Positions 1 through 64,000 of a stretch of 64,000 nucleotides of DNA are shown piece by piece. The first letter of the stretch is position 1. The number at the start of each line of letters is the position of its first letter. Under the pieces are notes generated by a model. It made no database searches and was not told the origin of the DNA. It saw only the letters and a program-made list of their open reading frames with translations. The stretch spans positions 1,098,059-1,162,058 of the forward strand of contig JAVKHP010000001.1 in assembly GCA_031459855.1 (NCBI GenBank). The letters run 5' to 3'. A program made the translations under genes and the position numbers. This DNA comes from Armatimonadota bacterium. Lineage in GTDB: Bacteria; Sysuimicrobiota; Sysuimicrobiia; Sysuimicrobiales; Humicultoraceae.

Positions 1-2
1 TC

Positions 3-113
3 CTGACAGGTGCCGTGCCCGTGGCGGTCGGGGCGGTGCTGGTCGATGCCTGGTTCGGTGGGCTCGAGCGATGGCTGACCTCGCCCGGGCTCCGCGGCGC
101 GGACGGGCCATGA
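3..113 (+). CDS. Glycine betaine/choline-type ABC permease, C-terminal end (partial)
   Basis: The frame is open from the window edge and ends with TGA at 111-113. The 36 visible residues form a hydrophobic stretch (GAVPVAVGAVLVDAWFGGLE) followed by a short polar tail. This is how ProW/OpuB-type inner-membrane permeases of osmoprotectant importers end. Its stop overlaps the ATG of the next gene (ATGA), which encodes the matching ATPase, so the two are translationally coupled. The assignment rests mostly on that neighbour because only the tail is visible. Confidence 0.7.
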   Translation: MTGAVPVAVGAVLVDAWFGGLERWLTSPGLRGADGP

Positions 114-1153
114 TCGCCTTCGAGCACGTCGAGAAGCGCTACCCCGGGCAGGCGCAGCCCGCGGTGCGGGACGTGAGCTTCACCGTCCCGGAAGGCCGCA
201 CGTGCGTGCTGGTCGGGCCCTCGGGGTGCGGCAAGACCACGCTGCTCAAGATGGTGAATCGCCTGATCGAGCCGACGGCAGGAGTCGTGCGCGTGGCGGG
301 GCGCAACGTGGCCGAGGTCGACCCGGTGCGGTTGCGCCGGCAGGTCGGGTACGTGATCCAGCAGGTCGGTCTGTTTCCCCACATGACCATCGCGGAGAAC
401 GTCGCCACGGTCCCCCGCCTGCTCGGCTGGCCGCCCGCGCGCATCGCCCGGCGGGTGGACGAACTGCTGGCCCTGGTGGGGCTGGATCCGGCGGTCTACC
501 GCGACCGCTACCCGCGCCAGCTCTCGGGCGGGCAGGCCCAGCGGGTGGGCGTGGCGCGGGCGCTGGCGGCCGACCCGCCCATCATGCTCCTGGACGAACC
601 GTTCGGGGCCCTGGACCCGATCACGCGCGAGCACCTGCAGGCCGAGTTCCTGAAGATCCAGCAGCGGCTGCGCAAGACGGTCCTGTTCGTCACGCACGAC
701 CTGGCCGAAGCGTTCCGCATGGGCGACCAGATCTGCATTCTGAACGAGGGTCAGGTGCTCCAGGTCGGGACGCCCGACGAGGTGCTGGCCCGACCCGCGG
801 GGGCGTTCGTGGCGGCGTTTCTGGGCACGACGCGGGGCCTGCGGCGGCTGGACCTGCTGCGGGTGGACGCCGTCATGCAGCCGGCGGAAGCCGTACCCGC
901 AGGCGCGCCGGGGCCTCAGGCTGTGCCCGCGCCGCCGGCCCGGGAGCCGGGGGGGCGCACCCCGCCGTCGGGAGCGCCGGTCGCCCAGGAGCCCTCGCCC
1001 CGCGCCACCGTCGCGCGCGCCGCGCCGCTGTCCGAGGCGCTGTCGCTCATGCTGGCGCAGGACGTGGCGGCGCTGGTGGTGACCGACGACGGTGGTGCAC
1101 CGGTGGGCACCGTGACCCTGGAGGACATTCGGCGCGTCATGCGCACCGGATGA
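110..1153 (+). CDS. ABC importer ATPase, glycine betaine/choline/proline type (OpuCA/ProV-like)
   Basis: This is the cytoplasmic ATPase of an osmoprotectant importer. The 347 residues show Walker A (GPSGCGKTT), the signature LSGGQAQRVG, Walker B (IMLLDEPFGALD) and the switch His (VTHD), in the order and spacing of the ProV/OpuCA family. After a Pro/Ala-rich linker the C-terminus has one CBS-like segment (about residues 300-345), where family members usually have two. An ATG at 110 overlapping the permease stop is preferred to the upstream in-frame ATG at 71, which would bury 14 codons in the permease. OpuCA CBS domains sense ionic strength in other bacteria; whether a single one does so here is unknown. 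Confidence 0.88.
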   Translation: MIAFEHVEKRYPGQAQPAVRDVSFTVPEGRTCVLVGPSGCGKTTLLKMVNRLIEPTAGVVRVAGRNVAEVDPVRLRRQVGYVIQQVGLFPHMTIAENVATVPRLLGWPPARIARRVDELLALVGLDPAVYRDRYPRQLSGGQAQRVGVARALAADPPIMLLDEPFGALDPITREHLQAEFLKIQQRLRKTVLFVTHDLAEAFRMGDQICILNEGQVLQVGTPDEVLARPAGAFVAAFLGTTRGLRRLDLLRVDAVMQPAEAVPAGAPGPQAVPAPPAREPGGRTPPSGAPVAQEPSPRATVARAAPLSEALSLMLAQDVAALVVTDDGGAPVGTVTLEDIRRVMRTG

Positions 1154-1308
1154 GTACCGGAGGTGCCGCGCATTCCCCCGCTGAACGCACGTCCTCCGGG
1201 CCACGCCACGCCGCAGCGAAAACCCGCGTCTCCCGTCCCTCGCGGCGCACGATGAGGGCTGAGCGGCTTCCTGACCGCGGTGCGCCTCCAGGAAGACGCC
1301 GCCGGTAC

Positions 1309-1334
1309 CGCGAACGTTCCCCGGGAATGTCGCG
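1309..1334. repeat. Imperfect inverted repeat upstream of the acyl-CoA dehydrogenase
   Basis: The segment is centred on the exact palindrome TTCCCCGGGAA (1317-1327) and flanked by the imperfectly matching arms CGCGAACG and TGTCGCG. It lies about 25 bases before the ATG at 1359, where an operator could sit. It is not followed by a T run, so it is not a typical terminator. No transcription factor family could be assigned to it. Confidence 0.35.
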
Positions 1335-1358
1335 GCAGTGTGGCGAACGGTCCCATCC

Positions 1359-2504
1359 ATGCGTCCCACGCCGGAGCGTCTGAAGACCTACCTGGACGAG
1401 ATCCGGGCCTTCGTGCACGGGCCGCTGGAGGCCATCGCCGGGGAGCTCGAGCACGGCCGCACGTCGCCGGCCGCCCTGTGGGCGCTGCTGGCCGAGCGCT
1501 CGCTGCTCCGGCTGACCCTGCCGCCGGCCTACGGTGGGTGGGGCCTCGCGCTGTGCGAGTACGTCCCGATCCTGGAGACGGTCGCGCAGTCGCACGGGTC
1601 CGTGCGGATGATCGTGCACGTGCACAACGGCCTGTGGCGCCTGCTGGACCGCTACGGCACCGCCGACCAGAAGGCGCGCTACCTGCACGACTGGGCCACG
1701 GCCGGACGGAAGCTCGCCTTTGCCCTCACGGAGCCCGACGCCGGCACCGGCCCGGACATCAAGACCGAGGCGCGCCGAACCGCCGAGGGCTGGGTGCTGC
1801 AGGGGCGCAAGTGGCTCATCACCTTTGCCGACGTCGCCGACGCCTTCATCGTGGTGGCCTACACCGACCGCAGCCGCGGGGCCGATGGTATCTCGGCGTT
1901 CATCGTCCCGCGCGAGGCGCCGGGGCTGCGCATCACGCTGCAGCCTGATGGCATGGGCCTGGCGGGCACCGGGCACGGCCTGCTGGAGTTCGAGCAGTGC
2001 CGGCTTTCTCCCGACGCGCTGCTGGGCGACGAGGGCGACGGCCTGCGCATGGTGCTGCGGGATTTTCTGGACATCAGCCGAATCTCTATCGCCACGAGCT
2101 GCGTGGGGCTGGCGCAACGGGCGCTGGACCTGGCCGTGGCGCACGCGCGGCGCCGGGTGACGTTCGGGAAGCCTCTGGCCAGCCGTCAGGCGATCCAGTT
2201 CGCCCTGGCCGAGGCGGCCGTCGACGTGCAGGCGGCCCGGCTGCTGGTCTACGACGCGGCGCGGCGCGTCGACGCCGGCGCGCCCTGCACGACCGAGGCC
2301 GCCATGGCCAAGCTGTTCGGGCTCGAGATGGTGGGCCGGGTGACGGATGTGGCGTTGCGGGTCTGTGGGGGCATCGGGTACCTGCGGGGGCATCCCGTGG
2401 AGCGCATCTACCGGGACGCGCGGGCGCTGTGGTTCGAAGAGGGGACCGCGGAGATCCAGAAGCTCGTCATCGCCCGGGCGCTCCTCGATCCGCACGGGGC
2501 CTGA
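1359..2504 (+). CDS. Acyl-CoA dehydrogenase
   Basis: This FAD-dependent dehydrogenase oxidises an acyl-CoA to the 2-enoyl-CoA. The 381 residues cover the full family length: N-terminal helical domain, the middle beta-domain with FALTEPDAGT and KWLITFADVADAF, and the C-terminal helical domain with the RRVTFGKPLASRQ region. The catalytic-base motif WFEEGTAEIQ lies near the end. ATG 1359 is chosen over GTG 1338 because it fits the usual N-terminus; neither has a strong ribosome-binding site. An alcohol dehydrogenase and a FabL-like reductase follow closely, suggesting a small acyl/alcohol conversion operon. The acyl substrate cannot be read from the sequence. Confidence 0.85.
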   Translation: MRPTPERLKTYLDEIRAFVHGPLEAIAGELEHGRTSPAALWALLAERSLLRLTLPPAYGGWGLALCEYVPILETVAQSHGSVRMIVHVHNGLWRLLDRYGTADQKARYLHDWATAGRKLAFALTEPDAGTGPDIKTEARRTAEGWVLQGRKWLITFADVADAFIVVAYTDRSRGADGISAFIVPREAPGLRITLQPDGMGLAGTGHGLLEFEQCRLSPDALLGDEGDGLRMVLRDFLDISRISIATSCVGLAQRALDLAVAHARRRVTFGKPLASRQAIQFALAEAAVDVQAARLLVYDAARRVDAGAPCTTEAAMAKLFGLEMVGRVTDVALRVCGGIGYLRGHPVERIYRDARALWFEEGTAEIQKLVIARALLDPHGA

Positions 2505-2508
2505 AGGC

Positions 2509-3561
2509 ATGCTGGCCGCGCGGATCTACGAGGACACCAACGGCCGCCGGCTGGTGGTCGAGACGATCCCCGACCCGCAGCCGCGCGACGGCGAGGTTCT
2601 GGTGCGCGTGCGCGCCGCTGGGCTCTGCGGCACCGACCTGGAGATCCTCGACGGGCTGCGACTGCCCCCCGACGTCGTCTGGCCGGTGGTCCCCGGGCAC
2701 GAGGTGGCGGGCGAGGTCGTCGAGGTCGGTGCCAACGCCGAGCCCTGGCGCCCGGGACACCGGGTCGTCGTCAACCCCTACGTGGGGTGCGGACGCTGCT
2801 GGTCGTGTCTGGACGGGCGACAGTCGGCCTGCCAAGCCCCGCAGCTGGTGGGCCTCACCCGCCAGGGCGGCTTCGCCGAGCTCATCGCGGTCCCCGCCAG
2901 CAGCCTGTTCCACCTGCCGACGCACCTGCCGTTCGCCGTGGGGGCGATCCTGCCCGATGCGGTGGGCACGGCCTACCACGCGGTGATGACGCGGGGCGCG
3001 CTCCAGCCCGGACAGCGTGTGATGATCTACGGGGCAGGCGGCGTGGGGACCCACGGGGTGATGCTGGCCAAGCTCTTCGGCGCCGACCCCGTGATCGCCG
3101 TGGTGCGGCGCGCGGCGGTGGCCGAGCGGTTGACGCGCCTGGGCGCCCAGGTCGTGGTCGTGGGGGGCGAGACCAACCCCGTGCGGGAGATCCGCCGCAT
3201 GACCGACGGCCGCGGCGTGGACCTGAGCGTGGACTTCGTCGCCCGGCCCGAGTCCGTCCGGATCTGCATCGGCGCCACGCGCATCGGCGGGCGGATCGTG
3301 CTGGTCGGCGTCTCCGACGACCCGCTGGTGTTGCCGGGGTCGTCGTACCTGGTGCGCCGCGAGGTGGAGATCCGGTCCGCGTTCGGCGCCACGCCCCACG
3401 AGATGGCGATCGTCATCGGGCTGGCCGCGTCGGGGCGGCTGGACCTGACGCGCAGCGTGTCCCGACGGTGGCCGCTGGCGCAGATCGAGGAAGCGTTTCG
3501 CACCCTGCGCCACCGGCCCCCGGACGTAGTCCGGATCGTCGTCACGGACGAGCCATCCTGA
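2509..3561 (+). CDS. Zinc-dependent alcohol dehydrogenase (MDR family)
   Basis: This NAD(P)-dependent alcohol/polyol dehydrogenase has 350 residues. The catalytic zinc ligands are in CGTDLE and the GHEVAGEV motif. The structural zinc is bound by the four cysteines in the segment running from GCGRCWSC to the Cys of QSAC (about residues 90-108). The Rossmann domain has GAGGVGTHGV near residue 175. The ATG is 4 bases after the acyl-CoA dehydrogenase stop, so the two are co-transcribed. It resembles threonine/sorbitol dehydrogenase-like members and hydroxyacyl-CoA dehydrogenases of this superfamily; substrate unknown. Confidence 0.83.
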   Translation: MLAARIYEDTNGRRLVVETIPDPQPRDGEVLVRVRAAGLCGTDLEILDGLRLPPDVVWPVVPGHEVAGEVVEVGANAEPWRPGHRVVVNPYVGCGRCWSCLDGRQSACQAPQLVGLTRQGGFAELIAVPASSLFHLPTHLPFAVGAILPDAVGTAYHAVMTRGALQPGQRVMIYGAGGVGTHGVMLAKLFGADPVIAVVRRAAVAERLTRLGAQVVVVGGETNPVREIRRMTDGRGVDLSVDFVARPESVRICIGATRIGGRIVLVGVSDDPLVLPGSSYLVRREVEIRSAFGATPHEMAIVIGLAASGRLDLTRSVSRRWPLAQIEEAFRTLRHRPPDVVRIVVTDEPS

Positions 3562-3649
3562 CGGCGGCAGGGAGGACACGGGCGCGGCGGGCTGCCGGGC
3601 GCGGCGGCCACGTGCAGGATGCCGCGTAGCATGCACGGTGAGGGACGAG

Positions 3650-4438
3650 ATGGGACAGTTGACGGGCAAGGTGGCCCTCGTGACCGGCGCGACCAGGGGC
3701 ATCGGCCGGGCAACGGCCCTGCTCCTCGCCGAGCGGGGGGCCGATGTGGTCGTCCACTACCACGCTTCCGATGCGGTGGCGGCCGAGCTCGTGCAGACCA
3801 TCACCGCGCGGGGCCGGCGGGCCATCGCGCTGCGCGCCGACCTGGAGCGGCCGGACGAGATCCGGCAGCTGTTCGCCGACCTGCACCGGCAGATGGGCGG
3901 CCTGGACATCTTCGTCGCCAACGCCGCCGCCACGGCGTTTCGGCCCGTTGTCGCCCTCAAACCCCATCACCTGGCGCGCACGTACCAGCTCAACGTGTTC
4001 GCGTTCGTGCAGGCGGCGCAGGAAGCGATCCGCCTGATGGCGGGGCGCCGCGGCAAGATCGTGACGGTCTCGAGCTTCCCCACCTGGCGCTACCTCCCCG
4101 ACTACGGGCTGCTGGCGTCCGCCAAGGCCGCGCTGGAGGCCCTCACCCGCTACCTGGCCGTGGAAGCCGCTCCCCTGGGGATCACCGTGAACGGCGTGAG
4201 CCCGGGCGCGGTGGACACCGACTCCTTCCAGGCCTACGCCAGGGCCGACCCGCAGGGCCTGGTGGCAGCCATGGTGGCCGCGACCCCCAAAGGGCGTCTG
4301 GGGACGCCGGAGGACATCGCCCGGGTGATCGCGTTCCTCTGCTCGGACGACGCCGAGTGGATCGTAGGGCAGACGATCACGGTCGACGGCGGGCTGACGC
4401 TCCCGACCCCCGGGTATCGGTCGCCGGGCGCGCGCTGA
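3650..4438 (+). CDS. Short-chain reductase resembling enoyl-ACP reductase III (FabL)
   Basis: An NAD(P)H-dependent SDR of 262 residues. The cofactor motif is TGATRGIG (residues 12-19) and the NNAG equivalent is VANAAAT. The active site is not the usual YxxxK but Y152-x6-K159 (YGLLASAK), the spacing of enoyl-ACP reductases FabI/FabL. The following ALEALTRYLAVE and the C-terminal GQTITVDGG also match FabL. It may therefore reduce a trans-2-enoyl thioester rather than a ketone. ATG 3650 has AGGGA just upstream and is preferred to GTG 3638. It follows the alcohol dehydrogenase by 88 bases. The ACP versus CoA carrier is undetermined. Confidence 0.78.
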   Translation: MGQLTGKVALVTGATRGIGRATALLLAERGADVVVHYHASDAVAAELVQTITARGRRAIALRADLERPDEIRQLFADLHRQMGGLDIFVANAAATAFRPVVALKPHHLARTYQLNVFAFVQAAQEAIRLMAGRRGKIVTVSSFPTWRYLPDYGLLASAKAALEALTRYLAVEAAPLGITVNGVSPGAVDTDSFQAYARADPQGLVAAMVAATPKGRLGTPEDIARVIAFLCSDDAEWIVGQTITVDGGLTLPTPGYRSPGAR

Positions 4439-4555
4439 CGGGCCGGCGGGCGGCGGTCCGGGGCCGTTGATCCCTTCGGGCGGCCGCTGGGCCGACGTGG
4501 TGTTGGAGGAGCGCGGCCCCGGGCCCGCGTAGAGTCCCGGGCAGGGGGCATCCCG

Positions 4556-5497
4556 GTGAAGTCCACGGTGGCGGCCACGCGGCCGCTCGCGAGGGTGGTG
4601 GCCCACGGCCGGCGGTGGGTGGGGCGGGAGGCGGTCGTGGGTCCGGCGCTCGTCCTACCGGCGTTCCTCTACGTGGGACTGCTCGTGGGCTTCCCCTTCC
4701 TCTACGCCATCTACCTCAGCCTGACCGACGCCACCACGGGCAACCCCTACGGCGCGTTCGTCGGCCTGCAGAACTACGTCGAGATCGTGCAGGACCGCGT
4801 CTTCCGGCAGGCGCTGCGGAACACCTTCGTCTTCACGATCACCGCGCAGGTGGCGGTCATCGTGCTGGCCAACGTCCTGGCCCGGGCCCTCCACGCGACG
4901 CAGCGGGGCCGCGGCGTCGTCCTCTTCCTCGTCCTCCTGCCCTGGGTGGCGCCGGTGTCCCTGGCGACGATCGGCTGGTTGTGGATCCTGCATGCCCGGT
5001 TCAGCATCGTCGACTGGATGTTGCGGCAGGTAGGGCTGCTGCCGCCCCACGCCAACATGTTCTGGCTCGGCCGGCCCGACCTGGCCATGGCGTCGGTGAT
5101 CGTGGTGCACGTCTGGCGGATGCTGCCCTTCGCCACGGTGGTGTTGCTGGCCGGGCTGAGCTCGTTGCCCCGTGACCTGCTGGACCAGGCCCTGGTGGAC
5201 GGCGCGGGGTTCTGGCGGCGCCTGGCCCACGTGCAGCTGCCGCTGCTGTTGCCCATCCTGGTGGTGGCGGTGCTGTTCGGCACGATCTTCACCTTCACCG
5301 ACATGGCCGTGGTGTACGTCCTCACCCGGGGCGGGCCCTTTGAGAGCACGCAGGTGCTCTCCAGCCTGGCCTTCTTCAAGGGGATCGTTGGCGGCAACCT
5401 CAGCGTGGGCGCCAGCATCTCCCTGTTTCTCTTCCCGGTGCTCTTCGTCACGGCGGTGCTGATGCTGCGCCTGGCCCGCCGGGCGGAAGTGGCGTGA
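4556..5497 (+). CDS. Sugar-type ABC permease (MalF/UgpA-like)
   Basis: An inner-membrane permease of the carbohydrate uptake family CUT1, with 313 residues and about six membrane segments. The cytoplasmic EAA-type loop carries DQALVDGAGFWRR and LPLLLP near residues 212-240, which would contact a MalK-type ATPase. It starts with GTG preceded by AGGGGG at 4542-4547. The next permease begins inside its stop codon (TGATG), then a binding protein follows, so the three form one importer. No ATPase gene accompanies it. The transported solute cannot be predicted. Confidence 0.85.
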   Translation: MKSTVAATRPLARVVAHGRRWVGREAVVGPALVLPAFLYVGLLVGFPFLYAIYLSLTDATTGNPYGAFVGLQNYVEIVQDRVFRQALRNTFVFTITAQVAVIVLANVLARALHATQRGRGVVLFLVLLPWVAPVSLATIGWLWILHARFSIVDWMLRQVGLLPPHANMFWLGRPDLAMASVIVVHVWRMLPFATVVLLAGLSSLPRDLLDQALVDGAGFWRRLAHVQLPLLLPILVVAVLFGTIFTFTDMAVVYVLTRGGPFESTQVLSSLAFFKGIVGGNLSVGASISLFLFPVLFVTAVLMLRLARRAEVA

Positions 5498-6414
5498 TGC
5501 GGACGCAGACCGCCGCGCCGGACGTGCGCGCACGGTGGGGCGACGGGCATGGGCGCCCGGTGCACACCGGGCGGCGGTGGCGTCCCCTCGTGCGGGCGGC
5601 GGGGCGGTGGAGCGTGCTCGGCGCCTTCGCCGTCTTCACGGCGCTGCCGTTCGCCTGGATGCTCATCACGGCGTTCAAGCGCAACTCGGACCTCTACAAC
5701 CCCGCGCACAACCCCTTCTGGTTCAACGAGCCGCCGACCCTCGAGCACCTCCGGTACGTCTTCCACAACACCATGTACGCCCACTGGATCGCCAACACGG
5801 CCATGGTGGGCGTCGCTGTCGTCATCCTCACGCTCCTGCTGGCCCTGCCGGCGGGGTACAGCCTCTCCCGGTTCCTGGGAGCGTGGGGGGGGCGGCTGGG
5901 CATCAGCATCTTCCTCGTCTACCTGGTGCCGCCGACCCTGCTCTTCATCCCGCTGGCTCGCGTCGTCAGCGAGCTGGGGCTCCAGAACACGGTGTGGGCC
6001 CTGATCGTGGTCTACCCGACGATCACCGTGCCCTTCGCCACCTGGCTCCTCATGGGGTTCTTCAAGTCCATCCCGCGGGAGCTGGAAGAGCAGGCCCTGG
6101 TGGACGGGTACAGCCGGCTGGGGGCCTTCCTGCGGGTGACCCTGCCGCTGGCCGTCCCCGGGATCGTGGCGGTGATGATCTTCAGCTTCACGATCTCGGC
6201 CCAGGAGTTCGTCTACGCCCTGACCTTCGTCACCAGCACGGCCCGCAAGACCGTCAGCGTGGGCGTGCCGGCGGACATGGTGCGGGGCGACATCTTCGAC
6301 TGGGGGCCACTGATGGCGTCCGCGTTCCTGGCGAGCGTCCCGGTGGCCGTCCTCTACTACTTCGTCCTCGACAAGTTCGTGTCGGGGTTCACCACGGCGG
6401 GCGCGATTCGGTAA
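5497..6414 (+). CDS. Sugar-type ABC permease (MalG/UgpE-like)
   Basis: The second permease subunit of the same CUT1-type importer, 305 residues. The N-terminus is polar; about six hydrophobic segments follow. The EAA loop reads EQALVDGYSRLGAF with LPLAVPG, as in MalG-type subunits. The ATG overlaps the stop of the first permease (TGATG at 5495-5499), which indicates translational coupling and equimolar production. A GTG one codon earlier (5494) is also possible. Confidence 0.85.
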   Translation: MRTQTAAPDVRARWGDGHGRPVHTGRRWRPLVRAAGRWSVLGAFAVFTALPFAWMLITAFKRNSDLYNPAHNPFWFNEPPTLEHLRYVFHNTMYAHWIANTAMVGVAVVILTLLLALPAGYSLSRFLGAWGGRLGISIFLVYLVPPTLLFIPLARVVSELGLQNTVWALIVVYPTITVPFATWLLMGFFKSIPRELEEQALVDGYSRLGAFLRVTLPLAVPGIVAVMIFSFTISAQEFVYALTFVTSTARKTVSVGVPADMVRGDIFDWGPLMASAFLASVPVAVLYYFVLDKFVSGFTTAGAIR

Positions 6415-6451
6415 GACGGGCACGATCAGCGCGCAGGGGGAGGAGAGGACG

Positions 6452-8011
6452 ATGGGAGACGAACGCGAGGACCGTCTTTGGGTGCAGGGTACCGACGGGC
6501 GGTGGCGGCTGCTCACCCGCCGGGAGGTGCTGAAGCGGGCCGCCGCCGGGGCGGCGGTGGCCAGCCTCGGGCCGTTCGTGCTCACGGAGCGGGCGGCGGC
6601 GCAGCCGGTGACGCTGCGCATCCTGCAGTGGCGCCACTTCGTGCCGCCCTACGACGAGTGGTTCGACCGCGTTTTCGCGCCCCGCTGGGGCGAGAAGAAC
6701 AACGTGCGGGTGGTCGTGGAGCACATCGGGCTGGCGGAGATCCCTGCGGTGGCCGCGGGCGAGGCGTCGCGGGTCGCCGCCGGCACCGACCCGGGCCACG
6801 ACCTCATCCAGCACCTCACCCCGCCGGCGGCCCTGGAGAACCAGGTCGATACGGCGGTCCACCAGGAGGTCATCGAGGAGCTCAAGCGGCGCGCGGGCAC
6901 CTACATCGAGCTCGCCGAGAAGAGCACCTTCAACCCCGTGACCCGCAGGTACTTTGGGGTGTCCGACAACTTCGTACCCGATCCGATTCACTACCGCGGG
7001 GACCTGTGGCGCCAGGTGGCCGCGCGCCTGACGGGCGACCAGCGGGTGCCCCTGCGCGGTCCCATCACCTGGGAGGATATCCGCAAGGCCGGCCGGGAGC
7101 TGAAGCGGATGGGCAACCCGGTGGGGCTGGGGCTGTCGCAGGAGATCGACACCGGCATGTGGCTGCGGGCGCTCATGTACTCCTGGGGGACCTCGGAGCA
7201 GGACGAAGAGGGCAACGTGGTGCTGGACACGCCGCCCTACCGCCAGCGGACGCTGGACGCCCTGCGCTTCGTGAAGGCGCTGTACGACGAGACGATGTTC
7301 CCCGGGGTCTTTGCCTGGACCGCGGCCTCCAACAACGAGGAGTTCCTGGCCGGACGCATCTCCGTCGCGGCCAACGCCATCTCCATCACGCGCACGGCGC
7401 AGAGCCTGGCCGCAGCCGCCATTGCCCGCGGCGAGCACCCCAACCAGTCGCCGGCCGTGCAGTTCGCCCGCAACACCTGGATCACGGAGCGGGCACCCCA
7501 GGGGCCGGCCGGGGCCCGCGGCCTGGAACACGTCATGGGCGTCTACACCCTGTGGCGCAACCGCCCGCGGCCGGTGCGCGATGCGGCCCGGAAGTTCCTC
7601 ATCGACCTGGTGCTGAGCTACGACCCGGACGTGGCGGCACGGGAAGGGTGGCCGCCCGGGAAGTTCCACGCGAGCCAGGCCTACGACTACCCGACGTTCG
7701 TCAATGCCATCTCCAAGCAGAAGCGGCTGGCCTACCTGCGCGACGACCCGGTGAGCAAGGCTGCCGGCGACCGCAGGGACAAACTGGTCACCATCGAGAC
7801 CGCCTACGAGTGGGCGTACAACGTGGGGTGGCCCGGGCCGTCCAGTGCCGCGATCGACGAGGTGTTCAACACCTGGATCATCAACACGATGTTCGCCCGG
7901 GTGGCCCAGGGGCTGGACACGCCCGAGCAGGCACTGACGGCGGCCGCAGCGCAGATCCGCCGGGTGTTCGCCAAGTGGCGCACGCAGGGGTTGGTGGGCG
8001 GGAAGCTCTGA
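6452..8011 (+). CDS. Extracellular solute-binding protein, family 1 (CUT1 importer)
   Basis: The exported binding protein of the preceding permease pair, 519 residues. The N-terminus has a twin-arginine-like signal (LTRREVLKR followed by an Ala/Gly-rich hydrophobic stretch to about residue 51). The remainder has the two-lobed family 1 pattern, including repeated Trp/Tyr-rich ligand-contact segments (MWLRALMYSWGT, EGWPPGKFH). A ribosome-binding site GGGGAGGAGAGG precedes ATG 6452. The three-gene set lacks an ATPase and must borrow one encoded elsewhere. Ligand unknown. Confidence 0.83.
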   Translation: MGDEREDRLWVQGTDGRWRLLTRREVLKRAAAGAAVASLGPFVLTERAAAQPVTLRILQWRHFVPPYDEWFDRVFAPRWGEKNNVRVVVEHIGLAEIPAVAAGEASRVAAGTDPGHDLIQHLTPPAALENQVDTAVHQEVIEELKRRAGTYIELAEKSTFNPVTRRYFGVSDNFVPDPIHYRGDLWRQVAARLTGDQRVPLRGPITWEDIRKAGRELKRMGNPVGLGLSQEIDTGMWLRALMYSWGTSEQDEEGNVVLDTPPYRQRTLDALRFVKALYDETMFPGVFAWTAASNNEEFLAGRISVAANAISITRTAQSLAAAAIARGEHPNQSPAVQFARNTWITERAPQGPAGARGLEHVMGVYTLWRNRPRPVRDAARKFLIDLVLSYDPDVAAREGWPPGKFHASQAYDYPTFVNAISKQKRLAYLRDDPVSKAAGDRRDKLVTIETAYEWAYNVGWPGPSSAAIDEVFNTWIINTMFARVAQGLDTPEQALTAAAAQIRRVFAKWRTQGLVGGKL

Positions 8012-8040
8012 GGAGGGCTGTCGGCCGCTGTGACGATACG

Positions 8041-8075
8041 ACGGGGCGGCCGGCCACACGGGCCGGCCGCCCCGT
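8041..8075. terminator. Bidirectional terminator between convergent genes
   Basis: A perfect 15-bp inverted repeat (ACGGGGCGGCCGGCC, 8041-8055, with its complement at 8061-8075) and a five-base loop. It lies between the stop of the binding protein (+) and the stop of fabH (-), 30 and 25 bases away. No long T tract follows on either side, but position and stem strength support shared termination. Confidence 0.75.
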
Positions 8076-8099
8076 CAGCGGGCTCCGTGCGATCCCTGG

Positions 8100-9134
8100 T
8101 CAGCGCCCCCAGGTCAGCGCGCAGGCCGCCCAGGTGAACCCGCCGCCGAAGGCCACCGCGACCAGGCGGTCGCCGTCGCGCAGGCGACCGTCCTGGCGCG
8201 CTTCCCACAGCGAGATCGGCACCGACGCCGCCGACGTGTTGCCGTAGCGGTCGATGGTGCAGATGAACCGCTCGATGGGCAGGTGCATCGCCCGGGCCAC
8301 GGCCTCCAGGATCCGCTGGTTGGCCTGGTGGGGCACGATCCACGTGATCTCGTCCAGCGTCAGCCCGCCCCTGCGGGTGACCTCCTCGATGACCTCGGGC
8401 ACCACGCGGACGGCGAGCTTGAACAGCGTCCGGCCGTCCATCCGGGGATAGTGCAGCCGCTGCGCGAGCACCTCCTGGGTGATCGGCATCCGGCTGCCCC
8501 CGGCGGGCAGTTTCAGCATGTCGCCGGCGCCCCCGTCGGCGTGGGCCACCGACGCCAGCACCCCCGCGCCGCTGGTGGACGGTCCCATCACCACGGCCCC
8601 GGCGCCGTCCCCGACCAGGACGCACAGCGTCCGGTCCGTCCAGTCCACCAGCTTGGAGAGCACCTCGGCCCCCACCACCAGCGCGTACCGGATCAGGCCC
8701 GCTTCGATCATCTGCGCGGCCGTGATCATGGCGCACAGGAAGCTCGAACAGGCCGCCAGCACGTCGCAGGCGCCGGCGCGCCTGGCCCCGAGCCGCTCCT
8801 GGATCAGGCACGCCGTGGCCGGAAACAGCATGTCCGGCGTCGTGGTCGCGCAGAGGATGAGGTCGAGGTCGGCCGGGGACAGGTTGGCGTCGCGCAGCGC
8901 GTCCAGGCAGGCGGGCACCGCCAGGTCGGAGGCCGCCTGGTCGGGCGCGGCGATGTGCCGCGTCCGGATGCCGGTGCGCTCCACGATCCACTCGTCCGAG
9001 GTGTCGACCCGCGTGGCCAGCTCGTGGTTGTCCAGGAGGCGCGGCGGGACGTAGATGCCCAGCCCGAGCACCGCCGCACGGGTGGTCGCCAGCTGGGGCG
9101 CGACCTTTGCGGGCGCCGTATACGTCTGCTGCAT
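8100..9134 (-). CDS. fabH: 3-oxoacyl-ACP synthase III (KAS III, FabH)
   Basis: Condenses acyl-CoA with malonyl-ACP to start fatty acid synthesis. The 344 residues carry the full KAS III set: nucleophile Cys129 in AACSSF, the His in VPHQANQRI and the Asn in YGNTSAAS. The N-terminal DTSDEWIVERTGIRTRH is typical of FabH. ATG 9134 is chosen from homology; the upstream frame is open but lacks family character. No Shine-Dalgarno sequence is visible; the start follows an AT-rich ACTTTTTGTAATT. No other fab gene is adjacent, so it may serve a specialised acyl starter. It lies downstream of the peptide-transport genes. Confidence 0.92.
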   Translation of the reverse strand: MQQTYTAPAKVAPQLATTRAAVLGLGIYVPPRLLDNHELATRVDTSDEWIVERTGIRTRHIAAPDQAASDLAVPACLDALRDANLSPADLDLILCATTTPDMLFPATACLIQERLGARRAGACDVLAACSSFLCAMITAAQMIEAGLIRYALVVGAEVLSKLVDWTDRTLCVLVGDGAGAVVMGPSTSGAGVLASVAHADGGAGDMLKLPAGGSRMPITQEVLAQRLHYPRMDGRTLFKLAVRVVPEVIEEVTRRGGLTLDEITWIVPHQANQRILEAVARAMHLPIERFICTIDRYGNTSAASVPISLWEARQDGRLRDGDRLVAVAFGGGFTWAACALTWGR

Positions 9135-9341
9135 AATTACAAAAAGTTCGACGACTACCACAGAGGTCCTCTTCCGGCGCGTTGGGCCAGACCGATGGCT
9201 TGCCTGCCGGGACGCGGGGGCAGCTCCACGTGCGATGCGCGTGTCAAAGATCGGGGTGCTGCCCACGTGCCTGCAGGCGGTAGCTCCACGCGCGCCCGTG
9301 GCGTGCCGGCACGTCCGCGCGACACGCGGCCGCCCCGCAGG
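9135..9341. other. Intergenic region upstream of fabH with a weak 60-bp period repeat
   Basis: No gene was recognised. The string AGCTCCACG with similar flanks occurs at 9222-9230 and 9282-9290, exactly 60 bases apart. The stretch next to fabH is unusually AT-rich. No clear promoter was found. Confidence 0.4.
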
Positions 9342-10253
9342 CTAGCGCGACAGGTGGATGTCCTTCTGCCGCGGGTCCAGCGCGTCTCGCAGCCCGTCGC
9401 CCACCAGGTTGAACGCCAGCACGGTCAGCGAGATCATCACGCCCGGCGCGATGGCGATCTGCGGGTAGGTGAGGATGAACGCGCGGCCGTCGGCCAGCAT
9501 GCCGCCCCACGACGGCGTGGGCGGCTGCGCCCCCAGGCCGAGGAACGACAGCGCCGACTCCAGCAGGATGATGCCGCCGATGCCGAGGCTGGCGATCACG
9601 ATCACCGGGCTCAGGACGTTGGGCACGATGTGCCGGAGGATGATCCGGCCCGCGCCGGCGCCGGCGGCCTGCGCCGCCAGCACGAACTCGCGCTCGCGCA
9701 GGCTGAGCACCTCGGCGCGCACCACCCGGGCGTACTGGGCCCAGGTGGTCAGGCCGATGATGACCACCACCGTCACCAAACTCGGGCCCAGCACCGCGGC
9801 CAGGGTGATCAGCAGCACCAGCAGCGGGTAGGCCATGAGGGTGTCCACCAGGCGCGAGAGCACGGCATCCACGGCCCCGCCCAGGTAGCCCGCCGTGGCG
9901 CCGACGGCCACGCCGATCACGACGGCGATGCCGGTGGCCAGCAGGCCCACGACCAGCGCCACCCGCGTGCCGTGGATGATCCGGCTCAGCACGTCCCGGC
10001 CGATGTGGTCGAAGCCCAGGGGGTGGCTCCACGAGGGCGGTGCGCCCCGCATCCCCCGGAAGACCTCCTGGTAGGGGTAGGGCGCGAACACGTCCGGGGC
10101 CGCGGCCAGGACCAGCAGGAGCAGGATGAACACCAGGCCGGCCACGCCCGGCCGGTAGCGCACGAACCGCCGCCAGCCGCGGCTCCACTCCGAACGGCGC
10201 GCGGCCTCCAGCCGGACGGGGGCGAGGGGGGCGACGGTCAGGTCCTCGCGCAT
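9342..10253 (-). CDS. Peptide/nickel-type ABC permease (DppC/OppC-like)
   Basis: Inner-membrane permease of a peptide-type importer, 303 residues. A polar N-terminus precedes a first membrane segment (VAGLVFILLLLVLAAAPDVFAP). The FGTD-like signature HPLGFDHIGRDVLSR, the EAA loop (AAGAGAGRIILRHIVPN) and a C-terminal NLVGDGLRDALDPR tail identify the DppC family. It starts 4 bases after the dppB-like stop. The usual ATPases DppD and DppF are not in the window. Confidence 0.9.
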   Translation of the reverse strand: MREDLTVAPLAPVRLEAARRSEWSRGWRRFVRYRPGVAGLVFILLLLVLAAAPDVFAPYPYQEVFRGMRGAPPSWSHPLGFDHIGRDVLSRIIHGTRVALVVGLLATGIAVVIGVAVGATAGYLGGAVDAVLSRLVDTLMAYPLLVLLITLAAVLGPSLVTVVVIIGLTTWAQYARVVRAEVLSLREREFVLAAQAAGAGAGRIILRHIVPNVLSPVIVIASLGIGGIILLESALSFLGLGAQPPTPSWGGMLADGRAFILTYPQIAIAPGVMISLTVLAFNLVGDGLRDALDPRQKDIHLSR

Positions 10254-10257
10254 GGGC

Positions 10258-11184
10258 TCACCGGATGCGGATCCGCGGGTCGATGACCCCGTAGACGAGG
10301 TCGGTCGCCAGGTTGCCCAGGACGACCAGCACGCTCAGCAGCAGCACGATGGCCTGCACGACCTGGTAGTCGACCCGGTTGACCGACTCGATGAACAGCT
10401 GACCCAGTCCCGGCAGCGCGAACACCGTCTCGACCACGATGGTGCCGCTCAGGATGAACGCCAGACGGTAGCCGATCACGGTGACGATGGGCAACAGGGC
10501 GTTGCGCACGGCGTGCTTGAGGACCACCCGGCGTTCGGGCAGGCCCTTGGCCCGGGCGGTGCGCACGAAGTCCTCGCCAAGGGCGTCCAGGACCGACGAC
10601 CGCATCAGCCGTGCCAGCAGCGCCAGCTGGCTGGAGACGATCACCGCCACCGGGAGGACGTACCCCTGCCATCCGGGCAGCCCGAAGGGGGGCAGCCAGC
10701 GCAGCACCAGCGAGAAGACCACGATGAGCATCAGGCCGACCCAGAAGTTGGGCAGGGCCACGCCAACGGTGGTGCTCACCATGATGGCGTAGTCGAACAG
10801 CGAGTAGCGCCGGACCGCCGCCACGATACCGGCCGGCAGCGCCAGCGCCACGGACAGCGCGAACGCCACCAGGTTGAGGGTGACGGTGACCGAGGCGGCC
10901 TCGGCGATCATGGTGCGCACGGGCACGCCGCTGCGGACCACCGATTCGCCGAAGTCGCCGCGGGCCATGTTGCCGATCCAGCGCAGGTACTGCTCGTGCA
11001 GCGGGCGGTCCAGGCCCCATCGGGCCCGGATCAGATCGATCTGCTCCTGGGTGATGTGGGCTTCGCCGATCATCAACGAGATGGGGTCGCCGGGGATGAG
11101 GTGCATCATGGCGAAGGTGCCCACGCTGACCAGGAAGATCACCAGCAGGCCCTGGAGCACGCGGCTGACGAGGTAGCGCTGCAT
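10258..11184 (-). CDS. Peptide/nickel-type ABC permease (DppB/OppB-like)
   Basis: First permease subunit of the same importer, 308 residues. The N-terminus YLVSRVLQGLLVIFLVSVGTF and the following MMHLIPGDP motif are diagnostic for DppB. The EAA loop (ARAKGLPERRVVLKHAVRNAL) lies near residue 205, and the C-terminus ends with the typical YGVIDPRIRI. The gene follows the binding-protein gene after a strong hairpin, which could lower permease expression relative to the binding proteins. Confidence 0.9.
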   Translation of the reverse strand: MQRYLVSRVLQGLLVIFLVSVGTFAMMHLIPGDPISLMIGEAHITQEQIDLIRARWGLDRPLHEQYLRWIGNMARGDFGESVVRSGVPVRTMIAEAASVTVTLNLVAFALSVALALPAGIVAAVRRYSLFDYAIMVSTTVGVALPNFWVGLMLIVVFSLVLRWLPPFGLPGWQGYVLPVAVIVSSQLALLARLMRSSVLDALGEDFVRTARAKGLPERRVVLKHAVRNALLPIVTVIGYRLAFILSGTIVVETVFALPGLGQLFIESVNRVDYQVVQAIVLLLSVLVVLGNLATDLVYGVIDPRIRIR

Positions 11185-11277
11185 CTAGGAGGTTGCGCGT
11201 GGCGCGCGAGGGGCGAGGGGCGGGCGGTGCATCGGGCGGTGGCGTGACGCAGTGGGCACCGGCGAGCCGGAGACGGC

Positions 11278-11308
11278 GGGGGCGCGGGGCCAACGGCCCC
11301 GCGCCCCC
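11278..11308. terminator. Strong hairpin between binding-protein and permease genes
   Basis: A perfect 14-bp GC stem (GGGGGCGCGGGGCC, 11278-11291, with 11295-11308) and a three-base loop. It starts 10 bases beyond the stop of the upstream (minus strand) binding-protein gene and lies ahead of the dppB-like gene. With no T tract it may be a partial terminator or an mRNA-stabilising structure that sets different levels of binding protein and permease. Confidence 0.65.
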
Positions 11309-11318
11309 GCATCGGCGT

Positions 11319-12974
11319 CTACTCGATCCACCACCGGTAGGCCAGGCGGTAGAGGGCGGTGTCGCCCTGCAGGGCCGTGGTCGGAAGGCCCTTGATGCGC
11401 TTGCTGAAGATGTTGTACCAGTCCCAGTACATGATGAACAGGAACGGCACTTCCTCGGCCACGATGGCCTGGATCTCGTGGTAGATCCTGCGGCGCTGGC
11501 TCGTGGTGGTGGCCCGGAGCCCGGCCGCCAGCAGCTCGTCGACCCGCGGGTTCTTGAAGCGGGAGAAGTTGCGCGCGGCATCCGACCGCAGCGTGTCCGA
11601 GGCGTCGGGCTCGCCGCCGGTGCCGCCGTAGGTCCAGTTGAACAGCGAGGCGTCCATCTCGCCCTTGGGCAGCTGGGCCAGGATCGTCGCCACCGGCCGC
11701 TCGACCAGCCGCATCTCGATGCCCACCGCCGCCAGGTCCTGCTGCACGACCTCGGCCTCGGGCCGGCGCGCGCGGTCGCCGGTGATCGTGACGCAGGTGA
11801 ACGAGGCGCGCCGCCCGTCCTTGGTGCGCACGCCGCCGGGGCCCAGCCGCCAGCCCGCCTCTTCCAGCAACGCCCGGGCACGGGCGGGGTCGTAGGGGTA
11901 CTGCTTGACGTTGGGGTTGTACCAGGGCTGGAGGCTTGGGGCCAGGTTCGAGGTGGCCAGCACCGCGGTGCCCTTGAAGACGTCGTCGATCAGCCGCTGG
12001 CGGTCGACGGCGTACATCATCGCCTGCCGCACCCGTTTGTCGGAGAGCACGGGGTGGTCGTTGTTCAGCGGGAAGTGGTTCACCGCAAGGCTGGCGGTCT
12101 TGAAGACGGTGTAGTTGGGATCGGCGGCGAAGCGCAGGTTGTCCTCTGCCAGCAGGGGCCACACCGCCGAATCGGCCTGGCCGGTGCGCAGCGCGATGGC
12201 CCGCACCGAGGCCTCGGGCACGATGTCCTCCCGGAACTGGTCGATGTGCGGGCGGCCGCGGAAGTGCTGGTCGAACGCCTCCACGACGGTGTACTCGGCA
12301 GGCCGCCACTCCTTGAGCCGGAAGGCCCCGGTGCCGATGGGGGCGCCCTTGTAGGCGCGCTCGCCGACGCGGCTGTGGTAGTGGGCGGGCACGATGAACT
12401 GCGTCGCCACCCGGCGCAGGAAGGCCGCATTGGGCTCCTTCAACCGCACCACCACCGTGTACTTGTCGGGGATGGTGATCCGGTCGATCCCCGTGTACAG
12501 CGGCGCCTTGACCGTCCCGTTGGCGGGGTTCCCGTAGAACTCGTACGTGTACTTGACGTCCTCGGCAGTGAACTCCCGTCCGTCGTGGAACCGCACACCC
12601 CGGCGCAGCGTGAAGGTGTACGTGAGGCCGTCGCGGGAGACCACGTAGTTCTCGGCCAGGACTTTCTCGAGCACGAAGTGCTCGTTGACCTCCAGCAGCG
12701 CGTTGTGGATCTGGGTGATGATCGTCCGGTGCACACTGGGGCCGTCGTCGTCGGGGCTGAGGCTGGAGATCTCGTGGTGGCCGGTCACCCGAACGGTGCC
12801 GCCGCGCCGCGGGCCGGGGGCGGCGGTGACCAGCACCGGACGGCGGATCAGGACCGGGGCGGCGGTGGCGACCCCCAGGAGCGCGGCCTGCCGGAGGAAC
12901 GCGCGTCGGGTGGTCGCAGGCAGATCGCGCAGCGCCTTCTCGATCACCAGGGCGTCAGCGTCGTCGCGACCCAT
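11319..12974 (-). CDS. Family 5 solute-binding protein, copy 1
   Basis: Exported peptide/nickel-type binding protein, 551 residues. A twin-arginine-like signal (TTRRAFLRQAALLG) precedes the mature domain RRGGTVRV. The family 5 signature is present (LRRGVRFHDGREFTAEDVKYTYEF). ATG 12974 is fixed by GGGAGG about 7 bases upstream; the longer frame to 13091 is not needed. It is very similar along its whole length to the next gene upstream, so the two are tandem duplicates feeding one permease pair. Candidate ligands are peptides or other amine solutes. Confidence 0.88.
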   Translation of the reverse strand: MGRDDADALVIEKALRDLPATTRRAFLRQAALLGVATAAPVLIRRPVLVTAAPGPRRGGTVRVTGHHEISSLSPDDDGPSVHRTIITQIHNALLEVNEHFVLEKVLAENYVVSRDGLTYTFTLRRGVRFHDGREFTAEDVKYTYEFYGNPANGTVKAPLYTGIDRITIPDKYTVVVRLKEPNAAFLRRVATQFIVPAHYHSRVGERAYKGAPIGTGAFRLKEWRPAEYTVVEAFDQHFRGRPHIDQFREDIVPEASVRAIALRTGQADSAVWPLLAEDNLRFAADPNYTVFKTASLAVNHFPLNNDHPVLSDKRVRQAMMYAVDRQRLIDDVFKGTAVLATSNLAPSLQPWYNPNVKQYPYDPARARALLEEAGWRLGPGGVRTKDGRRASFTCVTITGDRARRPEAEVVQQDLAAVGIEMRLVERPVATILAQLPKGEMDASLFNWTYGGTGGEPDASDTLRSDAARNFSRFKNPRVDELLAAGLRATTTSQRRRIYHEIQAIVAEEVPFLFIMYWDWYNIFSKRIKGLPTTALQGDTALYRLAYRWWIE

Positions 12975-13298
12975 GGTTCTCCCTCCCGAGCTGGTACGGT
13001 ATGTGCCTGGTGATTCCGCGCCCTCCGGCGGCCCTCCTCCGCCGGACGGCGCATCCCGCTCCGTGCGCCGAGCAGCGCCCGCTGGCGCCACGTACGCACG
13101 TCCTCGTGCTGCCGGTCGTCCGTGTGCAGCGGCACCTCGGCACCGCTCGCCTGTCAGCCGGGCTGCACCATGGCCGGCGGGCGCTCCACGGCGACGTCGC
13201 AGGGGAGGCTCGCCCGGCGTCTCCGTCGGACGGGTCCCCTCCGCAGTTCCCTGTATCCCAGGCGGTCCGTCGGGCCGCCGGGCGCCCCCCTGGCCGCC
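12975..13298. other. Intergenic region between the two binding-protein paralogues
   Basis: This 324-base stretch separates the duplicated genes. Apart from the ribosome-binding site of copy 1 near 12980-12990, no coding frame with family character, strong hairpin or clear promoter was recognised. If copy 1 has its own promoter it should be here. Confidence 0.4.
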
Positions 13299-14951
13299 CT
13301 ACTCGATCCACCATCGGTAGGCGGTGGCGTAGATGGCGAACCCGTCCTCGGGCTTGGTGGGCAGGCCCTTGATGCGCTTGGTGAAGACGTTGAACCAGTC
13401 CCAGTACATCATGTACAGGACGGGCACGTCCTCCACGAAGATGCGCTGCACCTCCTGGTAGATCTTCTGGCGCGCGCGCACGTCGACCTCGCGCAAGCCC
13501 TGGGCCAGCAGCTCGTCCATGCGCGGGTTGCTGTACTGGGCGAAGTTGCGCACCGCGCCGGTGCGCAGCGTGTTGGACGGGTCGGGTTCCAGCGCGCCGC
13601 TGTTGTACGTCCAGTTGAACAGCGACGCGTCCAGCTCGCCCCGGGGCAGCTGCGCCAGGATGGTGGCCACCGGGCGCTCGATGATGCGCATCTCGATCCC
13701 CACCGCCGCCAGGTCCTGCTGCACGATCTCGGCTTCGGGCCGCCGGGCGCGGTCCCCGGTGATCACGGCGCAGGTGAAGGACAGGCGCTGGCCGTCCTTG
13801 ACGCGCACGCCCCCGGGCCCGAGGCGCCAGCCGGCTTCTTCCAGCAGCGCGCGGGCACGGGCGGGGTCGTACGGGTACTTCTTGAGGGTGCGGTCGTACC
13901 AGGTGCGCATCGACGGCGGGTAGATGGAGTCGGCGATGATGGCCGTGCCCCGGAAGACGTCGTCGATCAGGCGCTGCCGGTCGATGGCGTGCATCATCGC
14001 CTGGCGCACGCGCCGGTCGGCCAGCTGCGGGAGCTTGTTGTTCAGGGGGAAGTGGTTCAGGCCGGTGCTGGAGGTGCGGAAGACCGTGTAGGAAGGGTCG
14101 GCCTCGAAGCGCAGGTTGTCCTCGGCCAGCAGCGGCCAGGTGGCCGAGTCAGCCGTGCCGGTGCGCAGGGCGATGGCCCGCACCGACGCCTCGGGCACCA
14201 CGTCCTGGCGGAAGAAGTCGATGTGGGGGCGGCCGCGGAAGTGCTGGTCGAACGCCTCGACGATGGTGTACTCGGCGGGGCGCCACTCGCGCAGCTTGAA
14301 CGGGCCGGTACCCATCGGCTGGCTCTTGTAGGCACGCTCGCCGATGCGGCTGTGGTACTTCGCGGGCAGGATGAAGGTGGTGGCCGTCTGGACCAGGAAC
14401 GGCGCGAACGGTTCCTTCATCTTCACCACGACCGTGTAGCGGTCGGGGAGCTCGACGCGGTCGACGGCGCGGAAGTAGATGGCGTCGTTGGACGCGTTGG
14501 CCGGGTTCATGTGGTACTCGAAGGTGTACTTGACGTCCTCGCCGGTGAACTCGCTGCCGTCGTGGAACTTCACCCCGCGGCGCAGCCGGAAGCGGTACTG
14601 CAGGCCGTCCCTGGCCACCTCGTAGTGCTCGCACAGCACCTTCTCCAGCACCAGGTAGGGGTTGGCCTCGATCAGGGCGTTGTGGATCTGGGTGACCATG
14701 ACCCAGTGGACCGACGGGGCGTCGTCCTGCGGGCTCAGGCTGGCGACTTCCTGGTGGCCCATGACGCGGACGGTGCCGCCCCGCCGGGGACTCGGCGCCG
14801 CCTCCACGATGAGGGGAGAGCGCACGAACACCGGCACTGCCGCTGCCCCTGCGCCCAACGCCGCCGCCTGCTTGAGGAACGCGCGGCGTGTCGTGGACGG
14901 CAGGTCGCGGAGGATCTTCTCGAGCGGGACGTCGTCGGGCTGTCGGCCCAT
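13299..14951 (-). CDS. Family 5 solute-binding protein, copy 2
   Basis: A 550-residue paralogue of copy 1, with the same Tat-like signal (TTRRAFLKQAAALG), the same RRGGTVRV start of the mature part and the same family 5 signature (LRRGVKFHDGSEFTGEDVKYTFEY). Both proteins end in AYRWWIE. The differences are spread through the ligand lobes, for example the segment before the last 100 residues, which suggests different ligands for a shared transporter. ATG 14951 follows GGGAGGCG. It is the first gene of the minus-strand unit running to fabH. Confidence 0.88.
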   Translation of the reverse strand: MGRQPDDVPLEKILRDLPSTTRRAFLKQAAALGAGAAAVPVFVRSPLIVEAAPSPRRGGTVRVMGHQEVASLSPQDDAPSVHWVMVTQIHNALIEANPYLVLEKVLCEHYEVARDGLQYRFRLRRGVKFHDGSEFTGEDVKYTFEYHMNPANASNDAIYFRAVDRVELPDRYTVVVKMKEPFAPFLVQTATTFILPAKYHSRIGERAYKSQPMGTGPFKLREWRPAEYTIVEAFDQHFRGRPHIDFFRQDVVPEASVRAIALRTGTADSATWPLLAEDNLRFEADPSYTVFRTSSTGLNHFPLNNKLPQLADRRVRQAMMHAIDRQRLIDDVFRGTAIIADSIYPPSMRTWYDRTLKKYPYDPARARALLEEAGWRLGPGGVRVKDGQRLSFTCAVITGDRARRPEAEIVQQDLAAVGIEMRIIERPVATILAQLPRGELDASLFNWTYNSGALEPDPSNTLRTGAVRNFAQYSNPRMDELLAQGLREVDVRARQKIYQEVQRIFVEDVPVLYMMYWDWFNVFTKRIKGLPTKPEDGFAIYATAYRWWIE

Positions 14952-15197
14952 GGCTGGCGCCTCCCGGGTGTGACCTGCCCGAAGCTTCGGCGCGCCCGGG
15001 GCCGGCTTCCTGCGACGGCGCGTGCACCCTCGGGAGCCACGCCGCGGGGCCCACCTCTCTGCGGCTGGGGATTGGAAGGTGATCGGCGGCGCAAGCGACA
15101 CGGGTGCTGACCTCTACCTCGCCACCGCTGGGGATTGGAAGGCGTGCCTCCGCTGTGCCGCGAGGCAGACTGGAGTGGGTCACCGCGCCCCGGGTCC
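14952..15197. other. Intergenic region between divergent transcription units
   Basis: Lies between the minus-strand binding protein and the plus-strand Trp T-box promoter. The notable content is a near-exact direct repeat pair at 15051-15142, listed separately. The promoter for the minus-strand operon should also be here but was not recognised with confidence. Confidence 0.4.
15051..15142. repeat. Pair of 29-base direct repeats separated by 34 bases
   Basis: Copies at 15051-15079 and 15114-15142 match at 24 of 29 positions, with the last 16 bases identical (GCTGGGGATTGGAAGG at 15064 and 15127). Repeat and spacer lengths, and the GGGGATTG-type 3' end, recall a CRISPR repeat. There are only two copies and no cas genes, so this is at most a remnant or a coincidence. 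Confidence 0.55.
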
Positions 15198-15227
15198 TTG
15201 CGCCGGTGCGCGAGGCTGTGCTATAGT
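15198..15227 (+). promoter_or_regulatory. Sigma-70-type promoter of the trp operon
   Basis: TTGCGC (-35, 15198-15203) and TATAGT (-10, 15222-15227) are separated by 18 bases. Initiation would fall near 15234, immediately before the T-box Stem I. The fit to consensus and the position ahead of a T-box support it. Confidence 0.7.
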
Positions 15228-15233
15228 CCCTGG

Positions 15234-15620
15234 CACCAACCGCACAGGCCGAGGATCGGGAAGAGTACCCGTCCGGCGTGGTTCCCCGCAGGGGTACTCC
15301 GGGCGCCGCCAGGGCGCTCGGGGTGGGAGAGAGCCGCGTGCTGGTGGGAGCGCGGTAACCACAGGACGGCGAATGGGCCCGGGAGGCGCGGGGTGAAGGT
15401 GCGCAGGTGGGGTTTGGTGCGGGCGTGACAACCGAGAGTTCGCTCCCGGCACCCCGCCGCGCGCGGCAGTAGCTCCGCCGGCAGCTCCCCCGGTACGGGA
15501 GCGTCAAGCGCCGGGCGCCGTCGGTCGACAGCGGACGCTGTCGGCCTGGGCGCGCGGAAGTCGGGTGGCACCGCGGGAGGACGCCTCTCGTCCCTGAAGG
15601 GCGAGAGGTGTCTGTGTTTT
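15234..15620 (+). promoter_or_regulatory. T-box leader, tryptophan specifier (UGG)
   Basis: A tRNA-sensing leader in front of aroF-tyrA-trp. Seen directly are the Stem I elements AGAGAGCCG (15328-15336) and GGTGGGAGC (15343-15351). The candidate specifier is GAA-TGG, with TGG at 15374-15376. The T-box sequence TGGCACCGCGG is at 15566-15576. The terminator stem is 15580-15590 with 15602-15612, followed by a T-rich tail to 15620. Uncharged tRNA-Trp would pair with the specifier and, through its CCA end, with the T-box, favouring antitermination. A UGG specifier agrees with the tryptophan genes downstream. Stem boundaries are approximate. Confidence 0.9.
15580..15620 (+). terminator. T-box-controlled intrinsic terminator (trp leader)
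   Basis: Stem GACGCCTCTCG paired with CGAGAGGTGTC (one G-U pair), loop 15591-15601, followed by TGTGTTTT. It directly follows the T-box sequence, with which the antiterminator would compete. Confidence 0.85.
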
Positions 15621-15696
15621 CGGGTGCCGGTGGTGTCGAAGGGGGGATGACCATGGGCGTGGGGTTCGCGTCGGGACGGCAGGAGGCAGCGGCGGC

Positions 15697-16716
15697 ATGA
15701 TCATCGTCATGGAACCGGGGGCGACCGACGGCCATATCGTGGCGGTCGTCGAGCGCGTGAAGGCCTCGGGCCTCAACACCCACATCTCGGTGGGCGTGGC
15801 CCGCACCGTCATCGGCGTCGTGGGCGACGACCGCACCAAGGAGGTTCTGCGCGAGTCGCTGGAGGGCATGCCGGGCGTCGAGCGGGTCGTGGCGATCCTG
15901 CAGCCGTTCAAGTTGGTCAGCCGCGAGTTCCAGCCCGAGGACACCGTCGTGCGGGTCCGGGGGGAGGCGATCGGCGCCACCAAGGTCGCCGTGATCGCCG
16001 GGCCGTGTTCGGTGGAGAGCCGCGAGCAGATCCTGGCCACCGCCGAGGCGGTCAAGGCGGCCGGCGCGGGGTTCCTGCGGGGGGGCGCGTTCAAGCCGCG
16101 GACGTCGCCCTACTCGTTCCAGGGGTTGGAGGAGGAAGGGCTGCAGCTGCTGGCCGAGGCCCGCGCGCGGACCGGGTTGCCGGTGGTGACCGAGGCGATG
16201 GACGCGGCGCAACTGGAGCTGGTGGCCCGCTACGCCGATGTGATCCAGATCGGCGCGCGCAACATGCAGAACTACCCGCTGCTGCGCGAGGCCGGCCGCA
16301 TCAAGCTGCCCGTGCTCCTCAAGCGCGGCGTGAGTGCCACCATCGAAGAGTTCCTGCTGGCGGCCGAGTACATCCTCAACGAAGGGAACTACCAGGTGGT
16401 GCTGTGCGAGCGGGGGATCCGCGGCTTCAACACCCACACGCGCTACACGCTGGACCTCTCCGCCGTGCCCGTGCTCAAGCGCCTGTCGCACCTGCCCGTG
16501 ATCGTCGATCCCAGCCACGGCACGGGCAAGTGGCGCTACGTGGGCGCGATGGCCCGGGCTGCGGTGGCTGCCGGCGCCGACGGGCTGATGATCGAAGTCC
16601 ACCCCGATCCGGCCAACGCGCTCAGCGACGGCCCCCAGTCGCTGAACCTGGAGAACTTCGCCGACCTGATGGCCAGCCTGCGCCCCCTGGCGGCGGCGGT
16701 GGGACGGACGCTGTGA
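15697..16716 (+). CDS. aroF: 3-deoxy-7-phosphoheptulonate (DAHP) synthase, type I-beta
   Basis: First step of the shikimate pathway: phosphoenolpyruvate plus erythrose 4-phosphate gives DAHP. The 339 residues have an N-terminal ferredoxin-like regulatory domain (about 1-75, as in Thermotoga DAHP synthase) and a catalytic barrel with [36 protein letters not shown] and DPSHGTG. The N-terminal domain usually confers feedback inhibition by tyrosine or phenylalanine. AGGAGG about 12 bases upstream supports ATG 15697. It is the first gene after the Trp T-box, so aromatic precursor flow follows tryptophan tRNA charging. Confidence 0.95.
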
Positions 16717-17561
16717 TGGCCACCGGGGTGGGCGCGCCGGGGTCATTTCCGCGCACCGCGGCAGTGGTCGGGTTGGGCCTGATCGGCGGCTCGCTGGCCC
16801 TGCGGCTGCGGGCGTGCGGGGTGGACGTGGTCGGGATCGACACCGACCCGGCGACCCTCGAGGTCGCCCGCGCCCGGGGGGTGGCCGACGTGCTGGCGGC
16901 CGAGGTCGCGGCGGCTGCGGGCGCGGAGTTGGTGATCGTGGCCGTCCCGCTGGAGCAGATCGTGCCCGTGGCCCGTGCCGCAGCCCGGCATCTGCGCGAC
17001 GGCGCGGTGCTCACCGACGTGGGCAGCGTGAAGTCGCCGATCGTGACGGCCCTGAGCCGCGGCCTGCCGGCCGGCGTGCGGTTCGTCGGCGGCCACCCCA
17101 TGGCTGGCAACGAGCGGCAGGGGATCGCTGCAGCCGACCCCGCGCTGCTGGACGGCCGGCCGTTCGTGCTGACGCCCGCACCCGGTACCGCCCCCGAGGC
17201 AGTGGAGGCGCTGCGCGGCCTGATCGCGCGGCTGGGGATGCGGCCGGTCCTGCTCGACCCGGTGCAGCACGACGAGCTGGTGGCTCAGGTCAGCCACCTG
17301 CCCTACCTCGTCAGCCTCGCGCTGACCCGGGCCGTGGCCGACGACGCCCGGGCCATCGCCGGGCCGGCATACGCCGACATGACCCGCATTGCGCACAGCC
17401 CGGCGGCGCTGTGGGCCGACGTGTGCCGCCAGAACCGTGCGGCGATCCTACGGGCGCTCGCGCGGTTCGAGGCCGAACTGGCCCGCCTGCGGCGCGGGCT
17501 GGAGGAGGACGCCGTGGACGACGTCCTCCCAACGGGCGAGGAGGCCGCCGCGCGCCCATGA
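16716..17561 (+). CDS. tyrA: Prephenate dehydrogenase
   Basis: Oxidises prephenate to 4-hydroxyphenylpyruvate for tyrosine synthesis. The 281 residues show the NAD-binding GLGLIGGSLAL (about residues 17-27), DVGSVKSPIV, GGHPMAGNERQG and the helical C-terminal dimer domain with VSHLPYL. No ACT domain is fused. The start overlaps the aroF stop (TGATG). Its place in a tryptophan-sensing operon means the tyrosine branch is induced together with the tryptophan branch. Confidence 0.92.
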   Translation: MATGVGAPGSFPRTAAVVGLGLIGGSLALRLRACGVDVVGIDTDPATLEVARARGVADVLAAEVAAAAGAELVIVAVPLEQIVPVARAAARHLRDGAVLTDVGSVKSPIVTALSRGLPAGVRFVGGHPMAGNERQGIAAADPALLDGRPFVLTPAPGTAPEAVEALRGLIARLGMRPVLLDPVQHDELVAQVSHLPYLVSLALTRAVADDARAIAGPAYADMTRIAHSPAALWADVCRQNRAAILRALARFEAELARLRRGLEEDAVDDVLPTGEEAAARP

Positions 17562-19059
17562 GCCGGCTGCCGATTGCGCCCACCAAGACCGAGTTCCTCA
17601 GCCGGGCGCGCGAGGGCAACCTGATTCCAGTCGTCTGCGACCTCCCCGCCGACCTGGAGACCCCCATCTCGGCGTTCCTCAAGCTGCGCGCCGGCGCGGA
17701 CGCGTACCTGCTGGAGAGCGTCGAAGGCGGCGAGAAGCTCGGACGCTACTCGTTCATCGGTGTCGAGCCCACGGTGCGGGTGCGCGCCTTCGGCCGGCAG
17801 GTCGAGATCTGTGGGCCCGGCGAGGCGCGGGTCGTCGAGGCCGATCCGCTCGACGTCGCCCGGGAGCTGCTGGGCCGCTACCGACCGGTCCCGCACCCCG
17901 GCCTGCCCCGCTTCTCCGGCGGCGCCGTCGGGTACTTCGGGTACGACTGCGTGCGGCTGTGGGAGCGGTTGCCCGCCCCGCCGCCCGACCCGCTGGGCCT
18001 GCCCACCTGCTACCTGGTCGTCACCGACGCGGTGGTGGTGTTCGACCACGTGGCGCACACGATGCGGGTGGTGGCCAACGCCCACGTGGACGGCAGCGCC
18101 GCCGAGGCGTACCGTCGCGCGGTGGAGACGATCGAGCGGCTCTACGAGCGCCTGCGGCGGCCCCTGACGCCGCCGGAGCCGGCCGGGCGCGTGGAGCCCG
18201 TGATGGACCACGAGATGACCGCGGCCCAGTTCCTGGACGCCGTGGCCCGGGCCCGTGAGTACGTCTGGGCCGGCGACGTCTTCCAGGTGGTGCTGTCGCG
18301 GCGGTTCTCGGTGCGGATGCGCGGCGCAGACCCCCTGGACGTCTACCGGGCGCTGCGGGGAGTGAGCCCCGGTCCCTACATGTTCTTCCTGGACTTCGAC
18401 GGAGTGCAGCTTGCGGGCGCCTCGCCCGAGATGCTCGTCCGGGTCGAGGACGGCGTGGTGCAGACCCGGCCGCTGGCGGGCACGCGGCCTCGGGGCGCCA
18501 CCGAGGCCGAGGATCGGCAGCGCGAGGCCGAGTTGCTGGCCGACGAGAAGGAGCGCGCCGAGCACGTGATGCTGGTGGACCTGGGGCGCAACGACCTGGG
18601 GCGGGTCTGCCGGTACGGGACCGTGGAGGTCGCCGAGCTGATGACGGTCGCGCGCTTCAGCCACGTGATGCACCTGGCCAGCGAGGTCCGCGGCCTGCTG
18701 GCGCCCGGGCGCGATGCGTGGGACGTGCTGCGGGCGTGCTTCCCCGCCGGGACCGTGTCGGGGGCGCCGAAGGTGCGCGCCATGGAGATCATCGACGAGC
18801 TGGAGCCGGTGGCCCGAGGGCCGTACGGCGGGGCGGTGGGCTACGTGGGCTACTCGGGGAACCTGGACACGGCGCTGGTGCTGCGCACCATCACCATCGC
18901 CCGTGACCGGGCGTTCATCCAGGCGGGCGCCGGGATCGTCGCCGACTCGGTGCCGGAGCGCGAGTACGTCGAGACCGTCAACAAGGCCACGGCGCTGGTG
19001 CGGGCCCTCGAGCGGGTGGGACGCGGGCGTGTGCCGCTGCTGCGGGCAGGGAGCGTCGG

Positions 19060-19063
<4 letters not shown>
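17558..19063 (+). CDS. trpE: Anthranilate synthase component I
   Basis: Converts chorismate to anthranilate using ammonia from TrpG. The 501 residues have the N-terminal tryptophan-binding element (LLESVEGGEKLGRYSFIG) and the chorismate-binding core with DVFQVVLSRRF, GTRPRG, LVDLGRNDLGRV and GTVSGAPKVRAME. The LLES element predicts feedback inhibition by tryptophan. ATG 17558 overlaps the tyrA stop, and its stop overlaps trpG, so synthesis is coupled. Confidence 0.96.
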
Positions 19064-19658
<595 letters not shown>

Positions 19659-19662
<4 letters not shown>

Positions 19663-20675
19663 TCCGCGAGGCGATCCGCGCGGTGGCCGACCGCCAGACG
19701 CTGTCGGAGCAGGACGCCTGGCAGGCGATGGGCGAGATCATGGACGGCCAGGCCACGCCGGCCCAGATCGCGGCGTTCATTACCGCCCTGCGCATGCGGG
19801 GGGAGACGGTGGACGAGATCGCCGGTTTCGCCCGGGCGATGCGGGAGCGGGCCCTGCGGGTCACCCCGCGCGTGGAGCACCTGATCGACGTGGTGGGGAC
19901 CGGGGGCGACCGCGTCAGCACGTTCAACGTGTCGACGACGGCCGCGTTCGTCGTGGCCGGAGCCGGAGGGTACGTGGCCAAGCACGGCAACCGCGCGGTC
20001 AGCCGTGCCTCGGGCAGTGCCGACGTGTTGGAGGCGCTGGGGGTGAACATCCAGGTCGGGCCGGACGTCGTGCAGCGGTGTATCGAGGAGGTGGGCATCG
20101 GCTTCCTCTTCGCGCCGCTCTACCACGCGGCCATGAAGCACGCGGCCGGGCCGCGGCGGGAGATCGGGATCCGCACGGTCTTCAACATCCTGGGGCCGCT
20201 GGCCAACCCCGCGGGCGCCGCCTACCTGCTGGTGGGCACGTACGACCCCGCGCTGGTGCGGATCATGGCCGAGGTGCTGGGCGAACTGGGGGTGCGGCGG
20301 GCCCTCGTCGTCCACGGCGATGGGATGGACGAGCTGTCGACGCTGGGGCCGACGCAGGTGGCCGAGCTGCGCGACGGCCGGGTGCACGTCTTCCAGGTGG
20401 ACCCCACAACGCTGGGGATCGCGCCCCCGCCCGCCGATGCCATTCGGGGCGGCACACCCCAGGAGAACGCCGCCGTCACCCTGGACGTGCTCCAGGGGCG
20501 TCCCGGACCGGCGCGCGACCTGGTGTTGCTGAACGCGGCCGGGGCGCTGGTCGCCGCCGAGCTGGCCGAGGACCTGCGCGAGGGCCTGGCGCTGGCAGCC
20601 CGGGCCGTCGATGCGGGCGCCGCCTACGAGAAGCTCGAGGCGCTGCGCGCCATGACGAAGGCGGCGCAGGCATGA
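19659..20675 (+). CDS. trpD: Anthranilate phosphoribosyltransferase
   Basis: Transfers a phosphoribosyl group to anthranilate. The 338 residues are the normal length; motifs are VVGTGGDRVSTFNVSTTAAFV (PRPP binding), KHGNRAVSRASGSADVLEALG and HGDGMDELS. Unlike the enteric enzyme it is not fused to TrpG. The ATG overlaps the trpG stop. An ATG overlapping its own stop opens a 22-codon frame that reaches trpC. Confidence 0.96.
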
Positions 20676-20740
20676 CCGCGCTGGACGCCCCCCGGCCCGG
20701 GGCGTGTGACGGACTCGGTGCGATGCCAAGCGGGGCGTAG
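20672..20740 (+). CDS. 22-codon mini-ORF bridging trpD and trpC
   Basis: The frame starts with an ATG overlapping the trpD stop (ATGA) and ends with TAG two bases before the trpC ATG. Its first codons (MTALD, from ATGACCGCGCTGGACG) nearly repeat the trpC start (MTVLD, from ATGACGGTGCTGGACG), with 14 of 16 bases identical. It may be a translational relay keeping ribosomes coupled across the gap, or the scar of a partial duplication of the trpC start. A GC-rich hairpin (20685-20691 with 20699-20705) lies inside it. No function for the peptide is proposed. Confidence 0.4.
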   Translation: MTALDAPRPGACDGLGAMPSGA

Positions 20741-20742
20741 CC

Positions 20743-21534
20743 ATGACGGTGCTGGACGAGATCCTGGCCCACAAGCGCGCGGAGGTCGCCGCACGCCAGG
20801 CGGCAGTGCCGCTGGCGGCGGTGCGGGCTGCGGCGGCGGCGGCCGCACCGCCCCGCGACTTCGCGCGTGCCGTGGCCGGCCCGCCGGTACGCATCGTCGC
20901 CGAGGTGAAGCGGGCGTCACCCGCGCGCGGCGTGATCCGCGACGACACCGATCCCGTAGCGGTGGCGCGCGCCTACGAGGCGGCGGGCGCGGATGCGGTC
21001 TCGGTGCTGGCCGATGCCCGCTACTTCCGGGGCGCACCAGCCGACGTGGCCGCTGTGCGCGCCGCCGTGGGGCTGCCGGTCCTGTACAAGGAGTTCGTCG
21101 TGGATCCCTATCAGGTCTACGAGGCCCGCGCAGCGGGCGCCGACGCCGTGCTGCTGATCGCCGGGGCCGTCCCGCAGGCGACGCTTGCGGCCCTCGTGGC
21201 GCTGGCCGAGGCCCTCGGGCTGGCGGCGCTGGTCGAGATCGACGGCGAGGCGGCGCTGGCCGACGCCCTGGCCGCGGGCGCGCGCATCGTGGGAATCAAC
21301 AACCGCAACCTGCGCACCTTTGCCGTGGACCTGGCGACCACCGCGCGGCTGCGACCGCAGATCCCTCCTGGGCGGCTCGTCGTCAGCGAGAGCGGCATCG
21401 CCACGCCCGAGGATCTTCGGCGGGTGGCCGCAGCTGGGGTCGATGCCGTGCTAGTGGGTACAGCCCTGATGGCCAGCCCGGACCCAGGGGCCGCGCTGGC
21501 CCGGCTGCGGGCTGCGGTGGATGCTGTCAGGTGA
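20743..21534 (+). CDS. trpC: Indole-3-glycerol-phosphate synthase
   Basis: Closes the indole ring from carboxyphenylamino-deoxyribulose phosphate. The 263 residues form a TIM barrel with catalytic Lys in [17 protein letters not shown], the Glu of [19 protein letters not shown] and SESGI. It is a separate protein, not fused to TrpF. The family N-terminus ([12 protein letters not shown]) supports ATG 20743. Confidence 0.96.
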
Positions 21535-21574
21535 CGACGACGGCGTTTGGGAGCGACGTCTGCGGAGGGGACAC

Positions 21575-22591
21575 ATGAAGAAAGGGCGACTGCTGACCGG
21601 GGACCGGCCGACCGGCAAGCTCCACCTGGGCCACTACGTGGGCACGCTCGCCAACCGGGTGAAGCTCCAGGACGAGTACGAGTGCTTCTTCCTGCTGGCC
21701 GACTACCACATCCTCACGACGCGGCTCGAGCGGCTCGACGAGATCGAGGAGAACATCCGGGAGATCGTGCTGGACTACCTGAGCGTGGGCATCGACCCCG
21801 AGCGGTCCACGATCTTCCTGCAGTCGGGCGTGCCGCAGATCCCTGAACTGGCCCTGATCTTCTCGATGCTGGTGACCGTGCCACGCCTGCAGCGCGTGCC
21901 CACGCTCAAGGAGGTGATGCGCGACCTCCACATCGCCCAGCCGTCGGCGGGCCTGCTGAACTACCCGGTGCTCCAGGCCGCCGACATCCTCAGCGTCAAA
22001 GGCGAGATCGTGCCCGTGGGCAAGGACCAGGCCTCCCACCTGGAGCTGACCCGCGAGCTCGCGCGGCGCTTCAACGACACCTTTGCGCCCGTGTTCCCCG
22101 AGCCGGCCACCCTCATCGGCGAGGTGGGGACGCTGCCCGGTACCGACGGCAAGGCCAAGATGAGCAAGTCGCTGGGCAACGTCATCTACCTCTCCGACGA
22201 CCCCGAGACCGTGACGCAGCGGGTGATGCGCATGTACACCGACCCCAAGCGCATTCACCCCACCGACCCGGGGACGGTGGAGGGCAACCCGGTCTTCATC
22301 TACCACGACGCCTTCAACGCGGACCGGGAGGAGGTCGAAGAGCTGAAGCGGCGCTACCGGGCCGGCAAGGTGGGGGACGTGGAGGTGAAACAGCGGCTGG
22401 CGCGGGCGCTGAACGCGTTCCTCGACCCCATTCGGGAGCGCCGGGCCCGCTACGCCGCCCGCCCCGGGCTGGTGGAGGAGATCGTCGTGGAGGGCACGCG
22501 GCGGGCCCGGGAGATCGCCGGCCAGACGCTGGCCGAGGCCAAGGAGGCCATGAAGATGGTCTACTTCCGGGCCGTGCGTCCGCGCGCATGA
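21575..22591 (+). CDS. trpS: Tryptophanyl-tRNA synthetase
   Basis: Class I synthetase charging tRNA-Trp, 338 residues. Signature motifs are the HIGH equivalent HLGHY and KMSKS (residues about 190-205). [19 protein letters not shown] identifies TrpRS. GGAGGGG six bases before ATG 21575 decides the start against the earlier frame at 21521. It sits inside the tryptophan biosynthesis operon, between trpC and trpF, and its stop overlaps trpF. The enzyme that charges the sensed tRNA is therefore under the same T-box. Confidence 0.96.
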
Positions 22592-23295
22592 TACGGGTCA
22601 AGATCTGCGGCATCACCGACGCCGCCGAGGCCGAGGCGGCCGCGGCGGCCGGCGCCGACGCCGTGGGCTTCGTCTTCGCGCCCAGCCGTCGCCAGATCGA
22701 CGCGGTGCGCGCGCGGCAGGTGGCGGCGGCCCTCCCGCCGTTCGTGACCCGGGTGGGCGTGGTGGTGAACGAGCCCCTGGAGCGGTTGCGGGCCCTGGTG
22801 GAAGCTGTGGGCCTGGACGCGGTGCAGCTGCACGGCGACGAGCCGCCCGCCTACTGCGCGGCCGTGGCCACCTGGGGCGTGACCGTGATCAAGGCCGTAC
22901 CGGTGGTCGGGCCGCTGGACCTCGAGGGCCTGCGCGCCTACCGGGCGGCGGCCGTGCTGCTCGACGCGCACCGGCCGGGCCAGCGGGGCGGGACCGGGCA
23001 GGCGTTCGACTGGCGGCTGGCCGCGCCGGTGGCGCGGGTCCTGCGCGTGGTGCTCTCGGGTGGCCTGCGCCCCGAGACGGTAGCCGACGCGGTCCGGGTG
23101 GTACGTCCCTATGCCGTCGACGTCAGCTCGGGGGTCGAGACCGACGGTCGGAAGGACCCGCGCAAGATGGCCGCGTTCGTGGCGGCGGCACGCACCGCCG
23201 CGGCCTTCTGGCCGCAGGAGCCCCCAGGCCCCATGACGCCCGCCGGCCCGGCGGCCCAGCCGTCGACGAGCCGGCGTCCCCGGGCGGGGCCGTAG
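22588..23295 (+). CDS. trpF: Phosphoribosylanthranilate isomerase
   Basis: Isomerises phosphoribosylanthranilate in tryptophan synthesis. The 235 residues begin with the diagnostic [12 protein letters not shown] (catalytic Cys7) and continue with [32 protein letters not shown] (catalytic Asp) and [15 protein letters not shown] Pro/Ala-rich tail of about 25 residues extends beyond the usual end. ATG overlaps the trpS stop. Confidence 0.95.
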
Positions 23296-23318
23296 GCGGG
23301 AGGAGGCGACCAGACGCG

Positions 23319-24512
23319 ATGACGTTGCCGATGCAGACCGCTGCTGCGGGGCGATTCGGGCGGTTTGGCGGGCGCTACGTGCCCGAAACGCTGGTGCCCG
23401 CGCTGGACGCGCTCGAGCAGGCGTACGCCCGGCTGGCCGACGACGTCGAGTTCCAGCGCGAGCTGGCCGCGGCGCTGCGCCACTACTGCGGCCGGCCCAC
23501 GCCCCTGTACTTCGCCGCGCGGCTCAGCGCGCGGCTGGGGGTGCGCGTCTTCCTCAAGCGCGAGGACCTGCTCCACACCGGTGCCCACAAGATCAACAAC
23601 GCCCTGGGGCAGGTACTCCTGGCGCGACGCATGGGCAAGCGCCGGGTGATCGCCGAGACCGGCGCCGGCCAGCACGGCGTGGCGACGGCCACCGCCGCTG
23701 CGGTGGCGGGGCTGGCCTGCGACGTCTACATGGGCACCGAGGACATGGCCCGCCAGCATCTGAACGTGGTTCGCATGCGGCTGCTGGGCGCCCGGGTGGT
23801 ACCGGTCGAGGCGGGCAGCCGCACGTTGAAGGACGCGATCAACGAGGCGCTGCGCGACTGGGTCACGCACGTGGAGTCGACCTTCTACGTCATCGGGTCC
23901 GTGGTCGGCCCCCACCCCTACCCCACGCTGGTGCGCGACTTCCAGGCGGTCATCGGGCGCGAGGCGCGCGCGCAGATCCTCCACCAGGCCGGCCGCCTGC
24001 CCGACGTGGTGGTAGCGTGCGTGGGCGGCGGCAGCAACGCCCTTGGGCTCTTCCACGCCTTCCGTGACGATCCCGTGCGGCTGATCGGGGTCGAGGCCGG
24101 GGGTGCGGGGCTGGCGTCGGGCCGGCATGCGGCCACGCTCACGGCCGGGAGCCCCGGCGTGCTCCACGGTGCGCTGAGCTACCTGCTGCAGGACGCGGAC
24201 GGTCAGGTGCTGCCCACCCACTCCATCTCGGCCGGGCTCGACTACCCCGGGGTCGGACCCGAGCACGCGTGGCTGAAAGAGATCGGGCGCGCCGAGTACG
24301 TGGCCGCTGATGATCGCCTGGCCCTGGAGGGCTTCCGGGTGCTGGCGCAGACCGAAGGGATCCTGCCAGCGCTGGAACCCGCGCACGCCCTGGGCTATCT
24401 GCAGCACCTGGCGCCGACCTTGCCGCGCGAAGCGGTGGTGCTGGTGGGCCTGTCAGGGCGCGGCGACAAGGACGTGGAGGTCGTGGCTGCAGCCCTGGGG
24501 GAGACGCCGTGA
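23319..24512 (+). CDS. trpB: Tryptophan synthase beta chain
   Basis: Condenses indole with serine using PLP. The 397 residues match TrpB1: [12 protein letters not shown], the PLP lysine K91 in [31 protein letters not shown] (phosphate cup) and [13 protein letters not shown]. It would channel indole from the downstream TrpA. Serine, its cosubstrate, is made by the T-box operon at 58.8 kb. Confidence 0.96.
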
Positions 24513-24591
24513 GCCGATGGCGTCGCAGGTGCAAGGCGTCTGGCGGGTGCTCTGGCGTGATGGCGATGCTGGCGATCGACGGGGAGAGGGC

Positions 24592-25497
24592 ATGAGTGGC
24601 GCGCCGGAGGTCGTGGGGGATGGTGTCGCGGGGCATGGTCGGGAAGGGACCACACCGCGTGCGGGGGCTGGCGCACCTGCCGGGAGCCGCATCGCGCGGA
24701 CGTTCGCGCGCCTGCGGGCCGGGGGCCGGCGCGCCCTGATGCCCTTCCTCATGGCGGGCGACCCGTCGCTGGCCGACACGGCACGCTTCCTGGTACACCT
24801 GGCGGCGGCTGGCGCCGATCTGCTGGAGATCGGCGTGCCCTTCTCCGATCCCATCGCCGACGGCCCGACCAACCAGCGGGCCGCGCAGCGCGCGCTGGCG
24901 GCGGGTGTGCGCCTGCGTGACGTGCTGGCGATGGTCGCCGACGTGCGGCCGCACCTGGCGCAGCCGCTGGTGATCCTGTCCTACTACAACCCGGTGCTGC
25001 GCTACGGCCTGGAGGCCTTCGGCCGCGACGCTGCGGCAGCCGGCGTCGACGGCGTGGTAGTGCCAGACCTTCCGCCCGACGACGGCGCGCCCCTGCGGGA
25101 GGCGGCGCGGGCGCACGGGCTGGACGTGATCTTCCTGGCGGCGCCCACCAGCACCGACGCGCGCCTGGCCGCCGTGGCCGCGGCGTCGTCGGGGTTCGTG
25201 TACTGCGTGTCGCTGGCCGGCGTCACGGGCGTGCGCGCGCGCCTCGCCGACGACATCGACGGGCTGGTGGCCCGGGTGCGCCGGCACACGGCGCTGCCCG
25301 TCTGCGTGGGGTTTGGCGTCTCGACGCCCGAGCAGGCGGCGGCGGTCGCGCGCGTGGCCGACGGGGTGATCGTCGGCAGCGCGGTGGTGGCCATCGTCGA
25401 GCGCGAGGGCGCGCAGGCCGCCCCGGCGCTGGAGCAGTTCGTCCGCGCGCTGCGGGCCGGCGTGGATGCCGGCGCGGCCGCCGGGGCGCCCCGCTAG
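24592..25497 (+). CDS. trpA: Tryptophan synthase alpha chain
   Basis: Cleaves indole-3-glycerol phosphate to indole. The barrel shows the catalytic Glu in LLEIGVPFSDPIADGP and the catalytic Asp in VVVPDLPPDD, with YCVSLAGVTGVR and GFGVSTPEQA. The 301 residues include an Ala/Gly-rich N-terminal extension of about 37 residues before the usual start (RIARTFARL). ATG 24592 is preceded by GGGGAGAGGG, which fixes this longer start. Last recognised biosynthetic gene of the operon. Confidence 0.94.
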   Translation: MSGAPEVVGDGVAGHGREGTTPRAGAGAPAGSRIARTFARLRAGGRRALMPFLMAGDPSLADTARFLVHLAAAGADLLEIGVPFSDPIADGPTNQRAAQRALAAGVRLRDVLAMVADVRPHLAQPLVILSYYNPVLRYGLEAFGRDAAAAGVDGVVVPDLPPDDGAPLREAARAHGLDVIFLAAPTSTDARLAAVAAASSGFVYCVSLAGVTGVRARLADDIDGLVARVRRHTALPVCVGFGVSTPEQAAAVARVADGVIVGSAVVAIVEREGAQAAPALEQFVRALRAGVDAGAAAGAPR

Positions 25498-25498
25498 C

Positions 25499-26029
25499 GT
25501 GGTGGGGGGCGTCTTCCACCCCCGGCCCCATCCCGGCGGCCCCAGGGCCGTCTACCTGCGCACGCTGTGCTTCGTCTTCCACGGGCGCCGCCTGCTGCTG
25601 ATCCGGCAGCGCAGCCACGGCACCGTGTGGTGGAACGCGCTGGGCGGCAAGATCGAGCGGGGCGAGGATCCGCTGGAGGCCGCACAGCGGGAGGTCTGGG
25701 AGGAAGCGGGCCTGCGCCCGGCACTGCAGTTCCGCGGCGTGGCGACGGCGCTCGTGGCGTCTGCCGGCGCGCACTGGACGATCTTCCTGTTCTCGGGGCG
25801 GGTGGACCGTGACCACGTCGCGCCCTCGCCCGAGGGCGCGTTGCGCTGGGCAGGGGCTCGGGACCTGCGCACGCTGCGGGTGTTTCCCGACCTCCCTTTG
25901 CTGCTGCCGCCGCTGCGGAGGCCCGGGGGCGTGGTGCTGGCGAAGTTCACCTACGCGACGGCTGACCCGCGCTCGTTCGCCCGGGCGGCCGCGCGGGTGA
26001 CGGTCTTCGACCGGGCGGTCGCGCCGTAG
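25499..26029 (+). CDS. Nudix hydrolase (MutT-like)
   Basis: Hydrolyses a nucleoside diphosphate linked to another group, possibly oxidised dGTP. The 176 residues contain a complete Nudix box (G-x5-E-x7-REVWEEAGL, about residues 40-62). It starts with GTG one base after the trpA stop (a second GTG at 25502 is possible), so it is likely co-transcribed with the trp genes. A second Nudix protein and an OGG1-type glycosylase follow, pointing to a role with oxidised guanine, though substrate specificity cannot be read. Confidence 0.85.
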   Translation: MVGGVFHPRPHPGGPRAVYLRTLCFVFHGRRLLLIRQRSHGTVWWNALGGKIERGEDPLEAAQREVWEEAGLRPALQFRGVATALVASAGAHWTIFLFSGRVDRDHVAPSPEGALRWAGARDLRTLRVFPDLPLLLPPLRRPGGVVLAKFTYATADPRSFARAAARVTVFDRAVAP

Positions 26030-26044
26030 CGGACGGGTGGACCG

Positions 26045-26641
26045 ATGGGCATGGACGAGGAGATCCTGGTGGTGCCGCGGGGCGACCTGTTCTGGGACGG
26101 TCCGTTTCGGGGCGTGGCGACCCGCGGGCTTGCGGACTACGTGGCGCGCATCCGGCGCCACGGGGTGTTCCGCCGCCGGGGCGACGTCGAAGACGACCCG
26201 ACCTACAAGCAGATCATCCCCTACCTGCTCGTGCGCCGCGGCGACCGCTACATGCTGTTCCGGCGCACGCGCGCGGGCGGCGAGGCCCGGTTGCACGACC
26301 TCTACTCGATCGGCGTCGGCGGCCACGTGGCGAAGGCCGACGTCGCCGCCGCGGCGGACGTGCTCGCGGCCGGGCTGCGCCGCGAGCTCGACGAGGAGCT
26401 GGTGCTCACCGGCGCCTGGGACGCACGCCTGGTGGGCGTGCTCAACGACGACGACAATCCGGTGGGGCAAGTGCACTTCGGACTGGTGCACCTGGTGGAG
26501 GTCCGCACGGGCGACGTGGCGATTCGTGAGACCGACCGGTTGATCGGCCGTCTGGCGACGACGGCGGAGATCCGTGCCGTCTACCCCCTGATGGAGACGT
26601 GGTCGCAGCTGGTGCTCGACGCGGGACTGCTGGAGGCGTGA
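26045..26641 (+). CDS. Nudix-family phosphoesterase with altered Nudix box
   Basis: The 198 residues resemble the MutT-related predicted phosphoesterases (COG4112 type). YKQIIPYLLVRRGDRYMLFRR, YSIGVGGHVAKAD and RRELDEELVL give the Nudix fold, but the box has an insertion between the Gly part and the REL-DEEL part. The last metal-binding glutamates (DEEL) are kept. Located 15 bases after the first Nudix gene and overlapping the glycosylase start (GTGA). The reaction is not known for this family. Confidence 0.75.
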   Translation: MGMDEEILVVPRGDLFWDGPFRGVATRGLADYVARIRRHGVFRRRGDVEDDPTYKQIIPYLLVRRGDRYMLFRRTRAGGEARLHDLYSIGVGGHVAKADVAAAADVLAAGLRRELDEELVLTGAWDARLVGVLNDDDNPVGQVHFGLVHLVEVRTGDVAIRETDRLIGRLATTAEIRAVYPLMETWSQLVLDAGLLEA

Positions 26642-27552
26642 GGACGGCGCGCGTTCCGGTGGCGCCGCCATACCGCCTCGACCGGACCCTGGCGTGCGGC
26701 CAGTGCTTCCGGTGGACGGTCGTCCGCGGGCCGTCCGACGACGGCGTGTCCGTCCACGCCCGCGGCGTCGTCGACGGCGCGGTGGTGCAGGTCACGCAGG
26801 ATGCCACCGGGCTGGCGGTGCGGTGGGAGGGCGCGCTGGCGCCTGCGCCCGCAGCCGGCGTGCAGGCGGCTGGCGTGGCGTACGAGGACACGGCGCTCGC
26901 CCGCATCGTGCACCATCTGGGCGCTGACGCGCCCCTGGCACAGATCGAAGCAGCGCTGGCCCACGACCACGTGCTCCGCCGCCTGCTGCGGGCCACGTCG
27001 GGGATCGCCCTCATGCGGCAGGACCCGTGGGAGTGTCTGGTGTCGTACGTGATCTCGGCGTTCAACAACATCCCCAAGATCGTGCTGGCCATCGAGCGCC
27101 TGGCGAGGCGTTTTGGGGACCCGCTCCCCGGTGGAACCGCCCGGTTCCCCTCCCCCGAGCGGCTGGCCGAGGCGCGGCCGGCGACGCTGCGGACGTGTGT
27201 GCTGGGCTACCGGGCGCCCTACGTCCGCGACCTGGCGCGGCTGGTCGCCCGCGGTGAGGTCGACCTGCGCGCACTGGGAGCCCTGCCGTACGACGACGCC
27301 CGGCGGATGCTCATGGCGTTGCCCGGCGTGGGGGAGAAGGTGGCCGAGTGTGTGCTGCTGTTCGCCTATGGCATGGGGGAGGCGTTTCCGGTGGACGTCT
27401 GGGTGCACCGCGCGGTCGTGCGCTGGTACTTCGGCGGTCGGCCGCGCACGCCGCGGGCGATCCGGGCGTGGGCGCGCGACCGGTTCGGAGCGCTGGCGGG
27501 ATATGCGCAACAGCATCTCTACGCGGCGTCTCGTGCGGCGCGCGTGCGGTGA
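26638..27552 (+). CDS. 8-oxoguanine DNA glycosylase/lyase (OGG1 type)
   Basis: Removes 8-oxoguanine from DNA and nicks the strand. The 304 residues have the OGG N-domain motif LDRTLACGQCFRW, then the helix-hairpin-helix MALPGVGEKVAEC with the Schiff-base lysine K234 and the catalytic Asp D253 in FPVDVW. The order and spacing are those of OGG1 rather than MutY or Nth; no iron-sulphur cluster cysteines are seen. GTG 26638 overlaps the Nudix gene stop. With the Nudix genes it forms a small oxidised-guanine module behind trp. Confidence 0.88.
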   Translation: MRTARVPVAPPYRLDRTLACGQCFRWTVVRGPSDDGVSVHARGVVDGAVVQVTQDATGLAVRWEGALAPAPAAGVQAAGVAYEDTALARIVHHLGADAPLAQIEAALAHDHVLRRLLRATSGIALMRQDPWECLVSYVISAFNNIPKIVLAIERLARRFGDPLPGGTARFPSPERLAEARPATLRTCVLGYRAPYVRDLARLVARGEVDLRALGALPYDDARRMLMALPGVGEKVAECVLLFAYGMGEAFPVDVWVHRAVVRWYFGGRPRTPRAIRAWARDRFGALAGYAQQHLYAASRAARVR

Positions 27553-27600
27553 GTGGCTGGAGTACACCGTGCGGCCAGGCTGGGTCGGGGGGTGGTGGTG

Positions 27601-28218
27601 ATGTGGCGTTCGATCGTGCGGACGGCGATATCGGTAGCCGTGCTGTTGGCGCTGGGCGTGGTCAATGGGGGCGCGGGTCCGGCCGGCGCCGCACCTGCGC
27701 CGGTCGACCGCGCAGACGGCGTGATCGCTGCGATCGAAGGGACCACGGTGGTGATCACCACGCGAACCGGCACCACGGTGCGGGTGCTGACGACCGCCGA
27801 CACCCGCTTCCTCCTGCGCCAGCCCGCGCGGCTCGAGCAGATCCGTCCCAACGACTTCGTGGGCGTCACGGCCCGGCGCGAGCCGGACGGCTCGCTGGTG
27901 GCCCTCGCCATCACCATCTTCCCACCGGAGTTCAAGGGGCGCGTGCGCGAAGGTCAGTTTCCCATGGAGACCGGCAACCTCATGACCAACGCCTACGTCT
28001 TCCAGAACGTCCGGCGGGTGGAAGGCCGGGTGCTCTATCTGAAGTTTCCCGAAGGGACGGCCGTCATCGCGGTGCCCCGTGATGCCGAGATCTTCCGTCT
28101 CACGGTGATCCGGCTGGCGGACCTGCGCTCCGGGATGCGGGTGATGGCGCGCGGCGGGCTGCAGGCCGACGGGAGCCTCACGGCCGCCTCGGTCACGGTG
28201 GAGGGCCCCGCACGCTAG
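27601..28218 (+). CDS. Secreted protein of unknown function with repeated beta (DUF5666-like) segments
   Basis: A 205-residue exported protein. The N-terminal Sec-type signal (VAVLLALGVVNGGAGPAGAAPA) is followed by DGVIAAIEGTTVVITTRTGTTVRVL, then LRSGMRVMARGGLQADGSLTAASVTV. These resemble the small OB-like repeats of DUF5666-type envelope proteins. No catalytic motif is seen. It lies 48 bases behind the glycosylase and may be the last gene of the long trp transcript, or have its own promoter. Function unknown. Confidence 0.65.
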   Translation: MWRSIVRTAISVAVLLALGVVNGGAGPAGAAPAPVDRADGVIAAIEGTTVVITTRTGTTVRVLTTADTRFLLRQPARLEQIRPNDFVGVTARREPDGSLVALAITIFPPEFKGRVREGQFPMETGNLMTNAYVFQNVRRVEGRVLYLKFPEGTAVIAVPRDAEIFRLTVIRLADLRSGMRVMARGGLQADGSLTAASVTVEGPAR

Positions 28219-28261
28219 GCGGCGCCCGGCGCGACCGTCGGTCACCGGGGCCGCGGCTCGG

Positions 28262-29700
<1,439 letters not shown>

Positions 29701-29705
29701 GGGCG

Positions 29706-30731
29706 TCACTTCGCGGGCACGTCGGCGTCGGGCGCGGGCACGTCGGCGTCGCGGGCGGGGCGGCGCAGCGGGCGCGCCGGCAAGGACACCGGGAGCCCGC
29801 GGCGGACGGCCCGGTGCAGCGCGTGCCACAGCCCGACCAGGCCGCCGCGTGCGACCAGCACGAAACCGATGAAGACGAGGCCCATCACCGTCATCCACCG
29901 CTGGGTGAGCAGCGAGCTGACCAGGTCCTGGATGGCGACCACGACGAACGCACCCAGCAGGGGCCCGATCAGGCTGTGGACGCCGCCGATGATGATCATG
30001 ATCATCAGCTGGCCCGACCGATGCCAGTGGATCTCCGAGGGCGCGATGAAGCCGTTAAACTGGCCGAACAGCGCGCCGCCCAGCCCGGCCAGCCCGCCGG
30101 CCAGCACGAACGCCGCCAGCTTGTAGGCCTGCACGTTGCACCCCAGGGCCCGCAACCGGCCCTCGTTCTCCCGGATGCCGACGAGCGTGCGCCCGAAGGG
30201 CGCGGCCAGCAGGCGGCGCAGGAACCAGAGCACCAGCAGGTAGCAGACGAGGGCGACCAGGTACATGCGGGGCGCGTCCATCTCCACCCCGAGGCCGGTG
30301 GGTTTGGGAATGCCGAGCAGCCCGTCCGAGCCGCCGGTCACGGTGCGCCACTTGATGGCCAGGGCGTACAGCATCTGCCCCACGGCCAGGGTGATCATCA
30401 GGAAGGTCACCGCTGCCGTGCGCAGCGCAAACGCCCCGACCACCAGGGCGAGCGCCGCTGCCGCCACCATGCCCACGGGCGTCGTCGCCCAGAACAGAGG
30501 GGTGACGTGCTTGGCCAGCAGGCCGGCGACGTATCCGCCGGTGGCGAAGTAGGCGGCATGACCCATGGAGATCAGGCCGGTGTAGCCCAGCAGCAGGTTG
30601 AGGCTCGTGGCGGCGATGCCGAAGATCAGGACCTCGGCGGCGACGGTCAGCAGGAACCGGGGCGCCCACAGCGGCAGCGATGCCAGCCCGGCCACCGCCA
30701 GCAGGGTGGCGAGGCGCGCGGGGACGGTCAC
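29706..30731 (-). CDS. Branched-chain amino acid-type ABC permease (LivM-like)
   Basis: Membrane permease of 341 residues. LNLLLGYTGLISMGHAAYFA is diagnostic for LivM, and the EAA loop contains GIRENEGRLRALGCNVQAYKL. It starts with GTG overlapping the livH stop (GTGA). The hydrophilic tail ends in an in-frame duplication (DADVPAP then DADVPAK) that comes from a 21-bp tandem repeat in the DNA at 29712-29751. Confidence 0.9.
   Translation of the reverse strand: MTVPARLATLLAVAGLASLPLWAPRFLLTVAAEVLIFGIAATSLNLLLGYTGLISMGHAAYFATGGYVAGLLAKHVTPLFWATTPVGMVAAAALALVVGAFALRTAAVTFLMITLAVGQMLYALAIKWRTVTGGSDGLLGIPKPTGLGVEMDAPRMYLVALVCYLLVLWFLRRLLAAPFGRTLVGIRENEGRLRALGCNVQAYKLAAFVLAGGLAGLGGALFGQFNGFIAPSEIHWHRSGQLMIMIIIGGVHSLIGPLLGAFVVVAIQDLVSSLLTQRWMTVMGLVFIGFVLVARGGLVGLWHALHRAVRRGLPVSLPARPLRRPARDADVPAPDADVPAK
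29712..29751. repeat. 21-bp period tandem duplication at the end of livM
   Basis: The 19-base string CGCGGGCACGTCGGCGTCG occurs at 29712 and again at 29733, exactly seven codons apart. It doubles the peptide DADVPA at the C-terminus of the LivM-like permease. Confidence 0.9.
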
Positions 30732-31597
30732 GGACCGCCCTTGGCCAGCAGCCCGCCGGGCCGGTACAGCAACACCAGCGCCATGACCCCGAAGATGAAG
30801 AACAGGGAGAAGTCGGGCAGCAGGGCTTTGCCGAAGGTATCGGCCTGGCCGATCAGGATCGCGCCCCAGAACGACCCCGACAGGCTGCCGAGCCCGCCGG
30901 TGACGACCACGATCAACGCCAGCATGAGGATCTCGGCATCGAGGCCGGGCGCCACACCGATGATGGGGCCGGCCACGACCCCGGCCAGCGCGGCCAGGCC
31001 GCACCCGAACGCGAACGTGTGGGCGAAGACCCGGTTGATGTCGATCCCCAGGCTGCGCACCATCGTCCGGTTGCTGACGCCGGCACGGATGACGGCGCCC
31101 CAGCGCGTGCGTTCGATGAGCACCCAGAGCACCCCGGCGGCGACCAGGCCGAAGGCGATGACGAACAGGCGGTACTTGGGGTAGAAGAGCGGCCCCAGCG
31201 CCAGCACGCCCACCAGCCCGGGCGGCGCCGGGATCGCCTCCTCGAACGCGCCCCAGACGTGGCGCGCCTGGTCGGCCAGCACGAACGCCAGACCCAGGGT
31301 CAGCAGCACCTGGTCCAGGTGACCGCGGGCGTACAGGGGCCGGATGAGCGCGATCTCGACGGCGTAGCCCAGCAGGGCCACGGCCACGGGCGCCACGACC
31401 AGCGCCAGCCAGAAGTTCCCCGTGGTCTTGACCACCGACAGCCCGATGTAGGCCCCGATGAGGTAGAAGGTGCCGTGGGCCAGGTTCAGGACGTCCATGA
31501 GGCCGAAGATGAGCGTCAGGCCCACGGCCACCAGGAAGAGGGTCATGGCGAACGAGGCGCCGTTGAGGAACTGCTGGGCGAGGAAGATCAGGTCCAT
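30728..31597 (-). CDS. Branched-chain amino acid-type ABC permease (LivH-like)
   Basis: Membrane permease of 289 residues with the LivH pattern: an N-terminal FLNGASFAMTLFLVAVGLTLIFG, DVLNLAHGTFYLIGAYIG and the loop GVSNRTMVRSLGIDINRVF. It starts 70 bases after the binding-protein stop and its stop overlaps livM. Part of the only importer in the window that comes with its own ATPases. Confidence 0.92.
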   Translation of the reverse strand: MDLIFLAQQFLNGASFAMTLFLVAVGLTLIFGLMDVLNLAHGTFYLIGAYIGLSVVKTTGNFWLALVVAPVAVALLGYAVEIALIRPLYARGHLDQVLLTLGLAFVLADQARHVWGAFEEAIPAPPGLVGVLALGPLFYPKYRLFVIAFGLVAAGVLWVLIERTRWGAVIRAGVSNRTMVRSLGIDINRVFAHTFAFGCGLAALAGVVAGPIIGVAPGLDAEILMLALIVVVTGGLGSLSGSFWGAILIGQADTFGKALLPDFSLFFIFGVMALVLLYRPGGLLAKGGP

Positions 31598-31667
31598 GGG
31601 ACCGCAGGGGCGGCGGGCGGCCGGGGCGAGAGCCCCGGCCGCCCGCGGAGGTGCGGCGCGCGCGCGC

Positions 31668-32861
31668 CTACCTGGTGACGCCCGGATCCTTCCAGTTGGT
31701 CAACACCTTCAGCACACGGGGCACCACCGCGTCGCCCTCCCGGACCACCTCGTAGATGTAGATCGTCAGGATGATGTTGTTGGTCTGCGGGTCGATCTTG
31801 AACGGCCCGCGGGGCCCCCGGAACGTGACGCTGCGCAGCGCCTCGATGAAGCGCTGCTGGTTGGACGTGTCGCCGTTGACCTTCTTCAGGCCCTCGGCGA
31901 TCATGATGGCGGTTTCGTAGGCCTGGGCCGCGTAGACGTCCGGCGTGCGGTTGTACTTCTGCTTGAACTCCGCGACGAACTTCCGGTTCTCCGGATAGCC
32001 CAGCGTGGAGATCCAGGCCAGGGCGCCCTTCATGCCCACGGCGGCCTCGCCCACCACCGGCAGGATGTCGTCGCCGATCATGAAGCCGTTGCAGATGATG
32101 TTGGTGCCGGTCATGCCGAACTCGCGCCACTGGCGGATCAGCCGGATGGCGTCGGCGCCGGCGGCGAAGCAGTAGACCAGATCGGCGTTCTGCATCGCCA
32201 GCCGTACCCGGCCCAGGTAGGGCGCGAAGTCGGGCGTGCCCAGCGGGTACCAGATCTCCTCCACCACGCGCCCGCCGGCGGGCTCGAACGTGTCTTTGAA
32301 GGCGCGGACGTTGTCCCGGCCGACCTGGTAGTCGGCCTGCAGGGTGATGGCGCGCTTGCCGATGTTCTTCGCGGCCCACTCGCCCTGGGCCGCGGCGATC
32401 TGCCAGTTGGTGAACGACGTGCGAAACAGCCACGGGCTGCGCTTCTCGCGGGTCGCGCCATCGAAGCCCGCGTTGGAGATGATGGTGATGACCCGTGCCT
32501 CCCGGATGGGGTCCACCAGGGCGGCCAGCGAGCCCGACGAGACCACGCCGGTCACCAGATCGACCCGGTCCTGCTCCACGAACTTGCGGAACTTCCGGAT
32601 CGCGACCTCAGTGCTGGGGACGCCCTCGTCTTCCTTGATCAGCACGATCCGCCGTCCCGCGACGGTCCACCCGATGGACTCGAAGTACATCTCGGTGGCC
32701 TGCGTCATGGATTCGCCCAGCCGGGCGAAGACGCCCGAGTAGGGCAACAGCAAGCCGATCTTGAACTCGCGCGCCGGCCCGGAGGTTCCCGCCGACGCGA
32801 ACGCGCTCACCAGCGCGACGACCGCCATCAGGCTGACCACACCGCGCAGTCGATGCCACAT
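31668..32861 (-). CDS. Liv-type periplasmic binding protein
   Basis: The exported binding protein of the Liv-type importer, 397 residues. A Sec signal (GVVSLMAVVALVSAFASAG) precedes FKIGLLLPYSGVFARLGESM, the usual start of the type I periplasmic fold. Later motifs include VSSGSLAAL, ITLQADYQVGRDNV and AYETAIMIAEGLKK. ATG 32861 is set by homology; the longer frame reads into the repeat region upstream. A ligand of the amino-acid or aromatic-acid class is likely. Confidence 0.88.
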   Translation of the reverse strand: MWHRLRGVVSLMAVVALVSAFASAGTSGPAREFKIGLLLPYSGVFARLGESMTQATEMYFESIGWTVAGRRIVLIKEDEGVPSTEVAIRKFRKFVEQDRVDLVTGVVSSGSLAALVDPIREARVITIISNAGFDGATREKRSPWLFRTSFTNWQIAAAQGEWAAKNIGKRAITLQADYQVGRDNVRAFKDTFEPAGGRVVEEIWYPLGTPDFAPYLGRVRLAMQNADLVYCFAAGADAIRLIRQWREFGMTGTNIICNGFMIGDDILPVVGEAAVGMKGALAWISTLGYPENRKFVAEFKQKYNRTPDVYAAQAYETAIMIAEGLKKVNGDTSNQQRFIEALRSVTFRGPRGPFKIDPQTNNIILTIYIYEVVREGDAVVPRVLKVLTNWKDPGVTR

Positions 32862-33274
32862 GGGTTCCCACCCCCACGACCGCCTCGCCGGGTCGCATCT
32901 CGCCCCGGATGACGCCAGTATTCGCAGCGGCCGGGGGGCCGCCCTGCCGGGCGCCCGGCGCACGTGACACCCCGTGCCGGATGTCCTCCGCCCGCTCCTA
33001 CCCCCGGGCACGCCGCCCCTCAGCCCCTGACTGGGCGCTATGCTCTCGCGTCGTTCCTGCTCCCGGCCCCGTGATCGGGCACTACACCTTCGCGTCGTTC
33101 CTGCCCCCCCCCGGCCCCGTGACCGGGCGCTACACCGTCGCGTCGTCCCTGCTCCCGGCCCTTGACTGCGCGCCACACGCCCGCATCGTTCCCACAGGCG
33201 CCTTGGCACGTGTCGTCTTTATCCAGGACGCGTGACCCCTCGTCGCGGCGTGGCGGATGGTGCGCCGCAGCGCG
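32862..33274. other. Intergenic region upstream of the Liv operon
   Basis: This 413-base stretch lies between the end of the FAD monooxygenase gene and the Liv binding-protein start, both on the minus strand. Its main content is the tandem repeat at 33029-33192. No gene, RNA or confident promoter was recognised. The Liv operon promoter is expected within it. Confidence 0.4.
33029..33192. repeat. Tandem repeat, 3.5 units of 44-48 bp
   Basis: Units begin at 33029, 33073, 33121 and 33164 (partial) with GACTGGGCGCT, GATCGGGCACT, GACCGGGCGCT and GACTGCGCGCC. Each continues with a variant of ACACC-TCGCGTCGTTCCTG and a GGCCCCGT-like end. It lies about 170-330 bases upstream of the Liv binding-protein gene. 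Confidence 0.85.
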
Positions 33275-35254
33275 CTACGCGCCGTCCGGTCGCCAGCCCG
33301 GCCACGCCAGCGATGGCCAGCTGCACAGGTCGGCGCGCCCTGCCAGGAGGGCCGCGGTGACGTCGCCGACGCTGCGCTGCCCGCCCACCAGCGCGGTGGG
33401 GATCCCAACGGCGTGGCGGAGCAGGTCGCTGGTGAACACCTGGGCGACGCCCGCAGGCCACAGCGTCGACACCGTGCGGGCAGCGGCGCGCGGGGGCGGG
33501 ACCACGACGACCAGCCCGCATCCGGCCGCCTGCAGCGCCCGGGCACGGTCCAGCCCGCGGGCAACCTCGTCGTCGTCCCGCGGATCGCGCCACGCCCGGC
33601 ACACCACGGCCAGCGGGCGGCCCGCAGGCCAGGCCCCGCGGGCAGCCCGCACCGTCTGGACCTCGACGGGGCCGTCGAGCACCACCAGGTCCACACCGGC
33701 CTCGGCCAGCGCGGCCAGTCGCTGGGGAATGTCGCAGGGGTCGGTGCGGTCGAGGGCCGCAGATGCCGCGTGGTCCGCATCGTCCCCCGAACCCAGGCGA
33801 TAAGGCGGGCGTCGCGTGGTGGCGCTGCTGTGCGCTGCGTGCGGCCTCTCGTCCTCCTCGCTGTACGCCACGTGCACGCGCACCCCAAGACAGCTCCCTG
33901 CCGCGTGGACCGCCTCGGCCAGCTGGCGCCAGTCCGCCGGCGCATCCGCGAGCACCAGGCCGGCACCATCACGGGCGACCGCTCCTGCACGGTGAGGGGC
34001 GTCCGGGCCGGACGTGAGCTCGGCCACGATCCGGGTACGCAGTCGCAACCCCTCCAGGACCAGCGGTTGCGCGTAGGGCGGTGCGTCCGGTCGGCCGCCG
34101 GCTGCGGCGACGACGCGTGCCACTTCCCCGACCGCCCTTCGATCGCGCACCACGAGAGCGCCGTAGGAAAGCAGCGGCGCCCGGCTGAGGTGGTGGAAGG
34201 AGAACCGGGCCGGCGGTGCCCCCGCAAACCAGCGGAAGTGCTCCCACCACCACCGGCTGGGCTCGGCGGCCTGCTGGAGGCGCGCCACGGCGGGCTGCCG
34301 CTCGCGCTCGTAGGCCTTCAGCGCGCCGGCCAGCGTCGCGTGTCGCCCCAGGGCCTGGGCCAGGGCGATGGCGTCTTCCATGGCCATACGGGTGCCCGAG
34401 CCCACGGAGAAGTGGGCGGTGTGGGCCGCGTCGCCCAGCAACACGACCCGACCCGCGTGCCAGCGGCGGCACCGCACGGTGCGGAAGGTCGCCCAGCGGG
34501 AGTTGTTGGCCAGCAACGGCGCGCCGTCGAGGAAGGGTGCGAAGAGGGCCTCGCAGTAGCGCACGCTGGCCAGATCGGGGGCCCCGGCGGCGCGCGCGAT
34601 CTCGTCGGCGCGGTCGAGCCCGGCCCGACGCCACGTCGCCTCGTCGGTCTCCACGATGACCGTGCTGTGGGTGTCGCTGTAGGGGTACGCGTGGATGCCC
34701 CACCAGCCGTGGGCGTTCTCGGCGAACAGAAACGTCAGGGCGTCGAACACCTTGGTGGTGCCCAGCCAGATGAACCGCGAGCGTCCCGTATGCACCGACG
34801 CACCCAGGGCATCGGCCAGGGCGGTCCGTGCGGCGCTGCCGGCGCCGTCGGCTGCGACGATGAGGTCAGCGTCGGCCAGCGCCGCAAGGGGCGGTGCCTC
34901 CACCTGGAAGCGCAGGTCGGCGCCCAGGCCTGCGGCGCGCTCCCGCAGCAGGCGCAGCAGCGCGGCCCGCGCGATCCCCGAGAAGACGTGGCCGCCGAAC
35001 CGGACCGACGCGCCCCGGTGCCCGTACGCGATGTCCTCCCACTGCACGGCCTGCGCCGTGAACGCGGCGTGCAGGTCCGGGTCGGCCTCGCGCAGGTACC
35101 GCAGGCTGCGTTCCGGGAAGACGACGCCAAAGCCGTAGGTCGCATCGGGCGGGTTGCGCTCGTACACCGTCACCTGGCAGTCCGGGTCCGCCCGCCGCAC
35201 CAGCGCTGCGAAGAACAACCCAGCGGGTCCCCCGCCGATCACCGCGATCCGCAC
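33275..35254 (-). CDS. FAD monooxygenase fused to a degenerate OYE-like domain (salicylyl-CoA hydroxylase family paralogue)
   Basis: The 659 residues start with the FAD-binding GGGPAGLFFAALVRRADP and YERNPPDATYGFGVVFPE. FAD/NAD motifs VAADGAGS and LLGDAAHTAHFSVGSGT follow (about residues 1-380), as in 2-aminobenzoyl-CoA monooxygenase/reductase. The C-terminal half should be an old-yellow-enzyme barrel but is about 70 residues shorter than in the paralogue at 44515. It lacks the catalytic-Tyr motif (GYLLASFLSP there) and the DEYGG motif. Hydroxylase activity is plausible; flavin reductase activity is doubtful. GTG 35254 follows GGAGG by six bases. Confidence 0.78.
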   Translation of the reverse strand: MRIAVIGGGPAGLFFAALVRRADPDCQVTVYERNPPDATYGFGVVFPERSLRYLREADPDLHAAFTAQAVQWEDIAYGHRGASVRFGGHVFSGIARAALLRLLRERAAGLGADLRFQVEAPPLAALADADLIVAADGAGSAARTALADALGASVHTGRSRFIWLGTTKVFDALTFLFAENAHGWWGIHAYPYSDTHSTVIVETDEATWRRAGLDRADEIARAAGAPDLASVRYCEALFAPFLDGAPLLANNSRWATFRTVRCRRWHAGRVVLLGDAAHTAHFSVGSGTRMAMEDAIALAQALGRHATLAGALKAYERERQPAVARLQQAAEPSRWWWEHFRWFAGAPPARFSFHHLSRAPLLSYGALVVRDRRAVGEVARVVAAAGGRPDAPPYAQPLVLEGLRLRTRIVAELTSGPDAPHRAGAVARDGAGLVLADAPADWRQLAEAVHAAGSCLGVRVHVAYSEEDERPHAAHSSATTRRPPYRLGSGDDADHAASAALDRTDPCDIPQRLAALAEAGVDLVVLDGPVEVQTVRAARGAWPAGRPLAVVCRAWRDPRDDDEVARGLDRARALQAAGCGLVVVVPPPRAAARTVSTLWPAGVAQVFTSDLLRHAVGIPTALVGGQRSVGDVTAALLAGRADLCSWPSLAWPGWRPDGA

Positions 35255-35611
35255 AGCAGGCCTCCGTCGTGCGCAGGTGTATGCCCTGACCCGGCACAAC
35301 CGCCGCCGCCTCGCCGGCAAGTGGGAGACGAGGAGTAAGGTGTGGCGCTGGGCCGATGGCGTCGGTGACGGGTCTGGCACAGCACTGCAGCTAACGTCCT
35401 CAAGGTCATCGTGTGGACATCGCGCCCGTCGACCGTTGCCGACGCGGGTGCCTCTGACATCGGGGTCCCGCGTCCGTGGCGAAGTTCGCACGGGCGCCCG
35501 CAGGCCCCTCCAGGAGCCTCGCCGCGCCGTGCCACCCGCGGTGGCATGATCCCGGGCACCTGCGGCCCCGGCAGGCAGGGAGGCACCCGGCCGGGTAGCG
35601 AAATCGCCCGC
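35255..35611. other. Divergent promoter region with a 17-bp palindrome
   Basis: This 357-base region separates the FAD monooxygenase (-) from the aminotransferase-amidase pair (+). It contains the perfect palindrome TGCCACC-CGC-GGTGGCA at 35530-35546, 66 bases before the aminotransferase ATG, a likely operator. Promoter elements could not be assigned with confidence. Confidence 0.45.
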
Positions 35612-36814
35612 ATGACTTTTCCCAGCCCGCTCGCCCGCCGGCTTGGCGACCGCGTCGCCCGCGACGCGTTCCTGCACGACAGCGAGGTCTTCCTGACCAA
35701 GAGCGACGGCGACGTCGTCCAGCTCAGCGTCGGCGACCCCGACCTGCCGACGCCGCCACACATTCTCGAGGCGGCGCGCGCCGCCCTGGCGCCCGGCCTC
35801 GTGCGCTACACGCACTGGCAGGGGCTCGTCGAACTGCGCGCGGCCATCGCCGACCACCTGGCCCGTGACGTCGGCGTGCGCTACGCGCTCGAGGAGATCG
35901 TGGTCACGGCAGGCGCCGAGCAGGCGCTGTTCACCGCCCTGCTGGCGTTGGTCGGGCCCGGCGACGAGGTGCTCTTTGGCGATCCCTACTTCCACGCGCT
36001 GCCGCGCCTTGTCGCCATCGCGGGCGGGACGGCGGTGCCGGTGGCCACCGACGAGGCCGACGGGTTCGTGCTGCGGCCGGACGCCGTCGCCCGGCGCCTG
36101 GGGCCACGGGGCAAAGTGCTCGTGCTGGTCAGTCCTGCCAACCCCACCGGTGCGGTGCTCCCGCTGGAGGCGCTGGAGGGTCTGGCCCTGCTCGCCCGGC
36201 AGCACGATCTGGTGGTGATCAGCGACGAAGTCTACGGCCGGATCCTCTACGACGGCGCGACCCACCACTCCATCGCGGCGCTGCCAGGGATGCGTGACCG
36301 TACGGTCCTGATCGGCGGGTTCTCGAAGACGTACTCGATGACCGGGTTCCGGTTGGGCTACCTCGCGGCACCGGCCGACGTCGTCGCCGCGCTGCACAGC
36401 CTCAAGGAGCCCATGGACATCTGCGCCTCGGCCGTCGCCCAGCGGGCGGGCCTGGCGGCGCTGACCGGCCCCCACGACTTCCTTACCGACTACCTGCGGA
36501 CCTACGACGCCCGCCGGCGGCTGCTCATGGACGCGCTGGACGCCATGGGCATTCCATATGCGCGCCCGCGGGGCGGCTTCTTCCTGTTCGCCAACGTCGC
36601 CCGGTTCGGTCTGCCCAGCGTCGACTTTTGCCGACGGCTCATCGTCGAGGCGCGCGTCGTGGTGTTCCCCGGCACGATGGCCAGCACCCGGGAGGGCTAC
36701 GTGCGCATGTCGTGGTTGCAACCGGAGGCACGGCTGCGCGAGGGCCTGGCGCGCCTGCGCGCCTTCGTGGAGCGTCTGGGCCGGCCACCGGTCGGTGCGG
36801 AGGCGCAGCGATGA
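35612..36814 (+). CDS. PLP-dependent aminotransferase, class I/II
   Basis: Transfers an amino group from an amino acid to a 2-oxo acid; 400 residues. It has SVGDPDLPTP, the cofactor motif VSPANPTG, SDEVYGRILYDG and the PLP lysine in GGFSKTYSMTGFRLGY, with the substrate-carboxylate Arg in the C-terminal part (YVRMSW). It looks like the aspartate aminotransferase subgroup that includes kynurenine and aromatic aminotransferases. Its stop overlaps the amidase start (ATGA). Nearness to tryptophan dioxygenase makes an aromatic substrate possible but unproven. Confidence 0.87.
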   Translation: MTFPSPLARRLGDRVARDAFLHDSEVFLTKSDGDVVQLSVGDPDLPTPPHILEAARAALAPGLVRYTHWQGLVELRAAIADHLARDVGVRYALEEIVVTAGAEQALFTALLALVGPGDEVLFGDPYFHALPRLVAIAGGTAVPVATDEADGFVLRPDAVARRLGPRGKVLVLVSPANPTGAVLPLEALEGLALLARQHDLVVISDEVYGRILYDGATHHSIAALPGMRDRTVLIGGFSKTYSMTGFRLGYLAAPADVVAALHSLKEPMDICASAVAQRAGLAALTGPHDFLTDYLRTYDARRRLLMDALDAMGIPYARPRGGFFLFANVARFGLPSVDFCRRLIVEARVVVFPGTMASTREGYVRMSWLQPEARLREGLARLRAFVERLGRPPVGAEAQR

Positions 36815-38403
36815 GCCGTCGTGGCGCGCGCGCGGCCGGCGCGCCGGCGCGCGCCCCCGGGCCTGCCCGTGCTGGCGTGTCGTCCCCGACGGTGGTCCCT
36901 GCCCAGGCGGGTGCGCGCGTGCGGGCGGCCGCGCCGTCCGACCTCTGCTTCACTCCGGCGGTGGCGCTGGCCCGTCTCTACCGCGCCCGCCGCGTCTCGC
37001 CGCTCGAGGTCACCGAGGCGGTGCTGGCGCAGGTCGACGCCGTCAACCCGCAGGTGAATGCGATCGTCACGCTGGCGCGCGAGCAGGCGCTGGCCGCCGC
37101 CCGGGCCGCCACCGCCCGCCTGCGGCGCGGTGCGGCGCTGCCGCCGCTGTTCGGCGTGCCCGTGACGATCAAGGACCTCACGCCCACCGCGGGCATCCGC
37201 ACGACGTGGGGCTCGAAGGTCTACGAGCACCACGTGCCCGCCGAGGACGCCCTGGTGGTGCAGCGGCTGAAGGCCGCCGGCGCCATCGTCATCGGGAAGA
37301 CCAACACCCCGGAGTTCGGCGCAGGCGGCAACACCTTCAACCCGGTGTTCGGTCCCACCCGCAACCCCTGGGACCCCACGCGCACCGCCGGTGGCTCCAG
37401 CGGAGGGGCCGCCGCGGCGCTGGCCACCGGCATGGGGCCGCTGGCCCAGGGCTCGGACCTGGGCGGGTCGCTGCGCGTCCCGGCGGCGTTCTGCGGCGTG
37501 GTCGGGTTCCGCACCACCGCGGGCTTGGTGCCGGTCTACCCCAGCGAGTTCGCCTGGGACACCCTGGCGGTTTCCGGCCCCATGGCGCGCACGGTGGCCG
37601 ACGTGGCGCTCATGCTGTCGGTGATGGCCGGGCCCGACGACCGCGCCCCCCTGTCCTACGAGGTCGACACCGCGGCGTTCGTGCAGGCCGTGCGGGCGCC
37701 CTCGGTGCGCGGCTGGCGCGTGGCGTGGACGCCAGACCTGGGCGGGCTGCTGCCCGTCGACCCGGAGATCGCGGCGGCCGTGGAACGGGCGGCCACGGTC
37801 TTTCGGCGGCTGGGGGCGCGGGTGACCGCTGACGCGCCGACCATCGGCCTCGACGAGGTGGACGAGATCATGCTGGGGACGCGGGGCCCGTTCATGGTGG
37901 GGCTGCACGCCGACACGCTGGAGCGCTGGCGGCCGGTGATGACCCCGCACTTGGTCTGGAACATCGAGCAGGGGCTTACGCTCACCCCCCGGCAGATCGC
38001 CCAGGCCGAGCGCCGGCGTACCGCGCTGTGGCACCGCGTGCGGACGTTCATGGCCGACTACGACCTGCTGCTGCTGCCCACCACCCCGATCCCGCCGTTC
38101 CCGGTAGAGCAGCCGTATCCGACCGAGGTCGGCGGCCAGCGCATGCGCCACTACCTCCACTGGCTGTACCTGACCTACGCCATCACCCTGACCGGCCTGC
38201 CGGCGATCTCCGTGCCCTGCGGGTTCACGCGTGCGGGCCTGCCCATCGGTCTGCAGCTCGTGGGCCGGCGCCGCGCTGAGGCCGCGGTGCTGCGCGCGGC
38301 CGCCGCGTTCGAGGAGGCCGCGCCCTGGGCGCACCACATTCCTCCGCTCGCGCGGCCGGGGGTTTTGCGAGAGAGCGGACGCGATCCGCACGCTGTGGGC
38401 TGA
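36811..38403 (+). CDS. Amidase (amidase signature family)
   Basis: Hydrolyses a carboxamide; 530 residues. The Ser-cisSer-Lys triad is visible: Lys in VTIKDLTPTAG, the cis-Ser in AGGSSGGAAAA and the nucleophile Ser in QGSDLGGSLRVPA. The N-terminal ~45 residues are Ala/Pro-rich and outside the fold. ATG 36811 overlaps the aminotransferase stop. A weak 6-bp hairpin (ATCAGC at 38403 with GCTGAT at 38416) lies at its end. Substrate unknown; it is not of the arylformamidase family, though replacement of that enzyme cannot be excluded. Confidence 0.88.
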   Translation: MSRRGARAAGAPARAPGPARAGVSSPTVVPAQAGARVRAAAPSDLCFTPAVALARLYRARRVSPLEVTEAVLAQVDAVNPQVNAIVTLAREQALAAARAATARLRRGAALPPLFGVPVTIKDLTPTAGIRTTWGSKVYEHHVPAEDALVVQRLKAAGAIVIGKTNTPEFGAGGNTFNPVFGPTRNPWDPTRTAGGSSGGAAAALATGMGPLAQGSDLGGSLRVPAAFCGVVGFRTTAGLVPVYPSEFAWDTLAVSGPMARTVADVALMLSVMAGPDDRAPLSYEVDTAAFVQAVRAPSVRGWRVAWTPDLGGLLPVDPEIAAAVERAATVFRRLGARVTADAPTIGLDEVDEIMLGTRGPFMVGLHADTLERWRPVMTPHLVWNIEQGLTLTPRQIAQAERRRTALWHRVRTFMADYDLLLLPTTPIPPFPVEQPYPTEVGGQRMRHYLHWLYLTYAITLTGLPAISVPCGFTRAGLPIGLQLVGRRRAEAAVLRAAAAFEEAAPWAHHIPPLARPGVLRESGRDPHAVG

Positions 38404-38607
38404 TCAGCGCTGTAGGCTGATTTGAGTGCCGGTCGCGGAGCACCTCACGTTCCCTCGGCCGGACTCGTGCCAGCGCGTCGGGGCGTGGTGCCCTGGGCGG
38501 GGCGCTCGCATTCCACGGGCTCGTGAGCATCCGCCGCCTGCTGGCGCGGGAGGCTGGTGCACCGCATGGGGGCCGGTGCACGGTGGGGCTGCGCCGCGTG
38601 GCCGCGC

Positions 38608-39075
38608 TCAGCGCGACGGCTCAGAATGCACGGGTCGGATTCCCAGCAGGTCCTGCAGCGCCTCCCGCCCCAGGAACGCCATGTCCATCAGCTCGTGGCT
38701 GGTGCCCTCAAGCAGCGCGATGCGTCGGGCGTCGTCGCGGGACCAGAGCAGCTGCCCGCGCAGCGCCGCACGCCGCACCCCGAGCGGTGCGGTGTTGAGC
38801 ACGACGACCTCGACGGGCAGCCCGACCGCGGTCTCCAGCCGCGCGCTCAGGTCGAGCTGGACGGCCAGGGAGTCGAGCCGTGCCCCGGGGGGTGGCTCGA
38901 CGAACACCGCGACGTCGATGTCCTCGAACGGCCGGTCCTCGACGAACGAGCCGAAGACATAGGCGAAGACCACCGTGGGATCGCGGGCCAGGACGGCGAC
39001 AATGTGCTGGAGGCACCGCCGGCGTTCGTCGGGGGGCAGCGCGTGCAGCGTCCTGATGCCTGGGGACGACGTCAT
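38608..39075 (-). CDS. Nucleotidyltransferase-fold protein (MNT/MntA-like)
   Basis: A 155-residue protein of the minimal nucleotidyltransferase fold. The signature GSFVEDRPFEDIDVAVFV supplies GS and the DxD metal ligands, and a third carboxylate may lie in VEVVVLN. MntA-type members AMPylate and neutralise a HEPN toxin in type VII toxin-antitoxin pairs. No HEPN partner is next to it, so it is either solitary or has another role. ATG 39075 follows a TATAAT element by 24 bases. Confidence 0.75.
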   Translation of the reverse strand: MTSSPGIRTLHALPPDERRRCLQHIVAVLARDPTVVFAYVFGSFVEDRPFEDIDVAVFVEPPPGARLDSLAVQLDLSARLETAVGLPVEVVVLNTAPLGVRRAALRGQLLWSRDDARRIALLEGTSHELMDMAFLGREALQDLLGIRPVHSEPSR

Positions 39076-39099
39076 GGGTCGTCGCCACCTTCGCGCAGG

Positions 39100-39105
39100 A
39101 TTATA
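39100..39105 (-). promoter_or_regulatory. Perfect -10 box upstream of the nucleotidyltransferase
   Basis: TATAAT read on the minus strand (ATTATA at 39100-39105), standing out in the GC-rich background. It ends 24 bases before the ATG at 39075. No convincing -35 is found at 16-18 bases. Confidence 0.45.
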
Positions 39106-39188
39106 CGTCGAGGCGCCCGAGAGGAGCGAGCCGACCGCACCGCATCCATCGCCTGGAGCCCCGGCCGGAGAAAGCCGGTGGGCGGCGT

Positions 39189-39995
39189 TCATCGCTCCAG
39201 GAACGTCCGCGCCTCCCACAGCAGCGGGAAGAACTTCTTCCCCAGCGTCGAGCGCAGGTACTCGACGCCGCCCGAGCCCATGGCGTCGTACCCGTCGCCC
39301 ATGACGCGGGCGACGGTCTTCTGCCCGGTCCCCGGCCGCGCGCCGATCATGCGCTCGACCATGAGGATGTGCCGGTGACGCCAGGCGCTCCACCGCTGGT
39401 CGTAGGCGATCATCGCCTCCAGGAGCTCGTCGAGGTCGGCCAGGGCGGCCTCGCGCTGGATGCGGATGGCCGTCTGGACGATCTCGGCGTCGCTGCCCGC
39501 CGGCAGCCCGCGGCGGCGCAGCACGCCCACGAAGGCGTCCCACAGGGTGGGTTCGGCCAGACGCCGGGCCAGCGCCGCGGCCTGCTCGGGCTCGTCGTCG
39601 AACGAGCGCAGGTACTGGGGTTCCTTGAGCCCTGAGAGGAACTCGATCTCGCGAAACTGTCGGCTCTGGAAGCCGCTGGCGGGCTTGAGCTCGTTGCGGA
39701 ACTCCAGGAAGTCGTAGGGGCGCATGGTCTCGATGACGGCGAACGCGGCCCCCAGGCCGTCGACAATGGTGGTGGCACGGCGCAGCAGGCGGACGGCGGT
39801 GCCGAGGTCGTCGCGGTCGAGGGCCGCGCGCACCGACTCCAGTTCGAACAGCAGCAGCCGGAACCACAGCTCGAAGACCTGGTGGACGACGATGAACTGC
39901 AGCTCGTCGTGGGCCGCGGTCAGACGCTGCTGCAGGCGCAGCAGGTCGTCGACCTTGAGGTAGGCGCCGTAGGTGAGGGGGCCGCCTGGGGGCAT
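39189..39995 (-). CDS. kynA: Tryptophan 2,3-dioxygenase
   Basis: Haem enzyme opening the indole ring of tryptophan to N-formylkynurenine; 268 residues, normal bacterial length. Seen are LTYGAYLKVDDLL, the substrate-binding VHQVFELWFRLLLFELES, the SGFQSRQFREIEF segment and the haem-ligand region WRHRHILMVERMIG. It starts 12 bases after the stop of a small conserved-looking gene, with no good ribosome-binding site, so translation may be coupled. Formamidase and kynureninase, the next enzymes, are not recognised in the window. It probably starts the flow to anthranilate used by the CoA-ligase cluster just upstream. Confidence 0.93.
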   Translation of the reverse strand: MPPGGPLTYGAYLKVDDLLRLQQRLTAAHDELQFIVVHQVFELWFRLLLFELESVRAALDRDDLGTAVRLLRRATTIVDGLGAAFAVIETMRPYDFLEFRNELKPASGFQSRQFREIEFLSGLKEPQYLRSFDDEPEQAAALARRLAEPTLWDAFVGVLRRRGLPAGSDAEIVQTAIRIQREAALADLDELLEAMIAYDQRWSAWRHRHILMVERMIGARPGTGQKTVARVMGDGYDAMGSGGVEYLRSTLGKKFFPLLWEARTFLER

Positions 39996-40007
39996 GGCGC
40001 CCGGGCC

Positions 40008-40214
40008 CTACACGCCCAGCTCGTAGAGCTGCTCGTGCTGGAGCTGGAGGTCGTTGGTGGCCTGCCACAGGCAGGCGAGGGCCTTGCGCACGTTGCGCGC
40101 GGCGCACGGGGGCAGCGTCTCGCGGCGCGCCAGGGCCTTGAGGGCCTCGTACGCGGCCAGCAGGGCCTGCTCGTCGGCGTCCAGCGGCCGGCCCAGCAGA
40201 TCGGTGGTGGTCAT
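40008..40214 (-). CDS. Small protein (68 aa) upstream of tryptophan dioxygenase, unknown function
   Basis: The frame opens with ATG preceded by GGGAGGGG at eight bases, a strong ribosome-binding site, and is 12 bases from kynA. The protein is helical, soluble and charged, with Cys-containing LPPCAARNVRKALACLWQ in the middle and LQLQHEQLYELGV at the end. It matches no family known to me. Location suggests a chaperone, haem-delivery or subunit role for the dioxygenase; this is inference. Confidence 0.7.
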   Translation of the reverse strand: MTTTDLLGRPLDADEQALLAAYEALKALARRETLPPCAARNVRKALACLWQATNDLQLQHEQLYELGV

Positions 40215-40314
40215 CGGTAATCCCCTCCCGCGTCATGCACCCGCCGCGCGGGCCCTGCGGCCGGCGCGACGGTGGTCAGCGGCGGCTCCTGCGGTGTCGT
40301 CGCGCACGGCGCCC

Positions 40315-41664
40315 CTAGCGGCGGTCGTACGCCGCCACCGGCCGGGCGTCGACCAGCCGTTTGGCCTTCAGCTCGAACCGCGGCAGCGTCCCGTGGTCGA
40401 CCCGCTCCACGTTGAAGCGCAGCCCCTCGTGGGCGTCGGCCAGGTCGCGGGCCAGCCGCGCCTGCAGCGCCGGCCACTCGGCCTCGCGGCCGGGTTTGAG
40501 CTCCACCTTGATGGTGATCTCGTCCTGGATGTCGTCCTTGCGCCAGAGGTAGATCTGGAACTCGTCGATGGCGTCGTACTCGCGCACGATGGCCTCCACG
40601 GCCCGGGGGTAGACGTTGGTGCCGCGGACGAGCTTCATGTCGTCCCACCGGCCCCGAATCCCGCCGTCGTAGAGGTCGAACGTGCGCCCGCAGGTGCACG
40701 CCGTGTGCGGCACCTTGACCACCATGTCCTTGCTGCGGTAGCGCAGCAGCGGGATGAAGCCCCGGCCAAACGACGTCACCACCCGCTCGCCCAGTTCCCC
40801 GTAGCCCACGGGCTCACCGCTTGCCGGGTCGACGACCTCTTCGATGAAGTGGTCCTCGATGATGTGGGTGCCGCCCGGCTGGTGGCTGCACTCGAAGATC
40901 ATGATGGTGCCGATCTCGGTCATGCCGGCGGTGTCGCCGCACTTGGCGCCCCACGCCTGCTCGAGCTGCCGCTTGACCGCGGGGATGGACCCGGCGGGCT
41001 CGCCGGAGACGATGAGCTTGTCGACCCGGCTGGCAGCCAGGTCGAGGCCCGCCTCGGTGGCCGCCTGCCAGAGGCGCAGGGCGTAGGTGGGCGTCGAGCA
41101 CACGGTGGTGACACCCATCTCGACGATCTGCCGCACGCGGGCCTCGGTGGTCTGGGCCCCGCCAGGGATGACGAGAGCTCCGATCTTCTCGCAGCAGTAG
41201 TGAGCGCCCCAGAAGCCGATGAACGAGCCGTAGCCGAAGGCGAAGTAGACCACGTCCGCAGGCCGCACCCCAAAGCCCCAGAACCCGTAGCACCACATCT
41301 CCGCGATCCACTCCCAGTCCTTCATGCCGTCGAGCACCCGAATGGGCGTGCGGCCGCTGGTGCCCGAGGTGAGGTGGTAGCGGATGGCGTGGACGGGGTC
41401 GGTGGCCAGCAGGTCGCCGAACATCGGCTGGGCCACCTGCGCCTCCATCCACTCCTCGCGGGTCATGAACGGGATGCGCCGCAGGTCCTCCAGCGTGCGC
41501 AGCTGCTCCGGCCGGAACCTTGCGGCGTCGAACTTCCGCCGGTGGAAGGGGCTGCGGGCGTACGCCCACTCGCACAGGCGCCGCAGTTTGTGCAGCTGCA
41601 GCGCCTGCAGCTCCTCCCGCGGCATGGTCTCCGCTTTCGGGTTCCAGTACGGCGAGGTGCTCAT
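40315..41664 (-). CDS. Aryl-CoA ligase of the phenylacetate-CoA ligase family (candidate 2-aminobenzoate-CoA ligase)
   Basis: Adenylate-forming ligase joining an aromatic acid to CoA; 449 residues. It has the ATP loop YHLTSGTSGRTP, GYGSFIGFWGAHY, DTAGMTEIG and the C-terminal hinge DMKLVRGTNVYPRAVE, as in PaaK. The four neighbours (acyl-CoA dehydrogenase, Rid protein, crotonase, 2-aminobenzoyl-CoA monooxygenase type) and tryptophan dioxygenase suggest anthranilate as substrate. Phenylacetate or salicylate remain alternatives. ATG overlaps the acyl-CoA dehydrogenase stop. Confidence 0.85.
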   Translation of the reverse strand: MSTSPYWNPKAETMPREELQALQLHKLRRLCEWAYARSPFHRRKFDAARFRPEQLRTLEDLRRIPFMTREEWMEAQVAQPMFGDLLATDPVHAIRYHLTSGTSGRTPIRVLDGMKDWEWIAEMWCYGFWGFGVRPADVVYFAFGYGSFIGFWGAHYCCEKIGALVIPGGAQTTEARVRQIVEMGVTTVCSTPTYALRLWQAATEAGLDLAASRVDKLIVSGEPAGSIPAVKRQLEQAWGAKCGDTAGMTEIGTIMIFECSHQPGGTHIIEDHFIEEVVDPASGEPVGYGELGERVVTSFGRGFIPLLRYRSKDMVVKVPHTACTCGRTFDLYDGGIRGRWDDMKLVRGTNVYPRAVEAIVREYDAIDEFQIYLWRKDDIQDEITIKVELKPGREAEWPALQARLARDLADAHEGLRFNVERVDHGTLPRFELKAKRLVDARPVAAYDRR

Positions 41665-42815
41665 CGCGGCTCACGCCCCACCAGTTCGCGCGCAATGACG
41701 ATGCGCTGGATGTGGCTGGTGCCCTCGTAGATCTGCAGGCCCTTGACGTCGCGGAGGAGGCGCTCGACGGGGTACTCGCTGGAGTAGCCCCGCCCGCCGT
41801 GGATGAGGACGGCGTCGTTGGCGGCCCGCACGGCGGCCTCCGTGGCGAAGAGTTTGGCGATGGCTGTTTCCTTAGTGGTCCGGGCCCCCTGATCCTTCAG
41901 CCAGGCCGCCCGGTAGACCAGCAGGCGGGCCGCCTCCACGCTGGCCGCCATGTCGGCCAGGTGGCCCTGGATCATCTCGAAGTCGGCCAGGCGCTGCCCG
42001 AACTGGCGCCGGTCGCGGGTGAAGGCGATGCAGGCGTCCAGGCACGCCTGGGCCAGCCCCACGGCCCCGGCGGCGACGCCCAGGCGCCCGTGGTCGAGGG
42101 CCCCCATCGCCACCTTGAAGCCCTCGCCCTCGCCGCCCAGCAGGTGGTCTTTCGGCACCCGCACGCCGTCGAGCACGATGCGGGCGTGGTCGGCGGCCCG
42201 GTGCCCCAGCGGCACGCCCGGCATGGGCTCGCGCCGGAAGCCGGGCGTGTCGGTGGGCACCAGGAACGCGCAGATGCCCCGGTGGCGCAGCGCGCGGTCG
42301 CGCGTGGCGAAGACCACCGCCAGGTGGGCCAGGTTGCCGTTGGTGATCCAGAGCTTCTCGCCTCGCAGGACGTAGGCGTCGCCGACGTCCTCGGCGGTCG
42401 TCTCCAGCCCGGCGGCGTCCGAGCCGGCGTTGGGCTCGGTGAGGCAGTAGCACCCGATCCACTCGCCGCTGGCCAGCCGCGGCAGGTAGGCGCGCTTCTG
42501 CGCCTCGGTGCCCCAGTCCCGCAGGCACAGGCTCACCAGCCCGGCGTGCACCGCCAGGAAGCCGCGCACCGACGCGTCCACGCGGCCGAGCTCCTCGTAG
42601 ACCAGCGCGAAGCTCACGTAGTCCATGCCGGCGCCACCGTACGCGGGGTCGATGGGGCCGGCCAGGAAGCCGAGCTCGCCCATGCGGCGGACGAGGTGCA
42701 CGGGAAACCGGCCCTCCGCATCGGCCCGTCGGACGAGCGGGGCCACCTCCTCCTGGGCGAAGCGGCGCGCCCGTTCCTGGACCTCGCGCTGCGCGGGGGT
42801 GAGGGCGAAGTTCAC
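41661..42815 (-). CDS. Acyl-CoA dehydrogenase (CoA-catabolic cluster)
   Basis: FAD-dependent dehydrogenase of 384 residues. Motifs: YCLTEPNAGSDAAGL, KLWITNGNLAHLAVVFA, DRRQFGQRLADFEMIQ and the catalytic base in QIYEGTSHIQRIVIAREL. It starts with GTG overlapping the Rid-protein stop and its stop overlaps the ligase start, so the three genes are translated together. In an anthranilyl-CoA route it would act on the reduced ring CoA ester before or during ring opening. The exact substrate is not known. Confidence 0.88.
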   Translation of the reverse strand: MNFALTPAQREVQERARRFAQEEVAPLVRRADAEGRFPVHLVRRMGELGFLAGPIDPAYGGAGMDYVSFALVYEELGRVDASVRGFLAVHAGLVSLCLRDWGTEAQKRAYLPRLASGEWIGCYCLTEPNAGSDAAGLETTAEDVGDAYVLRGEKLWITNGNLAHLAVVFATRDRALRHRGICAFLVPTDTPGFRREPMPGVPLGHRAADHARIVLDGVRVPKDHLLGGEGEGFKVAMGALDHGRLGVAAGAVGLAQACLDACIAFTRDRRQFGQRLADFEMIQGHLADMAASVEAARLLVYRAAWLKDQGARTTKETAIAKLFATEAAVRAANDAVLIHGGRGYSSEYPVERLLRDVKGLQIYEGTSHIQRIVIARELVGREPR

Positions 42816-43228
42816 GGCAGCACCGCGAACCCTTCCAGTTCGACCAGCGCCTCGTCGCGGAAGAAGCCGCTGACCTCGAACAGGGCCATGGCCGGGTAGT
42901 ACCCGCCGAAGTACCGCCGGAACACCTCGCCCAGCGGGCGCAGGTGCGCCAGGTAGGCTTGGCGGTCGCGCACGAAGATGGTGAGCTTGGTGATGTGTTG
43001 CATGGTCCCGCCCGCGGCCTCGACCACCGCCTGCAGGTTCGTGAGCACCTGCTCGAACTGCGCCACGAGGTCGCCGGGCGCGACGATGCGGCCGGTGGCG
43101 TCGCTGGCGTCCTGGCCGGCCAGGAATAGCAACCGGCCGCCGGTGGTCACGATGCCGTGGCTGAACCCGCGGGGCGGCGGCAGGGTCGGTGGGTTGACGA
43201 TCTGGCGTGCTGGCGAGTCGACGCTCAC
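42812..43228 (-). CDS. Rid-family protein (YjgF/YER057c/UK114) lacking the usual catalytic arginine
   Basis: The 138 residues have the chorismate-mutase-like Rid fold: GRLLFLAGQDAS, VLTNLQAVVEAAGG, HITKLTIFVRD and the C-terminal VELEGFAV. In imine deaminases (RidA) an Arg follows Pro-Ala near the end (PARS). Here the aligned sequence is YPAMALFEV, with Met114 in that place. It may bind or hydrolyse an enamine by another mechanism, as for some Rid members in aromatic pathways. GTG 43228 has GAGGAGGGAG upstream and is chosen over the longer frame. Confidence 0.82.
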   Translation of the reverse strand: MSVDSPARQIVNPPTLPPPRGFSHGIVTTGGRLLFLAGQDASDATGRIVAPGDLVAQFEQVLTNLQAVVEAAGGTMQHITKLTIFVRDRQAYLAHLRPLGEVFRRYFGGYYPAMALFEVSGFFRDEALVELEGFAVLP

Positions 43229-43354
43229 GACCTCGTGCTCCCTCCTCGTGCGGTCAGAGGCGGTTGCCTGCTGGACGGGCCGGACAGACCGCGGGCCAGC
43301 GCGCCGTCGTGCGCCCGACCCATCCAGCGGTGCATCGTACAGCGCCGCGCGCCG

Positions 43355-43415
43355 CCCTACCGCCCCACGACGTTCCCTACCGCCCGGCGAACTTTCCCTA
43401 CCGCCCCACGAACTT
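43355..43415. repeat. Triplicated gene end (20-21 bp units)
   Basis: The hexamer CCCTAC with the following CGCCC-CGAACTT-like sequence starts at 43355, 43375 and 43396. Read on the minus strand, the last unit encodes the C-terminal KFVGR and stop of the crotonase gene, and the two others repeat this end just downstream of it. Confidence 0.8.
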
Positions 43416-44189
43416 CGGCTCGGTCTTCGCCTTGAACGCCTCATAGAAGAGGCGGTGGTCTTCGGCCATCAGCATCAGCGCCTGGGCCTGCGCTTCGGCC
43501 TCCAGCGCCGCGTCCAGGTCCATGTGCTGCTCGTGCAGGAGCATGCGCTTGGTCATCCCGATCGCCTGCGTCGGGCCGTCCGCGAGCCGACGCGCCCACG
43601 CGCGGGCGGTCGGCAGCAGGTCGTCGTGGGGCACCACGCGGTTGACCAGGCCGTAGCGCTCGGCGGTGGCGGCGTCGATCACATCGCCGAACAGCAGCAG
43701 CTCCGCCGCGCGGCCCGTGCCGACGAGCCGTGGCAGCAGGTACGCCGCGCCCATGTCGGCGCCGGTGAGCCCCACCTTGGTGAAGAGGAAGGCGAAGCGC
43801 GCCCGCTCGGAGGCCAGGCGCAGGTCGCTGGCCAGCGCCAGCACCGCGCCGGCACCGGCCGCCATGCCGTTGATGGCCGCGATGATGGGCCGGTCGAGCA
43901 TGCGCATGGCGCGCACGACGGCGCCCGTCATGCGGGTGAACTCCAGGTGGCCGCGCACGTCGCGCCGGAGGAGCTCGCCGATGATCTCGTGCACGTCGCC
44001 GCCCGAGCAGAACCCCGCGCCGGCGCCGGTGAGGATCACCGTACGCACGGCCTCGTCGTACCGCAGGCCCTCCAGGAGGTCGCGCAGCTGCGCGTACACG
44101 GTGAAGGTGAGGGCGTTGAGGACTTGCGGGCGATCCAGGGTGATGGTCGCCACGCCGTCGGCCACCTCGTAACGGAACTCGTAATCCAT
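43398..44189 (-). CDS. Crotonase-family enzyme (enoyl-CoA hydratase/isomerase)
   Basis: Acts on an enoyl- or ring-CoA ester; 263 residues. Oxyanion-hole motifs are GAGFCSGGDVHE and INGMAAGAGAVLALASDLR. The two glutamates of classical hydratases are absent: the positions hold Val116 and Lys138. Asp145 (GLTGADMG) is kept, as in several isomerases and ring-processing members. It is thus probably not a plain fatty-acid hydratase. ATG 44189 has GGAGGAGG upstream. It precedes the Rid-ligase group on the same strand by 169 bases. Confidence 0.86.
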   Translation of the reverse strand: MDYEFRYEVADGVATITLDRPQVLNALTFTVYAQLRDLLEGLRYDEAVRTVILTGAGAGFCSGGDVHEIIGELLRRDVRGHLEFTRMTGAVVRAMRMLDRPIIAAINGMAAGAGAVLALASDLRLASERARFAFLFTKVGLTGADMGAAYLLPRLVGTGRAAELLLFGDVIDAATAERYGLVNRVVPHDDLLPTARAWARRLADGPTQAIGMTKRMLLHEQHMDLDAALEAEAQAQALMLMAEDHRLFYEAFKAKTEPKFVGR

Positions 44190-44514
44190 CGCCGCCTCCT
44201 CCAGGGGTGCTGCGGCTGCCTCTCCCCGAGCCTCGACCGCGGGGCACGGGACCTACGGGGGCGTCGTCGCCGGCGCGCGGAGCCCGCAGCCCGGTCGGTC
44301 TCCCGGGGGCGCTGCGACTTCTTTCCGCCGGCCCGCGGGCGAGTCCTGTCGCGCGCCAGGGGTTCGACGGTCGCGGGGCGGTACGGGGTACGAGGCCGGT
44401 CGCCCGGTGGCCGCACGATGGGGGTCGCCCGGTGCTGGTGGGCACCCGGAGCATGACGCGTCGCAGGCGCGTTGAGCAGTTCTCTCGCGCAGTCGACGGT
44501 CACCCGCGCAGGGC
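44190..44514. other. Intergenic region inside the catabolic cluster
   Basis: 325 bases between the monooxygenase end and the crotonase start, both on the minus strand. It holds a strong ribosome-binding site near 44195-44203 and a short direct repeat GGTCGCCCGGTG at 44398 and 44423 (25-base period). No gene or confident promoter was seen. Confidence 0.4.
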
Positions 44515-46767
44515 CTACGCCGCGGCGACCTCGGGCGGGTCCATCAGGCACAGGTCCGCGCGGCCCGCAGCCAGGATCGTGTTGGCTTCGTCCGCTGTCA
44601 CCACGTAGCCGCCGGCGAGCACGGGCACTCGCGCTTCGTTGCGCACGAGGTCTGCCAGGGCGGTGAGGAACCCGCGGCCGTAGGCCGGGTGCCCCTCGGG
44701 GGTCGTCTGCCCCGCTTGCACCCACACCAGGTCCGCGCCCGCCGCGACGAGGGCGCGGGCCGCGTTCACGGCGTCCTGGGGCTCCAGCCCGCCGGGCACG
44801 CAGTCGGAGGCGGAGAACGCCACCGCCAGCGGGCGGTCGGTCGGCCAGACCGCCCGCACGGCCGCCACGACTTCCAGGGGGTAGCGCAGCCGTGCGTCGA
44901 TGGCCCCGCCGTACTCGTCGCTGCGCCGGTTCGTCAGCGGCGAGAGGAAACTCGCCAGCAGGTACCCCAGGCCGGCGTGCACCACCAGCAGGTCGAAGCC
45001 GGCGTCGGCGGCGCGGGCCGCAGCGGCAGCGAAGGCGTCGCGCACCGCGGTCATCGCCTCGCGCGTCATCGCCAGCGGCGTCTGGCAGTCCTTCCCGTAC
45101 GGGATGGCCGATGCCGCCAGCACCGGCCACGCGCCCGCGCGCAGCGGACGGTCGAGCCCTTCGTGGCGCGGCCGCATGGCACCACGCCGCCCCGCGTGGC
45201 CGAGCACGATGCCCAGGGCGGCCGGGGTCTGCTGTCGTACCGCGCGGACGATCGCCTGCCAGGCCTCGGTGTGGAGGTTGGCGTAGAGCCCCGGGTCGCC
45301 GGGGGTGACCCGGCCGTCGGCGGCCACGGCCACGGGTTCGGTCAACACCAGCGCCGCGCCGGCCGCCGCGCGCCGCGCCAGCGCCGCGCGGTGCACCGCG
45401 CCGGGCAGCCCGCCGTGGGCGGCGTCGGTGGGGCGGCAGGCGAGCACGACGCGGTTGCGCAGGTGCACGCCGCGCAGCCGCAGCGGTACGAGCAGCGGTG
45501 GCGGTGCCACGAGCGGGGCCGGGGGCGCGATCGGTGCGGCCATGTCTTCACGGGAAGACCCGTCGACGCGCCCGCCCTCCGAGGCGCGGACAGCCGTTGG
45601 CGGAGGCTGTACGACCGCCTGGGGGGCCTGCGCGGCGAACCACCGGTCCACCGCCCCCACGAACTGCGGATCGCGCACCCGCAGCGCGTCGTACGAGACC
45701 CGCCCGCTGCGCGTCATCAGGTGGAAGGCGAACTGCGGCGGGGCCAGGTGCAGGTAGCGCCGCAGGTGCTCGAAGTAGGCCTGGCTCTCCGCCGCGGCCT
45801 GCTGCAGCGCCTCCACGGCGGGCCGGCGCGTCGCCTCGTACTCGTTGAAGGCCGCCTCGCGGTCGCGGTGGGCCTCGAAGGCGCGCGCGAGCGCCGCCGC
45901 GTCCTCCATGGCGAGCTTGGTGCCCGAGCCGATGGAGAAGTGCGCGGTGTGGGCGGCGTCCCCCAGCAGCACGACGTTGCGGTACCACCACGTCGCGCAC
46001 CGCACCGTCACGAAGTTGATCCACCGGGAGTTGTTCGACAGCAGCGGCCGGCCGCCCAGGAAGTCGTCGAAGAGGCGCTGGCAGTAGGCCAGGCTCGTCG
46101 CCTCGTCGGCATCCGCCAGTCCCGCGGCGCGCCAGACGTCCTCGGCGCACTCCACGATGAACGTGCTGGTGGTGCCGTCGAACGGGTAGGCGTGCACCTG
46201 GAACAACCCGTGGGGACCCTCGCGGATGATGAACGTGAACGCGTCCAGCCAGCGCGTGGTGCCCAGCCAGATGTACCGCGCCCGGCCAACGTCCAGCGTG
46301 GGCTTGAAGGCCCGGGCGAAGGCCCGGCGCACCCCGCTGTTGACCCCGTCGGCCGCGATCACCACGTCGGCGTCCAGGTAGGGTGTGGGGTCGGCGATCT
46401 CCGCCCGAAAGCGCAGCTCCACGCCAAGCTCGTCGCACCGCCGCTGCAGGATCTCCAGGAGCGTCGTGCGTCTGATGCCCGCAAAGGGCTGGCCGCCGCA
46501 GCGCAGCACGTCCCCCCGGTAGTGGATGTCGATCACGTCCCACAGGACGAACCGGTCGGTGATCTCGCGGTAGGTCTTGAAGTCGGCTTCCTGGAAGCCG
46601 GCCAGCGTGCGCTCGGAGAAGACGACGCCCCACCCGTAGGTGGCGTCGGGCGGGTTGCGCTCGAAGACGGTCACCTGGCGGCGGGGGTCGGCCTTCTTGA
46701 GCAGCAGGGCGGCGTACAGCCCCGCGGGGCCGCCGCCGATGACCACGACCTTCACGGGGACCGGCAC
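44515..46767 (-). CDS. 2-aminobenzoyl-CoA monooxygenase/reductase or salicylyl-CoA 5-hydroxylase (FAD monooxygenase-OYE fusion)
   Basis: A bifunctional flavoenzyme of 750 residues, the length of the characterised fusions. The N-terminal FAD monooxygenase (1-400) shows GGGPAGLYAALLLKKADP, RNPPDATYGWGVVFSE, VIAADGVNSGVRR and LLGDAAHTAHFSIGSGTK. A Pro-rich linker leads to an FMN-binding barrel (about 425-750) with LGHAGRRGAM, LGYLLASFLSPLTNRRSDEYGG and a C-terminal GRADLCLM. It would hydroxylate an aryl-CoA and reduce the ring. With tryptophan dioxygenase and an aryl-CoA ligase nearby, 2-aminobenzoyl-CoA is favoured over salicylyl-CoA. It starts with GTG one base after the flavoprotein gene. Confidence 0.86.
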   Translation of the reverse strand: MPVPVKVVVIGGGPAGLYAALLLKKADPRRQVTVFERNPPDATYGWGVVFSERTLAGFQEADFKTYREITDRFVLWDVIDIHYRGDVLRCGGQPFAGIRRTTLLEILQRRCDELGVELRFRAEIADPTPYLDADVVIAADGVNSGVRRAFARAFKPTLDVGRARYIWLGTTRWLDAFTFIIREGPHGLFQVHAYPFDGTTSTFIVECAEDVWRAAGLADADEATSLAYCQRLFDDFLGGRPLLSNNSRWINFVTVRCATWWYRNVVLLGDAAHTAHFSIGSGTKLAMEDAAALARAFEAHRDREAAFNEYEATRRPAVEALQQAAAESQAYFEHLRRYLHLAPPQFAFHLMTRSGRVSYDALRVRDPQFVGAVDRWFAAQAPQAVVQPPPTAVRASEGGRVDGSSREDMAAPIAPPAPLVAPPPLLVPLRLRGVHLRNRVVLACRPTDAAHGGLPGAVHRAALARRAAAGAALVLTEPVAVAADGRVTPGDPGLYANLHTEAWQAIVRAVRQQTPAALGIVLGHAGRRGAMRPRHEGLDRPLRAGAWPVLAASAIPYGKDCQTPLAMTREAMTAVRDAFAAAAARAADAGFDLLVVHAGLGYLLASFLSPLTNRRSDEYGGAIDARLRYPLEVVAAVRAVWPTDRPLAVAFSASDCVPGGLEPQDAVNAARALVAAGADLVWVQAGQTTPEGHPAYGRGFLTALADLVRNEARVPVLAGGYVVTADEANTILAAGRADLCLMDPPEVAAA

Positions 46768-46768
46768 C

Positions 46769-47614
46769 TCATGCGACCACTTCGGCGAGGCGCTCGAGCT
46801 GACGCAGGTCGGCCACGGCGGGGAACAGCACGAGCTCGTGGCACCCGGCGTCGGCGTACCCCCGGATGAACTGCACGATCGCCTGCGGGGTGGTCAGCAG
46901 CGCCGCCGCGATCCGCTCGGCGAAGGGCCCGGTGAAGGTATAGTAGTCCTTCATATAGCGGATCCCCGCGTCGATGGTGGCGTCGTCGCCCAGCGCAAAG
47001 TACCCCTGGCCCCACAGCAGCGGCTCGCCCGGACGGCCGGCGTCGATCCAGGCGGCGCGGGCGCGGTCGGCGGCCCGGGCGAAGGCGCGCGGCGGGCCGC
47101 CACCGTGCACGTAGCCGTCGGCGTAGCGCGCCGCGCGGGCGAACGCCTCGTCGCTCAGCCCGCCGACCAGCAACGGTGGGCCCTGGGGTCGCAGCGCCCG
47201 CGGCACGGCCGGACTGCCTTCCCACAGCGTCCGCAGCGCTGCCAGCTGCTCGGAGAGCACACGGCCCCGGGTGCGGTGGTCGACGCCAGCCACGGTGTAG
47301 TCCTCGTGGCGCGCGCCCACGCCCAGGCCCACCACCAGCCGCCCGCCAGAGAGCGCGTCCAGCGAGGCCAGGCTCTTGGCCAGCAAAGCGGTGTTACGCA
47401 GTGGCGCCACCACGATCATCGTGGCCAGCCGCACCCGCCGGGTGACGGCGGCCGCGGCGCCCAGCGTCACCAGGGGCTCGAAGCTGTCGTAGGGCAGCCG
47501 GTCGATGACCCCCAGGCTGGAGAACGGCCCGGCGTCGGCGCGTTGCGCCCAGGCCAGCAGCAGGTCACCGGTCGCGCCGGGGATGCCGCTGGGCAGTCCG
47601 ACCCCTACCTGCAT
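46769..47614 (-). CDS. LLM-class flavin-dependent oxidoreductase (luciferase-like)
   Basis: A luciferase-fold flavoprotein of 281 residues using FMN or F420. Typical parts are GLPSGIPG at the N-terminus, RVRLATMIVVAPLRNTALLAKSLA, LSGGRLVVGLGVGARHEDY and PLLVGGLSDEA. It precedes the aryl-CoA monooxygenase by one base and is probably co-translated with it. It may supply reduced flavin or perform a linked oxidation. ATG 47614 follows GGGAGATCC, a ribosome-binding site that is repeated twice more upstream. Confidence 0.82.
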   Translation of the reverse strand: MQVGVGLPSGIPGATGDLLLAWAQRADAGPFSSLGVIDRLPYDSFEPLVTLGAAAAVTRRVRLATMIVVAPLRNTALLAKSLASLDALSGGRLVVGLGVGARHEDYTVAGVDHRTRGRVLSEQLAALRTLWEGSPAVPRALRPQGPPLLVGGLSDEAFARAARYADGYVHGGGPPRAFARAADRARAAWIDAGRPGEPLLWGQGYFALGDDATIDAGIRYMKDYYTFTGPFAERIAAALLTTPQAIVQFIRGYADAGCHELVLFPAVADLRQLERLAEVVA

Positions 47615-47779
47615 GCGGATCTCCCGGCACGACGGTGCTGCCCACGCGGGTCACGGTGCCCGACCCCTACTTGCATGCGGACCTCCCGCACGGACCAGGT
47701 GTACTGCGCCCTCCACCGGGTCGCCCGGCGTGGCCACCAGCAGGGCATGCGGATCTCTCGCACGGGCCAGGTGTCCTGC
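47599..47779. repeat. Three copies of a ribosome-binding-site/start-codon segment
   Basis: Copies lie at about 47599-47634, 47661-47706 and 47741-47779. All contain GCATGCGGAYCTCYCG, which on the minus strand is a GGGAGATCC-like ribosome-binding site followed by CGC-ATG. The first copy is the real start of the LLM gene. Copies one and two also share its first codons (CGACCCCTAC-TGCATGCGG). Copies two and three share CAGGTGT-CTGC. Confidence 0.85.
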
Positions 47780-48075
47780 CCCGGCACCACGGCAGTCCTG
47801 TCATGGGTCTGGCGGCCTGGTGTGGATATCTGCGGAGCCGTTGCCGGCCGCGACGGTACGACGGCGCATGGGGCGTTCGGTGCAGGTGGTGCATACGGTG
47901 CCTATGGTTCGCACAGGGGCCGGGTGGCTCCTGGCGAGCAGAGCGCCACAGCCTGCCAGAGCCCTGGGCCTTCCGCGCCAGGATGTCTGCGAGGACGAGC
48001 CGGGCGGCCCGGCGTCGCAGACGCGGTCCGGCCGGGCGGCGCCGGCGCCCGCGGCCGCACCGCCGGGAGCCGGGC
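47615..48075. other. Intergenic region between ABC permease and LLM gene
   Basis: 461 bases on the minus-strand path from the MalG-like permease to the LLM gene. The LLM-proximal part consists of the triplicated start segment. The rest is GC-rich, with GGCGCCGGCGCC near 48039, and no gene was recognised. Transcription could start here or read through from the importer. Confidence 0.4.
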
Positions 48076-48912
48076 TCACTCCTTGAGCGCGCCGGTCAAC
48101 CCCGCCACGTAGTGCTCGACGAAGAAGGAGTACGCCAGCGCCACGGGGATCGAACCCAGCAGCGCGCCGGCCATCAGCGGGCCCCACTGGAAGACGTCGC
48201 CGGTCACCAGCTCGGTGGCCAGCCCCACCGGGATCGTCTTGCGCGCCGACGACGAGAGGAAGACCAGCGCGTACAGGTACTCGTTCCACGACAGCGTGAA
48301 CGAGAAGATCAGGCACGAGAGGATCCCGGGCAACGCCAGCGGCAGCGTCACGTGCCGCATGACCTGGAAGCGGTCGGCCCCGTCGATCCGGGCACAGTCC
48401 TCCAGTTCCACAGGGATCGACCGGAAGTAGCCCATGAGCAGCCAGGTGGCGAACGGGATCAGGAACGTCGGGTAGCTCAAGATCAGGGCGCCCGGGTGGT
48501 CCCACAGGCCCAGGGCGTTGATCACCCGCGACAGCGGGATGAACAGGATTACCGGCGGCACCAGGTACGACAGGAAGATGGCCACGCCCAGGACCCCGGC
48601 GCCCCGGAACCGCAGCCGCTGGATCGCGTAGGCGGCCAGCAGGCTCGCCGCCAGCGAGAGGGCCGTCGAGCCCACGGAGATCACCAGGGTGTTCCACAGC
48701 CAGGGCAGGAACGACGTGCGCGCCAGCAGCGTCTCGAAGTGGGCCAGCGTGGGCCGCGCCGTCCACAGCTGGTTGATGGCGAGGTTGTAGAGGTCGCGGT
48801 TGGGCTTGATGGCCGTGACCAGCATCCAGTAGAACGGGAACAGCAGGAAGGCCAGGAACGCCCACAGCGGCAGGTAGAAGGTCAGGGTGCGGGTGACGAG
48901 GGCGCGGGGCAT
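48076..48912 (-). CDS. Sugar-type ABC permease (MalG/UgpE-like)
   Basis: Second permease of a CUT1-type importer, 278 residues with about six membrane segments. The N-terminal TFYLPLWAFLAFLLFPFYWMLVTA segment and the EAA loop (EDCARIDGADRFQVMRHVTLPLALPG) are typical. It starts one base after the MalF-like gene. As in the importer at 4.5-8 kb, no ATPase is present. Confidence 0.87.
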   Translation of the reverse strand: MPRALVTRTLTFYLPLWAFLAFLLFPFYWMLVTAIKPNRDLYNLAINQLWTARPTLAHFETLLARTSFLPWLWNTLVISVGSTALSLAASLLAAYAIQRLRFRGAGVLGVAIFLSYLVPPVILFIPLSRVINALGLWDHPGALILSYPTFLIPFATWLLMGYFRSIPVELEDCARIDGADRFQVMRHVTLPLALPGILSCLIFSFTLSWNEYLYALVFLSSSARKTIPVGLATELVTGDVFQWGPLMAGALLGSIPVALAYSFFVEHYVAGLTGALKE

Positions 48913-48913
48913 C

Positions 48914-49840
48914 TCAGTCTCTGCGCAGGTAGTGGTAGGCGACGGCCACCGACGCCAGCAGCACCGGCAGCATGAACCCCGAGATGGCCGCCCCCTCGCC
49001 GATGTAGCCGCCCTGGATCGCGCGCTGGTAGGCGAGCGTACCCAGCAGGTGGGTGGCGTTGGCCGGGCCGCCCTTGGTGACGATCCAGATCAGCTGGAAG
49101 TCGCCGACGGTCATGATGGTGGAGAAGACCGTCACCACGGCGGTCAGGGGCAGCAGCAGCGGCCAGGTGATGGCCCAGAACCTCTGCCAGGGGCCCGCGC
49201 CGTCGATGGCGGCCGCCTCGTAGAGGGTCGGCGAGACCGTCTGCAACCCGGCCAGCAGGCCGATGGCGAAGAACGGGATGCCGCGCCAGACGTTGGCTGC
49301 GATCAGCGACGCGCGGGCCAGCGTGGGATCGCCCAGGTAGTTGATGAAGCCCTCCACCAGCCCCACGCGCTTGAGCATCCACGTGATGACGCTGAACGTC
49401 CCGTCGTAGAGCCAGTAGAACACCAGCGCCGACAGCGACGTGGGCACGATCCACGGCAGCAGCATCACGGCCCGCACGAAGCGTTTGCCGGCGAACTCGC
49501 GGTTGACCAGCAGCGCCAGCAGGAAGCCCAGCGCGAGCTTCAGCACCACCGCCACGCCCGCGTAGAGGGCGGTGTTGAAGACCACCAGGCGGAAGACCGC
49601 ATCGCCCAGGAGGTAGCGAAAGTTGGCCAGGGCGACGAACCGCCCCGGCGTGCCGATGGTGGCGTCGGTCAGACTGAGCCAGGCGCCCAGCGCGAAGGGG
49701 TAGGCCAGGAAGACCGCCAGCAAGCAGACGGCCGGGAACACCATCACCGGGCCCAGCACGTGGCGGTTCTCGAGTAGGCGGGCCAGCGCCGACTCACGCC
49801 GTGCCGCACCGACGGTGGTGGCGATCTCGACTCCGGCCAT
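48914..49840 (-). CDS. Sugar-type ABC permease (MalF/UgpA-like)
   Basis: First permease of the importer, 308 residues. The N-terminal RHVLGPVMVFPAVCLLAVFLAYPF, the segment SLTDATIGTP and the EAA loop (YEAAAIDGAGPWQRFWAITWPLLLP) are as in the family. The binding-protein gene lies 162 bases upstream on the same strand. The importer sits ahead of the aromatic-CoA cluster on the same strand and might feed it, or merely be adjacent. Confidence 0.87.
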   Translation of the reverse strand: MAGVEIATTVGAARRESALARLLENRHVLGPVMVFPAVCLLAVFLAYPFALGAWLSLTDATIGTPGRFVALANFRYLLGDAVFRLVVFNTALYAGVAVVLKLALGFLLALLVNREFAGKRFVRAVMLLPWIVPTSLSALVFYWLYDGTFSVITWMLKRVGLVEGFINYLGDPTLARASLIAANVWRGIPFFAIGLLAGLQTVSPTLYEAAAIDGAGPWQRFWAITWPLLLPLTAVVTVFSTIMTVGDFQLIWIVTKGGPANATHLLGTLAYQRAIQGGYIGEGAAISGFMLPVLLASVAVAYHYLRRD

Positions 49841-50002
49841 GGCGGCCTCCGGCGCGGCGGGCGGGAGTGGGTGCCGTCCGCCGCGCTCTCACTTCACGGG
49901 TCCCGTGCCCGCCCCGGCCCCGCCCGTGCGCTCATCCGCACCACCGTCGCAGGCACAAAGACCAGGCCCCCAGGCAGCGCGCCAGCCATTGTGGGCGGTG
50001 GC

Positions 50003-51403
50003 CTACGCCTGGTAGATCCTGCGCAGGCGGTCCTCCGCCGCTCGGATCGCGTCGCGCACGCTGCGCCGGCCCGTCAGCGCCTCGGCGAACATGTCGACGA
50101 TGACGAACTCGGCCATGGCCCGGGCCGACCGCGGGCCGGGCGTCCCCTGGTAGGAGTGCGGCAGCATCCGGGCCACCGCGTCCCGGAACGGCAGCGCCTT
50201 GGGATCGGAGCGCCATACCGCCAGGCCGTTGTAGGCCCGCAGCGGATGGGTGACGTACCCCAGCATGGCGTTGATCCACCGACCGTACTGGGTGTCCTCC
50301 ATCATGAACCGGAGGAACTCCTTGGCGGCGTTGGGGTACCGCGTGTACTTGAAGATGTACGCCTGGCTGAACAGGTGCAGTTCGGTGGGCCGCCCGACGG
50401 GCCCGATGGGGAAGTTCGCATGGTTCATGTCGCGGGCGATCTCGGGGAAGTCGTTGCGCGCGGCGAAGTAGATGCTGATGCCGTTGTTGGTCAGCGAGAC
50501 CTCGCCCGCCAGGAACGCCCGGTTGTTGTGCGGGTCCAGCCAGCCGGCCACCCCCGGGATCATCGTCTCGTAGAGCTGGCGGCCGTACTCCAGCGCGTTG
50601 ACGGTCTCGGGCGAGTTGATGGTGATCGTTTTGTTGTCGGGGCCGACGGCCTTGCCGCCGAAGGCCCACAGCAGCCAGTGGACCCAGACGTTGCCGTCGC
50701 CGACGGCCTTGCCCAGCGCGAACCCCGTGGGGTGGCCGCGGCGCCGCAGCGCCTGGCACAGGCGCAGGAACTCGTCGGTCGTCTTCGGGAACTTGGCCGG
50801 ATCGGGGTCGAAGCCGGCTTCCTTCACCCAGGACTCGCGGTAGTTGATGGTCGCGCCCGGGGCGCCGATGGGGATGGCGATCCAGTGCTTGAGCTCCTGG
50901 CTGAAGCCGTACTGCGGGGCCACCGGGAACCAGCCGCCGTACTTGCGGCCCAGGTACTCGGCCAGGTCGGTGACCGGTACCAGTTTGTCGGCCCACAGGT
51001 GCGGTTCGTCGAAGAAGCCGATGACGATGTCGGGGCCGGCGCCGACGTTGGCCGCGGCGGCCGCCTTGGGCTGCACGTCGGTCCACGTCTCGCGCTCGAT
51101 CGTCACCTGCACGCCGGTGCGGCGCGTGAATTCGGCAGCGTTCTGCTGGAACGTGGGCTCGTCGGTGCTGACGAACTGGGACCACCGCAGGACGCGCAGC
51201 GTGGCCCCGCGCTCGACCGGGAACGACAGGGTGAGCTCGGGGTTGTACGACCCCGGCGGGAGCTGCGCCGCCGCATCCTGCAGCAGCCCGCGCACGCCGA
51301 GGTTGGCGAGGGCGGCGCCGGCCAGCCCGGCTGCCCCCGCTTTCAACACCTGGCGGCGCGTCAGGCGTTCCTGCCCGGCACTGGGCACCTGGTCACGGGA
51401 CAT
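50003..51403 (-). CDS. Extracellular solute-binding protein, family 1
   Basis: Exported binding protein of 466 residues with a twin-arginine-like signal (LTRRQVLKAGAAGLAG). The mature part has RVLRWSQFVSTDEP, NVGAGPDIVIGFFDEPHLWADK and FLAGEVSLTNNG, as in family 1 carbohydrate-type proteins. ATG 51403 is decided by GGGAGGCGGAAGG upstream. Ligand unknown. Confidence 0.86.
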   Translation of the reverse strand: MSRDQVPSAGQERLTRRQVLKAGAAGLAGAALANLGVRGLLQDAAAQLPPGSYNPELTLSFPVERGATLRVLRWSQFVSTDEPTFQQNAAEFTRRTGVQVTIERETWTDVQPKAAAAANVGAGPDIVIGFFDEPHLWADKLVPVTDLAEYLGRKYGGWFPVAPQYGFSQELKHWIAIPIGAPGATINYRESWVKEAGFDPDPAKFPKTTDEFLRLCQALRRRGHPTGFALGKAVGDGNVWVHWLLWAFGGKAVGPDNKTITINSPETVNALEYGRQLYETMIPGVAGWLDPHNNRAFLAGEVSLTNNGISIYFAARNDFPEIARDMNHANFPIGPVGRPTELHLFSQAYIFKYTRYPNAAKEFLRFMMEDTQYGRWINAMLGYVTHPLRAYNGLAVWRSDPKALPFRDAVARMLPHSYQGTPGPRSARAMAEFVIVDMFAEALTGRRSVRDAIRAAEDRLRRIYQA

Positions 51404-51703
51404 GACCTTCCGCCTCCCCTTGTGTCTCCCGGCCGCCCCGGCACTGGAGACGTCACCATGCCCGACGGCCAGTTCAGTGTCAGTATGGAACTTTGACGCT
51501 CGCCGCCGCGTTCCTACTCCGTCTTCTCGCCCGCCGGAGGGGCACCTTGCCCGCATGGGGGCGCCACGTCTGGGGCGATCAGGGGCGCTGGCTGCGCTTC
51601 CGTCGTCGGGGCGAGGCGTCCGCTGCGCTATGGGTCCACCGGAATCCTCGGACACCAAGGCCGTCCGCTCGGCGCCCAACCGGAGGACGTGCCTCCGCCG
51701 GCC
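51404..51703. other. Intergenic region between selD and the binding-protein gene
   Basis: 300 bases, both flanking genes on the minus strand. No gene was recognised. A less GC-rich patch around 51475-51500 (CATACT on the minus strand) could hold the importer promoter but has no good -35. Confidence 0.35.
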
Positions 51704-52753
51704 CTACGCGTCCACCAGCAGCGGCACCTCGCGGTGGGGGAGGATCTCGCCGATGCGAGCCACCGGCGCCACCCCGCGCGCCCTGAGCGCCGCCTCGAGC
51801 AGGTCTGCGCGCGCGGGCGGCACGGCCAGCAGCAGGCCTCCCGACGTCTGCGCGTCGGCCAGCAGCAGGCGGGTGATCTCGTCGACCGCCGGCGCCCACC
51901 GGACCTTGTCGGCCAGCCACTCGAGGTTGCGCGCCGTGCCGCCGGCGATGGCGCCGGCGCGGGCCAGGTCGCGGGCGCCGTCGAGCACCGGCACCGCGTT
52001 GGCCACCACCCGGGCGGCGACGCCGCTCGCTGCGACCATCTCGTGGAGGTGGCCCAGCAGGCCGAAGCCGGTCACGTCGGTGGCGGCGTGCACGCCGACT
52101 TCCAGCATGGCCTCGGACGCGGCGCGGTTGAGCGTGGCCATGACCTGCACCGCGGCGTCCGCGACGTCTGGCGGGGTCTTCTCCTGCTTGATGCCGGTGG
52201 TGACGACGCCGATGCCGAGCGGCTTGGTGAGCACCAGCACGTCGCCGGGGCGCGCGCCGGCATTGGTGACGAACCGCGCGGGATGCACGAGCCCGGTGAC
52301 CGCCAGCCCGTACTTGGGCTCCGGGTCGTCGATCGTGTGCCCGCCCACGATGAGCACGCCCGCCTCGGCGGCCTTGGCCGCGCCCCCACGCAGAATCTCG
52401 GCCAGCAGGTCCAGCGGCAGCTTCCGCGGGAAGCCCGCCACGTTCAGGGCGAGCAGGGGCTGGCCGCCCTTGGCGTAGATGTCCGAGAGGGCGTTGGCGG
52501 CGGCGATGAGCCCGAACGTGTACGGGTCGTCCACGATGGGCGTGAAGACGTCGACGGTCTGGATCAGCGCCAGGTCGTCGCGCAGCCGGTAGACGGCCGC
52601 GTCATCGTGGGCGCCGAACCCCAGCAGCAGGTTCGGGTCGTCGGGTCTGGGCAGGTGGCGCAACACGTACGCCAGATCGCCGGGCGGCAGCTTCGAGGCT
52701 CAGCCCGCGCAGGCGACCAGCGCCGTGAGCCGCACGCGCTCGCGCTGGGTCAT
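51704..52753 (-). CDS. selD: Selenide, water dikinase with an in-frame UGA (selenocysteine)
   Basis: Makes selenophosphate from selenide and ATP. Automatic frames begin at codon 30 because of a TGA at 52702-52700. Reading through it gives a 349-residue SelD with the family N-terminus LTALVACAG-U18-ASKLPPGDLAYVLRHLP. Sec18 is the catalytic position (Cys in E. coli) and Lys21 the conserved lysine. ATG 52753 has AAAGGAGGTGG upstream. Downstream motifs FGAHDDAAVY, TVDVFTPIVDDPYTFG, LSDIYAKGG and TSGGLLLAV confirm SelD. This gene predicts a complete selenocysteine system (selA, selB, tRNA-Sec) elsewhere in the genome. Confidence 0.93.
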
Positions 52754-52793
52754 GCGCCACCTCCTTTCCCCGCATCCTTCCGGCCTCTCCACA

Positions 52794-52834
52794 GATACGC
52801 CGGTGCACTCGCGTTGTGCAGCGCAAAGCGTATC
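52794..52834. repeat. Nested inverted repeat between selD and the archease gene
   Basis: Outer arms GATACGC (52794-52800) and GCGTATC (52828-52834), inner arms TGCAC (52804-52808) and GTGCA (52816-52820). It lies 41 bases upstream of the selD start in the divergent region. Possible operator or RNA structure in the selD leader. Confidence 0.4.
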
Positions 52835-52940
52835 CGGGCCCGTCTGCAGGCATTGCCGCCGACGGCGGGCAGAACCCCGGCCCGCCGGCTCGGCGTACCG
52901 GCCGATCGGAACAACGGCGGCGCGCCGGTCGTTCTTCCGG

Positions 52941-52946
52941 TATCAT
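52941..52946 (+). promoter_or_regulatory. -10 element suggesting a leaderless archease transcript
   Basis: TATCAT ends 7 bases before the ATG at 52954, so transcription would start at or next to the start codon. No Shine-Dalgarno sequence precedes the ATG. No clear -35 is seen. Confidence 0.4.
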
Positions 52947-52953
52947 AACGAAG

Positions 52954-53370
52954 ATGGGCGAGTTCGAGCTCCTCGAACATACTGCCGACGTGGGCCTGGT
53001 CGTGCGCGGGCGCACGCTGCGGGACCTGTTCGAGACCGCGGCGGAGGGCATGTTCTCCTTCCTCGTCGACCCCACCACGGTCGAGAACCGCGCGTGGCGG
53101 ATGCGCCGGGTCGACGCCGAGGACGTCGCGGGCCTGCTCGTGGCCTGGCTGAACGACCTGCTCCTGCTGCTCAACGCCGAGGAGTTCGTCCCCAAGGCGT
53201 TCGTGGTGGACGAGATCTCGCCCACGCGGGTGCGCGCCACCGTGCACGGCGAGCCGGTCGACCCCGGTCGCCACCGGTTCCGCCTTGACGTGAAGGCGGC
53301 CACCTACCACGGGCTGGAGGTCCGGGAGACGCCCGAGGGGTGGACCGCCAAGATCATCTTCGACGTGTAG
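52954..53370 (+). CDS. Archease
   Basis: Small activator protein of 138 residues that in characterised cases enables repeated turnover of the RNA ligase RtcB. The family start GEFELLEHTADVGLVVRG and the metal-binding acidic residues near the C-terminus (ATYHGLEVRE) are present, with normal length. RtcB is not in the window. ATG 52954 is chosen because the family begins here; the upstream 46 codons of the same frame are Arg/Gly-rich intergenic sequence. Confidence 0.9.
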   Translation: MGEFELLEHTADVGLVVRGRTLRDLFETAAEGMFSFLVDPTTVENRAWRMRRVDAEDVAGLLVAWLNDLLLLLNAEEFVPKAFVVDEISPTRVRATVHGEPVDPGRHRFRLDVKAATYHGLEVRETPEGWTAKIIFDV

Positions 53371-53446
53371 CAACGTGCCGGGCCGGGTGGTGGTCCCCGC
53401 GGTGGCCGTGGCCGCGCGGGACGACCGGTGTCGGGGGAGGTGCGTG

Positions 53447-55036
53447 ATGGCGAGGGTGCGGGCGATGCCGGGAGCGTGCGCCATGGTGCGGGGCGCCGCG
53501 GTGCTCGCGGTGCTCGTGGTCGGAAGCCTCGTCGCCCAGGCCGCCGGTGCACCGGCGGAGCAGCCCGTGCGCGGCGGCGTGCTCCGGGTCGCGCACACCG
53601 GCGAGCCGCCGACGCTGGACCTGCACTGGACCACCGGCGCGCCGACGCAGGACGTCGCCATTCACCTCTTCGAGGGGCTCTTCGCGCTCTCGGCCCGCTA
53701 CCAGGCGAAGCCCCTGCTGGTAGACCGCTGGAGCATGACTTCCGACCGGCGCACGTACACGTTCGCGCTGCGCCGTGGGGTGCTGTTCCACCACGGCCGG
53801 GAGCTCGTCGCCGACGACGTGGTGGCGTCGCTGCAGCGGTGGGGCCGTCTGGCCGCCCGGGGCCGCGAGCTGTTCCGCGACGTCGTGGAGCTCGTCGCCG
53901 TTGACCCCTCGACGGTGCGCCTCCGGCTGCGCGAGGCCAACGGGCTCGTGCCGCTCGCCCTGGCCATCCCCAGCCAGGGCGCGGTGATCTACCCCCGCGA
54001 GGTGGTGGAGGAAGCCGGCAGCGGGCCCATCCGCCGCCTCATCGGTACCGGGCCCTACCGCTTCGTCGAGCATACACCCGACGTGCGCATCCGCCTCGAG
54101 CGCTTCGACCGCTACCGCCCCCGCGACGACCCGCCCGACGGCCAGGCCGGCCGGCGCGAGCCGTACCTCGACGCCATCGAGTTCCTCCCCGTGCCCGACG
54201 CCTCCGTGCGCATCGCCGGCGTGCAGCGCGGCGACTACCACTTCGCCCACTCGATCCCCACCGACGAGTACCCACGGCTGGCAGCGGTGCCGACCGTGCG
54301 GCCGCTGGTGATCACCACGCCGCAGTGGGCCGGCTTCGTGTTCAACCACCGCAGTCCGCTGACCGCCAACCGGGCCCTGCGCCGTGCCGTCGTGGCCGCG
54401 CTCGACGAGGAGGCGATCCTGCGCGGGGTCTACGGTCCGCGCCAGTTCTGGCGGACGACGCCCTCGTTCTTCCCGCCCGAGCATCCCCTGTGGACGCCCG
54501 CCGGCGGCGAGATCTACCGGGCGCGCGGGCCGGCGGCCGCACGGCCCTGGCTGGAGGCCGCGGGCTACCGCGGGCAGCCGCTGCGATGGATGGCCAGCAG
54601 CGAGATGCCCCACCACCTGACCGCGGCGACGATCGCCCGCAGCCAGCTGGAGCAGGCCGGCATCGCCGTGGATTTGCAGGTGATGGACTGGGCCACGCTC
54701 GTGCAGCGGCGCAGCCGCCCCGAGGGCTGGGACGTGTTCACCACGACGTTCGGCTTCGTGCCCGACCCGGTCTTCCTGCTGCCGCTGCTGCCCTCGTGGC
54801 CGGGGTGGTACGACGACCGGGAGATGGCGGCCCTGCTGCGGCTGCTCACCCGGCACGTCGACCCTGCCGTGCGCGCGGCGCTGTGGGCCCGGGCGCAGGC
54901 GCGCTTCTACGACCAGGCGGTGGCGGTGCGGCTGGGTGACTGGTTCCCCCTGCAGCTTTACCGCGCCGAACTGCGGGGCGTGGTCGGCGGCCCGGGCACT
55001 TACCACTGGAACGTGTGGTTCGCACGGCACCCCTGA
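53447..55036 (+). CDS. Family 5 solute-binding protein (peptide/nickel type)
   Basis: Exported binding protein of 529 residues. A Sec signal (RGAAVLAVLVVGSLVAQAAGAPA) precedes RGGVLRVAHTGEPPTLDLHW; the family 5 signature follows (LRRGVLFHHGRELVADDVVASL). No permease genes accompany it, so it serves a transporter encoded elsewhere. GGGGGAGG upstream supports ATG 53447. It is only distantly similar to the two family 5 proteins at 11-15 kb. Confidence 0.86.
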   Translation: MARVRAMPGACAMVRGAAVLAVLVVGSLVAQAAGAPAEQPVRGGVLRVAHTGEPPTLDLHWTTGAPTQDVAIHLFEGLFALSARYQAKPLLVDRWSMTSDRRTYTFALRRGVLFHHGRELVADDVVASLQRWGRLAARGRELFRDVVELVAVDPSTVRLRLREANGLVPLALAIPSQGAVIYPREVVEEAGSGPIRRLIGTGPYRFVEHTPDVRIRLERFDRYRPRDDPPDGQAGRREPYLDAIEFLPVPDASVRIAGVQRGDYHFAHSIPTDEYPRLAAVPTVRPLVITTPQWAGFVFNHRSPLTANRALRRAVVAALDEEAILRGVYGPRQFWRTTPSFFPPEHPLWTPAGGEIYRARGPAAARPWLEAAGYRGQPLRWMASSEMPHHLTAATIARSQLEQAGIAVDLQVMDWATLVQRRSRPEGWDVFTTTFGFVPDPVFLLPLLPSWPGWYDDREMAALLRLLTRHVDPAVRAALWARAQARFYDQAVAVRLGDWFPLQLYRAELRGVVGGPGTYHWNVWFARHP

Positions 55037-55077
55037 GCGCCGCCCGCCCTGCGCAGCCACAGAGAGGAGGCACACCG

Positions 55078-55656
55078 ATGCGACCCGAGATCGTGCCAGG
55101 CGCGACGTTCCCCGACTACGAGCTGCCCGACCACACCGGCACGCGGCGGCGACTCTCGGAGCTGCAGGGGCGAGACGCGCTGATCCTTGTGCTGGCCCGC
55201 GGGCACTACTGCCCCAAGGACTTCCACCAGCTCAAGGGCTACGTGGCGTTCTACCCCGAGCTGCGGGTCGGCTATACGCGGCTGGTGACCATCACCACCG
55301 ACCACCTGCCCGAGCTCAACGAGCTGCGCGACAAGCTGGGCGCCCCCTGGCCGTTCCTCGCCGACCCCATGCGCACGGTCCAGAAGGATCTCGACATCCA
55401 GGAGTACACCGATCCGCGCCACGACCCCATGATCCCGTACACCTTCGTGCTGGCCCCGGGCCTGGTGATCTTCAAGATCTACAACGGCTACTGGTACTGG
55501 GGCCGGCCCTCGCCCGAGGACCTGCGGCGCGACCTGCGCGAGCTGTTTCAGCAGATTCGTCCCGACTGGAACATCGACACACCCGAGATGAAGGCAGCGT
55601 GGGCGCGCGGGGAGCGCGAGCGGTTCTTCCCCTACCGGGCGGCGCCGAAAGGCTGA
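55078..55656 (+). CDS. Peroxiredoxin/AhpC-TSA-like protein
   Basis: A thioredoxin-fold redox protein of 192 residues. FPDYELPDHTGTRRRLSEL opens the fold; the active-site region is LARGHYCPKDF, with a single Cys where peroxiredoxins have TxxC. No resolving Cys is apparent. The C-terminus is extended and aromatic-rich. AGAGAGGAGG about 7 bases upstream fixes ATG 55078. It may reduce peroxides with an external thiol; activity untested. Confidence 0.8.
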   Translation: MRPEIVPGATFPDYELPDHTGTRRRLSELQGRDALILVLARGHYCPKDFHQLKGYVAFYPELRVGYTRLVTITTDHLPELNELRDKLGAPWPFLADPMRTVQKDLDIQEYTDPRHDPMIPYTFVLAPGLVIFKIYNGYWYWGRPSPEDLRRDLRELFQQIRPDWNIDTPEMKAAWARGERERFFPYRAAPKG

Positions 55657-55678
55657 CCGGCGTGTGCGCGGTGCACCC

Positions 55679-56284
55679 CTAGCCCGACCCCTCTAGCCGC
55701 AGCCAGCGGGCGGCTGCCTGCAGGGCGTCGGCCACCGCCGTGGCGTCGCGCAGGTGCGCGAACGGGACCGGCGCTGTGGGCGCGTCGCCAGCCTCGCGCA
55801 GCGGGCGTTGCCACCAGCCCACGTCGTGCCAGCGGCCGAGTTTGAACCCGACGTTGCGGTAGACGCCGACCGGCACGAACCCCATCGCCTCGTGCAGCCC
55901 CACGCTGGCGGGGTTGGGCAAGCCGATCCCTGCGAAGGCGTTGTAGAACCCCTGCAGGCGGAGGATCTCCAGCAATGCCGCGTAGAGGGCGCGCCCGACG
56001 CCGCGGCGCCGGACCGTCGCGGCCACGTAGATCGACACGTCGACGGACCACTGGTAGGCTGCGCGGGTGCGGTGCGGGCTCGCATAGGCGTAGCCCAGGA
56101 CGCCGCGCTGTGGGGCGCAAACGATCCAGGGGTAGCGCTGCAGCGTCGTGCGGATGCGGTGGGCCATCTCGGCCACCGACGGCGGGTCGACCTCGAACGA
56201 GATGGCGGTTTCGCGGACGATCGGCGCGTAGATCGCGCAGATCGCCGGGGCGTCGTCGCGGGTGGCGATGCGCAGCGCGGCCAT
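55679..56284 (-). CDS. GNAT N-acetyltransferase, phosphinothricin acetyltransferase-like
   Basis: Transfers acetyl from acetyl-CoA to an amino group; 201 residues. RIATRDDAPAICAIYAPIVRETAISFE and the acetyl-CoA loop RRRGVGRALYAALLEIL match the Pat/Bar group, which acts on phosphinothricin or methionine sulfoximine. ATG 56284 is the family start. It diverges from amt, which fits a link to nitrogen or glutamine-analogue metabolism only loosely. Confidence 0.83.
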   Translation of the reverse strand: MAALRIATRDDAPAICAIYAPIVRETAISFEVDPPSVAEMAHRIRTTLQRYPWIVCAPQRGVLGYAYASPHRTRAAYQWSVDVSIYVAATVRRRGVGRALYAALLEILRLQGFYNAFAGIGLPNPASVGLHEAMGFVPVGVYRNVGFKLGRWHDVGWWQRPLREAGDAPTAPVPFAHLRDATAVADALQAAARWLRLEGSG

Positions 56285-56367
56285 GACACTCTGTTCGGTG
56301 GGCGGGCGCGGTGAGTCCTGCGGGCAGGTGTCGGCGTCGCGAGTTCTCGCGAGGCTTTCGCCCGGGC

Positions 56368-56395
56368 TTGACAGCCTGGCAGGGCGTGCTACCAT
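56368..56395 (+). promoter_or_regulatory. Sigma-70-type promoter of amt-PII
   Basis: TTGACA (56368-56373) and TACCAT (56390-56395) with 16 bases between. Initiation near 56402 would leave a leader of about 220 bases before the amt ATG. Confidence 0.7.
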
Positions 56396-56430
56396 GAGCG
56401 CAAGTCGAAAGCGTACACTCCACGGGCCGT

Positions 56431-56463
56431 GACGCCCGCGCCGCCACTGCTGGCGCGGGCGTC
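56431..56463 (+). promoter_or_regulatory. 12-bp hairpin in the amt leader
   Basis: GACGCCCGCGCC (56431-56442) pairs perfectly with GGCGCGGGCGTC (56452-56463) around a nine-base loop, about 30 bases after the predicted start of transcription. There is no T tract. It could be an attenuator with a factor, or an RNA stability element. The remaining leader to 56621 shows nothing further. Confidence 0.55.
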
Positions 56464-56621
56464 GTGCGTTCGAGGGGGAGGGGTGGTCTGCGCGCCCGGG
56501 CCGCGACGCCCGTTGCGGACCCGGGCGTTGCTGTGCGCGCACGCGGCGCGGCGTCGGACGGGGTCACGGCGCACCCGCCGCGCCGCGCGGACCACGGAAC
56601 GCGAACCACGGAGGTGGCGCG

Positions 56622-57911
56622 ATGGCGATCCAACCTGCCGATACGGCGTGGATGCTGGTGGCGACGGCGCTGGTGCTGCTCATGACCCCCGCCCTGGGCT
56701 TCTTCTACGGCGGCCTGGTCCGCGCCAAGAATGCGCTCAACACGCTGATGATGAGCGTGGTGGCCCTGGGCGTGGTGGGCGTAGTCTGGGCGGTGCTGGG
56801 GTACTCGCTGGCGTTCGCCGAGGGTGGCCCGTGGCTGGGCGGCCTCTCGAAGGCGTTCCTGCGCGACGTGGACCTGGCGCCCCAGGGCACCATCCCTCAG
56901 CTCCTCTTCATGGCCTATCAGGGCACCTTTGCCATCATCACCGCGGCCCTGATCTCCGGCGCCATCGTCGAGCGCATGCAGTTCCGCGCCTACGTAGCGT
57001 TCCTCGGCCTGTGGGCACTGGTGGTCTACGCGCCGGTAGCGCACTGGGTCTGGGGCGGCGGGTGGCTCGCGCGCCTGGGGGCGCTCGACTTCGCCGGCGG
57101 CACGGTCGTCCACGTCAACGCGGGCGCGGCGGCCGCGGTGGCGGCGTTGGCGCTGGGCGCGCGCAAGGACTACGGGCGCCAGGCGATCCTGCCCCACAAC
57201 GTGCCGTTCACGCTGCTGGGTGCGGGCCTGCTGTGGTTTGGCTGGTTTGGCTTCAACGGCGGCAGCGCGCTGGCGGCCAACGCCAGCGCGGCGCTGGCCT
57301 TCGTCAACACCATGCTGGCGCCGGCGGCCACCCTTGTGGTCTGGACGCTACTCGACCTCGTCCGCACCGGACGCGCCACGGCGGTGGGTGCGGCGACCGC
57401 CATCGTCGTGGGCCTGGTGGCCATCACGCCGGCTGCCGGCTTCGTCGGCCCGATGGCGGCGCTCGCGCTCGGAGGTGCTGCCGCGGTCCCCAGCTACGGC
57501 GTCATCCTCTGGCGGGCGCGCACACGGCTCGACGACTCCCTCGACGTGCTCGCTGCGCACGGTGTGGGCGGCACCGTGGGCGCGCTGCTGACCGGCGTGC
57601 TGGCCCACAAGGTCTGGAACGGCACCGCCAATGGCCTGCTGTTCGGCAACCCGCTGCAGCTGGGCGTGCAGGCCGTGGCGGTGCTCGCGGCTGCGGCTTA
57701 CAGCGCTGCGGGGACGTTCGTGCTGCTGAAGCTGGTGGGCGCGCTGCTGCCGCTGCGCGTGGCGGATCCCGACGAGGAAGGCGTGGGGCTCGACGTGAGC
57801 CAGCACGGCGAGGAGGCGTACACGACCGGGGAAGGCGCCATCCTGGTGCTGTCCGAGCCGGCACCGCCTGCGCCGGCACCGGCGCCGTCGCCCGCGGGGA
57901 GCCAGGCATGA
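56622..57911 (+). CDS. amt: Ammonium transporter (Amt family)
   Basis: Membrane channel for ammonium/ammonia, 429 residues and about eleven membrane segments. It has ALGFFYGGLVRAKNALN, the twin-His region DFAGGTVVHVNAGAAA and HGVGGTVGALLTGVLA. The C-terminal cytoplasmic tail (DEEGVGLDVSQHGEEAY) is the part contacted by GlnK-type PII proteins. The PII gene follows 46 bases downstream, as is common. No cleavable signal peptide is obvious. Confidence 0.95.
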   Translation: MAIQPADTAWMLVATALVLLMTPALGFFYGGLVRAKNALNTLMMSVVALGVVGVVWAVLGYSLAFAEGGPWLGGLSKAFLRDVDLAPQGTIPQLLFMAYQGTFAIITAALISGAIVERMQFRAYVAFLGLWALVVYAPVAHWVWGGGWLARLGALDFAGGTVVHVNAGAAAAVAALALGARKDYGRQAILPHNVPFTLLGAGLLWFGWFGFNGGSALAANASAALAFVNTMLAPAATLVVWTLLDLVRTGRATAVGAATAIVVGLVAITPAAGFVGPMAALALGGAAAVPSYGVILWRARTRLDDSLDVLAAHGVGGTVGALLTGVLAHKVWNGTANGLLFGNPLQLGVQAVAVLAAAAYSAAGTFVLLKLVGALLPLRVADPDEEGVGLDVSQHGEEAYTTGEGAILVLSEPAPPAPAPAPSPAGSQA

Positions 57912-57957
57912 GGCCGGCAGACGCCGTGCCACACGAGGAGTCGGAGGGAAACCGGGG

Positions 57958-58320
57958 ATGAAACTGGTGGTCGCCGTCGTCCGTCCCGAGAAGCTGACCG
58001 CGGTGCTGGAGGCGCTGTTCCACGCCGAGGTCCGCGGGTTGACCATCAGCCGCGTGCAGGGCCACGGCGGCGAGATCGAGCGCGTCCAGACCTACCGCGG
58101 CACCACGGTGAAGATGGAGCTGTCGGAGAAGGTGCGGTTGGAGATCGGCGTCTCCGACCACTTCGTCGAGCCCACCGTGCGGGCCATCCTCGAGGCAGGC
58201 CGGACCGGCGCCGTGGGCGACGGGAAGATCTTCGTGCTGCCGGTGGAGAAGGTCTACCGCATCCGCACCGGTGAGCAGGACGAGGCCGCGGTCACGCCGG
58301 TCGCAACGGTCGGTTCATAG
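57958..58320 (+). CDS. PII nitrogen regulatory protein (GlnB/GlnK family)
   Basis: Trimeric sensor of energy and 2-oxoglutarate, which blocks Amt when nitrogen is sufficient. The 120 residues have KLVVAVVRPEKL, the T-loop Gly-rich QGHGG, the TYRG segment (45-48) and the C-terminal GDGKIFVLPVEKVYRIRTGE. At position 51, where uridylylated PII proteins have Tyr, there is Val. Covalent control at Tyr51 is therefore impossible and regulation is presumably by ligands only. Confidence 0.93.
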   Translation: MKLVVAVVRPEKLTAVLEALFHAEVRGLTISRVQGHGGEIERVQTYRGTTVKMELSEKVRLEIGVSDHFVEPTVRAILEAGRTGAVGDGKIFVLPVEKVYRIRTGEQDEAAVTPVATVGS

Positions 58321-58503
58321 GCGGGCTGCCGCAGCGTGGGAAGGGCCCGTGCGCTGGCCTGGTTCTTTTTGAGACCGGCCAAGCCCCGTACCGGTCCCGG
58401 TCCCGACATGGTGTCGTGGCATCCTTCCTTGGGCCTCCCGCTGGGAACGGCGAGCTGTCTGGAAGGCGAACTGGCGGACCTGTGGTGAGCTGGTGCGAGA
58501 GGG
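58321..58503. other. Intergenic region between the PII gene and the serine T-box promoter
   Basis: No gene was seen. A weak hairpin (GGCC-GGT at 58356-58363 with ACC-GGCC at 58374-58380) encloses a TTCTTTTT loop and could help terminate amt-PII transcripts. Confidence 0.35.
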
Positions 58504-58532
58504 TTGTCGTCCGCGCGGCCGGATGCTAGTAT
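58504..58532 (+). promoter_or_regulatory. Sigma-70-type promoter of the serine operon
   Basis: TTGTCG (58504-58509) and TAGTAT (58527-58532) with 17 bases between, just ahead of the serine T-box. Confidence 0.7.
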
Positions 58533-58539
58533 CGATCGC

Positions 58540-58857
58540 GATATCGTCAGCATAGCGGCGATGACGGAGACGAGTAGGCGCGGCGCCGCCTGAGGAGAGA
58601 GCCGGCGGGCGGTGCGAGCCGGTCGGGCCCGCGACCGAATCCCCTCCTGAGCGGCAGACGATGCCGGCCCGGTGCGCTGGAGGCCGGCCGAAGTCCCCGG
58701 GTTGCGCCCGTGACAGCGCGTACGAGGGCCCGGTGGGCCGCGCGGCATCGGTCGCGGCGGCGCGTGATGTTGTGCGGACCGTACGCGCGGATCCCGGGAA
58801 CGCGAGTGGCACCGCGGGGAGTACCCCGTCTCGAGCGCGAGGCGGGGTGTTTTGTTT
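58540..58857 (+). promoter_or_regulatory. T-box leader, serine specifier (UCC)
   Basis: tRNA-sensing leader ahead of the aminotransferase-serA-serS operon. Stem I elements AGAGAGCCGG (58595-58604) and GGTGCGAGCC (58611-58620) are followed by GAA-TCC, with the candidate specifier TCC at 58640-58642. The T-box TGGCACCGCGG is at 58807-58817, and the terminator stem 58823-58833 with 58838-58848 is followed by TGTTTTGTTT. Both leaders in this window keep the same GAA-codon arrangement. UCC agrees with the serine genes it controls. Stem limits are approximate. Confidence 0.9.
58823..58857 (+). terminator. T-box-controlled intrinsic terminator (serine leader)
   Basis: ACCCCGTCTCG pairs with CGAGGCGGGGT (one G-U) around an AGCG loop, then a T-rich tail. 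It directly follows the T-box sequence, with which the antiterminator would compete. Confidence 0.88.
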
Positions 58858-58879
58858 AGGGCTTCACAGGAGGTGACCC

Positions 58880-60028
58880 GTGCAGCAGTACCTGTTGATC
58901 CCAGGCCCCACGCCGCTGCCCGAGGAGGTCCTGCGGGCCGGCGCCCGGCAGATGATCAACCACCGCGATCCCGAGTTCGGCCGGCTGCTGGCCGAGATCC
59001 TGGCAGCGCTGCGGCGGGTCTTCATGACCCGTCACCCCGTCATCCCCTTCGCGGCGTCGGGCACCGGCGGGCTCGAGGCGGCGCTGGTGAACCTGTGCTC
59101 GCCCGGCGACGAGGTGGTGGCGGTCTGCGCCGGGGCGTTCGGCGAGCGGTTCGCCGCCATCGCGGAGGCCTTCGGCCTGCGCGTGCGGCGCATCGAGGTG
59201 CCGTGGGGGCAGGCGGTCGATCCCGAGGCGGTGCGCGCGGCCCTGCACGCGACGCCGCGGGCCAGGGCGCTGCTGGTCACCCACAACGAGACGTCGACCG
59301 GTGTGCGGCAGGACCTGCAGGCGATCGCCGAGGCGGCGCGCGGCCACGACGCGCTGCTGCTCGCCGACGCCGTCAGCTCGCTGGGTGCCGTGGAGCTGCG
59401 CGCCGACGCCTGGGGGCTCGACGTCGTCATCACGGGATCGCAGAAGGCGCTGATGGCGCCGCCGGGCCTGGCGCTCGTCAGCGTCTCCGAGCGGGCGCAG
59501 GCCGCCATGCAGACGGCGCGGCTACCGCGCTTCTACTGGGCGTTCGACCGCATGCTGGCCGAGCTCGGTGATGCAGAAGCCTACACGCCGTTCACGCCGG
59601 CGATCGGCACCCTCTACGCGCTGCGCGAGGGCCTGCGCCTGGTCGAGGCCGAGGGGCTGGAAGCGCGCTGGGCGCGGCACCGCCGCACCGCGCGCGCGGT
59701 GCGGGCGGGCCTGCGGGCCCTGGGGCTGCGGATCGTACCCGACGAGGCGGTGGCCAGCGAGACGGTGACGGCGGTCTGGCTGCCCGACGGGGTCGCGGCC
59801 GCGGCGCTGCTGGAGCGCCTGCGGGTCGAGCACGGGGTGACGCTCAGCGGCGGCCAGGGACAGTTCCGGGGCAGGATCGTGCGGTTCGGGCACCTGGGGT
59901 GGGTGCCCGACGAGGCCGTGCTGGCGGGGCTGGCGGCCCTCGAGGCGGTGCTGCCGCAGGTGGGCGGGCCGGCCGTCCGGGGCGCGGTGGCTGCCGCCCG
60001 CGAGGCGCTGGCGGGCGCGCCGGCGTGA
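58880..60028 (+). CDS. Class V aminotransferase (alanine-glyoxylate/serine-pyruvate type; candidate phosphoserine aminotransferase)
   Basis: PLP enzyme of 382 residues. LLIPGPTPLPEEV, SGTGGLEAALVNL, THNETSTG, DAVSSLGAVEL and the PLP lysine in TGSQKALMAPPGLALV mark the AGXT-like class V group. No canonical serC is present, and the gene is followed by serA and serS under a serine T-box. It therefore probably performs the transamination to phosphoserine, as related enzymes do in some archaea and deep-branching bacteria. GTG 58880 has AGGAGGTGA upstream. Confidence 0.86.
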   Translation: MQQYLLIPGPTPLPEEVLRAGARQMINHRDPEFGRLLAEILAALRRVFMTRHPVIPFAASGTGGLEAALVNLCSPGDEVVAVCAGAFGERFAAIAEAFGLRVRRIEVPWGQAVDPEAVRAALHATPRARALLVTHNETSTGVRQDLQAIAEAARGHDALLLADAVSSLGAVELRADAWGLDVVITGSQKALMAPPGLALVSVSERAQAAMQTARLPRFYWAFDRMLAELGDAEAYTPFTPAIGTLYALREGLRLVEAEGLEARWARHRRTARAVRAGLRALGLRIVPDEAVASETVTAVWLPDGVAAAALLERLRVEHGVTLSGGQGQFRGRIVRFGHLGWVPDEAVLAGLAALEAVLPQVGGPAVRGAVAAAREALAGAPA

Positions 60029-60119
60029 CCGATCAGGGGCACAGGATCGCCAGGCACCAGGCGCACGCGCAGCCAGGGGGTGCGCCCGGGGCGCGATCTG
60101 CGGGGTATGGAGGCACCAG

Positions 60120-61910
60120 GTGCGCATGGAGACAGACGCTGCGCTGGCCACCGTTAGGGTACCCGCGGGCAGTCACCCCGCACCGCAGCCCCCTGCGGGT
60201 GCGGTGGATGCGCACGTCAATGCCGTGAGGGTACCCGCGAGCAGCCAGACGGCACCGCAGGTGCGCGAGGTGCACGCTGTGCACCGGCGCCGGGACGTCG
60301 AGGCGCCTACCGTCGCACCGGGCGCATCGCCGCCGCGGGTCGTCGTGGCCGACGGGCTGGATGCGCTGGGCCTCGAGCGCCTGCGCGTCCGGGCCCGCGT
60401 GGACGTCTTCGGCGGGCTCGACGAGGCCGGGCTGATCGAGGCACTGCAGGCCGCCGACGCCGTGATCGTGCGCAGCCGCAGCCGGCTCACCGCCCGGGTG
60501 CTGGAGGCGGCGCCGCGCCTGCGGGTGGCGGCCCGCGCGGGCGTCGGGGTGGACAACATCGACGTGGACGCCGCGACGCGATGCGGCATCCTGGTCCTGA
60601 ACACCCCCGAGAGCAGCACCGTCAGCACCGCCGAGCACACCATGGCGCTGCTGCTGGCGCTGGCGCGCTGGATTCCGCAGGCCAACGCATCGGTGGCGCG
60701 CGGCGAGTGGCGACGCGAGGCGTTCGTGGGGAGCGAGCTCTACGGCAAGACCCTGGGCGTCATCGGGTTGGGGAAGATCGGCGCCGAGGTGGCGCGGCGC
60801 GCGCAGGCGTTCGGGATGCGGGTGATCGCCCACGATCCGTACATCAGCGAGGACCGGGCCGCGCGCCTGGGTGTCCAGCTGGTCGATCTGCCGGCGCTGC
60901 TGACGACCAGCGACGCGGTCACGCTGCACGTGCCGCTGACGCCACGGACGGTGCGACTGCTGGGGCCCGAGCACCTGCAGCGCATGAAGCCCGGCGCGTT
61001 GCTGGTCAACTGCGCGCGTGGGGGGCTCGTGGACGAAGACGCCCTGCTGGCGGCGCTGGAAACAGGTCACCTGGGCGGTGCAGCCCTGGACGTGTTCGAG
61101 CACGAACCCCCGCAGCGGCGCGCCCTGCTGGCGCATCCACGGGTGGTGGCGACGCCGCACCTGGGCGCGTCCACGCGCGAGGCGCAGCGCTCGGTCGCCG
61201 TCGACGTCGCCGAGCAGGTGCTCGACGCGCTGGAAGGGCGACCGGTGCGCGGTGCGGTCAACGCGCCGGCGCTGGTAGCCGAGACCTGGCAGCGGCTGCA
61301 GCCCTACCTGGTCCTGGTGCGCCACCTGGGCCTGCTGGCACAGCAGCTCGCCGACGGCCAGATCGAGGCGGTGGAGCTGCGCTACGCGGGCGCGGTGGCG
61401 CAGGAGGACCCGGCGCCGCTGACGGCCGCCTTCCTGGTGGGACTGTTCGACGGGGTCTCGGCACGGCCCGTCAACATGGTGAACGCACCGGTGCTGGCGC
61501 GCGAGCACGGCATCCGCACCAGCGCGGTGCGCGAGGAGGAGAGCGAGGACTTCCAGAGCCTGGTGGTCGTCACGGTCCGGACCACCCGCGGGCCGCTGGT
61601 GCTGGCCGGGACGCTCTTCGGCCACCGGGAGCCGCGCATCACCCGCATCGGCGACTTCCGGCTCGACCTGATCCCGGCCCGCCAGCTGCTCTTCGTGTGG
61701 AACGCCGACCGGCCGGGGATGATCGGCAAGGTGGGAACGCTGCTCGGCGCACACGCCATCAACATCGCCAACATGCACGTGGGCCGCATCGCGCCCGGCG
61801 GGGGAGCGTTGATGGTGCTGACCGTGGACAGCGACGTCCCCGCCGAGGTGCTGGCGGCGCTGGCCCGGCTCGAGGGGATCAGCGCCGTGCGCGCGGTGCG
61901 CCTGGACTGA
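60120..61910 (+). CDS. serA: D-3-phosphoglycerate dehydrogenase, long form with N-terminal extension
   Basis: First step of serine synthesis. After a ~72-residue extension come the substrate and NAD domains: RAGVGVDNIDVDAA, GLGKIGAEVARRAQAFGM, CARGGLVDEDAL and TPHLGAST with the catalytic His. An intervening ASB domain and a C-terminal ACT domain (VWNADRPGMIGKVGTLLG) follow, 596 residues in all. ACT domains usually bind serine for feedback. GTG 60120 lies 6 bases after GGAGG, which supports translation of the extension. The extension contains an in-frame 24-codon duplication and no known domain. Confidence 0.93.
   Translation: MRMETDAALATVRVPAGSHPAPQPPAGAVDAHVNAVRVPASSQTAPQVREVHAVHRRRDVEAPTVAPGASPPRVVVADGLDALGLERLRVRARVDVFGGLDEAGLIEALQAADAVIVRSRSRLTARVLEAAPRLRVAARAGVGVDNIDVDAATRCGILVLNTPESSTVSTAEHTMALLLALARWIPQANASVARGEWRREAFVGSELYGKTLGVIGLGKIGAEVARRAQAFGMRVIAHDPYISEDRAARLGVQLVDLPALLTTSDAVTLHVPLTPRTVRLLGPEHLQRMKPGALLVNCARGGLVDEDALLAALETGHLGGAALDVFEHEPPQRRALLAHPRVVATPHLGASTREAQRSVAVDVAEQVLDALEGRPVRGAVNAPALVAETWQRLQPYLVLVRHLGLLAQQLADGQIEAVELRYAGAVAQEDPAPLTAAFLVGLFDGVSARPVNMVNAPVLAREHGIRTSAVREEESEDFQSLVVVTVRTTRGPLVLAGTLFGHREPRITRIGDFRLDLIPARQLLFVWNADRPGMIGKVGTLLGAHAINIANMHVGRIAPGGGALMVLTVDSDVPAEVLAALARLEGISAVRAVRLD
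60151..60294. repeat. 72-bp in-frame tandem duplication in the serA extension
   Basis: CCGTTAGGGTACCCGCGGGC at 60151 recurs as CCGTGAGGGTACCCGCGAGC at 60223. GCACCGCAG is likewise repeated 72 bases apart. The encoded peptides are VRVPAGSHPAPQ and VRVPASSQTAPQ. The second half of each unit has diverged. Confidence 0.8.
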
Positions 61911-61944
61911 GCCACGGCGGTCGCACGCCGCGGGAGGCACGACG

Positions 61945-63234
61945 ATGCTCGACCTCAAGAAGATCCGCGATGCGCCCGAGCGCTACCGGGCGGGGCTGCG
62001 CAAGCGCGGGCTGGATCCCGGCGCGATCGACGCGGTGCTCGAGGCCGACCGCCGGCGCCGGGAGCTGCTGGCGCAGATCGAGACGCTGCGCGCCGAGCAG
62101 AACCGCGCCTCGGCCGAGGTGCCGCGCCTGACGGGCGAGGCGCGCCAGGCGCGCATTGCGACGCTGCGGGACCTGGCCGAGCGGCTGCGGGCGCTGGAGC
62201 CGGCCCTGGAGCGCGCCGAAGCCGACCTCGACCGCCTGCTGCGGGCCCTGCCCAACCAGCCCGACGACAGCGTGCCCGACGGGCTGGACGCCTCGGCCAA
62301 CGTGGTGGTGCGCACCTGGGGCGAGCCGCCGCGGTTCGACTTCCCGCCGGCCGACCACGTCGACCTGGGCGCCCGCCTGGACATCCTGGACTTCGAGCGC
62401 GGGGCCAGGGCGGCGGGCTCGCGTTTCTATTACCTGAAGGGCGACGGCGTGCTCCTGGAACTGGCGCTGGTGCGCCTCGCCGTGGACCTGCTGCTGGCCG
62501 AGGGCTTCGTGGTGATGGAACCGCCCATGCTGGTGCGCACCGGTGTCATCACGGGGGCCTGGGGCGGGGTGACCTTCGACCCGCAGCAGACCTACAAGGT
62601 GGAAACCGACGACCTGGCCCTGATCGGCACCAGCGAGCAGTCCCTGGCCGCCTACCACATGGACGAGATCCTGGACGGGGCCCGCCTGCCCCTGCGCTAC
62701 GGAGGGCTGTCGTGGTGCTTCCGCCGGGAGGCGGGGTCCTACGGTCGCGACGTCCGCGGGCTGTACCGGGTCCATCAGTTCTTCAAGGTCGAAATGTTTT
62801 CGTTCGCCCATCCCGCGCGCTCGGCGGACGAGCACGAGTACCTGGTCAGCCTGGAGGAACGCTACGTGCGCGCCCTGGGCCTGCCCCACCGCGTGGTGCT
62901 GTTGTGCGGCGGCGACCTGGGGCTGGCCATGGCCAAGACCTACGACGTCGAGACGTGGATGCCCGGCCGCGGCGGGTGGGGTGAGACACACTCGTGCAGC
63001 AACGCCCACGACTTCCAGGCGCGCCGGCTGGGTATCAAGTACCGTGAGGGCCCGCGGGGGTCCGCGGAGTTCGTCCACACCCTGAACGGGACGCTGGTGG
63101 CGACCAGCCGGATGCTGATCGCGCTCCTGGAGAACTACCAGCAGGCCGACGGCTCGGTGCGCGTGCCGGAGGTCTTGCAGCCCTACCTCGGCGGTCGCAC
63201 CGTGCTTCGCCCCCCGTCCCCGGTCGCCCCGTGA
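61945..63234 (+). CDS. serS: Seryl-tRNA synthetase
   Basis: Class II synthetase charging tRNA-Ser, 429 residues. The N-terminal coiled-coil arm (about 25-105) is rich in Arg, Glu and Leu. The core has TSEQSLAAYH, motif 2 in WCFRREAGSYGRDVRGLYRV, the FKVEMF segment and motif 3 near TLVATSRMLIALLENYQ. It lies 34 bases after serA in the same T-box operon, so the enzyme that charges the sensed tRNA is itself regulated by it. Confidence 0.96.
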   Translation: MLDLKKIRDAPERYRAGLRKRGLDPGAIDAVLEADRRRRELLAQIETLRAEQNRASAEVPRLTGEARQARIATLRDLAERLRALEPALERAEADLDRLLRALPNQPDDSVPDGLDASANVVVRTWGEPPRFDFPPADHVDLGARLDILDFERGARAAGSRFYYLKGDGVLLELALVRLAVDLLLAEGFVVMEPPMLVRTGVITGAWGGVTFDPQQTYKVETDDLALIGTSEQSLAAYHMDEILDGARLPLRYGGLSWCFRREAGSYGRDVRGLYRVHQFFKVEMFSFAHPARSADEHEYLVSLEERYVRALGLPHRVVLLCGGDLGLAMAKTYDVETWMPGRGGWGETHSCSNAHDFQARRLGIKYREGPRGSAEFVHTLNGTLVATSRMLIALLENYQQADGSVRVPEVLQPYLGGRTVLRPPSPVAP

Positions 63235-63509
63235 TCGCCCTGCTCGCCGGCGTGGCGCTGGTGGGCGGGTTCGTCCTGGCAGCGCGCGGCGGCCGGGGTA
63301 CGCCCGTCCGTTGGCTCGCGTGGGCGGGGGTCGCTGTGGGCGGCGCGGGCGCCTTCTACTGGGACCACCCGCCGTTCGTCTACCTGGCCGACCTGCTCGG
63401 GTACTACTACGCCCTGGTGATGCTGGTGGTCTTCTACGCCTCTGCGGGCGTGCTGGTGGGCGCTGTCTACCGGTACCTCGCGCGCTCCCCCGGCCCCCTG
63501 CGGCGCTAG
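63231..63509 (+). CDS. Small membrane protein, unknown function
   Basis: A 92-residue protein with three hydrophobic segments (LLAGVALVGGFVLAA, WLAWAGVAVGGAGAFYW and YYYALVMLVVFYASAGVLVGAVY). GTG 63231 overlaps the serS stop (GTGA), so it is coupled to serS. No family was recognised; a link to serine or to envelope functions would be a guess. Confidence 0.6.
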   Translation: MIALLAGVALVGGFVLAARGGRGTPVRWLAWAGVAVGGAGAFYWDHPPFVYLADLLGYYYALVMLVVFYASAGVLVGAVYRYLARSPGPLRR

Positions 63510-63718
63510 GCGATGACGAGTACGCGGTCGAATCTGAGCTTGTTCTAGTACGAAGACACGGCATTCCACGCGGGGGCCGCGTGGCACTTCTATGAGCTCT
63601 GCCGGACTGTCATCCAACTACACGGGCAAGCAAGCGCGTGATCGAGCGGATGCGCTGAGAGAAGATCGCGACCGAGACACCGGGAATTTAGAGAGTCCGT
63701 GTGTCTGCGCGTCTTCAG
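63510..63718. other. Junction region between the serine operon and a lower-GC segment
   Basis: No gene was recognised. A perfect hairpin CCACGCGG-GGG-CCGCGTGG at 63566-63584 may terminate the serine operon. Base composition falls from strongly GC-rich to mixed across this stretch. Confidence 0.45.
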
Positions 63719-64000
63719 CTATGGACACTTGATCAACTGTAGCAACCCCGAGGCGTGGTTGCGTACTGCGCTCAGCGTCAGACGGTAAGCAGCCCGCATC
63801 ATGGCTGTGTACAAAATACGCCGGGCCCGCTCGAGCTGCTCCGGGTTGTAATCCCGTGATGGTAACCGGCGCTCAGTCACTCCGACGATAAACACCACCG
63901 GAAACTCGATGCCCTTTGCACTGAAAGTGGTGATGAGTTTCACGCTGGGCTCAAAGATATCGATGGATCTGCGACCGTCTGCCTTTTCGTAATGTTCAGA
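63719..64000 (-). CDS. UvrD/Rep-type helicase, C-terminal part (partial)
   Basis: The frame is open at the window edge and ends with TAG at 63719. The visible 93 residues contain VKLITTFSAKGIEFPVVFIV, the motif V region of superfamily 1A helicases, and ERARRILYTAMMRAAYRLTL, the motif VI region with its arginine. Codon use and GC content differ from the rest of the window, which suggests transfer. The N-terminal ATPase motifs lie outside. Functions of such helicases range from repair to phage defence; the part seen does not tell. Confidence 0.82.
   Translation of the reverse strand, partial: SEHYEKADGRRSIDIFEPSVKLITTFSAKGIEFPVVFIVGVTERRLPSRDYNPEQLERARRILYTAMMRAAYRLTLSAVRNHASGLLQLIKCP

Follow-up and report, generated by a model that had tools for sequence, protein, structure and literature searches.

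Within the window (by which we mean the whole stretch of 64,000 nucleotides analysed here), positions 42812-43228 of the minus strand encode a Rid-family protein of 138 amino acids, which starts with GTG and shows the sequence ...YYPAMALFEV... near the end of its domain. The gene is part of an operon whose members, all of them on the minus strand, are transcribed in the following order: a luciferase-like, LLM-class (F420/FMN) oxidoreductase (46769-47614); a homologue of 2-aminobenzoyl-CoA monooxygenase/reductase (ACMR, 44515-46767), where a FAD monooxygenase is fused to an old-yellow-enzyme domain; an enoyl-CoA hydratase family protein (43398-44189), which is a candidate ring hydrolase; the Rid protein; an acyl-CoA dehydrogenase (41661-42815); a PaaK-like aryl-CoA ligase (40315-41664), a candidate anthranilate-CoA ligase; and a tryptophan 2,3-dioxygenase (39189-39995), after which an MntA-like nucleotidyltransferase (38608-39093) is found on the same strand. 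The initial annotation had described Rid as co-translated with the dehydrogenase and the ligase, which is supported by two overlaps of 4 bp, one between the Rid stop and the GTG start of the dehydrogenase (GTGA) and the other between the dehydrogenase stop and the ligase start (ATGA). To these genes we add the tryptophan dioxygenase after the ligase, together with the ACMR homologue and the hydratase upstream, in the same direction. Two other open reading frames of the region were discarded as genes: the one at 43441-44454 shadows the actual hydratase gene, and the one at 38608-40236 is mostly shadow, the region being made up of the nucleotidyltransferase and, in another frame, the tryptophan dioxygenase.

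The ACMR homologue keeps PF01494 and PF00724 in one protein of 750 amino acids, the two-domain arrangement of ACMR, and reaches 916 bits with NF006101, below the cut-off of 1078. The hydratase scores above the cut-off of NF006107, the ligase reaches 246-255 bits with NCBIfam models, below their equivalog cut-offs, and the tryptophan dioxygenase 216 bits with TIGR03036, below the cut-off of 391. An orthologue of the PaaK-like ligase adjoins Rid in loci L019, L020, L022 and L025. As for the LLM oxidoreductase, it adjoins ACMR in Chloroflexota, haloarchaea and the window's phylum (loci L005, L006, L015-L020, L022-L024, L028-L030 and L034), with the F420 genes cofH and npdG close to it in Natronosalvus, and it is absent beside ACMR from the proteobacterial and actinobacterial clusters examined, save for two unlike LLM genes near the Comamonas cluster. 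A second ACMR-like protein is encoded in the window (33275-35254, minus strand), whose monooxygenase half is 49-52% identical to the first ACMR and whose C-terminal half, without a Pfam match, looks like an eroded old-yellow-enzyme barrel.

The gene for tryptophan 2,3-dioxygenase ties the operon to tryptophan and, therefore, probably marks the pathway as one from tryptophan to anthranilate. The aryl-CoA, which the initial annotation had taken for 2-aminobenzoyl-CoA, is very probably this compound, given the dioxygenase in the operon and the kynureninase alongside it in relatives. In several relatives of the same phylum kynureninase comes after the dioxygenase, either beside Rid or ACMR or in the same region, and one or both of these enzymes adjoin Rid or ACMR in relatives, haloarchaea, Thalassospira, Sagittula and Aminobacter. 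The TIGR01814 kynureninase model gave no match in the window's own genome, where the best candidate is a divergent protein, 37% identical to the enzyme of a relative and encoded 1.5 Mb away. The haloarchaeal anthraniloyl-CoA clusters also contain TrpB, the beta subunit of tryptophan synthase (L005:13854-15026, above the TIGR00263 cut-off; L006:14051-15205; L028 and L030), which possibly acts there on tryptophan or indole in their breakdown.

The arginine site and the Rid pocket

In a profile search the window protein matches Ribonuc_L-PSP (PF01042) at 5.2e-19, which places it in the Rid superfamily. Its match to TIGR00004 of NCBIfam (7e-17) stays below the 106-bit cut-off of this model, so that the protein is not called a standard RidA, and the RidA-type NCBIfam models all match it weakly and below cut-off. 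The structure predicted from 25 aligned sequences (rows of the window and of genome contigs, those of plasmid records being left out) has a mean pLDDT of 93.7 and finds 175 PDB matches at E<=0.001, the best of them RidA/UK114 with a TM-score of ~0.84, although a predicted fold by itself says nothing on activity.

Met114, whose codon lies at 42887-42889 of the minus strand, aligns on the Arg of E. coli RidA (Arg105), TdcF, RutC and YoaB in a multiple alignment, and it takes the same position in HMMER alignments to solved Rids. Multiple and profile alignments thus confirm the replacement of the RidA Arg by Met114 that had been read from the single protein, and they rule out a misalignment hiding a nearby Arg. 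Moreover, the residue is not there by chance, because the same site holds Met (27 sequences), Leu (4) or Val (1) in an alignment of 32 relatives, which come from several bacterial phyla and haloarchaea. A search for an Arg at the functional position found it absent across the entire group of relatives with these residues, hereafter the Rid-M clade, for which Met, Leu or Val is a signature, ruling out a one-off inactivating mutation as well. Invariant in the 32 rows are Gly38, Gln57, Asn64, Tyr92, Gly100, Pro112 and Glu130, and Glu132 is present in 30 of them. The equivalent of RidA Tyr17 (residue 22) is Phe or Tyr in 32/32, with Phe22 and both Glu130 and Glu132 in the window protein, which hence keeps the counterparts of Tyr17 and Glu120 of the RidA pocket and lacks that of Arg105. 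In the actinobacterial Rid-M proteins of loci L007 and L009, Glu132 is replaced by Gln or Ala; they sit with thioesterase, cupin and fumarylacetoacetase-type hydrolase (FAH) genes, and their substrate may differ.

Distribution of the Rid-M clade and its link to ACMR

In a tree of 67 Rids, with limited sampling of other Rid subfamilies and few alignment columns, the 39 sequences with Met, Leu or Val at the Arg site form a single clade (support 99/94), and the switch at this site is one change in 200 of 200 bootstrap trees. The clade is separate from the E. coli Rids and the other Rids of the window's phylum (Asn, Thr, Ser or Arg at the site), and E. coli YjgH, a Rid7 with Trp at the Arg site, stays outside it on a long branch whose position is uncertain. 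A search with Rid alone, keeping one genome per species, returned 24 loci, 23 of them in the Rid-M clade, from Chloroflexota, Acidobacteriota, Armatimonadota, Myxococcota, Planctomycetota, Pseudomonadota and haloarchaea, to which a search of plasmids added roseobacters, Thalassospira, Deinococcus, plasmid pAL1 of Arthrobacter Rue61a and Tsukamurella. Public plasmid records label the Rid genes of ACMR clusters as RidA family. By its sequence, the Arg-less Rid appears to belong to a distinct subfamily of wide distribution, tied to ACMR.

A two-domain ACMR is encoded in 21 of the 23 genomes with a Rid locus of the clade, in most cases adjoining Rid, and the remaining two are metagenome-assembled drafts. 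In the window's phylum, among 43 genomes that all belong to one order, Rid-M and the two-domain ACMR occur in the same 10, which represent three families. Among Halobacteria, Rid-M is found in 7 of 294 genomes, and 7/7 have ACMR, with the gene pair within 25 kb. The naive p values of this linkage are 5e-10 for the phylum and 5e-11 for Halobacteria, both ignoring shared ancestry and therefore smaller than the true ones. The pattern recurs in separate domains of life, and the association of Rid with the ACMR pathway, initially suggested for one operon, holds at a larger scale, the Rid gene tracking ACMR across phyla.

A few loci depart from this arrangement. Two Microvirga megaplasmids (L010 and L014) encode a Rid that has the PAM motif; in L014, which is annotated, no ACMR was found beside Rid, which adjoins spermidine-synthesis and transcription-elongation genes, and in L010 there is no ACMR match near Rid. 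The ACMR cluster of Comamonas odontotermitis shows no Rid within 9 kb. On plasmid pSG53 of Sulfitobacter guttiformis, it is not Rid-M but an Arg-bearing Rid2-like protein (L128:3692-4033, minus strand) that adjoins ACMR, a possible replacement of Rid-M.

The presence of Rid-M follows nitrogen, given that ACMR homologues lacking Rid are mostly found with salicylate-type ligases or gentisate-type genes, where no amine is involved. Six Halobacteria have an ACMR homologue without Rid, with identities of 44-49% versus 51-58% in the Rid carriers, and conserved beside these six genes are a sodium symporter and a ligase of the DHB/salicylate type, whose closest match is 2,3-dihydroxybenzoate-AMP ligase, joined in one case by a double-cupin protein and an FAH. 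By sequence, such a gene set is as would be expected for a route from salicylyl-CoA to gentisate. Cupriavidus taiwanensis combines ACMR with cupin and FAH genes in the absence of Rid; similar cupin and FAH genes occur on pAL1 of Arthrobacter Rue61a, but with Rid, and the ligase of this strain has been shown experimentally to act on anthranilate (PMC3534580). ACMR, kynureninase and Rid-M are found combined in Sagittula, Aminobacter and Thalassospira.

A putative deaminase for the ACMR product

The 2-aminobenzoyl-CoA pathway has been known since about 1990. The initial annotation had singled out its deamination as a step not assigned to a gene and, indeed, no enzyme is named for it in the pathway literature that we found; a description of the ACMR product as 2-amino-5-oxocyclohex-1-ene-carbonyl-CoA gives no enzyme for its deamination either (PMC4539516). 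From what is observed, namely the sequence of the window Rid, its clade and the linkage to ACMR, we infer with a probability of roughly 0.6 that this protein serves the 2-aminobenzoyl-CoA pathway as its dedicated enamine deaminase and acts on that compound. Tryptophan would be converted into anthranilate and then 2-aminobenzoyl-CoA, from which ACMR would produce the above beta-enamino thioester. The Rid protein, whose known relatives are trimers, would add water at C2 and free ammonia, yielding 2,5-dioxocyclohexane-carbonyl-CoA, a beta-keto thioester. Its ring could then be opened by the crotonase-family enzyme, the gene for which lies immediately upstream of Rid, with beta-oxidation as the next stage. 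In Arthrobacter Rue61a on anthranilate there appears a C7H8O4-CoA, read by the authors as cyclohexanedione-carboxyl-CoA (PMC3534580), which is the formula of the deaminated product. Within the Rid family, RutC deaminates the beta-enamino acid 3-aminoacrylate (PMC8113886), and the 2-aminomuconate deaminase AmnE offers a precedent for intermediates of aromatic amines (PMC6742747).

RidA, RutC and AmnE each carry the Arg (PMC4433059, PMC8113886, PMC6742747), and its absence has been equated in the literature with the absence of deaminase activity (PMC4433059, PMC8113886). The Arg-less Rids assayed so far, which are the Rid7 of S. enterica and the Arg-to-Ala variants of RidA and RutC, were all inactive, in assays that used free carboxylate substrates (PMC4433059, PMC8113886), and so the counter-argument that can be drawn from them rests on free acids. 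Also at odds with a deaminase of this pathway are the two actinobacterial proteins lacking Glu132, the Microvirga Rids apart from ACMR, the Comamonas ACMR cluster lacking Rid and the divergent, distant kynureninase candidate of the window genome. In TdcF and hp14.5, the Arg contacts the carboxylate of the substrate (PMC4433059). In the proposed substrate of Rid-M this group would be a CoA thioester, which may be why the Arg was lost, with Met, Leu or Val at the site lining a pocket suited to an uncharged ring or thioester. With the carboxyl masked in this way, loss of the Arg need not mean different chemistry. The initial annotation had concluded that the chemistry must differ or that the role must be binding, which is not supported as stated, given the contact of the Arg with the carboxylate in RidA/TdcF (PMC4433059); the simpler reading is that enamine hydrolysis proceeds as in those proteins, with a hydrophobic residue where they have the Arg.

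It is also conceivable, though unlikely, that Rid clears a toxic side product of ACMR, since at low NADH this enzyme would give 5-hydroxyanthraniloyl-CoA, whose oxidation could yield a quinone imine open to hydrolysis by a Rid. The first of these is indeed an ACMR side product, C7H7NO3-CoA has been found in vivo (PMC3534580), pre-emption of damage is the classical Rid role (PMC4433059), and both the linkage with ACMR and the missing Arg would be accounted for equally well. Such a role, however, leaves the nitrogen loss of the main ACMR product unexplained, while in vivo a CoA ester does occur whose formula matches the deaminated product (PMC3534580). An action on a later, ring-opened enamine or after thioester cleavage, rather than on the ACMR product, seems rather improbable: AmnE works on a ring-opened enamine (PMC6742747), and the actinobacterial Rid occurs with thioesterase, cupin dioxygenase and FAH instead of hydratase and dehydrogenase, but ring-opened amino acids have free carboxylates that would favour an Arg, and no ring-cleavage dioxygenase was found in clusters of the window's type.

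We give little credit to a protective role in which, in the manner of classical RidA, the protein would deal with 2-aminoacrylate or imino acids that escape from PLP enzymes of tryptophan breakdown (kynureninase, TrpB). Rid lies directly before tryptophan dioxygenase and kynureninase in one genome (G035), and TrpB is present in haloarchaeal clusters; nevertheless, carboxylate substrates of this kind need the Arg (PMC4433059, PMC8113886), a canonical RidA with Arg is encoded separately in the window genome (G000:C1:100646), and the common partner of Rid is ACMR, with no kynureninase beside Rid in pAL1, Ruegeria or the window operon. Finally, a role without catalysis of deamination (in which the protein would bind or channel the CoA ester, act in regulation, or cleave RNA, as echoed by older 'translation inhibitor' names) would fit Arg-less Rids without known deaminase activity and an inactive Rid7 (PMC4433059, PMC8113886), but is highly improbable in view of the active-site Tyr/Phe, Glu and pocket glycine conserved across phyla and domains and of the Arg-bearing Rid2-like protein by ACMR in Sulfitobacter guttiformis, which suggests that Rid chemistry is needed.

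Returning to a deaminase for the ACMR product, the chances are about even for its broader form, in which Rid-M proteins would be a putative Arg-less subfamily of enamine deaminases for CoA thioesters, separate from other Rids and conserved in haloarchaea as well as several bacterial phyla, and would supply the enzyme still missing for ammonia release in the aerobic degradation of anthraniloyl-CoA. If true, this would be the first function proposed for an Arg-less Rid, and the nitrogen-release step of the pathway would be assigned. The clade offers a concrete, single-substrate test of the rule on Arg absence. Moreover, a Rid-M gene near an ACMR-like gene makes a simple genomic marker that helps to tell anthraniloyl-CoA from salicylyl-CoA enzymes, which at present share one name in databases.

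Comparison with known systems

With the 2-iminopropanoate deaminases RidA/TdcF, the window Rid shares the predicted fold (TM 0.84) and the equivalents of Tyr17 and Glu120, and it differs from them in having Met (Leu or Val in some clade members) for Arg105, in a small number of extra residues behind the 'VRD' strand and in lying in one catabolic operon. The Arg is absent from Rid4-Rid7 as it is from Rid-M, no function being known for these subfamilies; when compared, Rid4 and Rid7 have Trp at the Arg position (PMC4433059), as opposed to the Met of the window Rid, and in Rid5 and Rid6 the residue there is variable. RutC, from the E. coli rut operon, is likewise a Rid whose catabolic operon includes a flavin monooxygenase, is proposed to act on a beta-enamino carbonyl compound as well, and shares with the window Rid the conserved Glu at the end, the identity of the two being about 26% in the structural match; RutC, however, has and needs Arg104, and its substrate is a free carboxylate (PMC8113886). 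The AmnE-type 2-aminomuconate deaminase is another Rid-family protein of an aromatic-amine pathway that releases ammonia from an enamine, but it has Arg117, a ring-opened dicarboxylate substrate and a hexamer with an extra loop (PMC6742747), and its match to the window Rid is weak (6izh at 1e-6).

The anthranilate pathway of Azoarcus evansii and Arthrobacter Rue61a resembles the window cluster in its combination of ACMR, an aryl-CoA ligase and a Rid gene. The window cluster differs from those two systems in its PaaK-like ligase and its additional LLM oxidoreductase, and a gene for an SDR or a MarR protein was not found there. A Rid gene inside an ACMR cluster is hence not new: reportedly, the A. 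evansii cluster as listed by Schuehle et al. in 2001 already contained a 'putative translation inhibitor protein', with no role given. In general terms, Rid proteins have already been suggested to play a part in aromatic regulons (PMC6449761), and the literature searched, which did not include the original A. evansii and pAL1 papers, yielded nothing joining RidA/YjgF with the aminobenzoyl-CoA pathway. As far as we found, what appears to be new is that the Arg-less Rids linked to ACMR in different domains of life make up one clade, of which the Rid of Arthrobacter pAL1 is itself a member, together with the difference between clusters that handle an amine and those that do not, and the proposed reason for the loss of the Arg.
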